Below are positions 1 through 64,000 of a stretch of 64,000 nt of DNA, one piece after another. The notes under the pieces are model-generated. The model made no database searches. It saw only the letters and a list, made by a program, of their open reading frames with translations, and was not told where the DNA came from. Each line of letters opens with the position of its first letter. Position 1 is the stretch's first letter. Both the position numbers and the translations under genes were made by a program. Origin of the DNA: Bradyrhizobiaceae bacterium (GTDB lineage: Bacteria > Bacteroidota > Ignavibacteria > Kapaibacteriales > Kapaibacteriaceae); assembly GCA_024103135.1 (NCBI GenBank), contig JAGFIZ010000106.1, positions 1 through 64,000 of the forward strand, written 5' to 3'.

Positions 1-2253
1 ACATTCCGGTTGCCGGTAGAGAGTGGGATGACGCAGATCCTGGTGCGAAGCATTGGGTATAGGGATACCACGTGTTCCATCGCCCCCTCACAAACCATCA
101 CCATCAAGCTTTTGTCAGCAGGTGTTAATAAACAGGCAGTGCAGGTAACGGCTGAGATCGAAGCGGCCGAAGTCGTTCGTCGTGCTATTGCCAAAGCAAC
201 CGAGAATGATGAACGGATGCGCACGATGATTAGTCAGACGTATTCGAAGATGAAGGTGTATGTAGACGGACCCGATCTGGGTGGACCCGACCAGCCCAAG
301 GAAAGCATTACGGAAACCTATTCGAAGGTGTACTACCAACGCTACCCTGAACGCATCAAACATGTAAACGTGATCAAGCGACGTCAGACCAGAAACATTG
401 CAGCAGCAGATAACCTGGCTGTGTTCGACGAATTCGTCAACATCACGCAACCGGAAATCAACATGCTTGGAACACGCATGGTTACGCCGTTGGGACGTGA
501 TGCACTAGATACCTACACGTACAAGATCGTAAGCAGAAAACAACTCGGCGATGCATTGGTATACGAGTTGGCTTTTGAACCTGCTTCACGCTTGTTCCCT
601 GGTTTTGAAGGAACGCTGAGCATTGTGGATGGTACCTATCAGACCGTTGCTGCCGATTTTTCTCCAACGGCAGAGACGGCAATCCCATTTGTCAAGCGGC
701 TGAGGTATGAGCAGCGATATGAGAAAGCAAATGATAGTGTGTGGACGCCAATGTATCAGCAGGTAAGTGGCAATGCATCGATTTCACTACTTGCTGGTAT
801 ACCCGACATCGTCTTCAAGATGTCGATCGAAGCATACGTTACGGATGTTGCTGTCAATGCAGACATTCCCGACAGTCTACTCCGACCTAGGGCTGACACG
901 TCACTGAACATGAACGTATCATCCTCAGGCGGAGTACGGGTAGGCGTAAGCAGACCAGGAGTGAACATCACCGTGGCCAAAGATGCCGACACCACATCGC
1001 CCGAGTTCTGGAAGGCCCACGCCTACACCGAGCCATCCGAAGAAGAAGCAGAGGCCTATCGAGTGGCTGACAGTATCGTCCAGAACCGAACACCAGGGTC
1101 GACCACAGCTAGTCCATCCGTTGGCCTTATCACGATTGGCAACGTAGGTATCGACATTACACCTCAGCTAGCCCGAACCTCGATCACAGGCTTCATTGGT
1201 GGCGCAGACCTGGCGATATCATACAAGCCCATCACGTTGAATGTACGTGGTATGTGGGGAGAGCAAGGCACGTATGGTGTTGGTGCAGGCATCAAGGTTG
1301 ATGCAGTGCGTTCTGAATCCACTCGCGCATCGCTATTTGCCAAGACCTATTCCACCTATGCAACCATTCAACCAGCGCGACCGATACTAGGCACACCCAA
1401 CCTGATGAACCTAGCCGACCTCCTGTACATGGAGTATCACGACTACTTTAGGAAGGAAGGGTGGAATGCAGGTATCACGATTGTAACGAACACCATCAAT
1501 GCTTCGCTGACGGCAAGCTGGGAGCGGCATGTTCAGGATAGAATCCTTGTTGAGACCGATAGACCTGCCGTAGGGGCCGACGAAGGTGACTATCAGACAC
1601 TAACGCTGGAGTCCGCCTTCAACCAACCCTCGCTTGGTGAACTCCTGCTCGGCAGCACGTCATGGATTCGCGGAGCGGTAGGTGCCGTGGTGGGTAGGGA
1701 AACGCATCGGGATGCATTCTTTGCAACGTTGAACATGAGTCTCGGTCTGCGCATCCCAACCTTTAGCACCGGCTACAATCCAATGGCATTAACGGTGGAC
1801 ATGTTTGCAGGATCGGTGTTAACCGATGATGCTCCACGGCAGTATCAGCATAGCATACTCAGGAGGTTTCCCGTCGCCGGTAGTATTGCTGACCTAGCCA
1901 CAACTCCGATCAGTGGGTATGGTGGCAAGGACGTCTATGTTGTTCACGCAGAGCATAACTTCTCTGACCTTTGGTGGCGTGCAATTGGAATACCCACGAT
2001 GCCGAATGGTAGGGGGCTAGATCTCATCGCTGTTGTTGGTGCAGGGTCCGCCAGAAGAAGCTCACCAGCGTCACCCACAACATGGCAACCAACGGCGGAC
2101 ATCTATACCGAAGCAGGGTTTGCCTTGTCGCGCATTCCAACCTTTGTCAGTGATCTCCTCTACCTCCGATTTGACGCCATGTGGCCCGTTGGTGCACAAA
2201 GCATGCGCGGTACGTTTGGCTGGTCAGTTACCCTAAGCAGTCCGCTCCAATAG
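1..2253 (+). CDS. DUF5686/carboxypeptidase-regulatory-like outer-membrane protein, 5' end missing
   Basis: The gene is cut by the left edge: frame 1 is open from base 1, and the first residues (QILVRSIGYRDT) look like the last strands of a carboxypeptidase-regulatory-like beta domain rather than a true N-terminus. The middle part holds features typical of DUF5686 proteins of Bacteroidetes: a helical stretch after the beta domain (VVRRAIAKATENDERM), and a FWKAHAYTEPSEEEAEAYR segment preceding the membrane part. The C-terminal half is rich in alternating hydrophobic strands and fits an outer-membrane beta-barrel. Function in the family is not well defined; an outer-membrane assembly or surface role is usual. 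It may be co-transcribed with prfB downstream, although 132 bp separate them. The family call is from motif resemblance only. Confidence 0.72.
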   Translation, partial: TFRLPVESGMTQILVRSIGYRDTTCSIAPSQTITIKLLSAGVNKQAVQVTAEIEAAEVVRRAIAKATENDERMRTMISQTYSKMKVYVDGPDLGGPDQPKESITETYSKVYYQRYPERIKHVNVIKRRQTRNIAAADNLAVFDEFVNITQPEINMLGTRMVTPLGRDALDTYTYKIVSRKQLGDALVYELAFEPASRLFPGFEGTLSIVDGTYQTVAADFSPTAETAIPFVKRLRYEQRYEKANDSVWTPMYQQVSGNASISLLAGIPDIVFKMSIEAYVTDVAVNADIPDSLLRPRADTSLNMNVSSSGGVRVGVSRPGVNITVAKDADTTSPEFWKAHAYTEPSEEEAEAYRVADSIVQNRTPGSTTASPSVGLITIGNVGIDITPQLARTSITGFIGGADLAISYKPITLNVRGMWGEQGTYGVGAGIKVDAVRSESTRASLFAKTYSTYATIQPARPILGTPNLMNLADLLYMEYHDYFRKEGWNAGITIVTNTINASLTASWERHVQDRILVETDRPAVGADEGDYQTLTLESAFNQPSLGELLLGSTSWIRGAVGAVVGRETHRDAFFATLNMSLGLRIPTFSTGYNPMALTVDMFAGSVLTDDAPRQYQHSILRRFPVAGSIADLATTPISGYGGKDVYVVHAEHNFSDLWWRAIGIPTMPNGRGLDLIAVVGAGSARRSSPASPTTWQPTADIYTEAGFALSRIPTFVSDLLYLRFDAMWPVGAQSMRGTFGWSVTLSSPLQ

Positions 2254-2385
2254 TTCAGCAGCCGGGCACATCGTGCATCATTAACAACAACGATCCACCT
2301 TGTGTGAATGCAACGAACGGAAGTGATGCAGCTACCAAGCCCCCTTCCAATCGAATTCGTTATCCGCAAAGCCGTATTTTTGGAG

Positions 2386-3487
2386 ATGTTCGAACCACAA
2401 AAAGCAAAACTGGAGACTCTTACCTCACGCGTCGAGCAATTGCGGAGGTTCCTTTGACATCGATGGTAAGCGCGATTTAATTGCAGAGCGCGAGATGCTC
2501 TCGCAGGCACCTGACTTCTGGGATAGCCAGGAGCGTGCACAGAAGTTGATGAGAGAGCAGGCCGACCTAAAAGACTGGGTAGAAACCTGGGAGCGTGCTT
2601 CAACAGCTACGCAAGACGTATCGGCAATGATTGAGTTGGCCGAAGAAGCAAACGATGCTTCGATGGAAGCCGACGTAGATGCAGAGCTCGAGAATACCAT
2701 TCGTGCAGTCGACGAGTTAGAGCTGAGGAAGATTCTCTCTGGCGTTGACGACAATCGTAATGCCATCGTAACCATCAACTCAGGTGCAGGTGGTACCGAA
2801 GCGCAGGACTGGGCAGAAATGCTCCTACGCATGTACACCCGATGGGCCGAGCAGCACAACTATCAAGTGCTCCTGGCAGATGAACAGGAAGGTGATCAAG
2901 CAGGTATCAAGAGTGCAACGCTTGAAGTACGCGGACCCTTTGCCTATGGCTATTTGAAGGCAGAGAATGGTGTCCACCGTTTGGTGCGGATAAGTCCGTA
3001 CGACTCGAATGCACGACGTCACACCTCGTTTGCATCGGTGTTTGTTTATCCAGAGATCGACGACGACGTAGAGATCGAAGTCAACCCAGCCGACGTACAG
3101 CTAGACACCTTTCGCTCGGGCGGCAAGGGCGGACAGAATGTGAACAAGGTCGAAACGGCCGTTCGCCTTACGCACATCCCCACAGGTATCGTCGTAAGCT
3201 GTCAGCAAGAGCGTTCTCAGCTTCAGAATCGCGAGCGAGCAATGAAGATGCTCAAGTCGAGACTCTACCAAAAGCGTCGCGAAGAAGAAGAGGCAGCCAA
3301 GGCAGCCATTGAAGGCTCGAAGAAGAAAATTGAATGGGGCTCCCAGATTCGCAGCTATGTCTTCCAGCCATACACCATGGTTAACGATCACCGTACGGAG
3401 ACAAAGATCACGGACGTGCATCGTGTTATGGATGGCGACCTGGACGAATTGATTCGCACCTTTCTCCTGCTGGATCAAGATGCATAA
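2386..3487 (+). CDS. prfB: Peptide chain release factor 2 with programmed +1 frameshift
   Basis: Release factor 2 ends translation at UGA and UAA. The coding sequence lies in two frames. A 23-codon first part starts at ATG 2386 (MFEPQKAKL, matching the MFE start of E. coli RF2) and stops at TGA 2455-2457 in CTT TGA C. A +1 slip at CTT joins it to the second frame ([13 protein letters not shown], then MLSQAPDFW) through 3487, giving about 366 residues, the family's normal length. An internal Shine-Dalgarno-like CGGAGG sits three bases before CTT, the same geometry as in E. coli, so RF2 should autoregulate through its own UGA. The GGQ peptidyl-tRNA hydrolysis motif is in [14 protein letters not shown]. 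The stop-recognition tripeptide reads SPY (in VRISPYDSN) rather than the usual SPF. The GGAG just before ATG 2386 is too close for an ideal ribosome-binding site, so the exact start is likely but not certain. Confidence 0.95.
2446..2458 (+). promoter_or_regulatory. Programmed +1 frameshift site of prfB
   Basis: The sequence GGAGGTTCCTTTGAC combines a Shine-Dalgarno-like GGAGG, a 3-nt spacer, and the slippery CTT before a TGA stop followed by C. This is the canonical RF2 recoding arrangement. The downstream frame continues as RF2 immediately after the slip. Confidence 0.93.
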
Positions 3488-3511
3488 CACGATGGATAGG
3501 AAGCGTCAACC

Positions 3512-3907
3512 ATGATCGTGGGCATTGGAACAGACGTCGTCGACGTCCCCCGTATCATGCACTCCTTCGAGCAATACGGTCAGCGCTTCTTACAACGAGT
3601 CTTCACCGATGTTGAGATTGCCTACTGCGAACAGTTCGGAGAGACCCGATTCCTGCACTATGCAGCACGCTTTGCAGCAAAGGAAGCCTTTAGCAAGGCC
3701 ATTGGCACAGGTATGCGTGATGGTATGGCCTTCAAGAACGTTGGCATTCGGAATGAACAGTCAGGCATGCCGGTGATGGAGCTGTACGGACAGATGCTTG
3801 AGAGATGGAACGACTTTACAATTCACGTAACACTTTCACACACGGCGACCGTTGCTGTTGCAGTAGTCGTCATCGAATCACGGAGCAACAATGATCAGCT
3901 CGCTTGA
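3512..3907 (+). CDS. acpS: Holo-[acyl-carrier-protein] synthase
   Basis: AcpS transfers 4'-phosphopantetheine from CoA to the serine of apo-ACP, activating it for fatty acid synthesis. The 131-residue protein has the usual AcpS length and both signature blocks: GIGTDVVDVPRI at the N-terminus (Mg-binding Asp8) and RFAAKEAFSKAIG (Glu58). It starts 24 bp after prfB, and its last 17 bp overlap the start of the DinB-like gene, so these three are probably one transcript. Assignment is firm. Confidence 0.93.
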   Translation: MIVGIGTDVVDVPRIMHSFEQYGQRFLQRVFTDVEIAYCEQFGETRFLHYAARFAAKEAFSKAIGTGMRDGMAFKNVGIRNEQSGMPVMELYGQMLERWNDFTIHVTLSHTATVAVAVVVIESRSNNDQLA

Positions 3908-4382
3908 AGGATTTCGCAAGACCTGGCTGCACGAGTCAGCATCGACCATTCAGCTATTTGAAGCATTAACAGATGAGAGTCTGAGCACACGCATTGACGA
4001 TGAGCACAGAACACTTGGTCGCATCGCCAATCACTTGATCGAGACAATTACAGAGATGCCCGGGAAGTTGGGTCTCCCTATCAAGGAAGAATCGCCCAAT
4101 CACACGAACGTTGCTGACCTTGTGCGTGACTATCGCGAAAAGTCAGATGCACTGCTTGCCGCAGTTGATGCCACGCTTTCCGATGGTATGCTAACGGAAA
4201 CTCGTAACATGTATGGGATGGAGTGGACCGTGGCGTATGGCCTGCACGTTATCATCATGCACCAATGTCACCACCGTGGACAGATGACCGTGCTCATGAG
4301 GCAAGCCGGTCTCGTGCCTCCTGGCATGTACGGACCAACCAAGGAGGCATGGTTGACAATCGGCATGACTCCACTGGATTAA
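3891..4382 (+). CDS. DinB-family protein
   Basis: This 163-residue protein is a member of the DinB/YfiT four-helix fold, whose members bind a divalent metal and often act in thiol-dependent (bacillithiol, mycothiol) or stress-related reactions. The metal-ligand pattern is visible: His48 in RIANHLIE, and His124 with His127/His128 in MHQCHHRGQM. The C-terminal segment MYGPTKEAW is also common in the family. A GGAG precedes the ATG by five bases, supporting the start inside acpS. The substrate cannot be told from sequence. Confidence 0.85.
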   Translation: MISSLEGFRKTWLHESASTIQLFEALTDESLSTRIDDEHRTLGRIANHLIETITEMPGKLGLPIKEESPNHTNVADLVRDYREKSDALLAAVDATLSDGMLTETRNMYGMEWTVAYGLHVIIMHQCHHRGQMTVLMRQAGLVPPGMYGPTKEAWLTIGMTPLD

Positions 4383-4406
4383 CACACTGATTACGAACTC
4401 CTTACC

Positions 4407-5570
4407 ATGTTACCATCCATCTACAACCCATCGCAACCATTCACGCTAGGACTGTTAGGGGGCGGACAGTTGGCAAAGATGACGGCTCAGGCAGCCCAGC
4501 GCATGGGTCTTCGTGTTGCCGTTCTGGAACTTGGTGAAGGATCACCTGCTGGACTGCTTACCAAACTCGAATTCCCCGGTGGCTGGGGTGATCCTGCGAC
4601 GCTGGAGGCATTCATTCAGGCATCGGACATCATTACACTTGAGAATGAGTTCATTGCTCCCGGCGTTCTTGCTGCCATCAGTGAAAAGCGATTGGTCTAT
4701 CCAACGGCTGACACGATGCGGTTGGTGCAGGATAAGTTCAATCAGAAGCAGACCTTTTCTGCCGTCGGAATTCCAACACCACACTTTGCCGAGATAGCAA
4801 GCAAGGATGATCTGCGACGGTTTGGTGAAGAGCATGGTTATCCATTTGTGGCCAAGACCCGGACGCATGGGTATGACGGTTATGGTAATGCCACGGTGAA
4901 GCGCGAGACAGAGATCGACATGGTCTGGCGACGGTTTATGGAAGGCGAGACCAAGCGGCCGCTTATGGCCGAAAGCTTCGTGACCTTTGCAAAAGAACTG
5001 GCCGTTATCGTAGCACGGAATAAACGAGGCGAGACGGCCGTGTACCCTTGTGTTCAAACCATCCAACAAGGTCACGTATGCGTTAGCGTGTTGGCACCAG
5101 CCCCAATCGAAGAGCACTTGCAGGTAAGAGCACAAGAACTGGCATTGCAGTGTGTAGAAACCATCAGTGGCGTTGGCGTTTTTGGTGTTGAGCTATTCCT
5201 GACGCCAGACGATCAGATCTTGTTCAACGAAATAGCACCACGTCCGCACAACAGCGGACATTACACGATCGAAGCCTGTCATACCAGTCAGTTCGAGAAT
5301 CACGTTCGTGCCGTAACCAACATGCCGTTGGGCTCGGCGGCCATGCGTGTTCCTGCTGCAGCAATGATCAACCTTCTTGGCGAGAAAGCCGGCAGCGGCA
5401 TACCGGATGACGTGGTAGAGATGCTCAAGGTAAGCGATGTAACATTACACCTGTACGGTAAGAACGACGTTCGTGTTGGTCGCAAGATGGGTCACCTTAC
5501 CGCAACCGGTCCAACAATCGATGTTGCATTCTCACGCGCAACGCTAGCACTTGAACGATTCGTGTGGTAA
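4407..5570 (+). CDS. purK: 5-(carboxyamino)imidazole ribonucleotide synthase
   Basis: PurK is an ATP-grasp enzyme of purine biosynthesis that carboxylates AIR to N5-CAIR using ATP and bicarbonate; PurE, the next enzyme, is not in the window. At 387 residues it has normal length. Visible motifs are the N-terminal nucleotide-fold start LGLLGGGQLAKM, the ATP-grasp lysine region FVAKTRTHGYDGYGN, and the metal-binding block FNEIAPRPHNSGHYT. The gene converges on the LptF/G-like gene with only 2 bp between the stop codons. Confidence 0.94.
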   Translation: MLPSIYNPSQPFTLGLLGGGQLAKMTAQAAQRMGLRVAVLELGEGSPAGLLTKLEFPGGWGDPATLEAFIQASDIITLENEFIAPGVLAAISEKRLVYPTADTMRLVQDKFNQKQTFSAVGIPTPHFAEIASKDDLRRFGEEHGYPFVAKTRTHGYDGYGNATVKRETEIDMVWRRFMEGETKRPLMAESFVTFAKELAVIVARNKRGETAVYPCVQTIQQGHVCVSVLAPAPIEEHLQVRAQELALQCVETISGVGVFGVELFLTPDDQILFNEIAPRPHNSGHYTIEACHTSQFENHVRAVTNMPLGSAAMRVPAAAMINLLGEKAGSGIPDDVVEMLKVSDVTLHLYGKNDVRVGRKMGHLTATGPTIDVAFSRATLALERFVW

Positions 5571-5572
5571 CA

Positions 5573-6853
5573 TCAACGCCGATTCACCTTCCAGGTGGCG
5601 TACAAACCCACGAACAGGAAGAGGACGTTACCCATCCACATGGCATAGAGCGGATCCAGGAGCCCCCTGTCAGCCAGCTTCTCACCACCGATGAGTGTGA
5701 TCCAGTAGGTAACGTAGCAGGCAAGGGAGATTGCGGCCGACATCCCGAAGTTTCCACCGCGGGTGAGGATGCCGAGCGGACATCCCACGAGTACGAAGAG
5801 GATGCATGCAAACGGAATTGCATACTTCTTGTAGATCTCGACGCGATATCTGTTTGCAGTTTCTCGTTCCGAGCCAAGCTTGCTGGCCTCGCCCTCGAGT
5901 GCAGCACGCGTGGTACTAACCAGGGCCGAAGCACGGAGTATGGCAGTCTGCCTGTCGATTGCCGTCGCACCAATTCCGTACATGGTCGGCAATTCCTGTC
6001 GATGCCAGAGCGAGTCAATCCTTCGCTCAATCGCCGCCACGGCACTATCAGACCGGTGGACGACTACCTGCATGTCGGCAATGTTCATTTCCCTCTCGCC
6101 ACGTGATGTTGTGCTTGCATCGCTGCGCTCAAGGAAGAATCGATTTGCCTGCATCACCATCTGGTGGTGAGCAAACTTGATGATGCGATACTCCGATGGC
6201 TTTGCAGGGAACAGCTGGTGTACTTCGCCGTTGTAGAGGTCAATGACGAGTTTGGTGAGTGACGGAGAAAAGGCAAGCTTGCCAGTATCAGCGCTCACGA
6301 TGTTCTGTCTGTCTACTCGAGATCCGTCATAAATCGTTACCCCATGCATCACACCACTCGAGTCCATCGCACGAGCAAGGATGGTGAAGCCGTCTACCTG
6401 CGTACTAAAGCGTCCTGCCTCTACAGCGAAGGTTGGTTTAAGCTGTTTGATGTCGGACATCATCGTGCTCAACCGATGATTCGAGTCGGGCAACACGTTG
6501 TCGGTAAACCAAAACGTAAAAGCCCAAAGCAAAGAGCCCACGACCATTACCGGTACCATCATCCGAATGAGGCCCATGCCGCTGGCCTTCATGACCGTGA
6601 CCTCGCTAGTGCTGCTTAGAGCTCCAAAGGCCATGAGCGTAGAGAAGAGAATGCCGATGGGTATTGCGAGGACAACGATCCACGCCACGTTCAACGCAAG
6701 AAACTCAAGGATGAAATCGGTACCTAGCCCCTTACTCGTAAGGTCACCCAGATACCGCATCATGTACTGCGATAAGAACAAGAACACGATCACCGACGTG
6801 CCAAACACAAACGGTCCAACGTGTGCTCGGAGGATGTACCGCCACAAAATCAT
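5573..6853 (-). CDS. LptF/LptG-family permease
   Basis: LptF and LptG are inner-membrane subunits of the lipopolysaccharide export ABC transporter (LptB2FG). This 426-residue protein has the family layout: three N-terminal membrane segments (about residues 12-32, 55-75 and 100-122), a periplasmic beta domain, and three C-terminal membrane segments (about 330-425). Family hallmarks include MILWRYILRAHVGPF at the start, an LSSTSEVTVMKASGMG loop after the second helix, and LPDSNHRLS after the third. Whether it is F or G cannot be decided; no partner subunit or LptB is nearby. It begins 4 bp inside the end of the TPR gene, so it is translated from the same message. Confidence 0.9.
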   Translation of the reverse strand: MILWRYILRAHVGPFVFGTSVIVFLFLSQYMMRYLGDLTSKGLGTDFILEFLALNVAWIVVLAIPIGILFSTLMAFGALSSTSEVTVMKASGMGLIRMMVPVMVVGSLLWAFTFWFTDNVLPDSNHRLSTMMSDIKQLKPTFAVEAGRFSTQVDGFTILARAMDSSGVMHGVTIYDGSRVDRQNIVSADTGKLAFSPSLTKLVIDLYNGEVHQLFPAKPSEYRIIKFAHHQMVMQANRFFLERSDASTTSRGEREMNIADMQVVVHRSDSAVAAIERRIDSLWHRQELPTMYGIGATAIDRQTAILRASALVSTTRAALEGEASKLGSERETANRYRVEIYKKYAIPFACILFVLVGCPLGILTRGGNFGMSAAISLACYVTYWITLIGGEKLADRGLLDPLYAMWMGNVLFLFVGLYATWKVNRR

Positions 6854-8001
6854 TGGCTATCTCGGCGCTTCCTGCATTCGTCGATCAACTTCTGAAAGCG
6901 ATCAGCTTCGGCAGGATTCAATCGCTTGAGTGCCTCCCATCCTTCCATTGCTTCCGTCCACCGCTCCTGTTGCATGTAGATGCGGTTCAATGTTTCGGTG
7001 TAGAGTGGTGGAGCTTTCGAAGGGACGGGAGGGGGCGCTGGTTCACGCTGATTTAGATCGTCAGGAGAAATCTTTGCTCGACTGATGCGCTCGGCCAAGC
7101 TTTCCAGCGATGGCTTCCCGGCTGACTTCTTAGTAGGCGCCGAAGGAAGACGTGTCGGGTGAAACTCTCGGAAGCTAGGGGGCTCGGGCAAGAAACCAAT
7201 GCTACGCCGACCTCGATACTTGGCGCTTTCGAATCGTAGCGAAGTAAACTCCAGACCAGGAATCAACCGCATTGATGTACTGCGAATGATGCGGTTGTCT
7301 GTTGCCGGTGGTGCTAGATCGATTACGCGAAGCAATGGTGTTGAGGGCAACGTCGGAGCCTCGGCCTGCTCCTTATCGTCATCAATGAAGATGCTGGGGT
7401 TAACCTGGGCATCCACGATAACATCGTCGTCTTCACCACTCTCGATGACGTCCACCTCACCAACCTCATCATCCACATGATCTGTTACCAGCGTGATATG
7501 TGGACGTTCTACTTCTGCGTTGGCAGACACTTCAGAAACGGTGTGATCTTCTGGGTCTGCATGTAAAGCCGAGCTGGTCTCTTCAAGTGCGGTAGAAGGT
7601 AGGTCGGGACCATCCTCAAGTCCGACGTCCATTGCAAGAAGCATGGCTTCGCCCACCTCATTATCAACTAGCCGGTAATGTTCTTCTCTTTCGGGAACGC
7701 CTGGTTTGAGGCGGACCAATGCCTCGCGCGTGAGGCGAGTTACGGCGCGGTTGGGAAAGCGTTTGTCGGCCTCGTCCAGGATTACGGTTGCAGCATCGGC
7801 ATGACCCAGAGCCATGTAGCAACGGGCGAGCTGGATGTAGCCACCGATGTAGGACGGAAAGGTTCTCACACCATCAGCAGCAAGCAGCAAGGCCGTCTCG
7901 AACTGTTTCTGCGAGAGGAGCGATGCTACCTCGGTACTAAACGAGGATGATACCGTGGCTGCGGAGGTCATGGGTGTAGTATGCTTGCCGTCAGTTACCA
8001 A
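6850..8001 (-). CDS. Tetratricopeptide-repeat protein
   Basis: The 383-residue protein has no signal peptide. Residues about 25-95 form two to three TPR-like helical pairs (FETALLLAADGVRTFPSYIG, LARCYMALGHADAATVILDE). A long acidic low-complexity middle (about 130-215) follows, and a last TPR-like pair lies near the C-terminus (LNRIYMQQERWTEAMEGWEA). TPRs mediate protein-protein contact; the partner is unknown. It overlaps the start of the LptF/G-like gene by 4 bp, and the BI-1 family gene on the same strand (8005-8733) ends 3 bp upstream of its start, so all are likely one transcript. Confidence 0.75.
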   Translation of the reverse strand: MVTDGKHTTPMTSAATVSSSFSTEVASLLSQKQFETALLLAADGVRTFPSYIGGYIQLARCYMALGHADAATVILDEADKRFPNRAVTRLTREALVRLKPGVPEREEHYRLVDNEVGEAMLLAMDVGLEDGPDLPSTALEETSSALHADPEDHTVSEVSANAEVERPHITLVTDHVDDEVGEVDVIESGEDDDVIVDAQVNPSIFIDDDKEQAEAPTLPSTPLLRVIDLAPPATDNRIIRSTSMRLIPGLEFTSLRFESAKYRGRRSIGFLPEPPSFREFHPTRLPSAPTKKSAGKPSLESLAERISRAKISPDDLNQREPAPPPVPSKAPPLYTETLNRIYMQQERWTEAMEGWEALKRLNPAEADRFQKLIDECRKRRDSQ

Positions 8002-8004
8002 CGA

Positions 8005-8733
8005 TTACCGTCGGTTACCGAGTAAGCGAAGCAAGAACAGGAAGATGTTGATGAAGTTCAGATACAGGCTAAGAGCACCGATGATTGCGCGCTTGTTCGA
8101 CAAGGCATCACCAGCATACATCACCACGGCTTGCTCCTTGATGCGTTGCATGTCGTAAGCAGTAAGACCAGTGAAGATCACAACACCAACCAGACTAAAA
8201 GCCCACGTCACCGCTGGTGATTGCAAGAACCAGTTGACGACCATCGTCACTAATAGACCGATGACGCCCATGAACAGAAAGGCACCCCAGTTGGTTAGGT
8301 CACGTTTTGTCGTGTACCCGTAAACCGCTGCTACACCGTACATCACCGCAGCAATGAGGAAGACCTGGAAGATGCTTCCCAACTCGTAAATCAAGAAGAT
8401 GCTGCTGAAGGCAATGCCGTTGAGAAGCGAATAGGCAAGGAACATTCCTGCTGCCGTAGACGGTTTCATCGAGTCGATGCGTGCCGTGAGGAACCATACC
8501 ATGGCAATCGGACCAAGAACGGCAAGCCAGAAGAGCGGACCAGACAGGATTGAAAGTAACAGCTCTGGATTGCTACCAAGCCAGATGGCTGTGACCGATG
8601 TAACCATCAAGCCCCCTACCATCCAGGCATAGACACGTTGGACGTAGGTGCGAAGAGCCGTCGCGTCGACCGAAGCCGCTATGGACTGGCCTGTGGTAGA
8701 TGGTTGTTGGCTGTATTGACCAAAAGAGCTCAT
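8005..8733 (-). CDS. Bax inhibitor-1/YccA-family membrane protein
   Basis: This 242-residue protein has seven predicted hydrophobic segments and fits the BI-1 (TMBIM) family, which in bacteria includes YccA, a modulator of FtsH, and BsYetJ, a pH-dependent calcium leak. Typical elements are RVYAWMVGGLMVTSVTAIWL at the first helix, and the C-terminal block GLTAYDMQRIKE followed by ALSLYLNFINIFLFLLRLLG. Physiological role here is unknown. It lies 17 bp downstream of the polyprenyl synthase gene on the same strand. Confidence 0.9.
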   Translation of the reverse strand: MSSFGQYSQQPSTTGQSIAASVDATALRTYVQRVYAWMVGGLMVTSVTAIWLGSNPELLLSILSGPLFWLAVLGPIAMVWFLTARIDSMKPSTAAGMFLAYSLLNGIAFSSIFLIYELGSIFQVFLIAAVMYGVAAVYGYTTKRDLTNWGAFLFMGVIGLLVTMVVNWFLQSPAVTWAFSLVGVVIFTGLTAYDMQRIKEQAVVMYAGDALSNKRAIIGALSLYLNFINIFLFLLRLLGNRR

Positions 8734-8750
8734 AAAAACTCCAGAAATGC

Positions 8751-9740
8751 CTAGGCAGGACGTTCAACGACAAACATAGCGAAGTCGGCTAGGGCTTGTT
8801 TGTAAAGGGAATCAGGTAAAGGATCCAATAGACGAATGGCCCGTTGCTGTAGTTCAGCAGCCTTCCTTTGTGCTGCTTGAACACCGTTGTATTGCTCTAC
8901 GAAGGATACAACTTGCTGCACCTCTCGCGAGCGTGGCTTTCGTCCCTTTACCACCTTGATAATCGCCGCCGCCTCGGATGCCGGTGCAACGGCACATGCA
9001 TAGATCAAGGGCAGCGTAATCTTCTGTTCCGTGATGTCGTTCCCTACGGGCTTACCCAGGATGGCCGTACGACTGGAGTAGTCGAGTACATCGTCACGTA
9101 TCTGGAATGCTTGTCCGATCAATTCGCCATAGTCGCGCATGATCGTGCGCACCTCCGGCGTAGCATCGGCCGATACAGCCCCGATTTCGCAACACGTCGA
9201 AATCAGCGAAGCAGTCTTGTCGGAAATGATCTTGAAGTACGTTTCTTCGTCAATCGTTTTCTGTCGGCTCTTCTGTATCTGCAACAACTCGCCTTCGCTC
9301 ATGCGTCGGACGGCGTCGGACGTTACCCGAAGGAAATCGAACTCGTTATTGGCTACCGAAAGCAACAAGCCACGTGATAGCAAGTAGTCACCCACCAACA
9401 CCGCAATCTTATTCTTCCATTCGGCGTTGACGCTGGCCATACCACGACGTTCCTGACTTTGGTCCACAACATCGTCGTGCACCAGCGTTGCGGTATGTAG
9501 CAGCTCCACCATGGCAGCGCCAACAATGGCACGCTGCTGATTGCCGCTGCAGGCACCAGCGCTTAGGAATACCAGCATCGGACGTGCACGTTTGCCACGC
9601 TGCCGCATGATGTAGCGTACAACGGTATCCAACAATGCCGTGTTTGTCCGAAGCTGCTCCTTCAGATACCGGTCAAGCTGTTCCAACTCCGTGCTGACAA
9701 TTGCACTCAGCTCCTTGATGCTGGTAAGCTGTGCCATCAT
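8751..9740 (-). CDS. Polyprenyl (all-trans, medium-chain) diphosphate synthase
   Basis: This 329-residue trans-prenyltransferase condenses isopentenyl diphosphate onto an allylic primer, most likely for a quinone side chain. The first aspartate-rich motif is Asp89-Asp90-x2-Asp93 in LVHDDVVDQSQERRG, the second Asp216-Asp217-x2-Asp220 in FQIRDDVLDYS. The residues preceding the first motif (ELLHTATLVHDD) lack bulky groups that would give short C15/C20 products, so an octaprenyl- or heptaprenyl-type product is inferred. It overlaps tatC by 4 bp. Confidence 0.9.
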   Translation of the reverse strand: MMAQLTSIKELSAIVSTELEQLDRYLKEQLRTNTALLDTVVRYIMRQRGKRARPMLVFLSAGACSGNQQRAIVGAAMVELLHTATLVHDDVVDQSQERRGMASVNAEWKNKIAVLVGDYLLSRGLLLSVANNEFDFLRVTSDAVRRMSEGELLQIQKSRQKTIDEETYFKIISDKTASLISTCCEIGAVSADATPEVRTIMRDYGELIGQAFQIRDDVLDYSSRTAILGKPVGNDITEQKITLPLIYACAVAPASEAAAIIKVVKGRKPRSREVQQVVSFVEQYNGVQAAQRKAAELQQRAIRLLDPLPDSLYKQALADFAMFVVERPA

Positions 9741-10486
9741 GCACGTTCCTCCCGCTTCTTGAAGTTGAATCGTGCAATTACTACGCTTATCTCGTAGAGA
9801 ATGTATAGTGGAACAGCGACCATGAGCTGAGTAACAGGGTCTGGTGTTGGTGTTATGATGGCTGCAAGAATAAGTATTGCCACGATGCTATGTCTGCGAT
9901 ACTTCACCATCAACTTGTCGCTCACCATACCAATGCGCGACAACACCCAGGTGATCATGGGCAACTCGAAGATCAAGCCAGCAGCCAACAACATGTTCAC
10001 GAAGAACGAGAAGTACTCCGACGTAGCCAGGTTGTCCTCGATATTGGGATTGCTCATGGTATTGATGTACTGCATCATGCTAGGTATGAGCAGGAAGTAA
10101 CCAAAGGCAACACCAAGCAGGAAGCAAAACGTCGTGAGTACCGTAACCCACCGTGCCCACCTGCGTTCATGGGCATACAGCCCAGGTGCTACAAAGCCCC
10201 ATACCTCCCACGAAATCATCGGAAAGGCAATAATGAGTCCGCTAAAGAATACCACCTTGAACAGCAAGAAGGCCTGCCCGAACGGCTCGAGGTTCTGTAG
10301 TTTGAGGCCAGCACGGATTGCCGGTCCCAACAATGCCTTGTTCATGATCCATGCATTGAAATACCCAGCGATGGCCGTACCTGCCAGCCACCAGCCAAGT
10401 GCACGAAACACGCGCTTGCGGAGCTCCTCTAGATGACCTAGGAAGCTCATCTCTCCAGTGTTGCCAGCTTCGGTGTGTTCACTCAT
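9737..10486 (-). CDS. tatC: Sec-independent (twin-arginine) translocase subunit TatC
   Basis: TatC is the multi-spanning receptor of the Tat pathway that recognises twin-arginine signal peptides of folded proteins. The 249-residue protein begins with the signature FLGHLEELRKRVFRA near residue 15 and has six hydrophobic segments. The segment FVAPGLYAHERRW and the loop LSRIGMVSDKLMVKYRR are also family-typical. TatA/B are not in the window. It is the first gene of the leftward operon that continues with the prenyl synthase. Confidence 0.93.
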   Translation of the reverse strand: MSEHTEAGNTGEMSFLGHLEELRKRVFRALGWWLAGTAIAGYFNAWIMNKALLGPAIRAGLKLQNLEPFGQAFLLFKVVFFSGLIIAFPMISWEVWGFVAPGLYAHERRWARWVTVLTTFCFLLGVAFGYFLLIPSMMQYINTMSNPNIEDNLATSEYFSFFVNMLLAAGLIFELPMITWVLSRIGMVSDKLMVKYRRHSIVAILILAAIITPTPDPVTQLMVAVPLYILYEISVVIARFNFKKREERA

Positions 10487-10762
10487 GGATGATGCGTCTG
10501 CGAAGTGCGAAGATACGGAGCATCAGTCCTGTCAGAAGTCCGTAACAGCCAGACTATGCGTAGAATGCTGGAAGTTGTTGACTATTCACTACCTTGTAAT
10601 TGCTACGAGATATGCAAGAAAAAAATCTGCACATGAACCAACTATTTCCCTTGCTATGCTATGCAGTAGGATTCAAATTTGCACCCCCATTTATTGGGTT
10701 GGCACTTTTTGGTTCACGGTTTTCGTCTAGCCCGCTAACAGCAGCGGAGGAGGTATACTCGG
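10487..10762. other. Divergent intergenic region between tatC and dnaA
   Basis: This 276-bp gap separates the divergent tatC and dnaA genes and must hold both promoters. Its right half is AT-rich (about 10570-10690). I looked for DnaA boxes (TTATNCACA type) and found none convincing, so an origin here is not supported. A strong Shine-Dalgarno-like GGAGGAGG at 10746-10753 lies nine bases before the GTG start of dnaA. Confidence 0.6.
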
Positions 10763-12289
10763 GTGGAAAAACCTGACACATTAAACTTGTTCACATCATC
10801 ATCGCAGGTAGTGGTGGAAACACCGTCACATAGTTCAACAGCTCGCAAATCACAGAACGGCGGATCTTCAGATGCCGAGACCCTTTGGGCTCGGTGCTTG
10901 GAGATCATTCGTGACAACGTGTCCGAGCAAGTGTTTAAGACATGGTTCGAACAGATGCGTCCTAGTAGCTGGGACGGCTCCTTGCTCACGATCGATCTTC
11001 CAAGTCACTTTTTCTATGAGTGGCTCGAAGAGCACTACTCACCGCTCATTCAAAAGACCATCCAAAAGGTCCTTGGGGCCAAGGCCAAACTCCGCTACCG
11101 TGTGGTGGTGGAAGGGGGCTCTGGATCTACACCGAGCACGGTAACGTTGCCGGGTGGACGTCCAAGTAATCAACAGACGATACCGTTCGAACAACAGGCA
11201 CAGAGTTCGGCAACACCATTTACTCCTCCTGCACAGCAGAAGCCGCCGGCAGCAACGCATTACCCGTCGTTCTTCAACCCACGACATACGTTCGAAAACT
11301 TCATTCGTGGCGAGAGCAACCAACTTGCAACGTCGGCTGCCATGGCTGTTGCCGACAATCCTGGCGGTACGCGATACAACCCACTCGTGGTGTATGGTCC
11401 AACAGGCCTTGGTAAGACACACCTTGTGCAGGCCATTGGTAATCGCGTGCTTCAGCGTAATCGTAATGCCAAGGTGCTCTACACCAACAGCGAAAAGTTT
11501 ACGATGGAGTACATCAACGCCATCCAGACGAATCGCGTACCGGAGTTCACGAACTTCTATCGTGGCGTGGATGTGTTGATTGTGGATGATATCCAGTTCC
11601 TTGGTGGGAAAGAGAAGACGCAGGACCAGTTCTTCCATACGTTCAATGCCTTGCATCAGGCAGGTAAGCAGGTGGTGCTTACGAGCGATAAGCAACCGAA
11701 GGACCTGGCTGATGTTGACGAGCGTCTGATCTCGCGTTTTCAGTGGGGATTGGCTGCGGATATTCAACCGCCCGATTTCGAAACGCGCATGGCTATCCTT
11801 CAGCAGAAGGCACAGGAAGAAGGTGTGGACATTCCTGGTGACGTGATCGAGTACATCGCTCGTCATGTGACGTCAAGCGTCCGCGAAATCGAGGGATGTT
11901 TGATCTCTCTCCTCGCCAAGATTACGCTCGACAACAGAGAGCTTACGTTGGACCTGGCCAAGGAAGTTGTAAAGAGTGTTACCAACTCACCTAATGCTCG
12001 GCAGCTGACCATCGAGATCATAAAGCAGGAAGTCTCTACCTACTACAACCAGACCATCGAGCTCCTGTCGGCTAAAACCCGCAAGCACGAGGTTGTGCTC
12101 GCCAGACAGATGTGCATGTACCTGGCCAAGAACCTCACGCAGATGAGCTTGAAGAGTATTGGTATGCACTTTGGTGGACGTGACCATACAACGGTGTTGC
12201 ATAGCTGTCAGCAAATCGCCAATTACATCGATACCGATAGAAAGATCCGTCAGGACGTAGAGTACTTGAAGAAGGCACTGCGGTCGTAA
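10763..12289 (+). CDS. dnaA: Chromosomal replication initiator protein DnaA
   Basis: DnaA binds origin boxes and, as an ATP oligomer, opens the duplex and loads the helicase. The 508-residue protein has the four standard domains: N-terminal DnaB-contact domain (WARCLEIIRDNVSEQVFKTW), a glutamine/proline-rich linker (about 120-168), the AAA+ core with Walker A GPTGLGKTH (212-220) and Walker B VLIVDDIQFL (271-280), and the C-terminal helix-turn-helix with signature FGGRDHTTVLHSCQQ (about 470-484). The GTG start is chosen because of the GGAGGAGG nine bases upstream. No dnaN or recF follows; the gene stands alone and ends in a terminator. Confidence 0.97.
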   Translation: MEKPDTLNLFTSSSQVVVETPSHSSTARKSQNGGSSDAETLWARCLEIIRDNVSEQVFKTWFEQMRPSSWDGSLLTIDLPSHFFYEWLEEHYSPLIQKTIQKVLGAKAKLRYRVVVEGGSGSTPSTVTLPGGRPSNQQTIPFEQQAQSSATPFTPPAQQKPPAATHYPSFFNPRHTFENFIRGESNQLATSAAMAVADNPGGTRYNPLVVYGPTGLGKTHLVQAIGNRVLQRNRNAKVLYTNSEKFTMEYINAIQTNRVPEFTNFYRGVDVLIVDDIQFLGGKEKTQDQFFHTFNALHQAGKQVVLTSDKQPKDLADVDERLISRFQWGLAADIQPPDFETRMAILQQKAQEEGVDIPGDVIEYIARHVTSSVREIEGCLISLLAKITLDNRELTLDLAKEVVKSVTNSPNARQLTIEIIKQEVSTYYNQTIELLSAKTRKHEVVLARQMCMYLAKNLTQMSLKSIGMHFGGRDHTTVLHSCQQIANYIDTDRKIRQDVEYLKKALRS

Positions 12290-12322
12290 CTGGCACATTC
12301 GGTGTCAACGGTTAAGAAACTC

Positions 12323-12362
12323 AAAGGGGCTCTGGTTCGAAACCAAAGCCCCTTTCCATTTT
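12323..12362. terminator. Rho-independent terminator between dnaA and the convergent T9SS-cargo gene
   Basis: An inverted repeat pairs AAAGGGGCT with AGCCCCTTT around a second paired core (GGTT/AACC), followed by a short T-rich stretch. It lies 33 bp after the dnaA stop and between convergent genes, so it may serve both directions. Its four-C core is not the five-C iterated motif found elsewhere in the window. Confidence 0.85.
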
Positions 12363-12415
12363 CGGCATACTGTCTGTGATCGACCCCTGACGGGTATCAG
12401 AGCAAGGTCCGAACG

Positions 12416-13489
12416 CTATCGAGCGACAACGCAACGTCCGCTCTGCACACCACGCTGTGTGCGTACAAGTAACGTGTACCATCCTACAGGCAGGTCAGCA
12501 ACGGTTGTTTGAACCGTCCCGTTGACAATGGTAAATGGTAGGCGTGTAGAAGTACCGCAAGCATCAACGGCCGTAACATCAAGTACGTCGCCTTGACCAC
12601 TGTCGTAGGTAAGGGCTACGACCGATGCGGTTGGATTGGGTGCGATACCGGAAAGAGCGAATGGTTGGACCGCATCTTCCACGCTCATGGTCTGTTGCTT
12701 GGATAGTTGAATGTAGCCATTGGCCTTGAAGGCACCAGTCATCTGATACGTGAACATGATGAGATTCTCCGAGTAGTTACCCATGATCATCAGCGTCACG
12801 CCAAAGGTGGTAAAGACGACCTCCCCGGATAGTTGACCATTGTTAAGGCCGATAAATCCAGCAGAAGCCTCCTGAATGTTCAATACGCCCTCTTTTGTGG
12901 TTGCGTCGTATTCACCACTGATAGTGAAGGTAACAGGGTTGGGCTGACCAAAGGCGCCACCACTAACGGTGAGCCATCCTTCAACGGCACCGGTTTTTGC
13001 ATCGAAGGACAGCTGACTTTGGGCAGGGCCAGTAGTCGAAAATGTCAGGTTGTGCCAGCTGCCACCATAGTTATTCTCTTGCTGCGAAAACGGTGTGCTT
13101 GACGGGTAGGTGATCTCCGTCGTGGGCAGATCAAACGGTAGCGCGATCTGAACATCTGTTCCCGTTGGGTGTATTCCTGCAAAGCGCCATGATGGATCAA
13201 CTCCAGCATCGTAAGCAGCATTCTTGTTGGCATCAACGAAGACGTCCAAAACGTATTCGCCTGTATCGGCTAAACACATGATGTAATACGTCGGTGCACC
13301 GTCATAGACAACCTGCTGCATGTTGGCTACTTCCATGGTGTTGTGGACAACACGGAAATAGATGTTGTTGTCTATTTGTGACTCAAACCCACTACAAGCA
13401 ACAACAATGGTATGCTGGGCTGATGCAGGTTGCACAGCAAGGCACAAGCATATACCTAGTAAGATGAACAGTGTACGGCCAAGACTCAT
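12416..13489 (-). CDS. Secreted protein with type IX secretion (Por) sorting tail
   Basis: The 357-residue protein has an N-terminal signal peptide (hydrophobic core FILLGICLCLAV, likely cleavage after ASA). The middle (about 25-270) resembles no domain I can name with confidence; it includes a calcium-loop-like DANKNAAYDAGVDP. The last about 75 residues have the Por tail pattern: GIAPNPTASVVALTY at the start, a central strand, and LPVGWYTLLVRTQRGV near the end. This implies export across the outer membrane by the T9SS. It overlaps the EVE-domain gene by 4 bp. Confidence 0.82.
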   Translation of the reverse strand: MSLGRTLFILLGICLCLAVQPASAQHTIVVACSGFESQIDNNIYFRVVHNTMEVANMQQVVYDGAPTYYIMCLADTGEYVLDVFVDANKNAAYDAGVDPSWRFAGIHPTGTDVQIALPFDLPTTEITYPSSTPFSQQENNYGGSWHNLTFSTTGPAQSQLSFDAKTGAVEGWLTVSGGAFGQPNPVTFTISGEYDATTKEGVLNIQEASAGFIGLNNGQLSGEVVFTTFGVTLMIMGNYSENLIMFTYQMTGAFKANGYIQLSKQQTMSVEDAVQPFALSGIAPNPTASVVALTYDSGQGDVLDVTAVDACGTSTRLPFTIVNGTVQTTVADLPVGWYTLLVRTQRGVQSGRCVVAR

Positions 13490-13896
13490 ACTCCCTCCGA
13501 TAGTGTGAGAAGTTGTTTGAACTCTTGCTCAGTCATGGGAAACACGCTCAGACGCGAGATGCGCACGAGCGGGGTATGCTGGAGAATCGGGTCAGCCCGC
13601 ATCATGGCAAGAGTAACAGGATTCTTGAGTGATTCTTTTGCCTGGAGATCAACGCTGACCCAGATCGGGTCCAACGCTGTTGTGTCTGGGTATGCTTCGC
13701 GGATGACGGTGGCGATGCCCATGGCTCGCCTCTCCGTCCCCGTATGGTAGATAACAACGGTATCACCGACCGACATCTCTCTCATGTGCTTACGGGCAGC
13801 GTAATTCCTCACGCCATCCCACTGCGTTACCTTCTCGGCAATGAACGTAGCCCATGAGTACACAATTGGTTCGGTACGAACGATCCAGTATTGCAT
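13486..13896 (-). CDS. EVE-domain protein
   Basis: The 136-residue product begins MQYWIVRTEP and contains the EVE fold pattern (YWIVRTEPIVYSWATF, WDGVRNYAARKHMREM, GDTVVIYHTGTERRAMGIA). EVE domains are related to YTH/PUA-like folds and bind modified bases in RNA or DNA; many bacterial copies lie near restriction or modification systems, which are not seen here. The start at 13896 is preferred over an upstream one because it falls five bases after the preceding gene's stop. The specific ligand is unknown. Confidence 0.88.
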   Translation of the reverse strand: MQYWIVRTEPIVYSWATFIAEKVTQWDGVRNYAARKHMREMSVGDTVVIYHTGTERRAMGIATVIREAYPDTTALDPIWVSVDLQAKESLKNPVTLAMMRADPILQHTPLVRISRLSVFPMTEQEFKQLLTLSEGV

Positions 13897-13900
13897 GGTC

Positions 13901-14293
13901 TTAGTGTTTGGGGGGAATGTGTACAATCACTCTGAACATCTGGGGCGAATTTGCTCCAGTATGCTGCACCGTATAATCCACGTAATTCAAGCTATCGACA
14001 AAATGTTTGGCATTGATGCCAAGATAGAACTTACCGTTCACGGAATCATGGGCCAGTGAACGCTGAACGGTGGCCGTGGCACAACGGCATGACCCCTCGA
14101 TGCGCGTGATGCGTACGCTATCGCCTGAGGCACTGCCAAACTCGATCATCTGCTGGATGAAGCCGGTGGAATCACGGGTGACCTCCAGTACCGGCGGATA
14201 GAACAGCAGATCCTCTGGCTTTGCGTCATCATGAGCAAAACCAAGACCAAGAGCAAGACATCCAAGTGCTAGTGCGAACAACAGCAGTTTCAT
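13901..14293 (-). CDS. Exported DUF1573-like protein
   Basis: This 130-residue protein has a signal peptide (LLLFALALGCLALGLGFA) followed by one beta-sandwich domain. The block IEFGSASGDSVRITRIEGSC plus RCATATVQ resembles DUF1573, an immunoglobulin-like domain with a Cys-x-Cys pattern that is common in exported Bacteroidetes proteins. Function is unknown. Its ATG overlaps the TGA stop of dapB, so the two are translationally coupled. Confidence 0.68.
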   Translation of the reverse strand: MKLLLFALALGCLALGLGFAHDDAKPEDLLFYPPVLEVTRDSTGFIQQMIEFGSASGDSVRITRIEGSCRCATATVQRSLAHDSVNGKFYLGINAKHFVDSLNYVDYTVQHTGANSPQMFRVIVHIPPKH

Positions 14294-15018
14294 TCGATAA
14301 CCTGTGGGAAGACGTCGACGAAATCATAAAACCCATGTCGGCCACGTACCCACTTGGCAGCCAATAGCGCACCACGAGCAAAACCCGAACGCGTTCGAGC
14401 ATCATGGGTGAGCTCTATTCTGTCGTCAGTTCCGTCAATCGTGATCACATGCTTTCCGTGTACGTTGCCAACTCGGGTGGATGAAACATGAAGAGCCTCT
14501 GGGTCGATGCGCTCATGTTGCGTTTCTGTTACCAAGCGCTTCTTACGTTCAACTTCCTCGAGCAGTGTGTTGCCAAGCGTTAGCGCCGTACCACTCGGAC
14601 TGTCGGCCTTGCGTGTGTGGTGCCATTCGTGGACGGCTACGTCGTATGCAGGGACGTGGTTGATAAGCATGCCGGCTGCACGAGCAAGGCGGACGAATAT
14701 CTGTACACCAACGGAAAAGTTTGAGCCAACTACACACCCCGTGCCAGCCATCTCGACGAGCTGCTGAACGTGCTTCAACTGATCCTGCCATCCGGTGGTA
14801 CCGATAACAAGCCCCCTTCCCGCACGGGTGACGATGGTTGCATTGTGAACGACAGCTGCGGCCGACGAAAAGTCGATCGCAACGTCCCAATTACAAGCAT
14901 CGTTTTGCTCAAGCGGTGCTTCTTCGGTGTAGCGTGCAACAACGACGCAATTCTCAGACGGAGCAAGGGAATCGATTTCTCTTCCCATGGCACCATAACC
15001 GATAAGGGCAATGTTCAT
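14290..15018 (-). CDS. dapB: 4-hydroxy-tetrahydrodipicolinate reductase
   Basis: DapB makes tetrahydrodipicolinate with NAD(P)H in the lysine/diaminopimelate pathway, supplying peptidoglycan. The 242-residue sequence has the nucleotide fold MNIALIGYGAMGREI, IGTTGW in the middle, and the catalytic and substrate-binding block EWHHTRKADSPSGTAL. The C-terminal ELTHDARTRSGFARGA is also typical. It overlaps the ABC ATPase gene by 4 bp. Confidence 0.94.
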   Translation of the reverse strand: MNIALIGYGAMGREIDSLAPSENCVVVARYTEEAPLEQNDACNWDVAIDFSSAAAVVHNATIVTRAGRGLVIGTTGWQDQLKHVQQLVEMAGTGCVVGSNFSVGVQIFVRLARAAGMLINHVPAYDVAVHEWHHTRKADSPSGTALTLGNTLLEEVERKKRLVTETQHERIDPEALHVSSTRVGNVHGKHVITIDGTDDRIELTHDARTRSGFARGALLAAKWVRGRHGFYDFVDVFPQVIE

Positions 15019-15689
15019 ACTGCTGTCGGGTCCGTGAGTTCAAGCATACCATTGGTAATCCAGACCTTCTGATGGTCGGGAAGAAGTCGTGTAAAAGATT
15101 CGTGATGTGTACAGAGTATCAGCCCCATGCCTCTGCCAATTCTCGCATTGATTGCCGTTGCTATTCGTACCTGCATTTCGGCATCAAGCATGGACGTTGG
15201 CTCGTCGGCAAGCAATACCTGAGGTTCCAATGCAAGAGCTCGCGCAAGGGACGTGAGCTGTCGTTCACCACCACTGAGCTGATGCGGAAGTTTTTCCCGA
15301 CAATGACTCAAGCCAAGTTCTGCTAGGAGCTCAAGGGTATTGCGGACAGCTTGTTCCTTTGCCAAACCACGTTGGGCGTAGATGGCTTGCACGTTTTGCG
15401 ACACGGTAAGGGCAGAAACCAATTGTGAATGCTGAAGCACAAGGCCGACTACACGTCGGTGCTGCCTACGTGCAGCCGACCGCATGCGCATGGTGTTCAC
15501 GCCGTCTATTGTCACGTTACCACTCGTCGGTAACATGTCGGCATGCAAGAGCTGCAGCATGGTAGACTTTCCCGCACCCGATACACCGCGGACAACGGTA
15601 ACCACCGTGCCGTCGAGTTCAGCGGATACGTCCTTGAGCACGTGCATACCGTTGTAGGTCACGGTTACACTGTCCAGTCCGAACTTCAT
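15015..15689 (-). CDS. ABC transporter ATP-binding protein (FtsE/LolD type)
   Basis: A 224-residue ATPase begins MKFGLDSVTVTYNGMHV. It has Walker A GVSGAGKST, a Q-loop (VLQHSQL), the signature LSGGERQ and Walker B VLLADEPTS, followed by an H-loop CTHHES. Size and sequence place it with FtsE/LolD/MacB-type ATPases that partner with an FtsX-like permease. No such permease is adjacent, so the exact role is undecided. The start at 15689 is chosen because it matches the family's N-terminus and clears the upstream AI-2E gene; a longer reading frame would overlap that gene. Confidence 0.85.
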   Translation of the reverse strand: MKFGLDSVTVTYNGMHVLKDVSAELDGTVVTVVRGVSGAGKSTMLQLLHADMLPTSGNVTIDGVNTMRMRSAARRQHRRVVGLVLQHSQLVSALTVSQNVQAIYAQRGLAKEQAVRNTLELLAELGLSHCREKLPHQLSGGERQLTSLARALALEPQVLLADEPTSMLDAEMQVRIATAINARIGRGMGLILCTHHESFTRLLPDHQKVWITNGMLELTDPTAV

Positions 15690-15697
15690 GGTAGAAT

Positions 15698-16771
15698 TTA
15701 CGGTGTATTGACTTGTGGTGAGGGGGCTTTGTTTGGTGCAGGCGCAGCATTGCTCATCAGGATTGCCACTGGTTGTGTGAGCGGAAACTGCTCCATGATC
15801 ACCTTGCAGATGGCCGTGATCGGTACGGAGAGGACCATTCCTACGATGCCCCATGCCCAGCCCCAGAAGACCAAGGCAAAGAGCACGACAACCGGACTCA
15901 AGTTCAAGCTCTGTCCCATGGCCTTTGGCTCCAGGACATTGCCAATAAGGTTACCGAGAACAATCAAGATGAGAACGATGAGCAGTGCAGAGCCTAGGTT
16001 TTCAAACTGTACCAGTGTAACGATGCCAGAAACAAACACGGTGATGAATGAACCAATGTTTGGTAGGTAGCTAAAGAAAAAGGCCAGCATGGCAATCACT
16101 GGTGCAAAGTCAACACCGTACCAGGTAAGCACACCATACACGGTTCCTGCGTTGAGCAGGTTGAACAACGTCTTTGTCCGCAAGTACCGCAACACATTCT
16201 GATTCACGGCCTCGTAGATCTCGCCCAACTGGCTAGTACCAGCCGCCTTCATGGCCGCATCAAGCTTGGCTCCGAACTTGTCGGACCCAAGGATGATGAA
16301 GACCAGGTACAGGAGCATCATCACGCCATCGCCGACTACCGAAGCAGCAGAGCCCAACCAATCGGAGGCTAAGCGGATACCCATTTGCGGGTTGATTTCT
16401 TCGGCAACGCGCTCAAGCACTTCGGTGCCACCAGGGATCTGCGTCACCATTGACTGTGCGTTAGTGATGATTCGCTGCGACTTCTCAGCATAGACTGGTG
16501 CACGCTGTACTGCCTCGTCGACCCCGATTCCCACGATGGCGCTCACGCCCCAGACGGCCGAAGCGGCAATGCCAAGCACGACGAAGAGTCCGATGAATGT
16601 GGGGATATGAATCTTGCGACAAAGGTCGATAATGGGTTTGAAGAGTATGGCAAGGAACATGGCCATCACCATGGGGATGAGGATGTCGCGCAGAACAATC
16701 AAGCATGCAGCCACAGCCACGATGCTCAGCACCAACAAACCAATGGTTGATCCCCGTTCAATTTTGACCAT
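15698..16771 (-). CDS. AI-2E-family (TqsA/PerM-like) membrane protein
   Basis: The 357-residue protein has about eight hydrophobic segments in the AI-2E layout: two early pairs, a long soluble helical region (about 85-150), then the C-terminal group. Family-typical segments include VMAMFLAILFKPIIDLCRKI and the end block VFWGWAWGIVGMVLSVPITA. Members have been linked to autoinducer export or to sodium-proton exchange, but the substrate cannot be inferred. It lies 8 bp upstream of the ABC ATPase gene on the same strand. Confidence 0.9.
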   Translation of the reverse strand: MVKIERGSTIGLLVLSIVAVAACLIVLRDILIPMVMAMFLAILFKPIIDLCRKIHIPTFIGLFVVLGIAASAVWGVSAIVGIGVDEAVQRAPVYAEKSQRIITNAQSMVTQIPGGTEVLERVAEEINPQMGIRLASDWLGSAASVVGDGVMMLLYLVFIILGSDKFGAKLDAAMKAAGTSQLGEIYEAVNQNVLRYLRTKTLFNLLNAGTVYGVLTWYGVDFAPVIAMLAFFFSYLPNIGSFITVFVSGIVTLVQFENLGSALLIVLILIVLGNLIGNVLEPKAMGQSLNLSPVVVLFALVFWGWAWGIVGMVLSVPITAICKVIMEQFPLTQPVAILMSNAAPAPNKAPSPQVNTP

Positions 16772-16840
16772 GCACCAATTTACCGCATGTCAAATCCTAT
16801 TTTCGCCTGTTCAGCCCCTTACCATCATTTTTTTTGCATC

Positions 16841-17812
16841 ATGAGCAAGCCCATTTCCGAGTTCATTGCCAACAACTTTCTTCACTTCAACGCTGCTGCG
16901 CTGGTCGACGCGTCGAAAGCATACGTGAGCCACCTCGAGCAGAACGGCAAGATGATGATCACGCTTGCCGGAGCGATGAGTACAGCCGAGCTAGGTAAGA
17001 CGCTTGCAGAGATGATCAGACAGGACAAGGTGCATATCATCACGTGCACAGGGGCAAACCTCGAGGAGGACGTGATGAATCTTGTTGCGCATTCGCATTA
17101 CAAGCGTGTGCCGCATTATCGCGACCTCTCGCCACAAGACGAGTGGGAGCTGTTGGAAGGTGGCTTCAACCGTGTTACCGACACCTGCATTCCCGAAGAA
17201 GAGGCCTTTAGAAGAATCCAGAAGCACATCTTCAAGCAGTGGAAGGGGGCTCAGGATGCTGGTGATAGAGCGTTCCCGCATGAGTTCATGTACCGCATGC
17301 TGCTGAGCAAGGAGATGGAGCAGTACTACGAAATCGATCCGAAGGACAGTTGGCTATTGGCCGCTGCTGAGAAGAATCTTCCGATCGTCGTTCCAGGATG
17401 GGAAGACAGTACGATGGGCAACATCTTTGCCTCATACTGCATTAAGGGCGAGCTCAATCCACAAACCATGAAGAGCGGCATTGAATACATGATGTGGCTC
17501 TCATCGTGGTATCGTGAGAACAGCAGTGGTAAGGGTGTTGGCTTCTTCCAGATTGGTGGAGGTATTGCGGGCGACTTCCCCATTTGCGTGGTGCCGATGA
17601 TGTATCAAGACCTTGAATGGCATGATGTTCCCTTCTGGTCATACTTCTGTCAGATCTCCGACAGCACCACATCATACGGATCGTACTCTGGTGCCGTACC
17701 CAACGAGAAGATTACGTGGGGCAAGCTAAGCGTCGACACACCACGCTTCATCGTAGAGAGCGATGCAACGATCGTTGCACCTCTCATGTTTGCCTGGATT
17801 CTTGGTTGGTAG
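16841..17812 (+). CDS. Deoxyhypusine-synthase-family protein
   Basis: In eukaryotes and archaea deoxyhypusine synthase transfers an aminobutyl group from spermidine to eIF5A. Bacteria lack eIF5A, and bacterial relatives are thought to work on polyamines (homospermidine-synthase-like) or unknown substrates. This 323-residue protein keeps the NAD-binding stretch MITLAGAMSTAELGKTL, the glycine-rich block FFQIGGGIAGDFPI, and near the C-terminus ITWGKLSVDTPRFIVESDAT, whose WGK lysine matches the catalytic lysine of the family. The ATG at 16841 is preferred over an upstream non-ATG start. It converges on the nuclease-like gene 9 bp away. Confidence 0.87.
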   Translation: MSKPISEFIANNFLHFNAAALVDASKAYVSHLEQNGKMMITLAGAMSTAELGKTLAEMIRQDKVHIITCTGANLEEDVMNLVAHSHYKRVPHYRDLSPQDEWELLEGGFNRVTDTCIPEEEAFRRIQKHIFKQWKGAQDAGDRAFPHEFMYRMLLSKEMEQYYEIDPKDSWLLAAAEKNLPIVVPGWEDSTMGNIFASYCIKGELNPQTMKSGIEYMMWLSSWYRENSSGKGVGFFQIGGGIAGDFPICVVPMMYQDLEWHDVPFWSYFCQISDSTTSYGSYSGAVPNEKITWGKLSVDTPRFIVESDATIVAPLMFAWILGW

Positions 17813-17821
17813 GGTCCCTTG

Positions 17822-18991
17822 CTACTTGACAACGACGGAGGTGTGATTCCCGACGCGCACCATATATGTCCCCCTTGCAAGTCCAGGTAAGGGGGCTGTG
17901 TAGGTAAACGCAGCCGACAGGCCAGAGTGAATCGTCCTGCCGCGCATGTCGGTAACCACAACCAGTTGATTGAGTGGGCAGTGTGAGATTACCAGCTCAT
18001 CGCCAACGAACGATGCAGTTGGCAAAGCCCCCTGCCATTCCTTTACGGAAGCGCGGACATCGGTGAGGACGAGGTCTACATACACAGGTAGGTGATCGGA
18101 GGCGCAGAGCAAAGCGTCGGCAATCTCTGCACTAACGGCGGTGTTTGGCGGATCGTTGATGCTGCTGTTGAGTCGGGGTATACCATCGTTGCCGAAGGCC
18201 GTGTAGGAGTTAGGCACGATGCGTGAAACCAGCGGCTGTGAAACGAAGATGAAGTCGAAGCGATCGTCAACACCGCCAGTGACGCCACCACCGCAGCCCT
18301 TGATGTTGTTCATGCGTGTGCATTGCGTGTAAAGGTGGGCTTGCGAGGCAACATTGCGCTGCCAGGACGTACCAAGCGGGTCGACTACGTTGGTCCCCGT
18401 GGACGAAGCAATCAGCGTTTGATAGGCATGCTCGGATGGACCGTAGAAGTTGCAGTCGCCGGCCACGATGATGTAGGAAGCATGGGCAAGATTGTTATGG
18501 AGAATCGTTGCTTCACGAGTGCGTTGCGCGGCAGACTCTTCGTCGTCGCTTGCCTTTAGATGCACCATATAGCACACAACAGTATCAGGTAGCCGACCAG
18601 ACTCTGGTATCGTAGCAAGCTGTACCTCTAGGATGTTGCGCAGCTCTGTAGGAATGATCTTGCTCTGTAGGTAGGTGAATTTTGTCTGGTCGTAGAACAA
18701 CTGATTGTCTGAATCAGGTCCATCGATAAAGGGTGCAAACGCAAAGGAGCTCCATGTAAGCACCTGACTAACGAACTGCGCACCCATGGTGTTATCGGCC
18801 ACCTCTCCACACAGCAGGATGTCAGGCTTGATCTGCTGCAAGATTTTGGCATACATCGGGATGCGGCCATCATCGTTACCTGCTCCATAGTTCAGCACAT
18901 TGTACGTGCACACCCGAATGGTGTCAGCAGCAGTCGAGGAGTATACAGTAAGTGTGCACAGGCAGAGCGCCAGTACGAGTCGTCTAGTCAT
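17822..18991 (-). CDS. Secreted endonuclease/exonuclease/phosphatase-family protein with T9SS tail
   Basis: The 389-residue protein has a signal peptide (MTRRLVLALCLCTLTVYSST), then an EEP-superfamily domain (about 25-300): VCTYNVLNYG, PDILLCGEVAD, VVAGDCNFYG-like AGDCNFYG, a DDRFDFIFVS strand, and SDHLPVYVDL with the catalytic His. These residues hydrolyse phosphodiesters in DNases and sphingomyelinases. A Por-type sorting tail follows (VVTDMRGRTIHSG, LARGTYMVRVGN). It is therefore probably an extracellular or surface nuclease or phosphoesterase for nutrient scavenging; the substrate is inferred. Confidence 0.87.
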   Translation of the reverse strand: MTRRLVLALCLCTLTVYSSTAADTIRVCTYNVLNYGAGNDDGRIPMYAKILQQIKPDILLCGEVADNTMGAQFVSQVLTWSSFAFAPFIDGPDSDNQLFYDQTKFTYLQSKIIPTELRNILEVQLATIPESGRLPDTVVCYMVHLKASDDEESAAQRTREATILHNNLAHASYIIVAGDCNFYGPSEHAYQTLIASSTGTNVVDPLGTSWQRNVASQAHLYTQCTRMNNIKGCGGGVTGGVDDRFDFIFVSQPLVSRIVPNSYTAFGNDGIPRLNSSINDPPNTAVSAEIADALLCASDHLPVYVDLVLTDVRASVKEWQGALPTASFVGDELVISHCPLNQLVVVTDMRGRTIHSGLSAAFTYTAPLPGLARGTYMVRVGNHTSVVVK

Positions 18992-19308
18992 TGTCCGCTA
19001 CGCTAGGTTGAAACATCACGTCCTCACAAAGATCGCACGTGCTATCCTAGGAGCAAGGAAAACAGGTAAAAACAGTGCCGGGGTGTTCACACCCCGGCAC
19101 TCAGATTTAGCATTTGCGAAATGCGCCTTCAGCGCTCCAGGCGCTAAGATTTTAAATTTCAAAGGATTACCAGATTTAGCGTGGAAATAGTGCCGGGGAG
19201 TTAACACCCCGGCACTGTTTTTGGGCTTATCCGCCAAGTGCCACTTTTAGTGCCGGGGTGTGAACACCCCGGCACTGCTTCCAGAAATGCTGCTGGTCTG
19301 CGCAATAT
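18992..19308. other. Divergent intergenic region carrying three palindromes
   Basis: No convincing gene lies in this 317-bp gap between divergent genes. It holds three near-identical 26-bp palindromes and a direct repeat of CAGATTTAGC (about 19102 and 19171). Short reading frames across it merely translate the palindromes. Confidence 0.7.
19075..19275. repeat. Three copies of a 26-bp GC-rich palindrome (REP-like)
   Basis: Copies lie at 19075-19100, 19190-19215 and 19250-19275. Each has arms GTGCCGGGG and CCCCGGCAC around a GTGTTCACAC-type centre. Copy 1 and copy 3 are exact reverse complements of each other, and copy 2 has a changed centre (AGTTAACA). The arms could form stable hairpins in RNA or cruciforms in DNA. 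They sit upstream of two divergent genes, so they are not ordinary terminators, and resemble REP-type dispersed palindromes. Confidence 0.85.
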
Positions 19309-20616
19309 TTGTACGTGCCAAATGAACGGACAATACTTCGGTTCTGGTTGCCGCTGAGCAGCACGTGGTTGATGATGGCAGCAGAAGGACCGTTGCTTGC
19401 TGCTGTGGTTGCCCGTTTGGCGTTACCTACGATCAATCTTGCTGCGTACGGTGTGGCAGCGGCGGTGGCGATGCTTATTGAGTCGCCAGTTATTGGTTTG
19501 TTAAGTGCTGTGATCACCTTAGCCAACACCAGGCAGTCGGTAGAGCAGTTGCGCCGGTTCATGATTCGAGTGAACGTTGCAGTGAGCACTGTCATGGTCA
19601 TTGCATGTCTGCCATGGGTGTTTGAACCGCTTGCTAGAATGATGCTGGGGTTGGGACATGATGTTGCGTGGAGGGTGCATGGCGGACTCGTCTGCATGAT
19701 TCCTTGGCCAGCAGCGATTGGTGTGCGACGGTTCTACCAAGGACTGCTCATTCGACAAGGGCGGACAAGGAGCGTAGCACATGGAACCGTTGTTCGGCTG
19801 ACGATGATGGCGTCTACGGCCTTCATCCTTAGCTGGTTTAACCTTGAAGGTGTCCTCGTTGGCTGTATCGGCCTTACCGTTGGCGTGGTATGCGAAGCCA
19901 TTGCCATCTGGCTGATTGCTAGGCGTTTGCCAGATCCGCAGTCTGTGATTGTACAGGAAGACCTCACCACCAAGGCCATCATGCAGTTCTACTTGCCGTT
20001 GGCTCTAACAAGTATTGTGAGCTTCCTGGCCGTACCGCTGCTGTCGGTCTTCATCAGCCGTCTGCCTGCTCCTATCGAGTCATTGGCTGTGTTGCCAGTG
20101 GTAAATGCTCTGCTGTTCGTGTTCCGCAGCTTTGGGTTCTCGTATCAGGAAGTTGGCATTGCCTTCGTCGGACAGGACAAGAACACCTATCCAGTAGTGC
20201 GAAGAGTTGGCCTTTGGATTACCATCGGCACTACTGCTGCAATGCTCATTGTGTCGTTTACTCCCTTGCTAGGCTGGCTTTACGAGCATGTGTTTGCTCT
20301 TAAGACGTCGCTTGTTTCGATGGCTATTCTACCGACGCAACTGCTCATCATCATTCCGATGACGGCTGCGATGTACTCTCTCCAGCGAGCGGTGATGATT
20401 ACTTCCCGGCGAACCATTCACGTATCAATTAGCATGATCATCGAAGTTGGTAGCATGGCCATGTTGATGTTGCTCCTCATTAGCCTGCAACACGTCATGC
20501 ACATTGATGGAATGCTGGCAGCAAGCATCGCTACAGCAACGGGCATGATCCTTAGCACGGCCTATGCCTTTGTGATATCCCGACGCGAACGCCATAGCTG
20601 GACGTTGTCGACATAA
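19309..20616 (+). CDS. MATE-like (MOP superfamily) multi-spanning membrane protein
   Basis: The 435-residue protein has about 12 hydrophobic segments in two halves, as in MATE/flippase-type transporters. The opening LRFWLPLSSTWLMMAAEGPL and the repeat-like second half opening MQFYLPLALTSIVSFLAVPL support two homologous bundles, each starting F(W/Y)LPL. Substrate is unknown; drug, lipid-linked or metabolite efflux are possible. The start is uncertain: TTG at 19309 or GTG at 19315 both fit. Confidence 0.75.
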   Translation: MYVPNERTILRFWLPLSSTWLMMAAEGPLLAAVVARLALPTINLAAYGVAAAVAMLIESPVIGLLSAVITLANTRQSVEQLRRFMIRVNVAVSTVMVIACLPWVFEPLARMMLGLGHDVAWRVHGGLVCMIPWPAAIGVRRFYQGLLIRQGRTRSVAHGTVVRLTMMASTAFILSWFNLEGVLVGCIGLTVGVVCEAIAIWLIARRLPDPQSVIVQEDLTTKAIMQFYLPLALTSIVSFLAVPLLSVFISRLPAPIESLAVLPVVNALLFVFRSFGFSYQEVGIAFVGQDKNTYPVVRRVGLWITIGTTAAMLIVSFTPLLGWLYEHVFALKTSLVSMAILPTQLLIIIPMTAAMYSLQRAVMITSRRTIHVSISMIIEVGSMAMLMLLLISLQHVMHIDGMLAASIATATGMILSTAYAFVISRRERHSWTLST

Positions 20617-20617
20617 C

Positions 20618-20785
20618 CGTCCACCGGCTACGTAGCCCCCTGCCACCTACGTTCAATCGTTGGTGTGCCGCTAGCTATCGCCGTCGTCCACCAGCTACGT
20701 AGCCCCCTGCAACCATGTTCAATCGTTGGTGTGCCCCGTGCTATCGCCACCCAATGGTTGGCGTGCCCCCTACCACTATCTTTGC
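20618..20785 (+). repeat. Tandem 67-bp repeat containing the AGCCCCCT motif
   Basis: Two copies start at 20618 and 20685 (CGTCCACCGGCTACGTAG and CGTCCACCAGCTACGTAG) and share the AGCCCCCTGC core and TTCAATCGTTGGTGTGCC. A third, partial copy (CAATGGTTGGCGTGCCCCCT, 20753 onward) runs up to the next gene. The unit contains the window-wide octamer twice exactly, and once in altered form. It fills the gap between the MATE-like and ABC ATPase genes. Confidence 0.85.
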
Positions 20786-20788
20786 CGC

Positions 20789-22582
20789 ATGGAAAACTTG
20801 CTGGAAGTGCAGAACCTTGTTACCGAGTTCAAAACCGAGAATGCAACGGTAAAGGCCGTTGATACGGTGAGCTTTACGGTGAAGAAAGGACGTACCCTGG
20901 GCATCGTTGGCGAGAGTGGTTCGGGTAAGAGCGTCACCAGTCTAAGCGTGATGCGTCTGATCCAGACGCCACCAGGAAGAATTGCCAGTGGTAAGGTGCT
21001 CTTTACGGAGAAGGACGGGTCGGTAACCGACCTGCTTTCTCTTCCCGAAGAAACCATGCGCAAGTATCGCGGTAATCGCATTGCCATGATCTTCCAGGAA
21101 CCCATGACGAGTCTGAACCCAGTGTTTACCTGTGGCGATCAGATCATTGAAGCCATCCGCTTGCACCAGCAGGTGAGCGTGGCAGAAGCAGAACGACGTA
21201 CGCTGGAGCTGCTTGAAGAAGTACAGTTGCCAAGACCTGAACAGATGATGAAGTCCTATCCGCATCAACTGTCGGGCGGACAAAAGCAGCGCGTGATGAT
21301 TGCCATGGCCATGAGCTGCAATCCCGACCTCTTGATCGCCGATGAACCAACAACGGCGCTGGATGTGACCGTGCAGGCAACCATCCTGGACCTGATGCGC
21401 AAACTGCAGAAGGACCATGCAATGAGCATGATGTTCATCACGCACGACCTTGGTGTGATTGCAGAGATTGCCGACGATGTGATCGTAATGTACAAGGGCA
21501 AGATCGTCGAACAAGGTCCGGTCGAACAAATCTTCGCCAATCCCCAACATCCCTACACCAAGGGTCTGCTGGCTTGTAGACCTCGGCTTGACAAGAAGCT
21601 GAAGGTGCTGCCAACGGTGCATGACTTTATGGACGAGGCCGCCGACGGCAGTATCACCGAACGCTCACACGATAACGTCGATGCCGTTGTACACCGCTTG
21701 TCGTTCACAGCCGAAGAGATCTCCACCCGCAATACCGAACTCTCTACACTCGCACCCATCCTGGACGTCTCCAACCTCGAAGTACACTTCCCAATCAAGA
21801 GCGGTCTGTTCGGTCGCACCACCGGCTGGGTTAAAGCCGTCGACGGTATCTCCTTCAACGTCAAGCCCGGCGAAACACTCGGCCTGGTAGGCGAAAGCGG
21901 ATGTGGGAAGACAACCACCGGACGCGCCGTATTGCGCCTTGTAGAGCCCACCGGCGGCTCCGTCATCTTTCAAGGTAAGGATGTCAGGGGGCTTGGCTCT
22001 CGCGAGTTGAAGGCCATGCGCAGAGATTTCCAGATCATATTCCAGGATCCATATTCATCGCTTAACCCTCGTCTAAGCGTGGGTAGTGCGATTATGGAAA
22101 CGTTGCAAGTGCACAACGTCGACGAGTCTGAACGTGCTCGCAAGGACCACGTGCTGTACCTGCTGGATAAGGTGAATCTTCTGCCGCGACACTTCAACAA
22201 CTATCCTCATGAGTTCTCTGGCGGACAGCGACAGCGTATCTGCATTGCTCGAGCCCTGGCACTCAAACCCAAGCTGTTGATCTGCGACGAAAGTGTCAGC
22301 GCACTCGACGTAAGCGTTCAAGCTCAGGTATTGAATCTGCTTGTGTCACTCCGAGATGAGTTCAAGCTCACCTACATCTTCATTTCGCACGACCTTAGTG
22401 TGGTGAAGTTCTTGAGTGATCGCATTGCCGTGATGAGCGCTGGCAAGATCGTAGAGATGGGTACGGCTACGGAAGTGTACGAGAACCCAACGCAAGAGTA
22501 TACTCGTAATCTGATCGATGCCATTCCGTTGGGTACGGTGGAGGATATTCGTAAACGTCGAGCAGACAAGAGCGCTGCATAA
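20789..22582 (+). CDS. Fused dipeptide/oligopeptide ABC ATPase (DppD-DppF type)
   Basis: The 597-residue protein joins two ATPase domains of the nickel/peptide (Dpp/Opp/GsiA) type. Domain 1 has Walker [10 protein letters not shown] (41-49), LSGGQKQRV and [10 protein letters not shown]; domain 2 has GESGCGKTT (about 368-376), FSGGQRQRI (about 475) and [10 protein letters not shown]. Both carry the C-terminal peptide-transporter extension ([11 protein letters not shown] and [10 protein letters not shown]). It would power import of peptides with permeases and a binding protein that are not in this window. The ATG at 20789 matches the family start; an upstream extension would read through the tandem repeat. 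Confidence 0.93.
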
Positions 22583-22598
22583 GACAGCAGAGTCCACC

Positions 22599-23384
22599 AT
22601 GATTCAACTCCGTGGCATTACAAAGTCATTCGGTGCAAAGACCGTTCTCAAAGGCATCGACCTAGCCATACCAACCGGTAGCACCATGTGCATCATCGGT
22701 CGGTCCGGCTGCGGAAAAAGCGTCCTCCTTAAACACATTGTCGGCCTACTCAAGGCCGATGCAGGCGATGTAGAAATCGATGGCAGGAACGTACGCAAGC
22801 TCTCCCGTCACGATCTCTTTGCCCTCCGTCAGCGCATTGGTTACGTATTCCAAGGTGCTGCACTCTTTGACTCGATGACGGTGAAGGAGAACGTCACCAT
22901 TGGCATGGTCGAGCACGGCGTCACCGATGCCAAGCTTCTGGATTCCGAAGCCTGCCGAGTGCTTAGCGCCGTTGGACTGTTACCACCCGTCGAAGAGTAT
23001 GAGAGTGCTGCATTCCAGAAGGAATACGCCATCATCATGAACAAGAAGCCAAGCGACCTGAGCGGCGGTATGCGCAAGCGCGTTGGCGTGGCGAGGGCCT
23101 TGGTTGGCCGTCCCGACTACATTTTTTATGACGAACCTACAACGGGCCTGGACCCGGTGACGTCGCAGCAGATCGACGACTTGATTGGCGTTCTTGCACG
23201 AAACCTAAAGGTGACGTCGATAGTGATTACACACGACATGTTCAGCGTTTTCAACGTTGCCGACAGGGTTGCCATGATTCACGAAGGCGTGGTGCGATTT
23301 GAGGGGACAGTCCCCGAGCTACGCGATACCACCGACACGGAAGTAACCGACTTCCTGTCGCGATATGTAGCAGAAGGCTTCTAA
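22599..23384 (+). CDS. MlaF-like ABC ATPase (phospholipid/retrograde lipid transport)
   Basis: The 261-residue ATPase begins MIQLRGITKSFGAKTVLKGI. It has Walker A GRSGCGKSV, the signature LSGGMRKRVGVARAL and Walker B IFYDEPTTGLDPVTS, a set typical of MlaF/Ttg2A ATPases that drive MCE-protein lipid transport between membranes. The usual partners MlaE and MlaD do not follow, so the rest of the system must be elsewhere. It starts 16 bp after the fused peptide ATPase gene; an upstream longer frame overlaps that gene and is not used. Confidence 0.88.
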   Translation: MIQLRGITKSFGAKTVLKGIDLAIPTGSTMCIIGRSGCGKSVLLKHIVGLLKADAGDVEIDGRNVRKLSRHDLFALRQRIGYVFQGAALFDSMTVKENVTIGMVEHGVTDAKLLDSEACRVLSAVGLLPPVEEYESAAFQKEYAIIMNKKPSDLSGGMRKRVGVARALVGRPDYIFYDEPTTGLDPVTSQQIDDLIGVLARNLKVTSIVITHDMFSVFNVADRVAMIHEGVVRFEGTVPELRDTTDTEVTDFLSRYVAEGF

Positions 23385-23386
23385 AA

Positions 23387-23411
23387 GTGTAACGAAACTG
23401 TCCCGTTACAC
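23387..23411 (+). terminator. Hairpin after the MlaF-like gene
   Basis: A perfect 8-bp stem pairs GTGTAACG with CGTTACAC across a 9-base loop, starting 3 bp after the stop codon. There is no clear U-tract, so it may be a weak terminator or an mRNA-end stabiliser. Confidence 0.55.
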
Positions 23412-23426
23412 GTCATTGCACGCCAC

Positions 23427-26400
23427 ATGACCCGAATTCCAAGCCCCCTTCCATTCCTGATCCTGTTCTTTGTCCTGGTGATGTCTGCCGCGTCCGCCGC
23501 TGCACAGCTTACCATGCAGCAGGTTGCTTTTCCCGCCGGGTCGCCGATCGACGTAACTGGCTATCCCAACGTACGCTTACAGGTACGCATCCTGGACAGC
23601 GGTACACCCGTCCAACTTCAAAAGCCGGCATTCTCGATTCTGGAGACCAACATCGCCTACGACCCAAGTGCTGTTACGTATTCGGGTAATGGCATCCATG
23701 TGATTGAGTGGACGGTAAACCGCTTTGGCTTCTTTCAGTGTGCCGTAGTTGCTTCGCACAACGGGTACACAGCATCAACAACGGCATCGGCAAATGTTGG
23801 TAAGGTGAAAGGGGCTAATGTAGTCGTGCAGGATAGTACAGGCAGACTCCTGCCTCGGTTCTATGATGCAGGAGTAGTCGAGGCAGGTGAAACCGACACA
23901 CTCAAGTTTCGCATCGTTGCAACCGAAGCAGCATTGGCTGGTGATCCACAACAAGAGCGACCAATCCTGCTCGAATCCGTTACTACAACACGTCCGGAAT
24001 TTCAGGTAATCTGGAAGGGCTCATATGGTTCAGGCGCTTTGCCTACAAACATCATCTCGCCGCTATCCTATCGTGTTGACGTAGTCTGCAAGCCCACGAA
24101 CAACGAACCGCTCTTTGATGTGCTGACGGTGACCTTCGAAGGTGGCATGCGCACAACGTGCATGCTTATTGCCAACGCACCAACCTATCCACGCAGAACC
24201 ATCCTGGAGCTACGCACACCGAATGGCGGTGAGAATCTTGCACCATGTCAGGAAGTGCCAATACGATGGGTGGGCATGCTCCCTGGCTTTAAAGCACACC
24301 TGGAAGTGTCCACCAATGATGGCCGCACGTGGGAGTATATCGACAGTACAGCCGACAGTTCGTATTCCTGGCGCGTTCCCGCTACGTATTCCGACAGTGT
24401 TCGCATCCGCGTCTACCAGAAGTTCGAGTCGTCTGGTAGCATCTGGCTGCACGGACCCAAGGCACCGGTAACCAACATTGCCTATAGTGCTGATGGACGA
24501 TACCTTGCTGCTGCCTATACCAACGGCCTGATACAGGAATGGGACGTAGTGAGTGCAACCAAGGCAAACAGTTATCAAGTCGAAGGGATGGGCAGCTCGC
24601 GCATCCGCGCCTTGACGTACGTTGGCACTACGCGATCCATCGTGGCAAGCATATCACGTCCAACCAGTAAGGGCGGCACCCTACAACGGTTTGACCCCGG
24701 CACGACTACTGTTGTGGCAACGGCCTCGATACCCAATGATCTTGCTGTTGCAGACGTTGCCAGCAATGCAAGTGGTACATTGTTGTATCTACTCCCGGAG
24801 TTTGCTTCGAGAATTCCCGTCTTCAATCCTCAAACACTGACAGAAAAACAAGCAATCCAGCTTCCAGGAACGGCAGCATCAGCAGCACTCAACGGCAATA
24901 GCCTTGCAGCATCCTTGCTGAACGGCGAAGTCATCACCTTCAACAGCGAAACAGGCGTAGAGACTGATCGTTCGCAAACCGGATTGGCAGAAGCATTGGG
25001 TCCGTTTGCCAACAAAATGGCAACGTCCGTGACAGGTAGATTGGTTGCATTGGCTGGACAGTCGTTGGTAGGCCTTGCCAATGGTCCTAAGGAGCAGCGG
25101 ACGTTTGTTTACGACATGCAGGAAGATCGCGTAGTGAAGATTCTCTATCGCGAAGGAAGCGACGTCGTCAACCTTGGCTTTAGTCCCAGCGATGCCTTCC
25201 TTGGCTTTGGTTTTGGCTTCAACCCGCAGTTTGTTGTGTATGACCTTGCTCGTGGGATAACGCTACCACCAACAGGATCTTCGGCTGGACATCAGAATGA
25301 ACTATCCGACATTGCCTTTGGTCCTGACGCTGCCACCGTTGCCACAAGCTCCACCGACAGTACCTACAACCTGTTGCTACGGAGAGTGTCGATACCGGAA
25401 ACCGATATGTCGGATGCCGTCTTTAGCATCGCGCCGGTAGACCTTTCCATCACGCCTATTGCACTGGCACCGCGTCTTGTGGCTACACGCACCGATTCTA
25501 CGATCGATGCCAACGTATGCAATACGGGCAGGGTGCTGGCAATCATCACTAGTGCACGGGCACTCGGTGGATCATGGCTCTCCGTGATTGCTCCTACTGG
25601 TGTTGATACCGTTGCTCCAGGTGAATGCTTGACGCTTAAGCTGCAGGTCTTTGCGCGTGATACGGGTCTACTTACCGACACCATCGAGCTAGTTGCTTGT
25701 GGTGTACGATTCCTGGTTCCAGTGCAGATGTACATTGCCGATCGCAATGTGCAGGTAGTAACAACGGTCGAAGACTTCGGTGATCTCTGCGTAGGTAGCT
25801 CACGCAAACAATCGTTTGTACTGGTTCGGAATGACGATGCCATACCATTGCACATCACCAATGTGTATGTAGAGGGTGGACTTGGTGCCGACTTTAGGGT
25901 TGCTACGTCCGATACGGACACGATTCTTGCACCTGGTGCTACCTGGGACATTGAAATCGAGTTTACACCAACTAAGCTTGGTCTGGATACAGGCGTGGTG
26001 ATCATCCGGTATGAGCACCTCGAATCAGTAAAGCGAACGATGATCGTTACCGGCAGAGGTAGTGGAGCCGACCTGCAGTTGTCCCACACAACCTTACCAT
26101 TCATCCCGGAGATACCACTACGAACCGTTACGATTACCAACCACAGTAACAACGACGTGCAGATTACGGCAGCAGACGTTACGAGTGGTCAACCCTTCAT
26201 CATTCGCACACCACTACCTCAAACGCTTGCTCCCAATCAGTCGATGGAGCTTACCATTGAGTACCTGGGTGGTGCTGTTGCTGCAGACGCACAGGTGGCA
26301 CTCACGGCAACGCCATGTGCAGCACAAACGAACATTGGGCTTACACTCTATTCCGGCTCAACCACAATTACGGCACCGTCCGTAGTTGCCGATCCGCGGT

Positions 26401-27044
26401 CGGATACCACGTCAATCCCAATCTATGCATCGATCACCGAGGCCGTACCATACAAGGGCGTCAGGTCGTTTACCGGAACTTTGCTCGTGAACCCACGACT
26501 CTATCTTGCGCACAGCATCAGCTCGGCAGTTGGCCAGGCCTCCATCGTCTCGCAGGACGTTGTTGAGGGCTGGCGATACATCGTGTTTACGGTCGAAGGC
26601 AATTTCGAAGGCGTCCATGAACTTGTTCGACTTGTCGGCTACGCAGGGATGGCCGAAACCGACAGTTCAGTGCTATCATTCGATAGTGCAACAGCTGGTT
26701 TTGGTGCAAGTGTTACCATGAAGTATGAATCAGGCATGCTGCGCATTGAACATCCCGACCCTACACGACGTATCGTGCAGAAGGCACAGTTTACGGTAGC
26801 GGGAATTGTTCCAATGCCCGTGCAAACACATGGTCATGCATTGCTGAATGTGACAGAGGCCACACCACTAACCATTCGAATACTGGATGCTCAAGGCGTC
26901 GTGGTTGCTTCAACCCACACCAACGCTCCAGTGGGGCCGATGGAGCAACAACTTCCGGTTTCTGCGCTTGTTCCCGGTGCTTATGTTGTTGAGTATGCCG
27001 GCACCACCACAACCGTTCGCACACCTCTGGTGGTGATACACTAA
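23427..27044 (+). CDS. Large secreted protein: beta-propeller plus choice-of-anchor-D-like domains
   Basis: This 1,205-residue protein opens with a signal peptide (LPFLILFFVLVMSAASAAAQ). Residues about 280-340 form an Ig-like domain (LRTPNGGENLAPCQEVPIRW, typical of Ser-Thr-rich surface domains). Residues about 345-650 contain WD40-like repeats (VTNIAYSADGRYLAAAYTNG, LSDIAFGPDAATVATSS). Two or more HYDIN/choice-of-anchor-D-like domains follow (about 690-960; EDFGDLCVGSSRKQSFVL). The end (LTIRILDAQGVVVAS and LVPGAYVVEYAG) resembles a sorting tail. It is probably a cell-surface or secreted structural or binding protein. The next gene, an OmpA-like barrel, starts 2 bp after its stop. Confidence 0.78.
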   Translation: MTRIPSPLPFLILFFVLVMSAASAAAQLTMQQVAFPAGSPIDVTGYPNVRLQVRILDSGTPVQLQKPAFSILETNIAYDPSAVTYSGNGIHVIEWTVNRFGFFQCAVVASHNGYTASTTASANVGKVKGANVVVQDSTGRLLPRFYDAGVVEAGETDTLKFRIVATEAALAGDPQQERPILLESVTTTRPEFQVIWKGSYGSGALPTNIISPLSYRVDVVCKPTNNEPLFDVLTVTFEGGMRTTCMLIANAPTYPRRTILELRTPNGGENLAPCQEVPIRWVGMLPGFKAHLEVSTNDGRTWEYIDSTADSSYSWRVPATYSDSVRIRVYQKFESSGSIWLHGPKAPVTNIAYSADGRYLAAAYTNGLIQEWDVVSATKANSYQVEGMGSSRIRALTYVGTTRSIVASISRPTSKGGTLQRFDPGTTTVVATASIPNDLAVADVASNASGTLLYLLPEFASRIPVFNPQTLTEKQAIQLPGTAASAALNGNSLAASLLNGEVITFNSETGVETDRSQTGLAEALGPFANKMATSVTGRLVALAGQSLVGLANGPKEQRTFVYDMQEDRVVKILYREGSDVVNLGFSPSDAFLGFGFGFNPQFVVYDLARGITLPPTGSSAGHQNELSDIAFGPDAATVATSSTDSTYNLLLRRVSIPETDMSDAVFSIAPVDLSITPIALAPRLVATRTDSTIDANVCNTGRVLAIITSARALGGSWLSVIAPTGVDTVAPGECLTLKLQVFARDTGLLTDTIELVACGVRFLVPVQMYIADRNVQVVTTVEDFGDLCVGSSRKQSFVLVRNDDAIPLHITNVYVEGGLGADFRVATSDTDTILAPGATWDIEIEFTPTKLGLDTGVVIIRYEHLESVKRTMIVTGRGSGADLQLSHTTLPFIPEIPLRTVTITNHSNNDVQITAADVTSGQPFIIRTPLPQTLAPNQSMELTIEYLGGAVAADAQVALTATPCAAQTNIGLTLYSGSTTITAPSVVADPRSDTTSIPIYASITEAVPYKGVRSFTGTLLVNPRLYLAHSISSAVGQASIVSQDVVEGWRYIVFTVEGNFEGVHELVRLVGYAGMAETDSSVLSFDSATAGFGASVTMKYESGMLRIEHPDPTRRIVQKAQFTVAGIVPMPVQTHGHALLNVTEATPLTIRILDAQGVVVASTHTNAPVGPMEQQLPVSALVPGAYVVEYAGTTTTVRTPLVVIH

Positions 27045-27045
27045 C

Positions 27046-28983
27046 ATGCGCAACATCATCACATCAATCATCGCAATTGGCCTTGTCGTATTAACCACGA
27101 CTACGGCTGCACAAGAGAAACTGGCGGACACAACGGAGTACCTCCCCGTTTCGCTCTTTGCAGGTGTATCTGGTGGAGCAGCATTTCACGATGCAGAGTT
27201 TATTCAACTGCCTGGGCTACCCAATTGCTGCGAACCATACACCGGCGCAACCGGCCTGTCTGCCCTCGTCGATGTCGGTGCTGAATACCGCACGGCCATT
27301 CGGCTGTTCACCGATAATCTGCGACTCCGTCTTTCGGTTGGAGCACAGCTCATGCCCACGCATTTCCGACAGAATGAAGTGGTTGGCAACATCATCAACA
27401 ATCAAACGGTGACGGATGGTGTGGTCGAGCATCAGCTAGATCTCTCCTACCTAGGCCTCACGATACAACCTGGCATCATCCTTCCTCTGCCTAGTGTTGA
27501 TGGTCTGCAGTTGATGATAGGGGGCTTGGTAACACTTCCAATAACAACCACCGTAGAGCAACAGCAAGTGCTGGCATCGCCGACGGACCAATCCTACACC
27601 TTCGAGAATGGCGAGCGTTTTCGTGCACGCAATAGTGGTCCGCTTCCTGGTGCCACGTCGCCACTCCTATCGGCAGTCGCAGCACTACGCTACGTCATGC
27701 CCCTGAGCCAGAGCTGGCAACTTGTACCGATGATCAAGTATCAGCAAGCGCTTGGCAGCATCACGAGTGAAACACCATGGAACGTCACCTCTGTCCACGC
27801 TGGCATCGAAGTAGCATGGCAATTGCCCAAACCCGAGCCAGCGATGCCTGAGCCCCCTGCCCCAGAACCCGTGGATACAACGCCAATCACGATCGTACCA
27901 CCGCCTGTTCTTGCAAGCAACGTGAGCATAGTAAGCCGCACGGCAGGAGCAACCGTCAACGGCGATACCATCTTCGCACCTGTCATTACCGAGTGGGTTG
28001 CCGACACCATCCAGTCCATTCTCCCAACATTGTACTTTGAATACAACAGCACCAATCCAGTTGGTGGAGAAGATGCCATTCAGCGGTTTGCACAGGCCGT
28101 CAAACAAAGCATGGTGGACAGTACCGATCAGCGTGAACATGTGGTGATTACTGGCTCGGCCTCGGCAGATGAAGACGCACGTCTAGCACGTGAACGTATC
28201 TCACGTCTGCTGCGCGACGTACCCGTCAACCAGAACCACGTGTCCGTCGTACAACGTAAGGCACCCGAAGCACGGTATCCCGGCTTGGCAGAAGAAGACC
28301 GGTTTGTCCGTGTTGAACTTGGATCAACACGACGGATGCTTCATCGATTTGCAGAGTCGAAGCAAATCATGACCGAGGCAGTGCAACTGGCAGCACTGCA
28401 TACGATAACGTGTGAGGCTGCACCGTGTGTAACGTCGGTGAATGTCGAAGGAGGGCGGACGCCAAAGACCACAACCACCGATGTCGTCATCCCAATTACT
28501 GCCGACATACCAGTTGGCAGTACGGCCGAACAGCCGTCACTTGTAAGTGTGACGTTGCGGACGACAGACTCAACCGGAAACAGCGTTGATGCTGCCGCTG
28601 CAATGGTGCTTCGGCGCACCGTGAAGGAAACCCATCGCAATCGATTGTGGACGGATCCTACGGGCGTAGTCAAGCAACGCGGACTCCTACTGGCCGTGTT
28701 TGACTTTGATCAAACGCAGCCCTCTTCGGTTGACCTACACGTTGTCGACAGCGTACGCATTGCCCTTGCCCACGGACGCAAGGTCACCCTGGTCCCCAGC
28801 ACCGATGAGTTTGGTTCAGACACCTACAACCTTGAGCTTCGAAAGAAGCGCGCAGAGGTTGGTCGCGCACTTATTGGCAAGGCAGCAGCTGACCTACCTG
28901 TTGACCTAACGGCTACAAACCCGACAACACCGCATCCGATGCAGCGAGCCGTAAGCCGCAGTGTCTGGGTTCGAATAGAGTAA
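27046..28983 (+). CDS. Outer-membrane barrel protein with OmpA-like domain
   Basis: The 645-residue protein has a signal peptide (IITSIIAIGLVVLTTTTAAQ), a barrel-like domain (about 30-260; alternating strands with VGAEYRTAIRLF and VAALRYVMPLSQSWQ), a proline-rich linker (PKPEPAMPEPPAPEP), and OmpA-like periplasmic domains. One OmpA-like region has ILPTLYFEYNSTNPVGGEDA and VVITGSASADEDARLARERI, a peptidoglycan-binding fold; a second partial one is near the C-terminus (LELRKKRAEVGRALIG). It likely anchors the outer membrane to peptidoglycan and probably works with the large secreted protein encoded directly upstream. Confidence 0.8.
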   Translation: MRNIITSIIAIGLVVLTTTTAAQEKLADTTEYLPVSLFAGVSGGAAFHDAEFIQLPGLPNCCEPYTGATGLSALVDVGAEYRTAIRLFTDNLRLRLSVGAQLMPTHFRQNEVVGNIINNQTVTDGVVEHQLDLSYLGLTIQPGIILPLPSVDGLQLMIGGLVTLPITTTVEQQQVLASPTDQSYTFENGERFRARNSGPLPGATSPLLSAVAALRYVMPLSQSWQLVPMIKYQQALGSITSETPWNVTSVHAGIEVAWQLPKPEPAMPEPPAPEPVDTTPITIVPPPVLASNVSIVSRTAGATVNGDTIFAPVITEWVADTIQSILPTLYFEYNSTNPVGGEDAIQRFAQAVKQSMVDSTDQREHVVITGSASADEDARLARERISRLLRDVPVNQNHVSVVQRKAPEARYPGLAEEDRFVRVELGSTRRMLHRFAESKQIMTEAVQLAALHTITCEAAPCVTSVNVEGGRTPKTTTTDVVIPITADIPVGSTAEQPSLVSVTLRTTDSTGNSVDAAAAMVLRRTVKETHRNRLWTDPTGVVKQRGLLLAVFDFDQTQPSSVDLHVVDSVRIALAHGRKVTLVPSTDEFGSDTYNLELRKKRAEVGRALIGKAAADLPVDLTATNPTTPHPMQRAVSRSVWVRIE

Positions 28984-29024
28984 AACGCTAACCCAGTTGT
29001 GTTGCATGCCGTCATTACCCCGTC

Positions 29025-29095
29025 GCACACTATTGTGTGCCTGATTGTGTTCGCTGTGCTTGACTGTATTTAACAGTAACGGGACGATAGCGTCC
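29025..29095. terminator. Cluster of small perfect hairpins after the OmpA-like gene
   Basis: Within the 147-bp gap there are three perfect stem-loops: GCACAC-TATT-GTGTGC (29025-29040), ACTGT/ACAGT (29063-29077) and GGACG-ATAG-CGTCC (29082-29095). No long U-tract follows any of them. They may end the upstream transcript or shape the leader of the aminotransferase gene. Confidence 0.45.
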
Positions 29096-29130
29096 GCCGC
29101 GTAAAGTTCAGTGAGTGAGTAATTTTCTTC

Positions 29131-30279
29131 ATGATCACGCGAGCCTTGTTTCCCCTCGACCCCGATGTAGCATTCCTCAACCATGGATCCTTCGGGGCAT
29201 GTCCGCACACCCTTCTTGCCATCCAACACGAATGGCAGATGGTGCTGGAAAGAGAACCCGTTGCCTTCTTTCATGCCCTGCCAGCACGTTTGCAGCAGGC
29301 ACGGAAGGCCTTGGCTGACTTTGTTGATGCCGACCCTACCGATCTTGTGTACGTCACAAACAGCACCTATGGCGCGAACATCATGGCAGCGACCATGGCT
29401 CGCCAGTTAAAGCCGGGCGACAGCGTACTCATCACCGATCACGAGTATGGCGCCTGCGTCCGCGCTTGGAAGAACCACCTTCAGGGGACGGGCATTCACC
29501 TAAAGGTCTGCCACATACCCATGCCAATTCCTGCGCAAGCGGACCTTGAAGACATCATTTGGAAGGAAGTCGACTCAAGCACCAAGGCCATCTTCATCAG
29601 TCATATCACGTCGCCAACCGCATGTCTGATGCCTGTCGGGGGGCTTACCAGTCGTGCTCGTCAAGCTGGGATCATGATGTTGGTAGACGGAGCCCATGCA
29701 CTCGGACATCTCCCGTTATCAGTGCGTGATCTTGGTGTAGACATGTACACCGGCAACTGCCACAAGTGGATGTGTGCACCCAAGGGCAGTGCACTCCTTT
29801 GGGTGAGGCCTGATCTTCAGCCCCATGCATTCCCGGTTATCACCAGCTGGGGAGCAGATGGGTTGAGTGTTGGTGATGGTGCATTTATTGACGAACATGA
29901 ATATACCGGAACGCGAGACCCTAGCCCCTTTCTCACAACACCAGCAACCATTGAGTGGATGAAGGAGCATGATTGGTGGACCACGGTCGACCGTGCTCAT
30001 GCCGTGGTGTGTTACGGCATGGAACGGCTCATGGAGCTGGGACTCAAGCCAATGAGTGCTGATTGGTCCGAGCAAAAACTCCTGATGGGGACGGTGCTGT
30101 TGCCTGAGGAGGTAGACGGACCCGATTTGCAGCGACGATTACTGTCGGCCCACAACATCCAGGTGATCTGCATGCAATGGCTCGACAAGCCACTACTGCG
30201 GTTCAGTGTACACGGCTACACCACCACCGAAGAGGTCCACCAATTACTTACCGCACTTAAGCACGAGCTTATGCTGTAG
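29131..30279 (+). CDS. Class V aminotransferase (isopenicillin-N-epimerase-like)
   Basis: The 382-residue PLP enzyme begins FLNHGSFGACP, the hallmark of isopenicillin-N-epimerase-like and related class V aminotransferases. The PLP-phosphate and ring contacts are visible: Asp186 in LVDGAHALGHLP, and the Schiff-base lysine Lys212 in YTGNCHKWMCAPKGSA. Substrate is not predictable; the family includes epimerases, selenocysteine/cysteine-lyase relatives and aminotransferases of modified amino acids. The gene stands alone and converges on a small reverse-strand gene with which it overlaps by 11 bp. Confidence 0.87.
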   Translation: MITRALFPLDPDVAFLNHGSFGACPHTLLAIQHEWQMVLEREPVAFFHALPARLQQARKALADFVDADPTDLVYVTNSTYGANIMAATMARQLKPGDSVLITDHEYGACVRAWKNHLQGTGIHLKVCHIPMPIPAQADLEDIIWKEVDSSTKAIFISHITSPTACLMPVGGLTSRARQAGIMMLVDGAHALGHLPLSVRDLGVDMYTGNCHKWMCAPKGSALLWVRPDLQPHAFPVITSWGADGLSVGDGAFIDEHEYTGTRDPSPFLTTPATIEWMKEHDWWTTVDRAHAVVCYGMERLMELGLKPMSADWSEQKLLMGTVLLPEEVDGPDLQRRLLSAHNIQVICMQWLDKPLLRFSVHGYTTTEEVHQLLTALKHELML

Positions 30280-30502
30280 GAGTCTGTTCTGCAACGCCTG
30301 CTGGGACGTTCTTTACATCGCGGATTCTTGCGATGAACTGCTCCATAAAAGCCAAGGAGTCGGGGAGGTTCAGACTCATCTGAACACCGCCGTTGATCTC
30401 CAGGTCGACGTATATCTCGTTACTGTGATAGTCATACTCAAGGTTGATGTCGTGGATGTCGCTGAATGGCATTTTGTGTTTGCCGAATTGCAGGATCTTC
30501 AT
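30269..30502 (-). CDS. Small hypothetical protein
   Basis: A 77-residue soluble protein begins MKILQFGKHKMPFSDIHDIN and ends in a short low-complexity tail. It is chosen over a longer frame because AAGG lies about eight bases before ATG 30502, and because the longer frame would run into the repeat element. The middle (YHSNEIYVDLEINGGVQMSL) suggests a small alpha/beta fold. I do not recognise a family. The last 11 bp overlap the convergent aminotransferase gene. Confidence 0.6.
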   Translation of the reverse strand: MKILQFGKHKMPFSDIHDINLEYDYHSNEIYVDLEINGGVQMSLNLPDSLAFMEQFIARIRDVKNVPAGVAEQTPTA

Positions 30503-30552
30503 GTCAGCACCTTGGAAAACGAGAAAAAAATATTTGCTACAATGTAGTGTTT

Positions 30553-30576
30553 TACTCCGTCCCAAACAACCTGTCA
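30553..30576 (-). repeat. Displaced duplicate of the upp 3' terminus (left direct repeat)
   Basis: The segment contains CCCAAACAACCTGTCA and matches 31177-31200 exactly over 24 bp. Read on the reverse strand it encodes the last residues of uracil phosphoribosyltransferase (DRLFGTE and a stop), but it is detached from the gene by about 600 bp. Confidence 0.88.
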
Positions 30577-31170
30577 TCCCGGCGAAAGTGTCGTCATTCC
30601 GGCGCAAGCGGGGACCCAGTGCTCTTCCGCCGTCATCCCCGCGGAAGCGTCGTCATCCCCGCGAAAGCGGGGACCCAGAACGCTTGGTTGCGAACAACGT
30701 TTGATCGTACTGCTCCTTTACCCGTCACCCCCGCGAAAGCGGGGGCCTAGTATGCTCGGTTGCGAACAACGCATGAACGTTCTGCTTCTTCCCCTGGATC
30801 CCTGCTTACGCAGGGAAGACAGTGTTGGTCGTCATCCCCGCGAAAGTGTCGTCATCCCCGCGAACGCGGGGACCCAGCATGTTCAGTTGCGCACAACGCT
30901 TGAGTGTGCTGCTTATTCCCCTGGATCCCTGCTTACGCAGGGAAGACATTATTGGCCGTCATCCCCGCGAAAGCGTCGTCATCCCCGCGAAAGCGGGGAT
31001 CTAGCACTAAAACCTCCGTCATCCCCGCGAAAGCGGGGGCCTAGCACTCCTCTTTCTGGATCCCTGCTTACGCAGGGAAGACAGTATTGGTCGTCATCCC
31101 CGCGGAAGCGGGGACCCAGTACATTTTCGTCATCCCGGCGAACGCCGGGACCTACTTTCGCGGGGGTGAC
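30573..31170. repeat. Family A palindromes: GTCATCCCCGCG-AAAG-CGGGGA type (dRS3-like)
   Basis: Units lie at about 30573-30619, 30632-30678, 30724-30750, 30831-30877, 30958-31004, 31018-31044, 31093-31119 and 31129-31155, with an inverted partial unit at 31156-31170. Single units are 27 bp (ATCCCCGCGAAAGCGGGGAT core). Four are 47-bp composites with an extra half-unit (GTCATCCCCGCGAAAGTGTC) in front. The core matches the ATYCCC-N8-GGGRAT plan of Neisseria dRS3 elements. Confidence 0.85.
30794..31082. repeat. Family B palindromes: CTGGATCCCTGC-TTAC-GCAGGG type
   Basis: Three identical 27-bp copies lie at 30794-30820, 30921-30947 and 31056-31082, each read as CTGGATCCCTGCTTACGCAG followed by GGAAGAC. 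They alternate with family A units, and two are separated from a following family A composite by a shared spacer (AGTGTTGG / ATTATTGG type). Confidence 0.85.
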
Positions 31171-31175
31171 GACCT

Positions 31176-31796
31176 CTACTCCGTCCCAAACAACCTGTCA
31201 CCAGCGTCACCTAAACCAGGGACGATGTAGCCCACATCGTTCAGATGGTCATCCAAAGCACCAACGATCACGTGAGCGCGTGGATGATTACGTTCAATTG
31301 TTGCAAGCCCTTCTGGTGCGGCGATGACGCCTGCAGCGATAATCGCAGTGTGCGGGAGCGCTGTGAGTTTTGTCAGGGTAGTGCTCAGACTGCCACCGGT
31401 GGCAATCATGGGATCCAGGACAATGAAGGTTGTCGAGGCATTGGCACTGGGTAGGTTCGAGTAATACTCTTCGGCAATGAGCGATTCTTCGTTTCGGCGC
31501 AAACCCTCGAAGCCAACCTTTGCCGATGGCATGATGTGCAAGAATGCATCCAGCAAGCCTAGCCCTGCCCGAAGCACGGGAATAAGTACGATCTCGCCTG
31601 ATACAACATGTGCTTTGGTTGTGGTAAGGGGCGTGGTAACGGTACGCTCTTCGTGTGGAAGGTGCTTGCTAACTTCTACGGCAAGGTGCAGACCAATCCT
31701 GTACATGGCCTGCCTGAATTCATTCATGGGTGTGCTAGCAGCACGAATGATGCTTAGCTCATGCTCGATGCCAGTGCCGTGCAAAATGGTATGCAT
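31176..31796 (-). CDS. upp: Uracil phosphoribosyltransferase
   Basis: UPRT salvages uracil by joining it to PRPP to make UMP. The 206-residue protein has the normal length and family blocks: LIPVLRAGLGLLDAF, the PRPP-binding loop VLDPMIATGGSLSTT, and the uracil-binding C-terminus YIVPGLGDAGDRLFGTE. The last 24 bp of the gene are duplicated on the far side of a palindrome element, but the protein itself is complete. Confidence 0.94.
   Translation of the reverse strand: MHTILHGTGIEHELSIIRAASTPMNEFRQAMYRIGLHLAVEVSKHLPHEERTVTTPLTTTKAHVVSGEIVLIPVLRAGLGLLDAFLHIMPSAKVGFEGLRRNEESLIAEEYYSNLPSANASTTFIVLDPMIATGGSLSTTLTKLTALPHTAIIAAGVIAAPEGLATIERNHPRAHVIVGALDDHLNDVGYIVPGLGDAGDRLFGTE
31177..31200 (-). 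repeat. Right direct repeat: genuine 3' end of upp
   Basis: This 24-bp copy is in frame with upp and encodes its conserved C-terminus (GDRLFGTE). It matches 30553-30576 exactly and marks the right boundary of the palindrome element. Confidence 0.88.
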
Positions 31797-31880
31797 GGGC
31801 TTTCGTCCAATTGCCAGTTGTTAGGGTAGGCTACGCTACGTGTTCGGTATGCGGAGAAGAAAAGAGTTCAACTCTCTACG

Positions 31881-32744
31881 TCAGAACGGGAAGTAGTACA
31901 AGATTGTTAACCGTGGGATGGAAAACATGGTGTTAACGTCGGCCTTGTCTTCCGACAACATCGTCGGGTTGTCCTTGTTTGCCCATTGACTATCATCAAC
32001 CTCGTTGAGATAGCGAGTTACAATCCTGTCCATATCCCTACCAAGCAATAGGTTAAAGCGAACGTTGAACATTGGGTAGAACAATCCGATTGGAGTTGGA
32101 ATGTTCATCCCTAGTCCGACACCAAAGTTTATCCCGAACTTGCTTCGAACTATCGTTCCATCGTCGATCGTAGCGAATGTGGCACCAAGCTGTGGCAGGA
32201 AGTTGATTTTCTTGTAGGGGTTCAGGTTGTAGTGCACAACACCTTCTAGTACGGTTGTGGTGATTGGATCAAGACCATAGTCCTTCGCTGGTCCAGTGTT
32301 TTCCGAGTAAAGGAATGTTGCCTCGATAAGAAACTCAGGATTGATACCGTAGGTCAGGGTGGCGCCAGCGGAAAGCAAACCATCAAACGACGAGCTGCGC
32401 TTTGGACCTTCGTCAGTCTTGTAGGTCGTCCACCTGTTAGGGTTATCACCCGATCCAGCCAGCCGCGGATCATACTTCTGCACAAACTGCTGGAACTCGA
32501 TGTTTGTTTGCGAGCCGATCGAAATGCCAAAGCCAAGGGTGCGTGGTTTGATCCACTTTTCGTAAGCGACACTGTCGGCATAATAGTTGTCGAGTGCAAT
32601 CTCCCAATCCCTATCATCTGGGTAGTCTTCGTCGGTAGGGGGCTTGGGTTGCGCAAGTGCCGCAGTAGAAGCAACTAGTAGCATGGCTAGTAGGCCAAAA
32701 AACTTTCTGGTTGTTTGCGTTGTTTGGTCAATGATGTTCTGCAT
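31881..32744 (-). CDS. Nested outer-membrane barrel protein from an internal start
   Basis: An internal ATG at 32744 lies six bases after an AAGGA Shine-Dalgarno-like sequence (32751-32755). Translation from it gives a 287-residue protein with a textbook signal peptide: a short N-region with Arg-Lys (MQNIIDQTTQTTRK), a hydrophobic core (FFGLLAMLLVASTAALA) and likely cleavage before Gln. The mature part is a barrel-type protein with repeated strands (FGISIGSQTNIEF, INFGVGLGMNIPT) and a C-terminal aromatic residue. The core of the signal peptide is the same codons as the last helix of the TatD domain. Confidence 0.7.
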   Translation of the reverse strand: MQNIIDQTTQTTRKFFGLLAMLLVASTAALAQPKPPTDEDYPDDRDWEIALDNYYADSVAYEKWIKPRTLGFGISIGSQTNIEFQQFVQKYDPRLAGSGDNPNRWTTYKTDEGPKRSSSFDGLLSAGATLTYGINPEFLIEATFLYSENTGPAKDYGLDPITTTVLEGVVHYNLNPYKKINFLPQLGATFATIDDGTIVRSKFGINFGVGLGMNIPTPIGLFYPMFNVRFNLLLGRDMDRIVTRYLNEVDDSQWANKDNPTMLSEDKADVNTMFSIPRLTILYYFPF

Positions 32745-33446
32745 GGTGCTTCCTTTGATCTCGGCAATTTTCTGAGCTACAAGTGCAACGTAGGCGGGTT
32801 CATTACGCTTGCCTCGGTGCGGCTCAGGCGTGATATAGGGCGAGTCGGTCTCGATCATGTAACGATTGTCGGGAACGTTCTCTACCACCTGCTGCAAAGT
32901 CGATTTTTTGAAGGTGATATTGCCAGTGAACGAAACGTGGAACTGTGCATCCAGTGCTCGTCGTAGCACGTCCACCGAGCTTGAAAAGCAATGAAGCACT
33001 CCTCGGAGTGTTCCGTCCTGCTCTTCTTCAATGATAGTCAACACATCGTCATCGGCCTCACGGTTGTGGACGATGACGGGTAAATTCTTGCGCTTTGCAA
33101 TACGTAACTGTTCGCGGAAACAATGCTGTTGCACGGACTTCTCGGCAAAGTCGTAGTAGTAGTCCAGTCCTATCTCTCCAATGGCCACAACCTTCACTGC
33201 CGTCGCTCCCTGCTCTACGTGTTCGAGATCATGGTCCGTCACTTCCTGCACGTGATGCGGGTGAATGCCAATGCCTCGATAGAGCATGGGATGACTGTTT
33301 GTAACGGTGATTAGATGATCTCGTCGAGCTGGTTCGATGTCTGGAATGATGATGGCTTGGAGACCACCGTCAATGGCACGCTGCAACATCGCATCCCTAT
33401 CGGCATCAAATGGTTTGGTGTCGATATGAGCATGAGAGTCAATCAT
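31881..33446 (-). CDS. TatD-family metal hydrolase running in frame into an outer-membrane barrel
   Basis: One uninterrupted 521-codon frame encodes two usual proteins. Residues 1 to about 253 are a complete TatD hydrolase (DNase/3'-5' exonuclease family): MIDSHAHID, IGEIGLDYYY, LHCFSSS and ETDSPYITPEPHRG give the metal-ligand set, ending at the family's usual RKFFGL. There is no stop there. The next residues (LAMLLVASTAALAQ) complete a signal-peptide core, followed by a barrel-like domain ending YYFPF, an outer-membrane C-terminus. Either this is a real fusion, or the downstream gene is also made separately from an internal start. It overlaps bcp by 4 bp. Confidence 0.83.
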   Translation of the reverse strand: MIDSHAHIDTKPFDADRDAMLQRAIDGGLQAIIIPDIEPARRDHLITVTNSHPMLYRGIGIHPHHVQEVTDHDLEHVEQGATAVKVVAIGEIGLDYYYDFAEKSVQQHCFREQLRIAKRKNLPVIVHNREADDDVLTIIEEEQDGTLRGVLHCFSSSVDVLRRALDAQFHVSFTGNITFKKSTLQQVVENVPDNRYMIETDSPYITPEPHRGKRNEPAYVALVAQKIAEIKGSTMQNIIDQTTQTTRKFFGLLAMLLVASTAALAQPKPPTDEDYPDDRDWEIALDNYYADSVAYEKWIKPRTLGFGISIGSQTNIEFQQFVQKYDPRLAGSGDNPNRWTTYKTDEGPKRSSSFDGLLSAGATLTYGINPEFLIEATFLYSENTGPAKDYGLDPITTTVLEGVVHYNLNPYKKINFLPQLGATFATIDDGTIVRSKFGINFGVGLGMNIPTPIGLFYPMFNVRFNLLLGRDMDRIVTRYLNEVDDSQWANKDNPTMLSEDKADVNTMFSIPRLTILYYFPF

Positions 33447-33913
33447 CGGCTGAGCACGTCCATTGCTTCACGGATTTGCTTGAGCTGGTGGGCGTGACGG
33501 ACGTTGGACCAGGCTTTGCGAATCCGACCTTGTGGGTCGATGAGGTAGCTGGTACGCACGATGCCCATGTATTCACGACCGTAGAGTTTCTTGAGTTGCC
33601 ATACATCGTACTTCTTGATGATGGCCATCTTGGGGTCGGCAACAAGCGTGTAGTTCAACTGATACTTGTCGACAAATCGGTGGTGACTTTCTACGGTATC
33701 GGGACTTACGCCTATTACGTGAATGCCCATGGACTGAAGTTCCGGCATCGAGTCACGAAACGAGCATGCTTGTGCAGTACATGTAGGTGTATCGTCTTCC
33801 GGGTAGAAATACAGCAACACCCAACGTCCTCGTAAATCCTTCAACGCAAAACGGTTGGAGTTACTGGCAGGAGCCGCGAATAGCGGTGCGACGGTGTTTT
33901 CTTCGAGAGCCAT
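33443..33913 (-). CDS. bcp: Thioredoxin-dependent peroxiredoxin, BCP/PrxQ type
   Basis: This 156-residue peroxiredoxin reduces hydroperoxides with thioredoxin as donor. The peroxidatic Cys45 and the resolving Cys50 are in DDTPTCTAQACSFRD, the five-residue spacing typical of atypical two-Cys BCP enzymes. Family members usually have TPGC; here it is TPTC. The block SYLIDPQGRIRKAW is also typical. It is co-transcribed with the TatD gene (4-bp overlap). Confidence 0.92.
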   Translation of the reverse strand: MALEENTVAPLFAAPASNSNRFALKDLRGRWVLLYFYPEDDTPTCTAQACSFRDSMPELQSMGIHVIGVSPDTVESHHRFVDKYQLNYTLVADPKMAIIKKYDVWQLKKLYGREYMGIVRTSYLIDPQGRIRKAWSNVRHAHQLKQIREAMDVLSR

Positions 33914-33952
33914 GGTGAATCGTTATCGAACAATTACCAACAAAGCTACACG

Positions 33953-35647
33953 CTAGTTCATCTTTCTCGCGGCAAAGAGTCTGATAATGGCACGTTCAAT
34001 TGGCAATAGATCGTCCGAAGCTGCTTGATCAGCGACCGAATCACTGCTGTCGGTGTCAACGTTCGTTGCAGCACGCTGTCGGTCGTCTTGTGCTTTCATC
34101 ACCGCTACACCAACCGGCGCATTGTACACCTTGGCAAGGTGCTCCTTTAGGTCGGGTAACTTATCCGTCAGCCGATGGTAGACTACCTCACCAGTCGGCC
34201 TTAGGACAAGTCCTACCTCCGTAAATGAAATTGCCAGGAGTCCTTGCCGAACCGTAGAACGCACAAAGGCCAGGTGTTCCGGTAACTCGTCAAGGACCTT
34301 CTGCCACTGCTCCGAAAGGGCTCTGGCTGAGAGGGCATTGACGCTTCGTGAACGTTCACGTACCCGTTTGGCTACAGGACTAAGCTTCTTAAGATCACCA
34401 ACTACGTTTGGCGGTGGAGGGGGGGATGGGGTAGGTGGACGTGTAGGTGAACGCATTGGACCAACCTTGAGGGCCATTGGTATGCCCCCTACAGGCTGTG
34501 ATGTGCCAGCACCGAGACGTGCCAACAGCTCACCCAGATCAACCGATGCATCCATCGAGGCAAGCCGGATGAGTGTAAACTCGAAGCGCACACGGGGCTG
34601 CGGTGGGTTTAGGCGTAGTTGTTGTTCGCCCTGGGAGAGGACGGACATGATGCGGACAAGGTCGGTCTGACTGTAATGCTGCGCTTCATCAACATACCGT
34701 GTCTTAACTGCTTCTGCTGCTTCGATAAGGTTGGCATTGGTTGTTGCCACCACGGTAAGCAGATTGCGGTAATGCTCCAGCAGGCCTACGAGTGTTTCCT
34801 TCAAATCGTAGCCCCGGCTCACTACCTGCCGAGCCAGATCAAACATTCCCGATAGATCGTTCTGCCGAGCCGTAGTGCTGATGTCGAAATAAAAATCAAC
34901 ATCCACCAAGTGCAGGGCCTCTGCCACCTGCGCACTGGTAATCGATGTTCCGCAAAAGGCAACAACCTGGTCGAAGATCGACTGTGAGTCGCGCATCGAC
35001 CCATCGGCCTTCCGCGCTATGGCAACGAGCGATGCCTCGTCGATCGTTATGCCATCGGCACTGGCAATGGTAGCTAGGTGACCAACGATGGAGGATATCT
35101 CCATCCTTCTAAAGTCAAAGCGCTGACATCGACTAAGGATCGTTGCAGGAACCTTGTGAATCTCCGTGGTTGCAAAGACGAAGATTAGATGGGGAGGGGG
35201 CTCTTCCAACGTCTTAAGCAAGGCATTGAATGCTGCCGTTGAGAGCATGTGCACTTCGTCAATGATGTACAGCTTGTACTTACCCGTAACCGGAGCGTAT
35301 TTGGCATTGTCGCGTAGTTTACGCACATCGTCTACACTGTTATTCGATGCACCGTCGATTTCGATCACGTCAACACTGCGACCTTCCAAAACATCCCTAC
35401 AGGTGGCACAGTCATTACATGGTTCATTGTCGACAGGGCGCTCGCAGTTCAAGGCACGCGACAGGATTCGTGCGCAGGTTGTCTTGCCCACGCCACGTGG
35501 ACCAGTGAACAAATACGCATGGTGTACCCTGCCCGTACGGATTGCATTTCGTACAGTTGTAGTAACATGTTCCTGTCCTACAACGTCTGAGAAGCGAAGT
35601 GGACGCCATTTACGCGCTGTTACAACAAAACCTTGATCTTCTGTCAT
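33953..35647 (-). CDS. dnaX: DNA polymerase III subunit gamma/tau
   Basis: DnaX forms the clamp-loader core of the replicative polymerase. The 564-residue protein starts MTEDQGFVVTARKWRP. It has Walker A GPRGVGKTT, the zinc-binding cysteine cluster CNDCATC, Walker B LYIIDEVHML and the arginine finger region ILSRCQRFDF. After about residue 365 comes a proline-rich linker (SPTRPPTPSPPPPP) and a shorter C-terminal tau-like domain. I saw no obvious slippery run for gamma/tau frameshifting. The start at 35647 is preferred over a longer frame; it leaves only about 40 bp to the divergent subtilase gene, so both promoters must be packed there or overlap coding DNA. Confidence 0.94.
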   Translation of the reverse strand: MTEDQGFVVTARKWRPLRFSDVVGQEHVTTTVRNAIRTGRVHHAYLFTGPRGVGKTTCARILSRALNCERPVDNEPCNDCATCRDVLEGRSVDVIEIDGASNNSVDDVRKLRDNAKYAPVTGKYKLYIIDEVHMLSTAAFNALLKTLEEPPPHLIFVFATTEIHKVPATILSRCQRFDFRRMEISSIVGHLATIASADGITIDEASLVAIARKADGSMRDSQSIFDQVVAFCGTSITSAQVAEALHLVDVDFYFDISTTARQNDLSGMFDLARQVVSRGYDLKETLVGLLEHYRNLLTVVATTNANLIEAAEAVKTRYVDEAQHYSQTDLVRIMSVLSQGEQQLRLNPPQPRVRFEFTLIRLASMDASVDLGELLARLGAGTSQPVGGIPMALKVGPMRSPTRPPTPSPPPPPNVVGDLKKLSPVAKRVRERSRSVNALSARALSEQWQKVLDELPEHLAFVRSTVRQGLLAISFTEVGLVLRPTGEVVYHRLTDKLPDLKEHLAKVYNAPVGVAVMKAQDDRQRAATNVDTDSSDSVADQAASDDLLPIERAIIRLFAARKMN

Positions 35648-35686
35648 ACTATCAATTCTCACGAACCCGTTAATCTGCAAAAAGCA

Positions 35687-38512
35687 ATGAGCCACGCCAA
35701 ACATCTAGTCGGAAGCATTCTCATACTCCTGTGTGCTTCCGTGCTCCATGCCCAGCCCATTCGGCTAACAACCGTTGATGGAGTAGAAATGGTTGCCAAT
35801 TGCGTCAAGGTGCAATTTGCCGAACCCCTGACTTCTGATGCAATGATACCGCCTGGATTCTCCCTGCACCATAAGTATCTGCAGTCAGACGTCCCACCAA
35901 TGAACACGTTCTATAAAGCCCCCTCCCATGCGCTAACGCGAGCCATCCGCGAGCTTTCGCGGTGTGCTGTGCTTAGATACGACGCTCCGATGGATCCTGT
36001 GCAGGCAGCGAGAATGCTGGCAAAGTTCGACCAGATAACGTATGCAGAGCCGTGGTATACGATGCAGGTAGCCTATGTACCCAACGATCCAATGGTTTCT
36101 GAACAAGAGGCGCTTACGGTGCTCAAGATGACAGAAGCATGGGATATCGAGCAGGGTAGTGAGAGTGTGGTCGTGGCAGTGATTGACAATGGCGTCGACC
36201 AAACACACGAAGATCTAAAGACATCCATCGCTGTGAATAGTGGCGAGATACCAGGCAACTTTATTGATGACGACAACAACGGTGCTGTTGACGATTATAA
36301 CGGATACAATCTAGCATGGGAAGATGATGGAACTCAACCGGGAGTAACGTACAATAACGGTGCTGGTGGACATGGTACAAACGTCGCCGGTATTGTTAGC
36401 GCTACCACGAACAATGCTCTGGGCATTGCCGGCATTGCCAATCGGTGCAAGTTGTTTCCGATAAAGGCGGCACCAGTGAACACTGGCTCCATTGTCTACG
36501 GTTACGAGGGTATGATCTACGCAGCCCAACGTGGCTTTAAGGTGATCAACTGCTCCTGGGGATCGCAGAGTCGATCGGGGTTTGTAAAACCGTACAGCTT
36601 CATCGACAAAAGCGTTGTTGATTACTGCCTTGCCATGGGAAGCATGATTGTTTCTTCCGCTGGCAATCATGGCAACGGTATCGGTGGTGCTGGGTGGCTG
36701 GAGTTCAACTACCCTGCTGCTTACGATGGGGTGATGGGCGTTGGTGAATGCAACACGTCACATAAGGTTGCTTCAACTTCTGGTCTTGGCCGAAATGCCT
36801 GGGTAATGGCACCCAGCACAAACGCCGTTACTACGTCGTCGGGTGGTGGCTATACAAGTGCCGGCATCAGCGGTACTTCGTTTGCATCACCAATGGGTGC
36901 AGGCGCAGCAGCCCTCATACGTTCACACTGGCCTGCTCTAACACCACGACAAGTAGCAGCGTTGTTACGGGCTACCGCTATCGATATTCGAGGCACCAAC
37001 CCCGGCGTAGCCAAGTCGCTTCCTGGAAGAATCTCCGTCCTCGATGCTCTGCGTGCAGATCCTTCGGCGATGCCTGGCTTCAGACTTGTCTCCCAACGCA
37101 TCGTTGTTGGTGGCACCGAAACTGCTCGGTATGCGAATGGTGATACTCTTCAACTGTACATGACCATTGCCAATGACCTTGCTGCATCACAGGCACTAAC
37201 CTGCGCCATCCGTATTCTTGACCCCGCTGGCTGGGAGGTCGTACCGGTCGTTACCACCGTACAACGTCCTGCACTCGGTGCTGGTGAGCAAGCAGAGGTA
37301 GGACCGTTTACTGTGGTGGTGAACCGACATCAGGACAAGCCATGCTTCATGGACCTCACCGTACTCGATGCTTCACATGAGCAACGCATGTTTGCCTATA
37401 TCGAACCGCCGGCTACGATGACCACCTTCGCCAACGATCAGCTGAGCTATTCCATCGGCGACCACGGAATGTTTGCCTTTGGCTCTACGTTCGCAAGTAA
37501 CATGGTTGGTAACGGTACGGGCTTTGGGTGGAAGCCAACGTTCCAGGATTTGGGGTGGACAGGGGGCTTGGTATTCTGCACTGGCGATGGCAGGGTGCTA
37601 CGGGCTTACGACAATGCTCAAGACAAACCGGACTTCAGAGCAGAAAAGCCGTTTGCCGCACCCGAAGCTAACCGTGCCATCCTCACGGATTCTGCTGCTG
37701 GTGATAGAGAGATCGGTGTGCGTATCCATGAACGCTGCACGTTCCCATCATCCAACGGACCAACGACGATCATCGCCATTGAAGTAGAGAACAGAACTGC
37801 AGCACCACTACAAGATGTTGCTGCAGGGTATTTCTTTGACTGGGATATCGGACCTAACGGACAGAACAATAAGGCACGCTTGGCACCTGAAGCCCTGCCG
37901 ACATCTTTCAAGAGCATGGGCGAGGCAGAAATGTTCTATCGCGACAACGTGCCTGTCGTGGTGGTCTGTGCAGCCGTGTCTTCAGAAGCCTCCATCCAGG
38001 GTCAGGCCGCTGGTATGATGATGCTTGACTACGTCGACGATGCCGATCGGTTTAGTGATGCCGACGTTGTTACGTTGCTTACCTCCGGCACAAGTGTGCA
38101 AACCAACATGCTCGGCGATGCCTGCGGTGTTGTTGGTATGCGCTTTCCTGGTGAGCTTGCTCCAGGGGAACGGAAGAAGTTCATGATCGTTATCGGCGTC
38201 GGAACGTCGCAGGAAGAAGCTGCGACGAATGTTCGCGAAGCCATCCTAAGTCCGAATAGCGTCAGCGACAACGTTCCTGTCAATGCGAGCCTGTGGCCGA
38301 ATCCAACGGGTGGACGTGTTACGGTTCAGGTGGATGGAAGTATCAGGTCCGTTACCATCACAGACCTCCTGGGCAACATGGTACAACGTCGCGACGGTAG
38401 CGGACTGTCCACCGTACATCTTGAACTCTCTGGCTTGAGCACAGGGCGCTACCATGCCATGCTCGAAACCGATCATGGTATCGTAACGCTTCCACTTCTG
38501 TTGCTTAACTAG
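35687..38512 (+). CDS. Secreted subtilisin-like serine peptidase with T9SS tail (copy 1)
   Basis: The 941-residue S8 peptidase has a signal peptide (LVGSILILLCASVLHAQ), an inhibitor-like propeptide (about 20-140), and a catalytic domain (about 140-450) with Asp167 in VAVIDNGVDQTHEDL, His229 in GGHGTNVAGI and Ser398 in SGTSFASPMGAGAAAL, a complete triad. Beta-sandwich domains follow, and the end is a Por sorting tail (LWPNPTGGRVTVQVDG and LSTGRYHAMLE). It should be a cell-surface or secreted protease. A close paralogue follows 3 bp downstream, so both are likely co-expressed. Confidence 0.93.
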   Translation: MSHAKHLVGSILILLCASVLHAQPIRLTTVDGVEMVANCVKVQFAEPLTSDAMIPPGFSLHHKYLQSDVPPMNTFYKAPSHALTRAIRELSRCAVLRYDAPMDPVQAARMLAKFDQITYAEPWYTMQVAYVPNDPMVSEQEALTVLKMTEAWDIEQGSESVVVAVIDNGVDQTHEDLKTSIAVNSGEIPGNFIDDDNNGAVDDYNGYNLAWEDDGTQPGVTYNNGAGGHGTNVAGIVSATTNNALGIAGIANRCKLFPIKAAPVNTGSIVYGYEGMIYAAQRGFKVINCSWGSQSRSGFVKPYSFIDKSVVDYCLAMGSMIVSSAGNHGNGIGGAGWLEFNYPAAYDGVMGVGECNTSHKVASTSGLGRNAWVMAPSTNAVTTSSGGGYTSAGISGTSFASPMGAGAAALIRSHWPALTPRQVAALLRATAIDIRGTNPGVAKSLPGRISVLDALRADPSAMPGFRLVSQRIVVGGTETARYANGDTLQLYMTIANDLAASQALTCAIRILDPAGWEVVPVVTTVQRPALGAGEQAEVGPFTVVVNRHQDKPCFMDLTVLDASHEQRMFAYIEPPATMTTFANDQLSYSIGDHGMFAFGSTFASNMVGNGTGFGWKPTFQDLGWTGGLVFCTGDGRVLRAYDNAQDKPDFRAEKPFAAPEANRAILTDSAAGDREIGVRIHERCTFPSSNGPTTIIAIEVENRTAAPLQDVAAGYFFDWDIGPNGQNNKARLAPEALPTSFKSMGEAEMFYRDNVPVVVVCAAVSSEASIQGQAAGMMMLDYVDDADRFSDADVVTLLTSGTSVQTNMLGDACGVVGMRFPGELAPGERKKFMIVIGVGTSQEEAATNVREAILSPNSVSDNVPVNASLWPNPTGGRVTVQVDGSIRSVTITDLLGNMVQRRDGSGLSTVHLELSGLSTGRYHAMLETDHGIVTLPLLLLN

Positions 38513-38515
38513 TCC

Positions 38516-41332
38516 ATGAGATTGTTTACTCTTTGCTTAGTTCTCTCATCCGTTTGTGCACTTGCACAACATCCGATTATCACACAGCCCGGACCCGATG
38601 GGACAACCGTCGTAATGAACCGACTAAAGGTGCGACTATCGGCACACGTACCACGCAGTATGCACCAGGAAGTGTTGGAAGGACTTGACCTTACGCCGCT
38701 CTACCCGGTGCTTCCATACCGTCAGTCCTTACTGGCCATCGCGCAAACGCAAGGTCTGGCGGTGACAACCGAGGTCCTCGCTGCAGAAGAACCTCTGCTC
38801 AGGTCCTACGTTGTGAGCTACACTGCCAACGAAACTCCAGCACAGATGATGGCGCGTCTCATGCGTCGTTGTGCCGACGTAGTCGAATGCTGCAGTCCAG
38901 TCTACGTGGCATCACTGGCCTCCATGCCCAACGATCCTCGACTCGAAGAGCAACGCATGCTGCAAACCATACAGGCATTCGATGCCTGGGATGTGGAAGG
39001 GGGCTCGGATACCGTGGTAATCGGGATCAGTGATAGTGGCGTACGACCTGACCATGAAGATCTGAAGGATGCGTTGTTTACGCGAAGCAGTGAAATACCA
39101 GACAATGGGAAGGATGACGACGGGAACGGATACGTTGATGACTATCGCGGATACAACTTCTGTACACCTGATGATAGCACGTTGCCAGGCGACACCTACA
39201 ATCCCGTTGAAGGACATGGCACTGGAGTGGCAGGAATCTGTGCAGCTGTAGCCGACAACGGCGTGGGCATCGCCGGCGTTGCCGGCAAGTGCAAGATCTT
39301 CCCGATCAAGACCATGCCTAACACGAGCAGTGGTATAGTGTATGGCTACGAATCACTCATGTACTGTGCAGTCAACAACATTGATGTTGTGAACTGTTCA
39401 TGGGGTTCGACCGGTAAATCATGCGTCGATGAAAGCATCGTCCGATACGTAATCGCACGCGGTACGGCCGTTGTTGCAGCAGCAGGTAATCACCGCTCGG
39501 CAGTACCCTTCTATCCTGGTTCGTATCACGGTGTGTTGAACGTTGGCGTAACCGATCCCGATGACAATGTGATTGCAATGTCCGGACACGGTCCAACCGT
39601 CGACGTCATGGCTCCAGGACAGCAAACACTCACCACGTCAAACGACGGCACGTATGGCAAGTTCTGTTGCACATCAGGATCGAGTCCGATTGCTGCCGCA
39701 GCCGTTGCCCTTGTCCGCTCCCGATACCCACTACTCAGCCCCCTTCAAGCCTGTGCCATTGTACGAGAGAGTGCAACGCCCCAGCCATGGAAAACGGTGG
39801 AGAGTCCTGTAAATCCACAGCTCTTGCCGTACGGTCGACTCAACCTGTTTGGAGCGGTGACGATGAGGGCTGACTCGTTACCATCTATCGAGTGGGACAG
39901 CGTTCGTGTAGCACCTGCGTCGGGCTCGCATCGTTGGGGCGTTGGTGACACGCTTGAGGCAACGTTGTATGGCACGAATCTCTTGGCGGAGTGGACGCTT
40001 GATAGCATCGTTGGTCTGCGCATTACGCCTGACTCGACGATGCCCGTGCAGCTCCTGCGTCATGAGTCGTCGCAGAATTCGATCCACCTGAACAGTGGTG
40101 ACAACGTGATTCTGGAAGGCTTCCGTTGTGTTGTAATCAAGCGTACGGATACCACCGTGTACGTGGCAGGTAGCATCACTGGAACCACACTTGCCGGTGA
40201 ACAGCATACACGTCCATTTAGCATTGCCATCGTACCTGCACCCGCCTACACCACCTTGCAGAATGATGTTGTCACCACATCGATTGGTGATAGGGGGCGC
40301 ATAGGGAATACCGACATCGAACGCGGTCAGGGCGCAGGGCTGATCTACCGAGCCTTTTGCGGTCAGCTTTACGAGGGCGGACTCATGGTAGCGGCCAACA
40401 ATCGTGTTGTTGATGCCGTGCGTGGTCTTAAGGGTGTGAACGATCACTTCAGACCGCAGAAGCGTTTTGAACAACCAGATTCGTCGACGGCCATCGTTAC
40501 GGATGCCGATGCCCCTGACTCGTTACGCCTAGGCGTACAAGTAACCTGGTCGGCACGTTTAGCACAAGCCGACTCAGCCGTGATTGTTTTTGATGTAACG
40601 CTGAAGAACATTTCTCAGGAGACGCTTTACGATCCAGCCATTGGATGGTTTTGTGACTGGGATCTTGGTTCAAACCCAGGACACAATGATGCCGAGTCCA
40701 CACCACCGGAGATTCCCAACTCCGTTTTCATGCGGGCCAGTACGAGCGCCGTGCCTTCAGTGTGGAGCACAACCTTGTCGCACCATACGGATGCAATCAT
40801 CATTCACAGTGTCATCAACAATGCCTCCACCTACGCAGGGTTCGACATGCATCGCAAGTATGCCTTGCTGCATGGTGCCGAGGCCGATTCGCAGTTTTCG
40901 AATGTAGATGTAGCCTCCATCACTGGTGTACGATTTGATCTACCACTGCCTCCAGGACAACAACGATCGTTCAGACAAGTATTTGTGATCGATACGACGC
41001 GAGAGCGTTGCGTCGAGTTGGCACGTGCAATTGTTGCACAGGATTTACCCAGTGATTCACTGATTGCATCCCGTGAACTCACGCTCGGTGCTGTCTATCC
41101 AAATCCGACGACGGAAGTGGTGACCGTGCCTATTCGGCTAGCAGAGAACGGTGCAAGTACCTTGGAGCTCGTTACACTACAGGGCAAGCAGGTTTATACC
41201 ATTGCCGGACCAACGGTGCCTGGTGTGCATCTCGTTACACTTGACCTTAGCAGAGTAAGCTCGGGAGCATACGTTGTTCGTTTAACACAGAACGCAGAAA
41301 GCAGGACTATCTTAATGCAGGTGTTGCACTAG
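38516..41332 (+). CDS. Secreted subtilisin-like serine peptidase with T9SS tail (copy 2)
   Basis: This 938-residue paralogue of the preceding gene has the same layout: signal peptide (LFTLCLVLSSVCALAQ), propeptide, S8 catalytic domain, beta domains and Por tail (AVYPNPTTEVVTVPIRL, SSGAYVVRLTQNAE). Asp173 (IGISDSGVRPDHEDL) and His234 (VEGHGTGVAGI) are present. The serine motif reads SGSSPIAAAAVALV around Ser390 instead of the usual GTSxASP, so the nucleophile is kept but its surroundings differ. Activity is likely but less certain than for copy 1. Confidence 0.92.
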   Translation: MRLFTLCLVLSSVCALAQHPIITQPGPDGTTVVMNRLKVRLSAHVPRSMHQEVLEGLDLTPLYPVLPYRQSLLAIAQTQGLAVTTEVLAAEEPLLRSYVVSYTANETPAQMMARLMRRCADVVECCSPVYVASLASMPNDPRLEEQRMLQTIQAFDAWDVEGGSDTVVIGISDSGVRPDHEDLKDALFTRSSEIPDNGKDDDGNGYVDDYRGYNFCTPDDSTLPGDTYNPVEGHGTGVAGICAAVADNGVGIAGVAGKCKIFPIKTMPNTSSGIVYGYESLMYCAVNNIDVVNCSWGSTGKSCVDESIVRYVIARGTAVVAAAGNHRSAVPFYPGSYHGVLNVGVTDPDDNVIAMSGHGPTVDVMAPGQQTLTTSNDGTYGKFCCTSGSSPIAAAAVALVRSRYPLLSPLQACAIVRESATPQPWKTVESPVNPQLLPYGRLNLFGAVTMRADSLPSIEWDSVRVAPASGSHRWGVGDTLEATLYGTNLLAEWTLDSIVGLRITPDSTMPVQLLRHESSQNSIHLNSGDNVILEGFRCVVIKRTDTTVYVAGSITGTTLAGEQHTRPFSIAIVPAPAYTTLQNDVVTTSIGDRGRIGNTDIERGQGAGLIYRAFCGQLYEGGLMVAANNRVVDAVRGLKGVNDHFRPQKRFEQPDSSTAIVTDADAPDSLRLGVQVTWSARLAQADSAVIVFDVTLKNISQETLYDPAIGWFCDWDLGSNPGHNDAESTPPEIPNSVFMRASTSAVPSVWSTTLSHHTDAIIIHSVINNASTYAGFDMHRKYALLHGAEADSQFSNVDVASITGVRFDLPLPPGQQRSFRQVFVIDTTRERCVELARAIVAQDLPSDSLIASRELTLGAVYPNPTTEVVTVPIRLAENGASTLELVTLQGKQVYTIAGPTVPGVHLVTLDLSRVSSGAYVVRLTQNAESRTILMQVLH

Positions 41333-41393
41333 GTCGGCAGCGAATTGTTGACCCTGATACGCTTAGGCCAATTACCAAACCTATTTTTGCCCC

Positions 41394-42149
41394 ATGTCAG
41401 TTGTTCTTGTTGACCACGTTGGTGCCGTCGGTGTTGTCACCCTAAACCGACCCGACAAACGGAATGCACTCAATTCCGAGCTTGTGCAGCACCTTCACAC
41501 CACCATCAACCAGTTGGAGGCCGACGCCTCCATTCGCGTGATTGTGCTGAAGGGGGCTGGACCAGCATTTTGTGCCGGTGCCGATCTTGGCTACCTCCAG
41601 CAGATAGCAAACAACGGAGCAATGGAGAACCTGGCAGATAGCACGCAACTGATGGAGCTGATGAAGGCCATCGCAGAGTGCAGTAAGCCCGTCATCGCCA
41701 TGGTTCATGGTCCAGCAATCGCTGGAGGGTGCGGTCTTGCCAGCGTCTGCGACATCGTGATTGCAGCGCAAGACGGTGCCCGCTTTGGTTACAGTGAGGT
41801 TGGCATAGGCTTCATCCCGGCCATTGTCATGGTATTCCTCTTGCGAAAGATTGGTGATATGCAGGCCCGCAGACTTGTACTTACGGCCGACATCATCAAC
41901 GCCGACGAAGCCGCAAGGATCGGACTTATCACCACGGTTGTCGATGACGATCAACTAGAAACCTACACCATGAACTTGGCCGAGCGAGTTGCCAAGAACA
42001 GTCCATCGGCCCTTCACCTGAGTAAGAACATGTTGTGGAACCTCCATGGCATGAGCATCGAATCCGGTTTACACTATGCAGCAGCGATGAACGCATTAGC
42101 ACGTCAGACGCCAGATTGCCAGGAAGGAATACGGAAGTTTCTCAAGTAA
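41394..42149 (+). CDS. Enoyl-CoA hydratase/isomerase-family (crotonase) protein
   Basis: The 251-residue crotonase begins with the family strand-turn pattern (VGVVTLNRPDKRNALNSEL) and has the CoA oxyanion-hole segments FCAGADLGYLQQI and MVHGPAIAGGCGLASVCDIV. The second acidic residue, in FGYSEVGIGFIPAIV, is kept, so hydratase activity is plausible; methylglutaconyl-CoA hydratases look similar. Substrate is not determined. No fatty-acid or amino-acid degradation partners are adjacent. Confidence 0.9.
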   Translation: MSVVLVDHVGAVGVVTLNRPDKRNALNSELVQHLHTTINQLEADASIRVIVLKGAGPAFCAGADLGYLQQIANNGAMENLADSTQLMELMKAIAECSKPVIAMVHGPAIAGGCGLASVCDIVIAAQDGARFGYSEVGIGFIPAIVMVFLLRKIGDMQARRLVLTADIINADEAARIGLITTVVDDDQLETYTMNLAERVAKNSPSALHLSKNMLWNLHGMSIESGLHYAAAMNALARQTPDCQEGIRKFLK

Positions 42150-42259
42150 AACGCAGCATACATTGAATTCGTCAAAGCGGACGGCTAACAGCACAGACTG
42201 TGTTATTTTCTCAGGTAGAACGTCCAACATCCTCGAATATCCACCACGTATACAATCCA

Positions 42260-43174
42260 ATGACAAGACTCATCTCGATAACACTAGTCAGCTTGCTTTA
42301 CGTAACAAGCATTCAAGCCCAACAAGCACCAACCCGAGTTGAAGGAAAGATTACCGACCCCGTCACCCATAAACCCGTTGGCTGTTCCATACAGTTTGTG
42401 GGACCCAATGGCAAGAAGACCAAGATCACCTCGAACTCTTCGGACGGAACCTATCTAGCCGTAATCAACGAAGCAGGGATGCACAAGATTTACATGGCTG
42501 GATACAACGTGTATCGTGAAGAGTTTTCACTCAACATCCCCGAAGCAAAGCGCTTTCAAGAGATTAAGCAAGACTATTCCGTGAGAGCCCTTACCGAAGG
42601 TGACCTAGTTGCGCAGCTGCGGGCTTTTGACAAGAATCAGGCAACGCTAACATCTGCAGCCCGCACACAGATCGAGTCGCTCAAAGAAACGCTCAACAAG
42701 AATCAGCAAATGAACGTGGTGATTACCGTATTGCCTGACGAAGACCAGCTAGCATTGGCGAAGTTCCAAGTCAACCAGCAATACCTTAAGGACAGTGCCG
42801 CATGGAGCAAGCAGTACAAGGCATGGGAAAAGAAGTACAAGAAAAAGACCGTTAAACCAGAGCCACCAGTTGCACCAGTACCACCATCAACACCAGCAGA
42901 TCCTAACCAAGCACTACTTGCTCAACGCAAGTCGGCAATTCTCTCTGCCTTTGCCGATGTTAAGAATGCAGACCTACGCATTGAAGTAGTGACGAGTGGC
43001 CTTCCTGCATCAGCCATGTATCAACCCGGTGCAGTCGTTGCAGCTCCAGCGACTACGAAGTCAAAGAAAGGCAAGAAGTCAACCGCAAGCGCACCCAGCG
43101 CACCACAACTTCCTCAGTCCAATCACGACACGTTGATCCTGAAGGTTGGCAAGGTAAAACGCCTACTTGAGTGA
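42260..43174 (+). CDS. Exported protein with carboxypeptidase-regulatory-like domain
   Basis: The 304-residue protein has a signal peptide (LISITLVSLLYVTSIQAQ) and then a beta domain of the carboxypeptidase-regulatory type (VEGKITDPVTHKPVGCSIQF, DGTYLAVINEAG). A helical, charged middle follows (about 100-200), with a lysine-rich stretch KAWEKKYKKKTVKPEPP, and a C-terminal part resembling an OmpA-like half-domain (AILSAFADVKNADLRIEVVT). Role unknown; perhaps envelope-associated. The ATG at 42260 is used because it starts the signal peptide. Confidence 0.65.
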   Translation: MTRLISITLVSLLYVTSIQAQQAPTRVEGKITDPVTHKPVGCSIQFVGPNGKKTKITSNSSDGTYLAVINEAGMHKIYMAGYNVYREEFSLNIPEAKRFQEIKQDYSVRALTEGDLVAQLRAFDKNQATLTSAARTQIESLKETLNKNQQMNVVITVLPDEDQLALAKFQVNQQYLKDSAAWSKQYKAWEKKYKKKTVKPEPPVAPVPPSTPADPNQALLAQRKSAILSAFADVKNADLRIEVVTSGLPASAMYQPGAVVAAPATTKSKKGKKSTASAPSAPQLPQSNHDTLILKVGKVKRLLE

Positions 43175-43345
43175 GGACTACCTAGCCCCCTTCCCAACGT
43201 CGATGTTGAAATCTTGATTGCCGTTGAGCGTCGCGGACCAACTATATTTCAATGTGAGTGAACAATTGTGTGGGTTAGCAAGTAACAGAACCCACGTCAA
43301 TACGTCGTTATGTACGTACGTTAACTCCATCCAAAGGACACTACA
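43175..43345 (+). promoter_or_regulatory. clpC leader with hairpin and palindrome
   Basis: The 171-bp leader contains one copy of AGCCCCCT (43184), a perfect 7-bp hairpin GTGGGTT/AACCCAC (43270-43295), and the palindrome GTACGTAC (43312-43319) about 27 bp before the clpC start. AAAGGA at 43333-43338, seven bases before the ATG, is a good ribosome-binding site. The palindrome could be an operator, but no regulator is identified. Confidence 0.5.
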
Positions 43346-45856
43346 ATGGACGGCAACTATTCAAATCGCGTGCAGGACGTAATCCGGCTAAGTCGTGAAG
43401 AGGCCTTACGGTTAGGTCACGACTACATTGGCACGGAACACCTCCTGCTTGGCATCATTCGCGAAGGTGAGGGCATGGGCGTGAAGCTCCTGCGCAACCT
43501 AGGCGTCGACCTTAGCAAGCTAAAGCGTGCCATCGAAGACACCGTCCGGTCCATGAGCGGTCCACTCACCATCGGCAACATCCCCCTTACCAAGCAAGTC
43601 GAGAAGGTTCTCAAGATCACCTATCTCGAAGCCAAGCTTTACAAGAGTGATGTTGTTGGCACTGAGCACCTTCTGCTATCCCTGCTTCGTGACGAAGACA
43701 ACATCGCCGCACAGATTCTCTCGCAGTTTGCCGTGAATTACGACACAGTACGCAAGGAGCTCGACTCCTACGTAGGCGGGAAGATTCCTGGGTCAGAACA
43801 AGGACGCGCCGAACAGAAGTCGCGCACCAAGGCAGCGCCAGAGCGCACCAAGACGCCCGTGCTTGACAACTTTGGTCGTGACCTTACCAAGCTTGCCGTA
43901 GAAGGTAAACTTGATCCAGTGATCGGCAGAGAAAAAGAAATCGAACGAGTAGCGCAAGTCCTATCACGCCGGAAGAAGAACAATCCCGTACTCATCGGTG
44001 AGCCAGGTGTAGGCAAGACGGCAATCGTTGAAGGCCTCGCGTTGAGAATTATCGACCGCAAGGTTTCGAGAGTGTTGTTTGACAAACGCATCGTTACCCT
44101 GGATCTTGCTGCACTGGTTGCAGGTACCAAGTATCGCGGACAGTTCGAAGAGCGCATGAAGGCCGTCATGAACGAGCTCGAGAAGGCCAAGGACGTCATT
44201 CTGTTCATCGATGAGTTGCACACGATCGTTGGTGCTGGCGGAGCATCTGGTTCACTTGACGCATCAAACATGTTCAAGCCCGCTCTCTCTCGCGGTGAAA
44301 TCCAGTGCATTGGTGCCACGACGTTGGATGAGTACCGACAGTTCATCGAAAAGGACGGGGCGTTGGACCGACGCTTCCAGAAGATCCTCGTTGAGCCCCC
44401 TACCCCTGATGAGGCAGTGCAAATCCTGATGAACGTTCGTGATCGTTACGAAAAGCATCACGGAGTGCGGTATACTGACGAAGCCGTTCGCGCCTGCGTA
44501 CTCATGGCCGATAGGTATGTAACCGATAGGTTTTTGCCCGACAAGGCACTCGATGTGATGGACGAAGCTGGTGCACGCGTACACCTATCGCACATCAACG
44601 TACCCAAGGAGATTCTGGACCTCGAAGAGAAGATCGAAGAGATCCGTCAGCAGAAGAACTCCGTTGTCAAGTCACAAAACTTTGAAGAAGCCGCACGACT
44701 TCGCGACCTCGAAAAACGCTATCAAGGCGAGCTCGAGCAAGCCAAGGAGAACTGGGAGCAAACGGCCACGGAAGTTGTCCACGACGTAGGAGAAGACGAC
44801 ATTGCCGACGTGATTGCCATGATGACGGGCATCCCCGTCAATCGCATCGCAGAAAGCGAAAGCAACAAGCTTCTCAAGATGGCCGACGAGCTCAAACGTA
44901 GAGTCATCGGACAAGAAGAAGCCGTTGATCACCTTGCAAAGGCCATTCGCAGAGCACGCGCAGGACTTAAAGACCCATCCCGTCCAATCGGATCGTTCAT
45001 GTTCCTTGGCCCAACAGGCGTTGGAAAGACGGAGCTCGCAAAGGCCTTGTCACGCTACATGTTCGACTCCGAAGATGCCCTGATCCGGATCGACATGAGC
45101 GAATACATGGAAAAGTTCTCCGTGTCACGTCTCGTTGGAGCACCTCCAGGATACGTCGGATACGAAGAAGGCGGTCAGCTAACAGAGAAGGTTCGTCGTA
45201 AGCCCTACTCCATCGTTCTACTCGACGAAATCGAGAAGGCACACCCTGACGTGTTTAACATCCTCCTGCAAGTGTTCGACGATGGACAGCTTACGGACGG
45301 ACTTGGCCGACGGGTCGATTTCAAGAACACCATCATCATCATGACGTCCAACGTTGGCATGCGTGATGTGAAGGCAGGGGGCAGAATCGGCTTCTCCACG
45401 GATGAAGTATCCGATGCCTACAGCAACGTCAAGGCCACCATCGAAGAAACGATGAAGCGCCTCTTCAATCCAGAGTTCTTGAATCGTATCGATGAGTACG
45501 TGATCTTTAGACCATTGCAAAAGGCACACATGGTTGAGATCATCGACTTGCAGCTTCAGGATCTGTACAAGCGCCTTGCACTTCGCGGTATCAAGCTGGA
45601 TCTGACCAAGCAAGCCAAGGAGTTTCTAGCCGAACATGGTTTCGACGAGAAGTACGGTGCACGTCCACTACGACGTACGCTTCAGCATCACGTCGAAGAC
45701 CCATTGGCCGAAGAAATGCTCAAGGGCAACTACCACGAAGGGTCGGTGATCAAGGGTAAGCTTGACAAGAAAACCAACACCGTTGTGTTTACGCTTAGCA
45801 AGCCACGTCCCGACAGCGAAGAAGAACACGAAGAAGCAGAGACACACGGAGAATAA
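43346..45856 (+). CDS. clpC: ATP-dependent Clp protease ATP-binding subunit ClpC
   Basis: ClpC is a Hsp100 unfoldase that feeds proteins to ClpP. The 836-residue protein has the N-terminal repeat domain (1 to about 145, two copies around GTEHLLLGI and GTEHLLLSL), AAA-1 with Walker A GEPGVGKT (about 219), a UVR-like middle domain ([16 protein letters not shown], about 445) that separates ClpC from ClpA/ClpB, and AAA-2 with Walker [10 protein letters not shown] (about 555). The Clp signature block [19 protein letters not shown] is present. ClpP is not in this window. Confidence 0.96.
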
Positions 45857-45862
45857 CTGTCC

Positions 45863-46435
45863 ATGCTTCGACTCTGGTCCGCACTTGCTGTTCTGATCAC
45901 TGCATTCACTCTGGCTAAGGCACAGGTCAGCAAGCTGCCTGAGCCCCCTACCGGATTTCAGTGGCAACAGCTCCCCGAGCTCAAGGCCGCATTCCTGAAG
46001 CCGGAAGGCTGGCACGTCAAGCACCGAGCAGAGGGTGAAACGCAAGCGTACTTCATCACGCTTGAAGACCTCGACAAACAAGGCACGTTCCTCACAGGAC
46101 TGTCGGTCAACAGCATTCCCAAGGTATCCGCCCAGACCAAGCTCTGGGCCAAGCAGTATGCTCGTCAGCTTCACGAGCGCGTGAAGTTGGACAGCACGGT
46201 TACCATCCTCAAGGAGTGGGAAAACCCGCAACCACCGTTTGTGATGTATGGCATGCAAACCGAAAAGAAGGTGGAAGGGGGCTTGAAGGTTCGCATCCAC
46301 CAGTTACTGGTTGCCAACGAGAAAACGGACCGGCTCTATGTGATCACCTTCGAGAGTACGGCAACATTTTGGGATGCTGCATGGAAGATTGGTGACGTGT
46401 TGATGACGAAGTTTGTACTCGACGAAGGTGTTTGA
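45863..46435 (+). CDS. Exported hypothetical protein
   Basis: A 190-residue protein with a signal peptide (LWSALAVLITAFTLAKAQ). The mature part is mixed alpha/beta and ends with a strand-helix block (LYVITFESTATFWDAAWKIG) reminiscent of PsbP/Mog1-like folds, which often follow FLKPEGWHVK-type openings. I do not assign a family. It follows clpC by 6 bp and overlaps the start of the uracil-DNA glycosylase gene, so it is in the same operon. Confidence 0.62.
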   Translation: MLRLWSALAVLITAFTLAKAQVSKLPEPPTGFQWQQLPELKAAFLKPEGWHVKHRAEGETQAYFITLEDLDKQGTFLTGLSVNSIPKVSAQTKLWAKQYARQLHERVKLDSTVTILKEWENPQPPFVMYGMQTEKKVEGGLKVRIHQLLVANEKTDRLYVITFESTATFWDAAWKIGDVLMTKFVLDEGV

Positions 46436-47180
46436 TCAAGTCATCTCATATCTCCGGCAGCTTCGGGATGTGTACGGGAACGAGTTGTGGGCAGACGTTC
46501 CCAAGAACATTACTGCAGTTACTGATTTCAAACAGCTAGAAGCAACGCTTGTAGCAGCAGACAGTCATGCGTCAATATCCGTGAGTGAACAACAACACGA
46601 TTCGTCCCATGAATGGGCCGAAGCAACCACGCTTGAACAGCTCGAAGAGCTTATTCACGATTGCATGGCATGTCCACTTGGCGCTACCCGCACCAAATTC
46701 GTCTTTGGCTCCGGCAATCCGCATGCAGAGGTACTTGTTGTAGGCGAGGCACCAGGAGCCGACGAGGATCAGCAGGGGCTGCCGTTCGTTGGTCGGGCTG
46801 GACAGTTGCTGACCAAGATCCTGGAGAGCATTGACCTGCCACGCGAAAGCGTGTACATCTGCAACATTCTCAAGTGCAGGCCACCGAACAATCGCAAACC
46901 ACAAACACTGGAAACAGATTCATGTGAGCCCTACCTGTGGAAACAGATAGAGCTCGTTCAACCACGATTCATCCTTGCACTTGGACTTACGGCTGCCAAT
47001 ACCCTGCTGAAGAACAAGGAGAGTATGGGTGCACTACGAGGAAAAATCCATGACTATCATGGCATAAAGACCTTGGTCACCTACCACCCTGCTGCTCTAC
47101 TCAGAAATCCAGCATGGAAGAAAGAAACGTGGGAAGACGTGAAGCATCTAAGGACACTACTTAACACAACAAGCGCATGA
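46428..47180 (+). CDS. Uracil-DNA glycosylase, family 4 (iron-sulfur)
   Basis: The enzyme removes uracil from DNA after cytosine deamination. About 250 residues; the first 75 are a family-variable N-terminal region. The Fe-S cluster cysteines show as CMACPL, and KCRPPNNRKP followed by CEPYL. The active-site motif is GEAPGADEDQQGLPFVGRAG, and the HPAALLRNP motif is near the C-terminus. The GTG at 46428 is offered as start (VFDQVISYLRQL); a TTG at 46413 is also possible. Both overlap the end of the upstream gene; the downstream ddl overlaps by 4 bp. Confidence 0.9.
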   Translation: MFDQVISYLRQLRDVYGNELWADVPKNITAVTDFKQLEATLVAADSHASISVSEQQHDSSHEWAEATTLEQLEELIHDCMACPLGATRTKFVFGSGNPHAEVLVVGEAPGADEDQQGLPFVGRAGQLLTKILESIDLPRESVYICNILKCRPPNNRKPQTLETDSCEPYLWKQIELVQPRFILALGLTAANTLLKNKESMGALRGKIHDYHGIKTLVTYHPAALLRNPAWKKETWEDVKHLRTLLNTTSA

Positions 47181-48193
47181 ACATAGCACTACTCCTTGGC
47201 GGCATAAGCACGGAGCGTAACATCTCCATGATCAGCGGTCGCGCAGTAACAAAGGCACTGCGAGGTCTGGGACACACCGTAACACCAATCGACCCTGCTA
47301 GCGGCATACTCACCGATGCCGAACTCGAAGCAGCAACGGCAGCTCCCGTCTCGGACGAATGGCTACGGTCAGCAGATCCTACACGCATCCTGCAGCTTCC
47401 AACCATTGCTGAGGTTCGTGAGGCCGATGTTGTGTACAACGTACTGCATGGCAAGTACGGCGAAGACGGTTACATCCAGAGTATCCTGGACATACACGGC
47501 ATACGCTACACCGGTAGCGGTATGCTTGCCAGTGCCGTTGCCATGGACAAGGTGATGAGCAAGATGCTCTTCCAGGTGGGTGGCATACCCACACCTCATT
47601 GGGTCACCGTAAAACCCAGTCAGGCACGCAATGAACAAGTGCTTGAGGAAATCCGTAGAGAAATACCAGGAGCAATCGTTGTCAAGCCCAATGACCAAGG
47701 GTCGACGGTGGGGATGACGATTGTCGAAAGCGGTATTCTCGACGAAGTAAGTGCAGCAATTCAATTGGCCGGGAAGTATTCCGATACCATACTCATCGAG
47801 CAGTATATCCCCGGAAGAGAGCTTACGGTTGCCGTGTTGGGCGAAGAAGCACTACCAGTGATCGAGATCATTCCGCATGAAGGATTCTACGACTATACTC
47901 ACAAGTACACCAAGGGTCAGACCGAGTACCAATGTCCTGCTGACATTTCGGAAGAAGTCCGCGACCACATCATGAACCTTGCCGTTACTGCCCACCATAT
48001 TCTTGGGTGCAAGGCTATTAGTCGGGTGGACTTCAGACTCACGGAAGACAACATGCCCGTTTGTCTCGAGGTCAATACCAGTCCTGGCTTTACCGAGCTA
48101 AGTCTCGTGCCAATGGCTGCCCGCGAAGCAGGGATCGAGTTTGGTCCGCTTTGCGAAGAAATCATCCGTCTGAGCACAGAGGACGCATCATGA
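47177..48193 (+). CDS. ddl: D-alanine--D-alanine ligase
   Basis: Ddl joins two D-alanines for the peptidoglycan stem peptide. The 338-residue ATP-grasp protein has the opening MNIALLLGGISTERNISMIS, the substrate block VYNVLHGKYGEDGYIQ, the ATP-binding stretch IVVKPNDQGSTVGMTIV, and the metal-binding block VCLEVNTSPGFTELSLVP. The insertion at about 45-65 is slightly longer than in short Ddl forms. It is overlapped by the ATG of the following kinase gene (ATGA junction). Confidence 0.94.
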   Translation: MNIALLLGGISTERNISMISGRAVTKALRGLGHTVTPIDPASGILTDAELEAATAAPVSDEWLRSADPTRILQLPTIAEVREADVVYNVLHGKYGEDGYIQSILDIHGIRYTGSGMLASAVAMDKVMSKMLFQVGGIPTPHWVTVKPSQARNEQVLEEIRREIPGAIVVKPNDQGSTVGMTIVESGILDEVSAAIQLAGKYSDTILIEQYIPGRELTVAVLGEEALPVIEIIPHEGFYDYTHKYTKGQTEYQCPADISEEVRDHIMNLAVTAHHILGCKAISRVDFRLTEDNMPVCLEVNTSPGFTELSLVPMAAREAGIEFGPLCEEIIRLSTEDAS

Positions 48194-49191
48194 GGTCCGT
48201 GCAGTTGACAGGTATTGGGAATGCCCTTGTAGACGTTGAATTCAAGATATCCGAAGAAGAGCTGCAGGCGTTTGGCGTCCAGAAGAGCACAATGCAGCTT
48301 ACCGAACCAGCACGTCAAGCAGAGATCTTGAAAGCACTGGCGGACCGTACTGCTGTTCGTAGTAGCGGCGGTTCGGTAGCCAACTCCATCATTGCTTTTG
48401 CGCAGTTTGGTGGGACGGCTGGTTTTATCTCGATTCTCGGTAACGATTCGATGGGGCAGTTCTATGCCTCGGAGTTCCTTGATCTTGGCATTGTGCTTAC
48501 AGCCAAGCAGATGCATGGTCAGGACACTGGTTCATGTGTGGTGTTCATTACCCCAGATGGCGAGCGAACGATGAATACCACACTAGCAGCAAACCTGAAC
48601 TTCAACAGGACAATGCTCGATGAAGATGTTATCAAGCATTCCGAGTGGTTGCTGCTGGAGGGATACAAGCTCACCGAAGCAGGAGGAGCGGAGTCACTGG
48701 ACGTAGCAGCATATACGGCAAGAAGACACGGTGGACGTGTAGCCGTGAGTTGTTCGGACACCTTCATCATTGACGTGTTTGGTGATCAGCTCCGGAGTAT
48801 TCTCAAGAATGCCGATATGATCTTCTGCAACGAACAAGAAGCTTGTAAGCTAGCGGACGAAGAAACCGTCCACCATGCCTACCAAGCTCTCAAAAGCCGA
48901 TATGGCAATGTTGCACTCACCCAAGGTGCTGCGGGTTCGCAAGTACACTGGTATGGCAAGGAAGCCGCTATCCCTGCCTATGCAGTCGAGATGGTGGATG
49001 CTACCGGTGCAGGCGATATGTATGCCGGTGCATTTCTCTACGGAGTACTCAATGGCAAGAGCTTGGAGCACAGCGGTTGGCTTGCGTCATACTGTAGTGC
49101 GAAGGTCGTAGGGCAGTATGGTGCACGACTCAAGACCAACCACATCGAGGTGCGTGACTACGTTCTCAAGAATGCTCCCGTGATTGGATAA
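48190..49191 (+). CDS. PfkB-family sugar/adenosine kinase
   Basis: The 333-residue kinase opens QLTGIGNALVDVEFKI, has the glycine-rich SSGGSVANSIIAFAQFGG region, and carries the PfkB signature DATGAGDMYAGAFLYG with the catalytic Asp. Overall sequence is closest to bacterial adenosine-kinase-like members, but ribokinase-type sugar specificity cannot be excluded. The start is set at ATG 48190, overlapping the ddl stop; an upstream in-frame extension lies wholly inside ddl. Confidence 0.9.
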   Translation: MRSVQLTGIGNALVDVEFKISEEELQAFGVQKSTMQLTEPARQAEILKALADRTAVRSSGGSVANSIIAFAQFGGTAGFISILGNDSMGQFYASEFLDLGIVLTAKQMHGQDTGSCVVFITPDGERTMNTTLAANLNFNRTMLDEDVIKHSEWLLLEGYKLTEAGGAESLDVAAYTARRHGGRVAVSCSDTFIIDVFGDQLRSILKNADMIFCNEQEACKLADEETVHHAYQALKSRYGNVALTQGAAGSQVHWYGKEAAIPAYAVEMVDATGAGDMYAGAFLYGVLNGKSLEHSGWLASYCSAKVVGQYGARLKTNHIEVRDYVLKNAPVIG

Positions 49192-49196
49192 CCATC

Positions 49197-50552
49197 ATGG
49201 CAAGCGTAACACTTCATCGGCTTATCGTAGCAGTAATTGTCTGTGCTCTTGGCAGTACGCAGTATCTCACTGCCCAGAGTGGTCTTACCATGGCCGAAAT
49301 GCGCGAGAAGCTCGGTAAATACTTTGCCGAAGAACTATTGGCCGACCTAGAGAAACCCATGCCCAAGGGTGCTACCTACAGAATCTGGGGCTGGGATGTC
49401 GGCGACTTTACTGGTGACGGATATAACGATGTAGCACTGAGCGTGTACACCACAGGTACTCGGAAGAAAGAGTGCACCGTTCACATGTTTGCCGACGTAG
49501 AGGGCTTCCTGGTGGACGTGGCAATGTTTACCGTGCCATTTGTGGACCTACCACTGGAGGTTGGCGTGGTAATCAAGGACACAACGTGTTTCATCGCTCG
49601 AAAGAAACGCTCGGACGACTGGAGCATGAAGGGCTATCGGTTCGTTGCCGGCTCGGTTGTCCTCGTCGACGAGTTCAACTCCAACAAGGTTAACGGCTAC
49701 CCACACGAAGACTATCGCAACTATCTATCGCTTGATACTCGAGAGCAGTTTACCAACACAAAGGACAAGGTTCTTTTCCAGTCAGACTACCTTACCATCC
49801 CGTGCTATGAGCGTGGACGTCAGCTATTTGCCGGCACCAATGCAGAAGTCCGCGTTGGCTCTGTCCGACAAGTCCTCAACGGTTCGTATTGGTGGAAGGG
49901 GGCTGATGATGCTTCGTTTGCAGCACGCTTGGTGTATGACGACAACAACCTCTATGTGCGAGTCAACGTGACGGACAGTACCGTAGTGACTGGTTGGTGC
50001 GATACATGTCCGGCAGACAGAGTAGAGTTGTGGTTCGAGCTTAACGAGCTCGCTAAAGGAACCTATTCACGTGCCATTCAAAAGGTCGGCAAACGTGGCA
50101 TCGAGCTGCGCAACGAAGTCGATAGCGGCATTTACGCCCTTGCCGTAAAGATTGGCGACTTCGAAGAAGTGCCGCCCACCGTCAAGGTTAAAACAACGGA
50201 CGATTTGGATCAGGCACAGAATGCTGCCCTTGAACGGGTAAGGGTTGTTACCGTACAGAAGTCAGACGGATACGTTGTAAAGCTCAAGATTCCTTGGGAG
50301 TTACTCGGTTTTGCCCAGGCTCCGGTTGACGACGATTCGCTTACCGAATACGGATGTACCATTGTACTGTACGACGTTGACAACGAGTTCAGACCAGAAG
50401 AAACAACAACGATTGCCTCAAGCCCCCTATCCAGCCTGGATCCCTCTACCTATGGGGCTATTAGCATGGTTCCAGCAGGCAAATGGTATGGTGAAACCCG
50501 AAACATCTTTGCCGAAGGAGTGATGGCAACGCTCCGTGAATTGGGTTTTTAG
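49197..50552 (+). CDS. Exported protein with CBM9-like domain
   Basis: The 451-residue protein has a signal peptide (LIVAVIVCALGSTQYLTAQ). Residues about 60-190 form a domain with WDVGDFTGDGYNDVALSVYT, like the FG-GAP/VCBS repeats of surface proteins. Residues about 215-440 match a CBM9/sugar-binding-like beta-sandwich (WWKGADDASFAARLVYDDNN, ADRVELWFELNE, VVKLKIPWELLGF). Carbohydrate or ligand binding at the surface is inferred, with no catalytic domain seen. It follows the kinase gene by 5 bp. Confidence 0.7.
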   Translation: MASVTLHRLIVAVIVCALGSTQYLTAQSGLTMAEMREKLGKYFAEELLADLEKPMPKGATYRIWGWDVGDFTGDGYNDVALSVYTTGTRKKECTVHMFADVEGFLVDVAMFTVPFVDLPLEVGVVIKDTTCFIARKKRSDDWSMKGYRFVAGSVVLVDEFNSNKVNGYPHEDYRNYLSLDTREQFTNTKDKVLFQSDYLTIPCYERGRQLFAGTNAEVRVGSVRQVLNGSYWWKGADDASFAARLVYDDNNLYVRVNVTDSTVVTGWCDTCPADRVELWFELNELAKGTYSRAIQKVGKRGIELRNEVDSGIYALAVKIGDFEEVPPTVKVKTTDDLDQAQNAALERVRVVTVQKSDGYVVKLKIPWELLGFAQAPVDDDSLTEYGCTIVLYDVDNEFRPEETTTIASSPLSSLDPSTYGAISMVPAGKWYGETRNIFAEGVMATLRELGF

Positions 50553-50593
50553 GTCGCACCCGCCTAATTTTGCGCGCGTTTGGTAGCCAAGCT

Positions 50594-50887
50594 ATGTCAA
50601 CCCACAACTCTAGGAGTGACCGGCGTGTTACGTCGGTCATGCAACAAGTAACGCCATACATGGCGTTGGGCACACAGTTAGCGGTCACCGTTTTGTTGCT
50701 AGGAGCAGTTGGTTGGTACATCGACAATCAGCTTAATACTGCCCCATGGTGGTTAATTGGTGGTTTGTGTGTTGGTTCTGGTATTGGCTTCACGCAGTTT
50801 TTACGATCTGTCCAGCGATTGCTAGAGGCAGACAAACGACGTAAGCAAGGAAAGGAGAACGGGTGGGCGAGAAGGGACCCCTCGTAG
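50594..50887 (+). CDS. AtpZ/AtpI-family protein
   Basis: A 97-residue protein with two membrane helices (ALGTQLAVTVLLLGAVGWYI and WWLIGGLCVGSGIGFTQFLR) and the G-x3-D turn after helix 1 that is common in AtpZ/AtpI proteins preceding F-type ATP synthase operons. These assist rotor-ring assembly or magnesium supply. The ATG at 50594 gives the family-like N-terminus. It overlaps the next gene by 25 bp. Confidence 0.82.
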   Translation: MSTHNSRSDRRVTSVMQQVTPYMALGTQLAVTVLLLGAVGWYIDNQLNTAPWWLIGGLCVGSGIGFTQFLRSVQRLLEADKRRKQGKENGWARRDPS

Positions 50888-51246
50888 CAGCAGTAACAGC
50901 ATTTGGGATTTGCGTGGTGAATGCCCTCATTGGATTCCTCGTAACCCGCTGGGCATTCCAGAAGGAAATGAACACATTCCTTGCAATTGTGTTTGGGTCT
51001 TTTGGTGTGCGTGCCATTCTTGTTATTGCCGCTGTGTGGGCTTGTATTGGACCGCTTGACATGCACCAGGTTGCATTTGCCATCACGTTTGCCATTTCAT
51101 GTTTTGTATTTCTCATGGGGGAAATACTTTTTTTTCATCAATGGTTCGAAAAGCAGAAGAGACAGGTGCGTCCACCCGTGTCGGAGCTATTAAAAAAAAA
51201 CATCGCTAAGACCCTAATGGGCTCTACCCTAGTGCAATTTGTATGA
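50863..51246 (+). CDS. AtpI-like small membrane protein
   Basis: The 127-residue protein starts with GTG and has four hydrophobic segments (VAAVTAFGICVVNALIGFLV, FLAIVFGSFGVRAILVIAAV, VAFAITFAISCFVFLMGEIL) and a basic end. Position between the AtpZ-type gene and atpB suggests it serves as AtpI (F-type ATP synthase assembly). Sequence identity to AtpI is not obvious to me. It overlaps atpB by 4 bp. Confidence 0.7.
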   Translation: MGEKGPLVAAVTAFGICVVNALIGFLVTRWAFQKEMNTFLAIVFGSFGVRAILVIAAVWACIGPLDMHQVAFAITFAISCFVFLMGEILFFHQWFEKQKRQVRPPVSELLKKNIAKTLMGSTLVQFV

Positions 51247-52328
51247 AGTCAGACACCACACATCAACACAGTGCTCCTGCTGCGCAAGCGCATAATGCCC
51301 ACGATCATGCGCATGAGCATGCATCGCATGGCGATGCCCACGCTGCTCATACATCAAGCCGTGAAACGGCAGCCATTCATGCCGAAGAGGTTAGAGGCGC
51401 CGAGGTGTTTACTCACCTTATCGGTGAGCTGGGCGACCACCACGAAGTGAACATGTTCTTCGGCAAGGCCGAAGTGTTGCCTGTGATTCTGTGGGACAAT
51501 GGCTTGCACATGTATGCAAACCCCCATGCAATGCATGAGGCAGGTGTGTATACGCTGCATGAAGGACACCCAGTGCGGACGTCTGATCACGGACATCCGG
51601 CGTTGGATCTGAGCGTAACCAACTTCGTTGTGTATGAGTGGCTTGCCATGGCCATCCTCGCCATCGCATTTATCGTTGGTACGCGTCGGTACAGAACACG
51701 TCCACTCGAAGCACCCAAGGGCATCCAGAACGTCCTCGAATCGTTGGTGCTGTACATCCGCGACGAAATTGTCCGCCCGAACGTAGGTACCGACAAGCGA
51801 GCCGACCGCATGATGCCCTACATCATGTCGCTCTTCTTCTTCATCCTCACCTTGAACCTCTTTGGCTTGCTTCCTGGCAACCACTCCGCAACCGGAGCCA
51901 TGGGACTAACGGCAGCGCTTGCACTCACGTCGTTCGTTGTCGTGAATTTCGTTGCGATCAAGGATGCAGGTATCGGTGCCTGGCTGCATCACCTTCTTGG
52001 TGGAGCTCCATGGTATATGGCCTTGATCATGGTGCCGATCGAAATCATCTCGATGTTGACGAAGCCATTCGCTCTGATGATCCGTTTGTTTGCGAACATG
52101 ACGGCAGGTCACATCGTCTTGCTCTCGCTGGTAGGACTGATTTTCTTCTTCGAATCGTGGCTTGTAACTCCGGTAAGCGTTGGCTTCTCGGTGTTCATCT
52201 ACCTACTTGAACTTCTTGTGGCTTTTCTTCAAGCGTACATCTTTGCCATGCTCACCTCTGTGTTTATCGGACTAGCACTCGGTGATCATGCTTCACACGA
52301 TCATTCACATACAACCAATACACACTAA
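51243..52328 (+). CDS. atpB: F-type ATP synthase subunit a
   Basis: Subunit a forms the proton half-channels of Fo. The 361-residue protein is longer than enterobacterial AtpB because of an N-terminal periplasmic domain (about 1-125) like that of Bacteroidetes AtpB (HLIGELGDHHEVNMFFGKAE, ILWDNGLHMY). Its first about 46 residues hold 11 histidines, and the C-terminus is also His-rich. The essential arginine is Arg281 in MIRLFANMTAGH. The membrane segments follow the usual five-to-six-helix plan. It overlaps the AtpI-like gene by 4 bp. Confidence 0.95.
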   Translation: MKSDTTHQHSAPAAQAHNAHDHAHEHASHGDAHAAHTSSRETAAIHAEEVRGAEVFTHLIGELGDHHEVNMFFGKAEVLPVILWDNGLHMYANPHAMHEAGVYTLHEGHPVRTSDHGHPALDLSVTNFVVYEWLAMAILAIAFIVGTRRYRTRPLEAPKGIQNVLESLVLYIRDEIVRPNVGTDKRADRMMPYIMSLFFFILTLNLFGLLPGNHSATGAMGLTAALALTSFVVVNFVAIKDAGIGAWLHHLLGGAPWYMALIMVPIEIISMLTKPFALMIRLFANMTAGHIVLLSLVGLIFFFESWLVTPVSVGFSVFIYLLELLVAFLQAYIFAMLTSVFIGLALGDHASHDHSHTTNTH

Positions 52329-52345
52329 TAACCCCTGGAGGAAAC

Positions 52346-52576
52346 ATGGACGCAGTTGCATTTGCGTGGCTATCGGCCGGTCTCGGCGTAGGCGTAACAG
52401 TTTTTGGCGTAGGTACCGGTATCGGTAGACTTGCTGCTGCCGCTCTTGAAGCTAGCAGCCGTCAACCAGAGAACGCTGGTGACATCCGTACAACGATGAT
52501 CATCGGTGCAGCACTTATCGAAGGTGTTGCTCTGCTGGCTGGCGTTATCTGTATTCTTTTGGCTGTTAAGGCATAA
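52346..52576 (+). CDS. atpE: F-type ATP synthase subunit c
   Basis: The 76-residue hairpin protein forms the c-ring. Helix 1 carries a glycine-rich run (AGLGVGVTVFGVGTGIGR) followed by the polar loop SRQPE. Helix 2 has the ion-carrying Glu59 in IIGAALIEGVALL. The residue after Glu59 is Gly, without the Ser/Thr ligand typical of sodium rings, so proton use is favoured. A clear GGAGG ribosome-binding site precedes the ATG. Confidence 0.96.
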   Translation: MDAVAFAWLSAGLGVGVTVFGVGTGIGRLAAAALEASSRQPENAGDIRTTMIIGAALIEGVALLAGVICILLAVKA

Positions 52577-52585
52577 GAAGTTCTT

Positions 52586-52635
52586 ACCCCGCTCTTGCGG
52601 GGTCAGAGTCGGCTTGCTTATTAGCAATTCGACTC
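52586..52635 (+). promoter_or_regulatory. Double stem-loop between atpE and atpF
   Basis: Two adjacent hairpins lie in the 118-bp gap. The first is a perfect 7-bp stem ACCCCGC-TCTT-GCGGGGT (52586-52603). The second pairs GAGTCG with CGACTC and, inside, TTGCT with AGCAA (52606-52635). Neither is followed by a U-tract. Such structures behind atpE often give the c subunit extra mRNA stability or translation. Confidence 0.72.
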
Positions 52636-52694
52636 GGACCTCTCGTTGAAGCACCCGTTGTTTTTGACACATTCTTCATTCTGCAGACACACAG

Positions 52695-53189
52695 ATGCCT
52701 GAATTTCTAAAACTCGAACCCGGTCTCGTCATCTGGACGTTGATCAACTTCTCCATCTTCGTTTTCATCATTGCACGCTTTGGCTGGAAGCCGATGAAGG
52801 CAGGTCTTGCTGCAAGAGAGAAGGCGATTGGCGATAGCATTTCTTCTGCAGAACGTGCAAATGCCGAGGCACAAAGCATCCTTCGTGAAGCCAAGGAGCA
52901 AATCCATGGTGCTCAGTCCGAAGTGATGAACATCGTCCGCGAAGGCAAGGCACAAGCCGAGGCAATGGTCAAGAAGGCAGCCGACGAAGCCGATGTGGTG
53001 AAGATGCAGAAGCTTGCCGAGGCACAACGAGAGATCGACAGACAGAAGGACGAGGCAATCAAGCAGCTCAGAGCCGAAGTGGCAAACCTCGTGGTCGACA
53101 CGACTGAGAAGCTATTGGGACGGACCGTAGAGGCAGCCGACCACAAGCGTTTGGCCGAAGAGTATATGAAAGACCTTTCGAAGAACTAA
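52695..53189 (+). CDS. atpF: F-type ATP synthase subunit b
   Basis: The 164-residue stator protein has one N-terminal membrane helix (VIWTLINFSIFVFIIARFGW, about 10-32) followed by a long charged coiled coil (about 35-164) rich in A/E/K/Q. This fits the standard b subunit that bridges Fo to subunit delta. Only one b-type gene is present, in contrast to the paired b/b' of some phyla. Confidence 0.94.
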   Translation: MPEFLKLEPGLVIWTLINFSIFVFIIARFGWKPMKAGLAAREKAIGDSISSAERANAEAQSILREAKEQIHGAQSEVMNIVREGKAQAEAMVKKAADEADVVKMQKLAEAQREIDRQKDEAIKQLRAEVANLVVDTTEKLLGRTVEAADHKRLAEEYMKDLSKN

Positions 53190-53192
53190 ACC

Positions 53193-53732
53193 ATGTCAAC
53201 AAAGGCCATTTTCACACGGTATGCTCACGCTCTCCTTAACCAGGCAGAGCGCCTGAATGCCGTGCCTGCTATTGAGCAAGATGTTGCAACCATCAGGCGG
53301 TATGTAGAACAGTCTGCCGACCTTCGAATGCTCTTTCGTAGTCCGATCATCGAGTACTGGCGCAAGAAGCGTATAGTGACGGAGATCTTCCAGGGTTCTG
53401 TTCACGATCTGTCATTGTCGTTCTTGCACTTGGTAGTTGAGAAGCGACGTGAGAAGTACCTCGTCCAGATTCTCGATGCATTCCAGGACCAGCTCGACAT
53501 CAAGCGTAATCTACTTCGCGTAGGCATTACGAGTGCTCAGCCACTCGAGGATGAACTACAGGCCAAGATGACGTCCGCCCTAAGCGCCCGCACAGGTAAG
53601 ACTGTGCTTCCCACGTTTACAACAAATCAGGACCTTATCGCAGGCATCTCGGTAACCATTGGCGACACGGTTATCGACGGGTCCTTGCGTACGCGTCTTG
53701 CCGAACTCAGAGAACAACTTGCTCATACTTGA
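53193..53732 (+). CDS. atpH: F-type ATP synthase subunit delta
   Basis: The 179-residue protein is the peripheral-stalk delta subunit. It has the N-terminal six-helix bundle opening (IFTRYAHALLNQAERLNAVP), LHLVVEKRREKYLVQIL in the middle, and the C-terminal LIAGISVTIGDTVIDGSLRT. It starts 3 bp after atpF. Confidence 0.92.
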   Translation: MSTKAIFTRYAHALLNQAERLNAVPAIEQDVATIRRYVEQSADLRMLFRSPIIEYWRKKRIVTEIFQGSVHDLSLSFLHLVVEKRREKYLVQILDAFQDQLDIKRNLLRVGITSAQPLEDELQAKMTSALSARTGKTVLPTFTTNQDLIAGISVTIGDTVIDGSLRTRLAELREQLAHT

Positions 53733-53752
53733 TCTATTGCTAAGGAACTACA

Positions 53753-55303
53753 ATGGCTGAAGTCAGACCCGAAGAGATCTCCGCGATCCTCCGGCGCCAA
53801 CTCTCAGGATTTGAGAACGAAACAGACATCTACGAAGTAGGAACCGTTCTACAGGTGGGCGACGGTGTTGCCCGCGTGTATGGTCTTACGAACGTGATGG
53901 TTTCTGAACTGGTGGAATTCCCCAACGACGTTGTTGGGATGGTGCTGAACCTTGAAGAAGACAGCGTTGGCGTGGTGTTGTTTGGCGACGATTCGCTCGT
54001 GAAAGAAGGCGATCAAGCAAAACGAACCGGTCGCATTGCTTCTGTGCCAGTAGGCGAAGCACTCATCGGCCGCGTGGTGAACCCACTGGGTCAGCCCCTT
54101 GACGGCAAGGGTCCAATCAACACCAAGGACTACTTACCAATCGAGCGCAAGGCCTTGGGGGTGATCGACCGACAGCCAGTGACCGAACCGCTGCAGACAG
54201 GTATCAAGGCCATCGATGCCTTGATTCCGATCGGCCGGGGACAGCGTGAGCTGATTATCGGCGACCGGCAGACAGGGAAGACTGTAGTTGCCGTCGACAC
54301 GATCATCAACCAGAAATACACCCACACAGCCGAAGCTGCAGAGCGCGGCATCAAGCCTGTGTTCTGTATCTATGTGGCCATCGGACAAAAGGGATCGACG
54401 GTTGCAAACGTTCTTGCAACACTGGAGAAGTATGGTGCAATGGAGTACACCACCATTGTCACTGCTTCTGCATCTGATCCTGCACCACTTCAGTTCATTG
54501 CTCCATATTGCGGTTGCTCCATGGGTGAGTACTTCCGTGATAGCGGTCGGCATGCCCTGGTGATCTACGACGACCTTTCAAAGCAGGCAGCTGCATACCG
54601 CCAGGTTTCGCTGCTGTTGCGCCGTCCACCTGGACGTGAAGCATATCCTGGTGACGTGTTCTACTTGCACAGCCGCTTGCTGGAGCGTGCTGCCAAGCTT
54701 AGCGACAAGCTAGGTGGTGGCTCTCTTACTGCTCTGCCTGTAATCGAAACACAAGCAGGCGACGTTGCTGCCTACATTCCAACGAACGTGATCTCCATTA
54801 CCGACGGTCAGATCTACCTCGAACCAAACCTCTTCAACGCTGGCGTTCGACCTGCCTTGAACATTGGTATCTCGGTGTCACGTGTAGGTGGTAATGCACA
54901 GATCAAGGCCATGAAGAAGGTGGCTGGTCCACTCAAGCTTGAACTCGCTCAATTCCGCGCACTCGAAGCCTTCGCAAAGTTTGGCTCCGACCTCGACAAG
55001 GCAACGCAACAGCAGTTGCGTCGGGGTGCACGCTTGATGGAGGTGATGAAGCAGCGTCAGTATCAGCCTGTCCCAGTGGAAGAACAGATTGTTACGATTT
55101 ACGCAGCGACCAAGGGGCTTATGGACGAGTTGCCTGTTGACGTTGTTAAACGCTACGAAACAGAACTCCTTGAATTCATTCGCTTGGGTCACCCACAAAT
55201 CTTACAGGACCTTTCTGTAAAGAAAGCGTTGACCGACGAGATCGTGGCTGCTCTTGATAGTGCTTTGGCAGCGTTCACCGAACGCTTCATGGCAACGGCA
55301 TAA
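53753..55303 (+). CDS. atpA: F-type ATP synthase subunit alpha
   Basis: The 516-residue alpha subunit holds the non-catalytic nucleotide sites. It has the N-terminal beta barrel, the Walker A GDRQTGKT (about 169-176), the [11 protein letters not shown] strand, and the alpha-subunit signature around [20 protein letters not shown] with [12 protein letters not shown]. Length and motifs match standard AtpA. The next gene is hldD, 9 bp later, instead of atpG. Confidence 0.97.
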
Positions 55304-55312
55304 GGTATTGAC

Positions 55313-56254
55313 ATGATCATCCTCACCGGCGGTGCTGGCTTCATTGGTAGCAATATCCTGGAAGCACTCAATGCCGAAGGACGATCGGATGTTTTGATTG
55401 TAGACTCACTTGGCACGGGCGAGAAATGGAAACATCTCGTCGGCCGATCGTTCCTTGACATCGTCAGCAAACACGAGTTCAGACAGAAACTGGATAAGCG
55501 CTGGGGAACCATCGACGCTGTGATTCACATGGGTGCATGCTCCAGCACGACGGAGACCGATGCAGACTACTTGTACGATAACAACTATCGCTACTCTGTA
55601 GACATTGCACGGTTTGCGATGGAGTGCAAGGCGCGATTCATCTATGCAAGCTCCGCCGCTACCTATGGCAGTGGCGCAGATGGCTTTGACGACCTTACCC
55701 GAAACCTTAGCCCCCTGAACATGTATGGCTACTCCAAACATCTATTCGATGAGTGGATTAGAGATCAAGGTTGGGAGGGGGCTTGTCTAGGCCTGAAGTT
55801 TTTCAATGTGTATGGTAAACACGAAGAGCATAAGGCTAATCAAGCCAGTATGGTGCTTAAGGCCTACCATCAGGTAAAGAGCACAGGTGCCATTCGCCTG
55901 TTTCGGTCAACCACTCCTGACTACGTAGATGGCGGACAGGTTCGCGACTTCCTGTATGTGAGGGATGCGGTAAATGTGGTGATGCATTGTCTGCACCACC
56001 CAGACGTAAACGGCATACTGAACCTTGGTACAGGAAAAGGTCGCACCTGGAACGACCTAGCAAAGGCAGTCTTTACTGCGATGGACATCGAACCATCGAT
56101 TGTGTATATCGACATGCCGACGGAGTTGCAGAACCAGTATCAGAATTTTACGACTGCCAAAACCGACCGATTGGTGCAAGCAATTCCAAACGTAAAGTTC
56201 TGGAGTCTCGAAGACGGTGTTGCTGATTATGTGCAGGGTTATCTGCAGAAGTAA
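55313..56254 (+). CDS. hldD: ADP-glyceromanno-heptose 6-epimerase
   Basis: HldD (RfaD) converts ADP-D-glycero- to ADP-L-glycero-D-manno-heptose for the lipopolysaccharide inner core. The 313-residue SDR protein has the NADP fold TGGAGFIGSNILEAL, the active-site motif MYGYSKHLFDEW (Tyr138-x3-Lys142), GACSSTTETDADYLYDNNY and the block VDGGQVRDFLYVRDAVNV. It sits in the middle of the ATP synthase operon, 9 bp after atpA and 11 bp before atpG, so it must be co-transcribed with it. Both AGCCCCCT-type motifs of the atp region are inside this gene. Confidence 0.95.
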   Translation: MIILTGGAGFIGSNILEALNAEGRSDVLIVDSLGTGEKWKHLVGRSFLDIVSKHEFRQKLDKRWGTIDAVIHMGACSSTTETDADYLYDNNYRYSVDIARFAMECKARFIYASSAATYGSGADGFDDLTRNLSPLNMYGYSKHLFDEWIRDQGWEGACLGLKFFNVYGKHEEHKANQASMVLKAYHQVKSTGAIRLFRSTTPDYVDGGQVRDFLYVRDAVNVVMHCLHHPDVNGILNLGTGKGRTWNDLAKAVFTAMDIEPSIVYIDMPTELQNQYQNFTTAKTDRLVQAIPNVKFWSLEDGVADYVQGYLQK

Positions 56255-56265
56255 ACTAGAGTACT

Positions 56266-57144
56266 ATGGCTACCCTTAGAGAAACACGAAATAGAATTGT
56301 TGCAATCCGCAACACCTCGAAGATCACGCAGGCGATGCGCATGGTTGCAGCAGCAAAGTTGCGCCGTGCTCAGGATGCCATTACACAGGCCCGTCCATTT
56401 GCTCAGCAGTTGGAGAAGATTCTTCACAATCTTGCTGCAGCCGAAACCGACTTCGTGCATCCATACTTCGAGAGCAGGAAGAAACTTGAGAATGTGGTAA
56501 TCGCTGTGTTGTCGTCCGACAGAGGTCTTTGCGGTGCCTTCAACACGAACCTCTTCAAAGCAGTCAACCATCGCATTGCTACACTTCGTGAAGAGCACCC
56601 TGGCGTGAACATCCGTGTGATCTCGATCGGACGTAAGTCGGTAGCACAGTTTGGCAAGGGCAACGTAGACGTTATGGCCGAGTATGCCGACGTATTCCAG
56701 CATCTGGATTATTCCGTCGCAACGGAGGTTGCTGAGCGTGCATCGGATGCGTTTTTGTCGCACCATGCTGACCGTGTTGAACTCATGTTCAACGAATTCG
56801 TGTCAGTTATCAAGCACGAAATCCGCACACTACAGTTGTTGCCGATTCAGCCAGTACAGGAAGAAACATCAGCTACAACTGTTGATTACATCTTCGAGCC
56901 AACAAAGGCCGACATCCTCGAAGCATTACTTCCCAAGTATTTGAACACTCAGGTATGGCGTTCGCTGCTTGATAGCAATGCCGCCGAGCAAGCCGCACGA
57001 ATGGTTGCAATGGAAAATGCTACCACCAATGCACGCGACCTCATGAATGCCTTGCAGTTGGTGTACAACAGAGAACGTCAGGCAGCAATTACCAAGGAAA
57101 TGCTTGAAATTGTGGGCGGGGCCGAAGCCCTGTCTGCCAACTAA
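56266..57144 (+). CDS. atpG: F-type ATP synthase subunit gamma
   Basis: The 292-residue gamma subunit is the central shaft. It has the N-terminal helix MATLRETRNRIVAIRNTSKI, the loop VLSSDRGLCGAFNTNLFKAV, and the C-terminal helix with ENATTNARDLMNALQLVYNR. It follows hldD rather than atpA. The downstream gene starts within its stop codon (TAATG). AtpD and atpC are not here; in Bacteroidetes they often form a separate locus. Confidence 0.96.
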   Translation: MATLRETRNRIVAIRNTSKITQAMRMVAAAKLRRAQDAITQARPFAQQLEKILHNLAAAETDFVHPYFESRKKLENVVIAVLSSDRGLCGAFNTNLFKAVNHRIATLREEHPGVNIRVISIGRKSVAQFGKGNVDVMAEYADVFQHLDYSVATEVAERASDAFLSHHADRVELMFNEFVSVIKHEIRTLQLLPIQPVQEETSATTVDYIFEPTKADILEALLPKYLNTQVWRSLLDSNAAEQAARMVAMENATTNARDLMNALQLVYNRERQAAITKEMLEIVGGAEALSAN

Positions 57145-57665
57145 TGTTCTTCTCCCTTCGGGCACTAATTCTTACAGGCGTAGTTACCGCCTTCTGTCTG
57201 GTGCTGTTTAATGCATCGCTGGGCGACGTGAATTCCTATGCCAAGGCATATGATTCAAGGATTGGTTTCTATGCCGAACGAATCGACACGTTTGCACGAA
57301 TCTCGTCGTGGAAACAGCGAATGCTCTTGCGGCACGTAGCAAATTCGTCCATCCCGACGTGGATTGCAGAGAACCGACGTGCTACCGACACCATACTTCT
57401 GCCACCTAAGGAGTATGCCGACCAGTATATGAAGGCCGACGCCGTGTGGACAGACCCGAGAATCTTTACCTACATGGCTGGTTTTCAACCCGTGATTGCT
57501 TGGGCTGATACATCACGTCGGCACCTTGCAAATGCCTTCATCGCCCTTGAGCCACGTGCTATCACGCTTGCCAGGAAGGGTGGAAGCATCAATCTTGATT
57601 CGCTGATGAATGAGTATCAGCAGGCCATTGTGCAACGTCGAACACTCGGAAGAGGTGCTCAATGA
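57144..57665 (+). CDS. Hypothetical membrane-anchored protein
   Basis: A 173-residue protein has one N-terminal hydrophobic segment (ALILTGVVTAFCLVLFNASL), then a soluble region rich in Arg and Tyr. No family is recognised. Its start overlaps the atpG stop, and its end overlaps the next membrane protein (ATGA), so the three genes after atpG look like one unit. Confidence 0.62.
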   Translation: MFFSLRALILTGVVTAFCLVLFNASLGDVNSYAKAYDSRIGFYAERIDTFARISSWKQRMLLRHVANSSIPTWIAENRRATDTILLPPKEYADQYMKADAVWTDPRIFTYMAGFQPVIAWADTSRRHLANAFIALEPRAITLARKGGSINLDSLMNEYQQAIVQRRTLGRGAQ

Positions 57666-59023
57666 TGGTGTTTACCATCAGCTTGATGTTGCAGTGGCTT
57701 GCAGGACTTGGTCTGTTGGCATCCACAAGGACACGCCTGCCAAAATCGGTGATACTCCCGCTTGCCCTGCTTGCAGGCATGTTCGTCCACAATGTGCTGT
57801 TCTTTGCCGTTGACCTCCTGCACCTTGGTTTTAGGGATTCGACAGTCATGGGCGCTGGCGTCATTGCCACCTTGCTTTGCAATGCCTGGCTACCACGCGT
57901 CCGCGAGTTCTACGCCTGGCTTTTCTCCAAGCCCACCTTTACACTTCGGATGTACGACCTAGTGGTGTTAGGCTATGGTGTGATGGTGGGCTACTACGTC
58001 GTGTGGGCTGCATGGTATTGGCCTGTTACACCCTTTGATGCAATGGCTGGGATCGACCTGGTTGCACGTGAAGCCGTTTCGGAAGGGACGATTAACAACC
58101 GCGTCTTTACCGACCCTTCCATGGCCGGCATGCTTAGTAATCAGCCATTCTATGCTCCATTTGCCATGCTCATGCAGGTGATGTATCGCATCATGGGTTT
58201 TGCATATGGACAAGTGTGGTTGGGGATCGTAGCTGTTGCCACGTCATGGTTCTTTTTTGGTGCTCTTCGTCAGTTCGCCCACCCGCTCATTGCAAGTATC
58301 CTCTGGCTATTGCTGATCCTTACTCCCGAGTTGCTTGGCTATACGTATTTGCTGCAGACGGACTACGTCAACGCAGCATACCTTTCGATTGGTGTTGCAC
58401 TACTTGCATTAGGGACCAAGAACAACGACTCCAATGCATGGTGGATTTCTGCCTTCATGCTCGGTGCTGCATGCTGGTCGAGAACTGAAACCGTGATGCT
58501 TGTAGCCATGGGTTTGATAGCATCGGTAGTCGTGTGGAAGTCTAGTGCCTTTCGCGGCGATCGTCTAAAGTTCCTCATCGGAACAGCCACACTAAGTCTG
58601 CTGTTCTTCTGGCTATGGAACGGCATGTATGTGCAATGGGTGCTTCCAGTACACCCAGACACGGCTCGCGAGCTGGTTGGGTTCGATCCCTCAAGATTTG
58701 TATCGGTACTGTCTGATACCATGACGAATGTAGTTGCCGACACCGGGCTATGGGGCATGGCCTTCATCTTGTTTGCTGTTGGCTTGGTTGGCAACGCGAT
58801 TGCAAAGCGTTCGTTTGGCAATGCCATACTCCTTGCATGGATCGTTGCCGTATTCCTCGGGTTGGTGCTTGTAGGGACGATCTTCTCGGCCGCCATCGTC
58901 GAACAAACGTTGCGCCGCGGAATGTTCAAGCTCATACCCCTGATGTTTCTGTATGTTGCTGCATTACCAGTCGTGAAAGACTGGAGCGAACGTCTACAAT
59001 CCTGGGAAAACGGGAGAGCATAG
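57662..59023 (+). CDS. Multi-spanning membrane protein, possibly a GT-C-type glycosyltransferase
   Basis: The 453-residue protein has about 11 hydrophobic segments. A loop after the third to fourth helix carries acidic residues (WPVTPFDAMAGIDLVAREAV), with LLQTDYVNAAYLSIGVALLA in a later loop, which resembles GT-C glycosyltransferases of the PMT type, but no decisive motif is seen. The neighbouring small protein and the DUF-like protein downstream suggest a shared envelope function. The stop overlaps the next start. Confidence 0.6.
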   Translation: MMVFTISLMLQWLAGLGLLASTRTRLPKSVILPLALLAGMFVHNVLFFAVDLLHLGFRDSTVMGAGVIATLLCNAWLPRVREFYAWLFSKPTFTLRMYDLVVLGYGVMVGYYVVWAAWYWPVTPFDAMAGIDLVAREAVSEGTINNRVFTDPSMAGMLSNQPFYAPFAMLMQVMYRIMGFAYGQVWLGIVAVATSWFFFGALRQFAHPLIASILWLLLILTPELLGYTYLLQTDYVNAAYLSIGVALLALGTKNNDSNAWWISAFMLGAACWSRTETVMLVAMGLIASVVVWKSSAFRGDRLKFLIGTATLSLLFFWLWNGMYVQWVLPVHPDTARELVGFDPSRFVSVLSDTMTNVVADTGLWGMAFILFAVGLVGNAIAKRSFGNAILLAWIVAVFLGLVLVGTIFSAAIVEQTLRRGMFKLIPLMFLYVAALPVVKDWSERLQSWENGRA

Positions 59024-59868
59024 TGCCTTACAAGCTGCTGTATATCGTTGGAGCAACGCTAGCAACCATGACGGTGCTGTGGATGGCAAGTGCTCTCGTG
59101 TCGAGAGTGTTTGTTCGCCGCTACATCCGTCGTCTTCTCAATTCCATCGGTAAGCAGCAACTACCAAACTTTAGTGCAGAACGCGTAACATCGTTGCCAC
59201 GAGCAATACAGCGGTACCTACACTACGCTCTTAGAGAAGGACAGCCAAACATTCGCTATGCAGTCCTTACGCAGCGTGCTCGGTTCAGACATGGTGCAAA
59301 CAGACCGTGGATGGACGTGCGTGCAACCGAGTATATCTCCGGTATGGAGCCAGGATATGTGTGGGATGCCGTACTCAAGCACCATACACTGTGGTGGCGC
59401 ACGGCGAAGCTTGGATACTTGAATGGCAAGGGCAGCGGACATATCAAGCTGTTCGGAGCCATTGGTCTGCAGGAGTTCGCCGGACCTGAGACCGACACGT
59501 CGATGCTCTTTAGATTCCTAAGCGAATTGGTGTGGCTGCCAACGGGCTTCATGCCCACGCGCACCCTGCGATGGGAACACATCAACGACAACGCAGCCAG
59601 AGCCATCATTGTCGATGGTTCAACAAGAGCCGAAGCAGTCTTTCACGTCAACGACATCGGTGAAGTCGAACGTATCGTCACCGAAAGCAAGTATCGCGAC
59701 ACAAAGAGTGGTTACGAACCCGTAACGTTTACTCTTCACTGTAGAAACTATTCCGAAGTAGAAGGCGTGATGATTCCACTTGAGGTGAGCTTTGTGTGGA
59801 ATCAACCAAGTGGCGACCTTGAGTACGGTCAGTTCAAGGTAGAAGACATCACCTACTACTACCACTAG
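59023..59868 (+). CDS. DUF6544/DUF6920-like membrane-anchored protein
   Basis: The 281-residue product starts with GTG (PYKLLYIVGATLATMTVLWM, one N-terminal membrane helix). The soluble part has LPRAIQRYLHYALREG, EPGYVWDAVL, GKGSGHIKLFG and ELVWLPTGFMPT, which matches my memory of the DUF6544-type pattern. Function of the family is unknown. The GTG overlaps the TAG of the previous gene; a longer upstream frame lies within that gene and is discarded. Confidence 0.68.
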   Translation: MPYKLLYIVGATLATMTVLWMASALVSRVFVRRYIRRLLNSIGKQQLPNFSAERVTSLPRAIQRYLHYALREGQPNIRYAVLTQRARFRHGANRPWMDVRATEYISGMEPGYVWDAVLKHHTLWWRTAKLGYLNGKGSGHIKLFGAIGLQEFAGPETDTSMLFRFLSELVWLPTGFMPTRTLRWEHINDNAARAIIVDGSTRAEAVFHVNDIGEVERIVTESKYRDTKSGYEPVTFTLHCRNYSEVEGVMIPLEVSFVWNQPSGDLEYGQFKVEDITYYYH

Positions 59869-59894
59869 TCGCCCCCTACATCCCTCCTCGGTCC

Positions 59895-61241
59895 ATGAAA
59901 AACCGAAACATCTATCGCTGTTCATCGTGCGGTCACGTCAGCACTAAGTGGCTTGGCCGCTGCCCGTCATGCAATGAATGGGAGACGATGATCGAGGAGA
60001 AGAGCGATAAGGGGCTAGGTGGACGTGGCAAGAAGCATACGGTATCGGCGGATGCCGTAACGGCACTCAATCAGATCAATAGTGCCGACGCCCCAAGACG
60101 GTTGACCGGAATGCCGGAGCTGGATCGTGTGTTAGGGGGCGGACTCGTCCCTGGAAGCGTAGTGCTTGTTGGTGGTGATCCTGGTATGGGCAAGAGTACG
60201 CTCACTCTGCAAGCATGTGCAAGCATTGGTGTAGCAGACATGCCGGCGCTGTATGTGACCGGCGAGGAAAGTCTGTATCAGATCAAGCAACGAGCCGACA
60301 GACTAAACCTGAACGTCGAACACGTTGTTGTTGCAAGTGAAACCACCGTTGAAACCATTGCCAATATGATGGTGCAAGTAAAACCATCGGTGGTTGTTAT
60401 CGACTCGATTCAGACTGTGAGCACCGACCAACTGGAAAGTACTGCCGGTTCGGTAGCACAGGTGCGGGAATGTGCTGCACTCATAACCAAGGTTGCCAAG
60501 AGCATCGACGTACCTGTGATTTTGATTGGACATGTTACCAAGGAAGGTTTTATCGCTGGACCAAAGGTGTTGGAGCACATCGTCGACACCGTGCTTCAGT
60601 TCGAAGGCGAAGGAACGTATTCCTATCGCATTCTTCGAGCACAGAAGAATCGCTATGGGTCGACCAATGAAATTGGCGTGTTCGACATGACCTCGTCCGG
60701 ACTCGTCGAAGTACCCAATCCAAGTGAGGCCTTGCTATCCAACCGTCATGCCGATGAGCCAGGCACGGCCATCGCTGCAGTCATGGAAGGTACACGTCCA
60801 CTCCTCGTAGAAGTCCAAGCCCTTGTTTCCTCCAGCGGCTATGCAACACCACAACGCGTGAGTACGGGGTATGATGGCCGACGTTTGCAATTGCTCCTTG
60901 CCGTACTCGAGAAGCGAGGCAACGTACAAGTCCGCAATCAAGATGTTTTTGTGAATGTCGCTGGTGGACTCTCCCTTCAGGACCCAGCCATGGATCTAGC
61001 TGTTGCTATGGCCGTAACCTCAAGTCTGCTGGACAGACCCCTACCACGCAACATCGCCTGCATCGGCGAACTGGGCCTTACCGGTGAAGTCCGCCGCGTT
61101 GCATTTATCGATCAGCGCATCCAAGAAGCACACCGCCTTGGCATAGACAACGTCGTTATCCCCTATGCTGATAAGCCCCCTACCCAAGGAACCATTGTCG
61201 TTCGAAAACTCGCCGACTGCATCCGTCAGCTACTTGGATAG
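59895..61241 (+). CDS. radA: DNA repair protein RadA
   Basis: RadA (Sms) is a RecA-like helicase that helps branch migration and recombination repair, including in natural transformation. The 448-residue protein has the N-terminal C4 zinc finger (Cys9, Cys12, Cys23, Cys26), Walker A GGDPGMGKST (93-102), the RadA-specific KNRYGSTNEIGVF motif (usually KNRFG), and the C-terminal Lon-protease-like domain (DPAMDLAVAMAVTSSL, IGELGLTGEVRRV). It stands between the envelope genes and the sigma factor. Confidence 0.95.
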   Translation: MKNRNIYRCSSCGHVSTKWLGRCPSCNEWETMIEEKSDKGLGGRGKKHTVSADAVTALNQINSADAPRRLTGMPELDRVLGGGLVPGSVVLVGGDPGMGKSTLTLQACASIGVADMPALYVTGEESLYQIKQRADRLNLNVEHVVVASETTVETIANMMVQVKPSVVVIDSIQTVSTDQLESTAGSVAQVRECAALITKVAKSIDVPVILIGHVTKEGFIAGPKVLEHIVDTVLQFEGEGTYSYRILRAQKNRYGSTNEIGVFDMTSSGLVEVPNPSEALLSNRHADEPGTAIAAVMEGTRPLLVEVQALVSSSGYATPQRVSTGYDGRRLQLLLAVLEKRGNVQVRNQDVFVNVAGGLSLQDPAMDLAVAMAVTSSLLDRPLPRNIACIGELGLTGEVRRVAFIDQRIQEAHRLGIDNVVIPYADKPPTQGTIVVRKLADCIRQLLG

Positions 61242-61270
61242 GAACCAAACGCACCCGACTGAGGTACAAG

Positions 61271-61897
61271 ATGGAGAGCATGACAGTAAAAGCACCCAGC
61301 ATATCGGATGAGCAGCTCTTGCAGAGCTTCCTGCAAGGCAATGAGAAAAGCTTCCAGGATCTCATGCATCGCTATCGCGAGCCCATCCTCAGTTTCGTGT
61401 ATCGGTTTGTGGGTGACTACGATGATGCCATTGACATTGCACAAGAAACCTTCATCAGACTATATCGTTTTGGACATACCTTTCAGGGCGAGGTAAAGTT
61501 TTCGACGTGGCTGTACACCATTGCAGCAAACCTGGCCAGGACAGAGCTCAAGCGGTATCGTCGTAGGCATGGAACACTGCTGAAGAATGTCTTTGCAAAG
61601 GGAGACGACAGCGACAGCTGGGACATACCTGACGAACAGTATCGTCCCGACGAGAGAGTGGACTCTACCCACATCTCCCAAGCCGTGCAGAAGGCCCTGA
61701 TGAAGGTATCGTCATCCTACCGTGAGATGGTGGTGATGCGCGACATTCAACAACTGACATACGAAGAGATTGCCCAGATAACAGGCACAGAGATGGGCAC
61801 TGTAAAAAGCCGCATCAACAGGGGAAGGTTGCAGCTTCAAGAACAGCTTCGAGATCTCTATAACGAGGTCTTTGGTATCGACGAGGAGCAACAATGA
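61271..61897 (+). CDS. ECF-type RNA polymerase sigma factor
   Basis: The 208-residue sigma factor has region 2 (SFQDLMHRYREPILSFVYRF with DAIDIAQETFIRLYRFGHTF and the FSTWLYTIAANLARTELKRY segment) and region 4 (YREMVVMRDIQQLTYEEIAQ and ITGTEMGTVKSRINRG). It has no region 1 or 3, as in extracytoplasmic-function sigma factors. The adjacent membrane-anchored protein, overlapping by 4 bp, is its probable anti-sigma factor. Target promoters are unknown. Confidence 0.93.
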   Translation: MESMTVKAPSISDEQLLQSFLQGNEKSFQDLMHRYREPILSFVYRFVGDYDDAIDIAQETFIRLYRFGHTFQGEVKFSTWLYTIAANLARTELKRYRRRHGTLLKNVFAKGDDSDSWDIPDEQYRPDERVDSTHISQAVQKALMKVSSSYREMVVMRDIQQLTYEEIAQITGTEMGTVKSRINRGRLQLQEQLRDLYNEVFGIDEEQQ

Positions 61898-62259
61898 ACT
61901 CTATACTTCCAATCCCTCCCGTTCCGGAGGACTTCAACCAGCAGGTGATGCTTCGTGCATGGCTTGCAGAGTTGCCCGCTGCACCCGTACCGGACAACTT
62001 TGATGCTGGTGTTGTCAAACGCACAGGGCACGGTAATCTGTGGGTGATCAACAGCATACTGCTGGCCGTTGCAATCGGTCTTGGCGTATGGCTGGCCATG
62101 GCACCCAAGGTTGTTGCCGTTGTCCACGTCCCGGACGTCCGCGGTAGTTACGTCGACCTCACACGTCTACCGCCCGCACCCCATACAGAGCAACCTGCAA
62201 TCAACCGTCGGCCAGTCAGAAAGTCAGCCCGCCAACTCTTCGGAAGGGCTGGGTATTAA
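61894..62259 (+). CDS. Putative anti-sigma factor (membrane-anchored)
   Basis: A 121-residue protein has a cytoplasmic part (about 1-50), one hydrophobic helix (VINSILLAVAIGLGVWLAMA, about 50-70), and a short proline-rich, basic C-terminus. It lacks a recognisable zinc-binding HxxxCxxC motif. The ATGA overlap with the sigma factor gene, and the membrane anchor, make an anti-sigma role the leading inference. Confidence 0.62.
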   Translation: MNSILPIPPVPEDFNQQVMLRAWLAELPAAPVPDNFDAGVVKRTGHGNLWVINSILLAVAIGLGVWLAMAPKVVAVVHVPDVRGSYVDLTRLPPAPHTEQPAINRRPVRKSARQLFGRAGY

Positions 62260-62299
62260 CGCCAGTGCGTAATTTGTTGGCTGATTACCACTGGGATTC

Positions 62300-63562
62300 A
62301 TGTTCGAGAAAGAACTAGAGCGAGCAAGAAAGCGCCTACACCAACAGCTCGCCACCACTGCTCCGTACGTTTCGATTAGTGCCATCCTAGGCAATGGCAG
62401 CATACACCCCGCCTACCGCACCTATGTGGGTGCAGAAGTGGCCTGGTGGGTGTACGAGGAACGTGCCTTGCGTAGCTCCAATCCGCGGTTTGATACCTCG
62501 GAATCGCATTTCAGAGAGCTCTTTGCCCGTCTTGACACGGAGTATGTGAAGACTGCCCGTTTTGACCATGAAGAGTTGACGGCTACCATTGATGCCGCTA
62601 CCAAGACACGGTTGAATTTTCTTTGTCGACCAAGAACAACGCTCAAGTGGTTCATCTTCAGAGGGGAACCAACCAAGCCGCTCCACGAAGTCCTCTTGCG
62701 CCTGAACTACATTCACGACTACGAATACCTTACCGAAGGCATCCGTGAATGGGCTCGCGCTCGAGGTGCCGATGGCAGTCCGTCCTTCGAAATCCTCTCC
62801 ATCATCGAGTTCGAACGTGTTGTTGAGAAGGTCGATAACGACGCCATCCTTGACCTTACCCAACATGAGTTTGTACACCTGCTCGAACCGCTCTTCGAGT
62901 TCTTTGCAGAACACAACCCCGAGCTGCCACCGGAAGTGGTCCCCACCGAAGCCGTCATCATCTTTCTTGACGACAAAGGAGCCATCCCCATCTCCCAGGC
63001 CTTGGAACGATTGCTCTATCGGGAAGAGCTCAAGTTGCTTTCCCGATCCAAGCTCATTGACGTCACCAATCAAGTAATCCAGGAAATTGAATCCCAGACG
63101 GCACCCAACGTCGCCACACCCCAACCCATTGCACCTACTCCGGAGTCAGCACATCCTGACTCGCTCACGTCCACACCCACGCCCACGCCCACACCCACAC
63201 CTACACCCACGTCCACACCTATCCCTGCACCGACACCATCCACAATCGACCACGATCCCGAAGTGCCAGAGCCCCCTTCCATCCATGAAGACCTGGGCAT
63301 TTCACCGGTGATCTCGACCTCTGCCAGCCGTGTTGAACGATTCCAGCGCGAGGCCGAGGCCTTCCTGCAGAAGCGGTTTCTGGAACGCCTGTTTAGCAGT
63401 GATCTCGACAAGATGGACGAAGTCGTTGCCCACGTACTCGAAGCCACCACGTGGCGCGAGGCAGCCGGCCGACTGGACCTATGGTTTGCCCAGCATGGAG
63501 TCGACCCCAACGGCACGGTGGCCATGGAACTTGCTCACGCCCTAAATCAGGTATATCGATGA
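62300..63562 (+). CDS. Hypothetical protein with Thr-Pro-repeat linker
   Basis: The 420-residue protein has no signal peptide. An alpha-rich N-terminal part (about 1-285; FEKELERARKRLHQQLATTA, AYRTYVGAEVAWWVYEERAL) precedes a Thr-Pro repeat linker (about 290-313, PTPTPTPTPTPT), which in DNA is a CCCACG/CCCACA-type minisatellite. An alpha-helical C-terminus follows (about 340-420; RFQREAEAFLQKRFLERLF). No family recognised. Its TGA stop overlaps the obgE start, so it is part of that transcript. Confidence 0.65.
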   Translation: MFEKELERARKRLHQQLATTAPYVSISAILGNGSIHPAYRTYVGAEVAWWVYEERALRSSNPRFDTSESHFRELFARLDTEYVKTARFDHEELTATIDAATKTRLNFLCRPRTTLKWFIFRGEPTKPLHEVLLRLNYIHDYEYLTEGIREWARARGADGSPSFEILSIIEFERVVEKVDNDAILDLTQHEFVHLLEPLFEFFAEHNPELPPEVVPTEAVIIFLDDKGAIPISQALERLLYREELKLLSRSKLIDVTNQVIQEIESQTAPNVATPQPIAPTPESAHPDSLTSTPTPTPTPTPTPTSTPIPAPTPSTIDHDPEVPEPPSIHEDLGISPVISTSASRVERFQREAEAFLQKRFLERLFSSDLDKMDEVVAHVLEATTWREAAGRLDLWFAQHGVDPNGTVAMELAHALNQVYR

Positions 63563-64000
63563 CCTTTGTTGACCTTGTTACAATCCACGTGAGCTCCGGT
63601 AATGGCGGTAAGGGTCACGTGAGCTTTCGTAGGGAGAAGTTTGTGCCAATGGGCGGACCCGACGGTGGCAACGGCGGCAATGGCGGAGACGTCGTGTTCA
63701 TTGCCAATAGGCAGTTAGGCACCCTGTTGGACTTTACCTACAAGCGCAAATACAAAGCCGAAGACGGGGCCGAGGGCGGCAAGAACCGTCGCACCGGCAA
63801 GAGTGGAGCCGACGTCATCATCCAGGTGCCGTGTGGCACCGTGATTCGTGACAAGCAAACCCAGGAGCAGCTCGCCGACCTTGATGTTGACGGGCAGACC
63901 ATCGTGTTGGCGAAAGGGGGCTATGGAGGACGCGGGAACAGCGAGTTTGCCACGGCCGTGAATCAAGCGCCACGTCATGCCGAGCCCGGCACACCCGGTC
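63559..64000 (+). CDS. obgE: GTPase ObgE/CgtA, 3' end missing
   Basis: The gene is cut by the right edge; about 147 codons are visible. It begins MTFVDLVTIHVSSGNGGKGH and FVPMGGPDGGNGGNGGDVVF, the glycine-rich Obg domain that binds the large ribosomal subunit. The GTPase domain lies outside the window. It may act in ribosome assembly and stress response. Confidence 0.94.
   Translation, partial: MTFVDLVTIHVSSGNGGKGHVSFRREKFVPMGGPDGGNGGNGGDVVFIANRQLGTLLDFTYKRKYKAEDGAEGGKNRRTGKSGADVIIQVPCGTVIRDKQTQEQLADLDVDGQTIVLAKGGYGGRGNSEFATAVNQAPRHAEPGTPG

Follow-up and report, generated by a model that had tools for sequence, protein, structure and literature searches.

A single open reading frame in the window, by which we mean the whole 64,000-nucleotide stretch of DNA analysed here, most likely makes two proteins; we put the probability at about 75% that an in-frame nested gene lies on top of a polyprotein processed by signal peptidase. 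In the mechanism that we infer from the sequence, initiation at position 33446 would give a TatD nuclease with a C-terminus that runs on into a signal peptide and an outer-membrane beta-barrel. A second start, consisting of AAAGGA and the ATG at 32744 within the codons of the last TatD helix, would give only the barrel, led by an ordinary signal peptide at its N-terminus. Cleavage of the long form by signal peptidase I would leave a cytoplasmic TatD with a membrane tail at its C-terminus, formed by the spent signal peptide. Because the signal peptidase I site (ALA|Q) is common to the two routes, the same mature barrel is expected from each. The internal start would allow the barrel to be produced independently of TatD. 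Initiation at the internal start, cleavage of the long form and the destination of TatD are the inferred steps of this scheme.

One reading frame for a TatD nuclease and a predicted barrel

The frame runs from 33446 to 31881 on the minus strand, as do all features of the gene given below, and comprises 521 codons without a stop (31881..33446). Frame reading, profile matches and order-wide conservation support its division into a TatD nuclease, an internal signal peptide and a predicted beta-barrel, as the first-pass annotation had described it. The N-terminal half (residues 1-252; 32691..33446) is by its sequence a complete TatD nuclease, with a predicted nuclease role. Residues 2-251 cover the whole Pfam model TatD_DNase (PF01026; E 4.9e-78, 262 bits against a cut-off of 27), the TatD half reaches 257 bits with TIGR00010 (TatD/YcfH; curated cut-off 206), and the metal and catalytic residues H5, H7, E91, H127, H152 and D201 (HxH, Glu, His, His, Asp) are invariant in 21 diverse fusions.

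Upstream lies a peroxiredoxin gene (33443-33913) whose stop codon overlaps the TatD start in an ATGA (33443..33446), so that the TatD start is probably translationally coupled to it. This gene and upp, which lies downstream, are in many cases retained next to the fusion; the peroxiredoxin gene is found there in 41 of 50 loci of family f2 and in 6/6 of family f5. Between upp and a gene ending near 30607, positions 30572-31174 of the window hold a degenerate repeat cluster of the type GTCATCCCCGCGAAAGCGGGGA with a 127-base tandem unit. The same genome also encodes a second, more distant TatD-family protein in a stand-alone frame of 267 codons (L034; G000:C28:5011-5574), so that TatD activity in the cytosol may be independent of the fusion.

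Past the motif RKFFGL, at which the TatD half ends, the frame continues into a hydrophobic core, the site ALA|Q and a barrel-like sequence of about 255 residues. In the nested product, the signal peptide is composed of an n-region ending in TTRK and the core FFGLLAMLLVASTAALA, which reaches as far as A265|Q266, where signal peptidase I is predicted to cut (32652..32699). The stretch 32691..32744 is used doubly, as the last TatD helix and as the n-region and start of the h-region of the signal peptide. The predicted mature barrel (31884..32651) ends in Phe, and F or W is the C-terminal residue in 80 of the 111 complete frames of this kind. OMP_b-brl (PF13505) matches the barrel half with E 0.002 and 18.7 bits, under its gathering score of 28.7, and it matches the barrels of 12 of 32 relatives at E<=0.01. 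An AlphaFold2 model with a mean pLDDT of 64, for which three sequences were used, shows 8-9 long strands in the barrel part and represents residues 235-265 as one continuous helix, with low confidence in that region; a barrel-only model from one sequence reached a pLDDT of 34. In Foldseek searches with the two halves of the pLDDT 64 model, the first retrieved TatD crystal structures and the second the OmpA, Ail, NspA and OprG barrels. With small outer-membrane barrels such as these and the OmpA transmembrane domain (PF13505), the fused barrel shares a signal peptide and a mostly aromatic C-terminus, and the 8-9 strands predicted for it may be a further common trait. A PDB sequence search with the barrel profile gave no significant match, so that a significant sequence relation to solved barrels is absent, and the Pfam match stays under its cut-off.

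When relatives were searched with the barrel half, open frames of about 450-670 codons were found nearly throughout the order. A whole-fusion profile matched 120 of 123 order genomes, more than 100 of them along its full length without a stop and single-contig assemblies included; relatives thus carry the same fusion, not a stop after FFGL, the two outcomes that the first-pass annotation had set against each other. The genomes without a fusion mostly have a contig end at the locus or no TatD of this type. For the analysis of the junction, we used 115 fused loci from 10 families and 50 genera, which come from related genomes, so that the counts are not independent. In all 115, a hydrophobic core directly follows the TatD helix, mostly succeeded by an AxA- or SxS-type site and Q; signal peptides and signal peptidase I-type sites were judged here by inspection and pattern.

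In only one order genome (G240, family f7; loci L115 and L116) are the two halves encoded by separate genes, which lie on different contigs. Its TatD stops after HFFDVK, and its barrel has an ATG of its own, a purine-rich stretch ahead of it and an ordinary signal peptide. This natural split shows that each half can exist as a protein of its own, and that a signal peptide is the counterpart of the internal segment. Fully separate genes in relatives, which the first-pass annotation had held to speak against a fusion, are confined to this genome.

Outside the order, most fused TatDs in the rest of the class are TatD-radical SAM enzymes (TIGR04038), and the others stand alone. Family f13, of the same class, has a TatD-signal peptide-barrel frame of the same kind. 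In family f19, TatD and a signal peptide are followed by a charged stretch, probably a coiled-coil, and another barrel-like region; the loci concerned (L226, L227, L228 and L232) may represent a fusion of this kind that arose independently or was rearranged. A search of a phylum sample with the barrel profile for free-standing barrel relatives gave only weak matches outside the order and f13 (G322, G364).

The internal start and synonymous codon choice

The nested frame of the window encodes 287 residues, signal peptide and barrel, and shares its stop with TatD (31881..32744). Its ATG (32742..32744) lies at codon column -15 relative to the Phe at the helix end, and six bases before it stands the Shine-Dalgarno-like motif AAAGGA (32751..32756), with a predicted anti-SD pairing of -4.9 kcal/mol; all pairing energies in this work were computed for the canonical anti-SD sequence, which is assumed. 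The ATG, the AAGGA (32755-32751) and the 287-residue frame named in the first-pass annotation are therefore present in the window, but the position is not a fixed one, since the start column differs by lineage. In the 115-locus set the internal ATG is found at -9 in 63 loci and at -17 in 33. An ATG in the exact column of the window occurs in only 4 of the loci. Because the motif of the window is moderate and its column is found in few genomes, the argument for an internal start rests on the family and not on the window alone.

In 96 of 103 loci, an in-frame ATG precedes the end of the helix by no more than 22 codons. Among about 46 control TatDs of the class without a barrel, Met occurs once at -9 and about twice at -17. 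Each start class has its own purine motif at start-site spacing, namely GAGG before -9, GCGGAG before -17 and AAAGGA before -15, and in locus L067 a GTG at -15 is preceded by AGGAG. The predicted anti-SD pairing ahead of the internal ATG averages -5.35 kcal/mol, against -2.57 after permutation of same-amino-acid codons within each frame. For 731 other in-frame ATGs the two values do not differ (-2.42 and -2.56 kcal/mol), and the RNA around the internal start is less structured than its codon-permuted versions.

The strongest result for the internal start is a swap control, which compares the same codons in loci with different starts. GAG at codon -13 is used in 42 of 45 loci with an ATG at -9 (9.7 expected) and in 6 of 18 without it (8.3 expected); elsewhere in these genes, GAG encodes the Glu of 24 of 118 Glu-Val pairs. 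With an ATG at -17, GCG stands at -22 in 17/26 loci and GAG at -21 in 23/31, compared with 0/47 and 5/52 where the sole ATG is at -9. Averaging over genera leaves the direction unchanged (z 9.1, 3.8 and 3.0). The Shine-Dalgarno motif thus tracks the start through synonymous codon choice, which argues that the nested start is under selection in f1 (the family of the window), f2 and f10 and partly in f8 and f9. The first-pass annotation had proposed that one stretch of DNA encodes both the last TatD helix and the start of a secreted barrel with its signal peptide, and this evidence from 115 genomes supports the proposal.

We also considered that the internal ATG is simply the usual Met of the TatD family, as an unconserved codon had first suggested; this was overturned by the codon reading, the swap control and the control TatDs.

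In f2 the mean pairing energy of the internal motif is -6.5 kcal/mol, versus -1.1 at the TatD start itself, and in f1 the values are -6.4 and -4.7. A motif that is stronger internally than at the TatD start fits a barrel output exceeding that of TatD.

Lineages without an internal site and the long chain

A motif of -4 kcal/mol or lower before an ATG or GTG is present in 21/21 loci of f1, 46/50 of f2, 1/1 of f10, 2/3 of f8 and 7/13 of f9. The corresponding counts are 3/8 in f3, 1/6 in f5, 1/9 in f7, 0/3 in f4 and 0/1 in f6, so that five of the ten families (f3-f7) are mostly without the motif. The separate initiation of the barrel considered in the first-pass annotation is supported by synonymous codons in f1, f2, f10 and partly f8 and f9, but several families have the fusion and lack a detectable internal ribosome-binding site. 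In four f3 loci (L097, L099, L087 and L089), an internal ATG at -10 is directly preceded by a GTG (GTGATG), without a Shine-Dalgarno motif. In locus L094 of f5, no ATG, GTG or TTG is placed such that a signal peptide would remain. Lineages with no usable internal start could, near-cognate starts aside, hardly obtain the barrel from anything but the long chain, and signal-peptidase cleavage of the polyprotein is the simplest route to the barrel where the internal site is missing. We propose that this route would supply the barrel in f3-f7. Since families exist that have the fusion and no detectable internal ribosome-binding site, processing of the full-length chain is probably also real.

These lineages raise the question of whether all barrel comes from the full-length chain, with Sec recognising the internal signal peptide behind TatD, signal peptidase I separating the two parts and the internal ATG being incidental. 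The retention of the fusion in families without the motif, the f5 locus without a start codon and the same architecture in f13 and, with another barrel-like part, in f19 are all consistent with this explanation. We nevertheless judge it unlikely, because synonymous codons track the internal ATG in f1, f2, f8, f9 and f10, for which a pure polyprotein has no need.

Less probable still is that the purine motif acts as a translational pause that aids Sec targeting of the nascent chain. Its place directly before the signal-peptide codons would suit such a role, but the motif holds start-site spacing to the ATG and is missing from these codons in loci that have their ATG at another place, and ATG enrichment and low structure are traits of a start site.

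It appears very improbable that the full-length protein functions without being cleaved, for example as a TatD nuclease anchored to the envelope or displayed there. The frame is never broken in 115 genomes, as such a protein would lead one to expect; a stop in the shared stretch would, however, also kill the nested barrel, so the unbroken frame is expected anyway and is no proof that the fusion protein is needed. Moreover, the signal-peptidase-like site is conserved and G240 keeps the halves apart. Finally, a sequencing, assembly or pseudogene artefact that removed a stop, such as the missed stop or frameshift considered in the first-pass annotation, is ruled out together with chance, as the same open frame is conserved in more than 100 independently assembled genomes, some of them single-contig, and nothing was found in its favour.

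For the two-protein reading, with a nested start in addition to the processed long chain, the chances seem about even for the following history. Nuclease and barrel would have been locked into one frame in the ancestor of the order or earlier, since the signal peptide of the barrel used the last TatD helix. This state would have been held across ten families, with signal peptidase as the sole separator in some lineages, and internal ribosome-binding sites would have arisen or moved more than once (-9, -15 and -17). A weakly resolved TatD tree of 69 rows gives nine changes of the internal site by parsimony and places f19 inside f2, perhaps wrongly.

Relation to known systems

Internal starts within a frame are known from riboproteogenomics of Salmonella, where in-frame nested genes or N-terminal proteoforms include those of SsaQ and ClpB (PMC11005335). 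As in the TatD-barrel gene, a second start in the same frame and with the same stop gives a shorter product, and some of the Salmonella pairs are predicted to differ in localisation. Those products are versions of one protein, whereas the short form here would be an unrelated protein with its signal peptide in the enzyme helix of the long form, and the arrangement is order-wide.

The bacterial FbcH cytochrome b/c1 precursor is a polyprotein cut at an internal signal peptide by signal peptidase, and the 115 junctions likewise place a signal peptide and a site of the signal peptidase I type between two domains. In FbcH and in core-E1 of hepatitis C virus, as proposed here, the C-terminus of the first protein serves as the signal peptide of the second; in contrast to both, the TatD-barrel gene has a soluble TatD nuclease first, an outer-membrane barrel second and an internal ribosome-binding site in most lineages. 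The core-E1 polyprotein, too, is cut at an internal signal peptide by signal peptidase (PMC5402940). The TatD-radical SAM fusions (TIGR04038, tatD_link_rSAM) resemble the present case in that TatD has a C-terminal partner and the bacterial class is the same, but their partner is a cytoplasmic enzyme domain and their junction is without a signal peptide. In the open-access literature that we searched, no TatD-barrel fusion is described, nor a case joining a nested start with a signal peptide at a polyprotein junction.

Gene callers will name these frames simply as one TatD hydrolase and will thereby overlook a predicted outer-membrane protein that is almost universal in the group. The locus offers a natural case of two unrelated proteins of different compartments that would share codons in the same frame, in which the start has moved and the ribosome-binding site with it. 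It makes testable how nested starts arise and shift, and whether Sec can use a signal peptide behind a folded domain of 250 residues.
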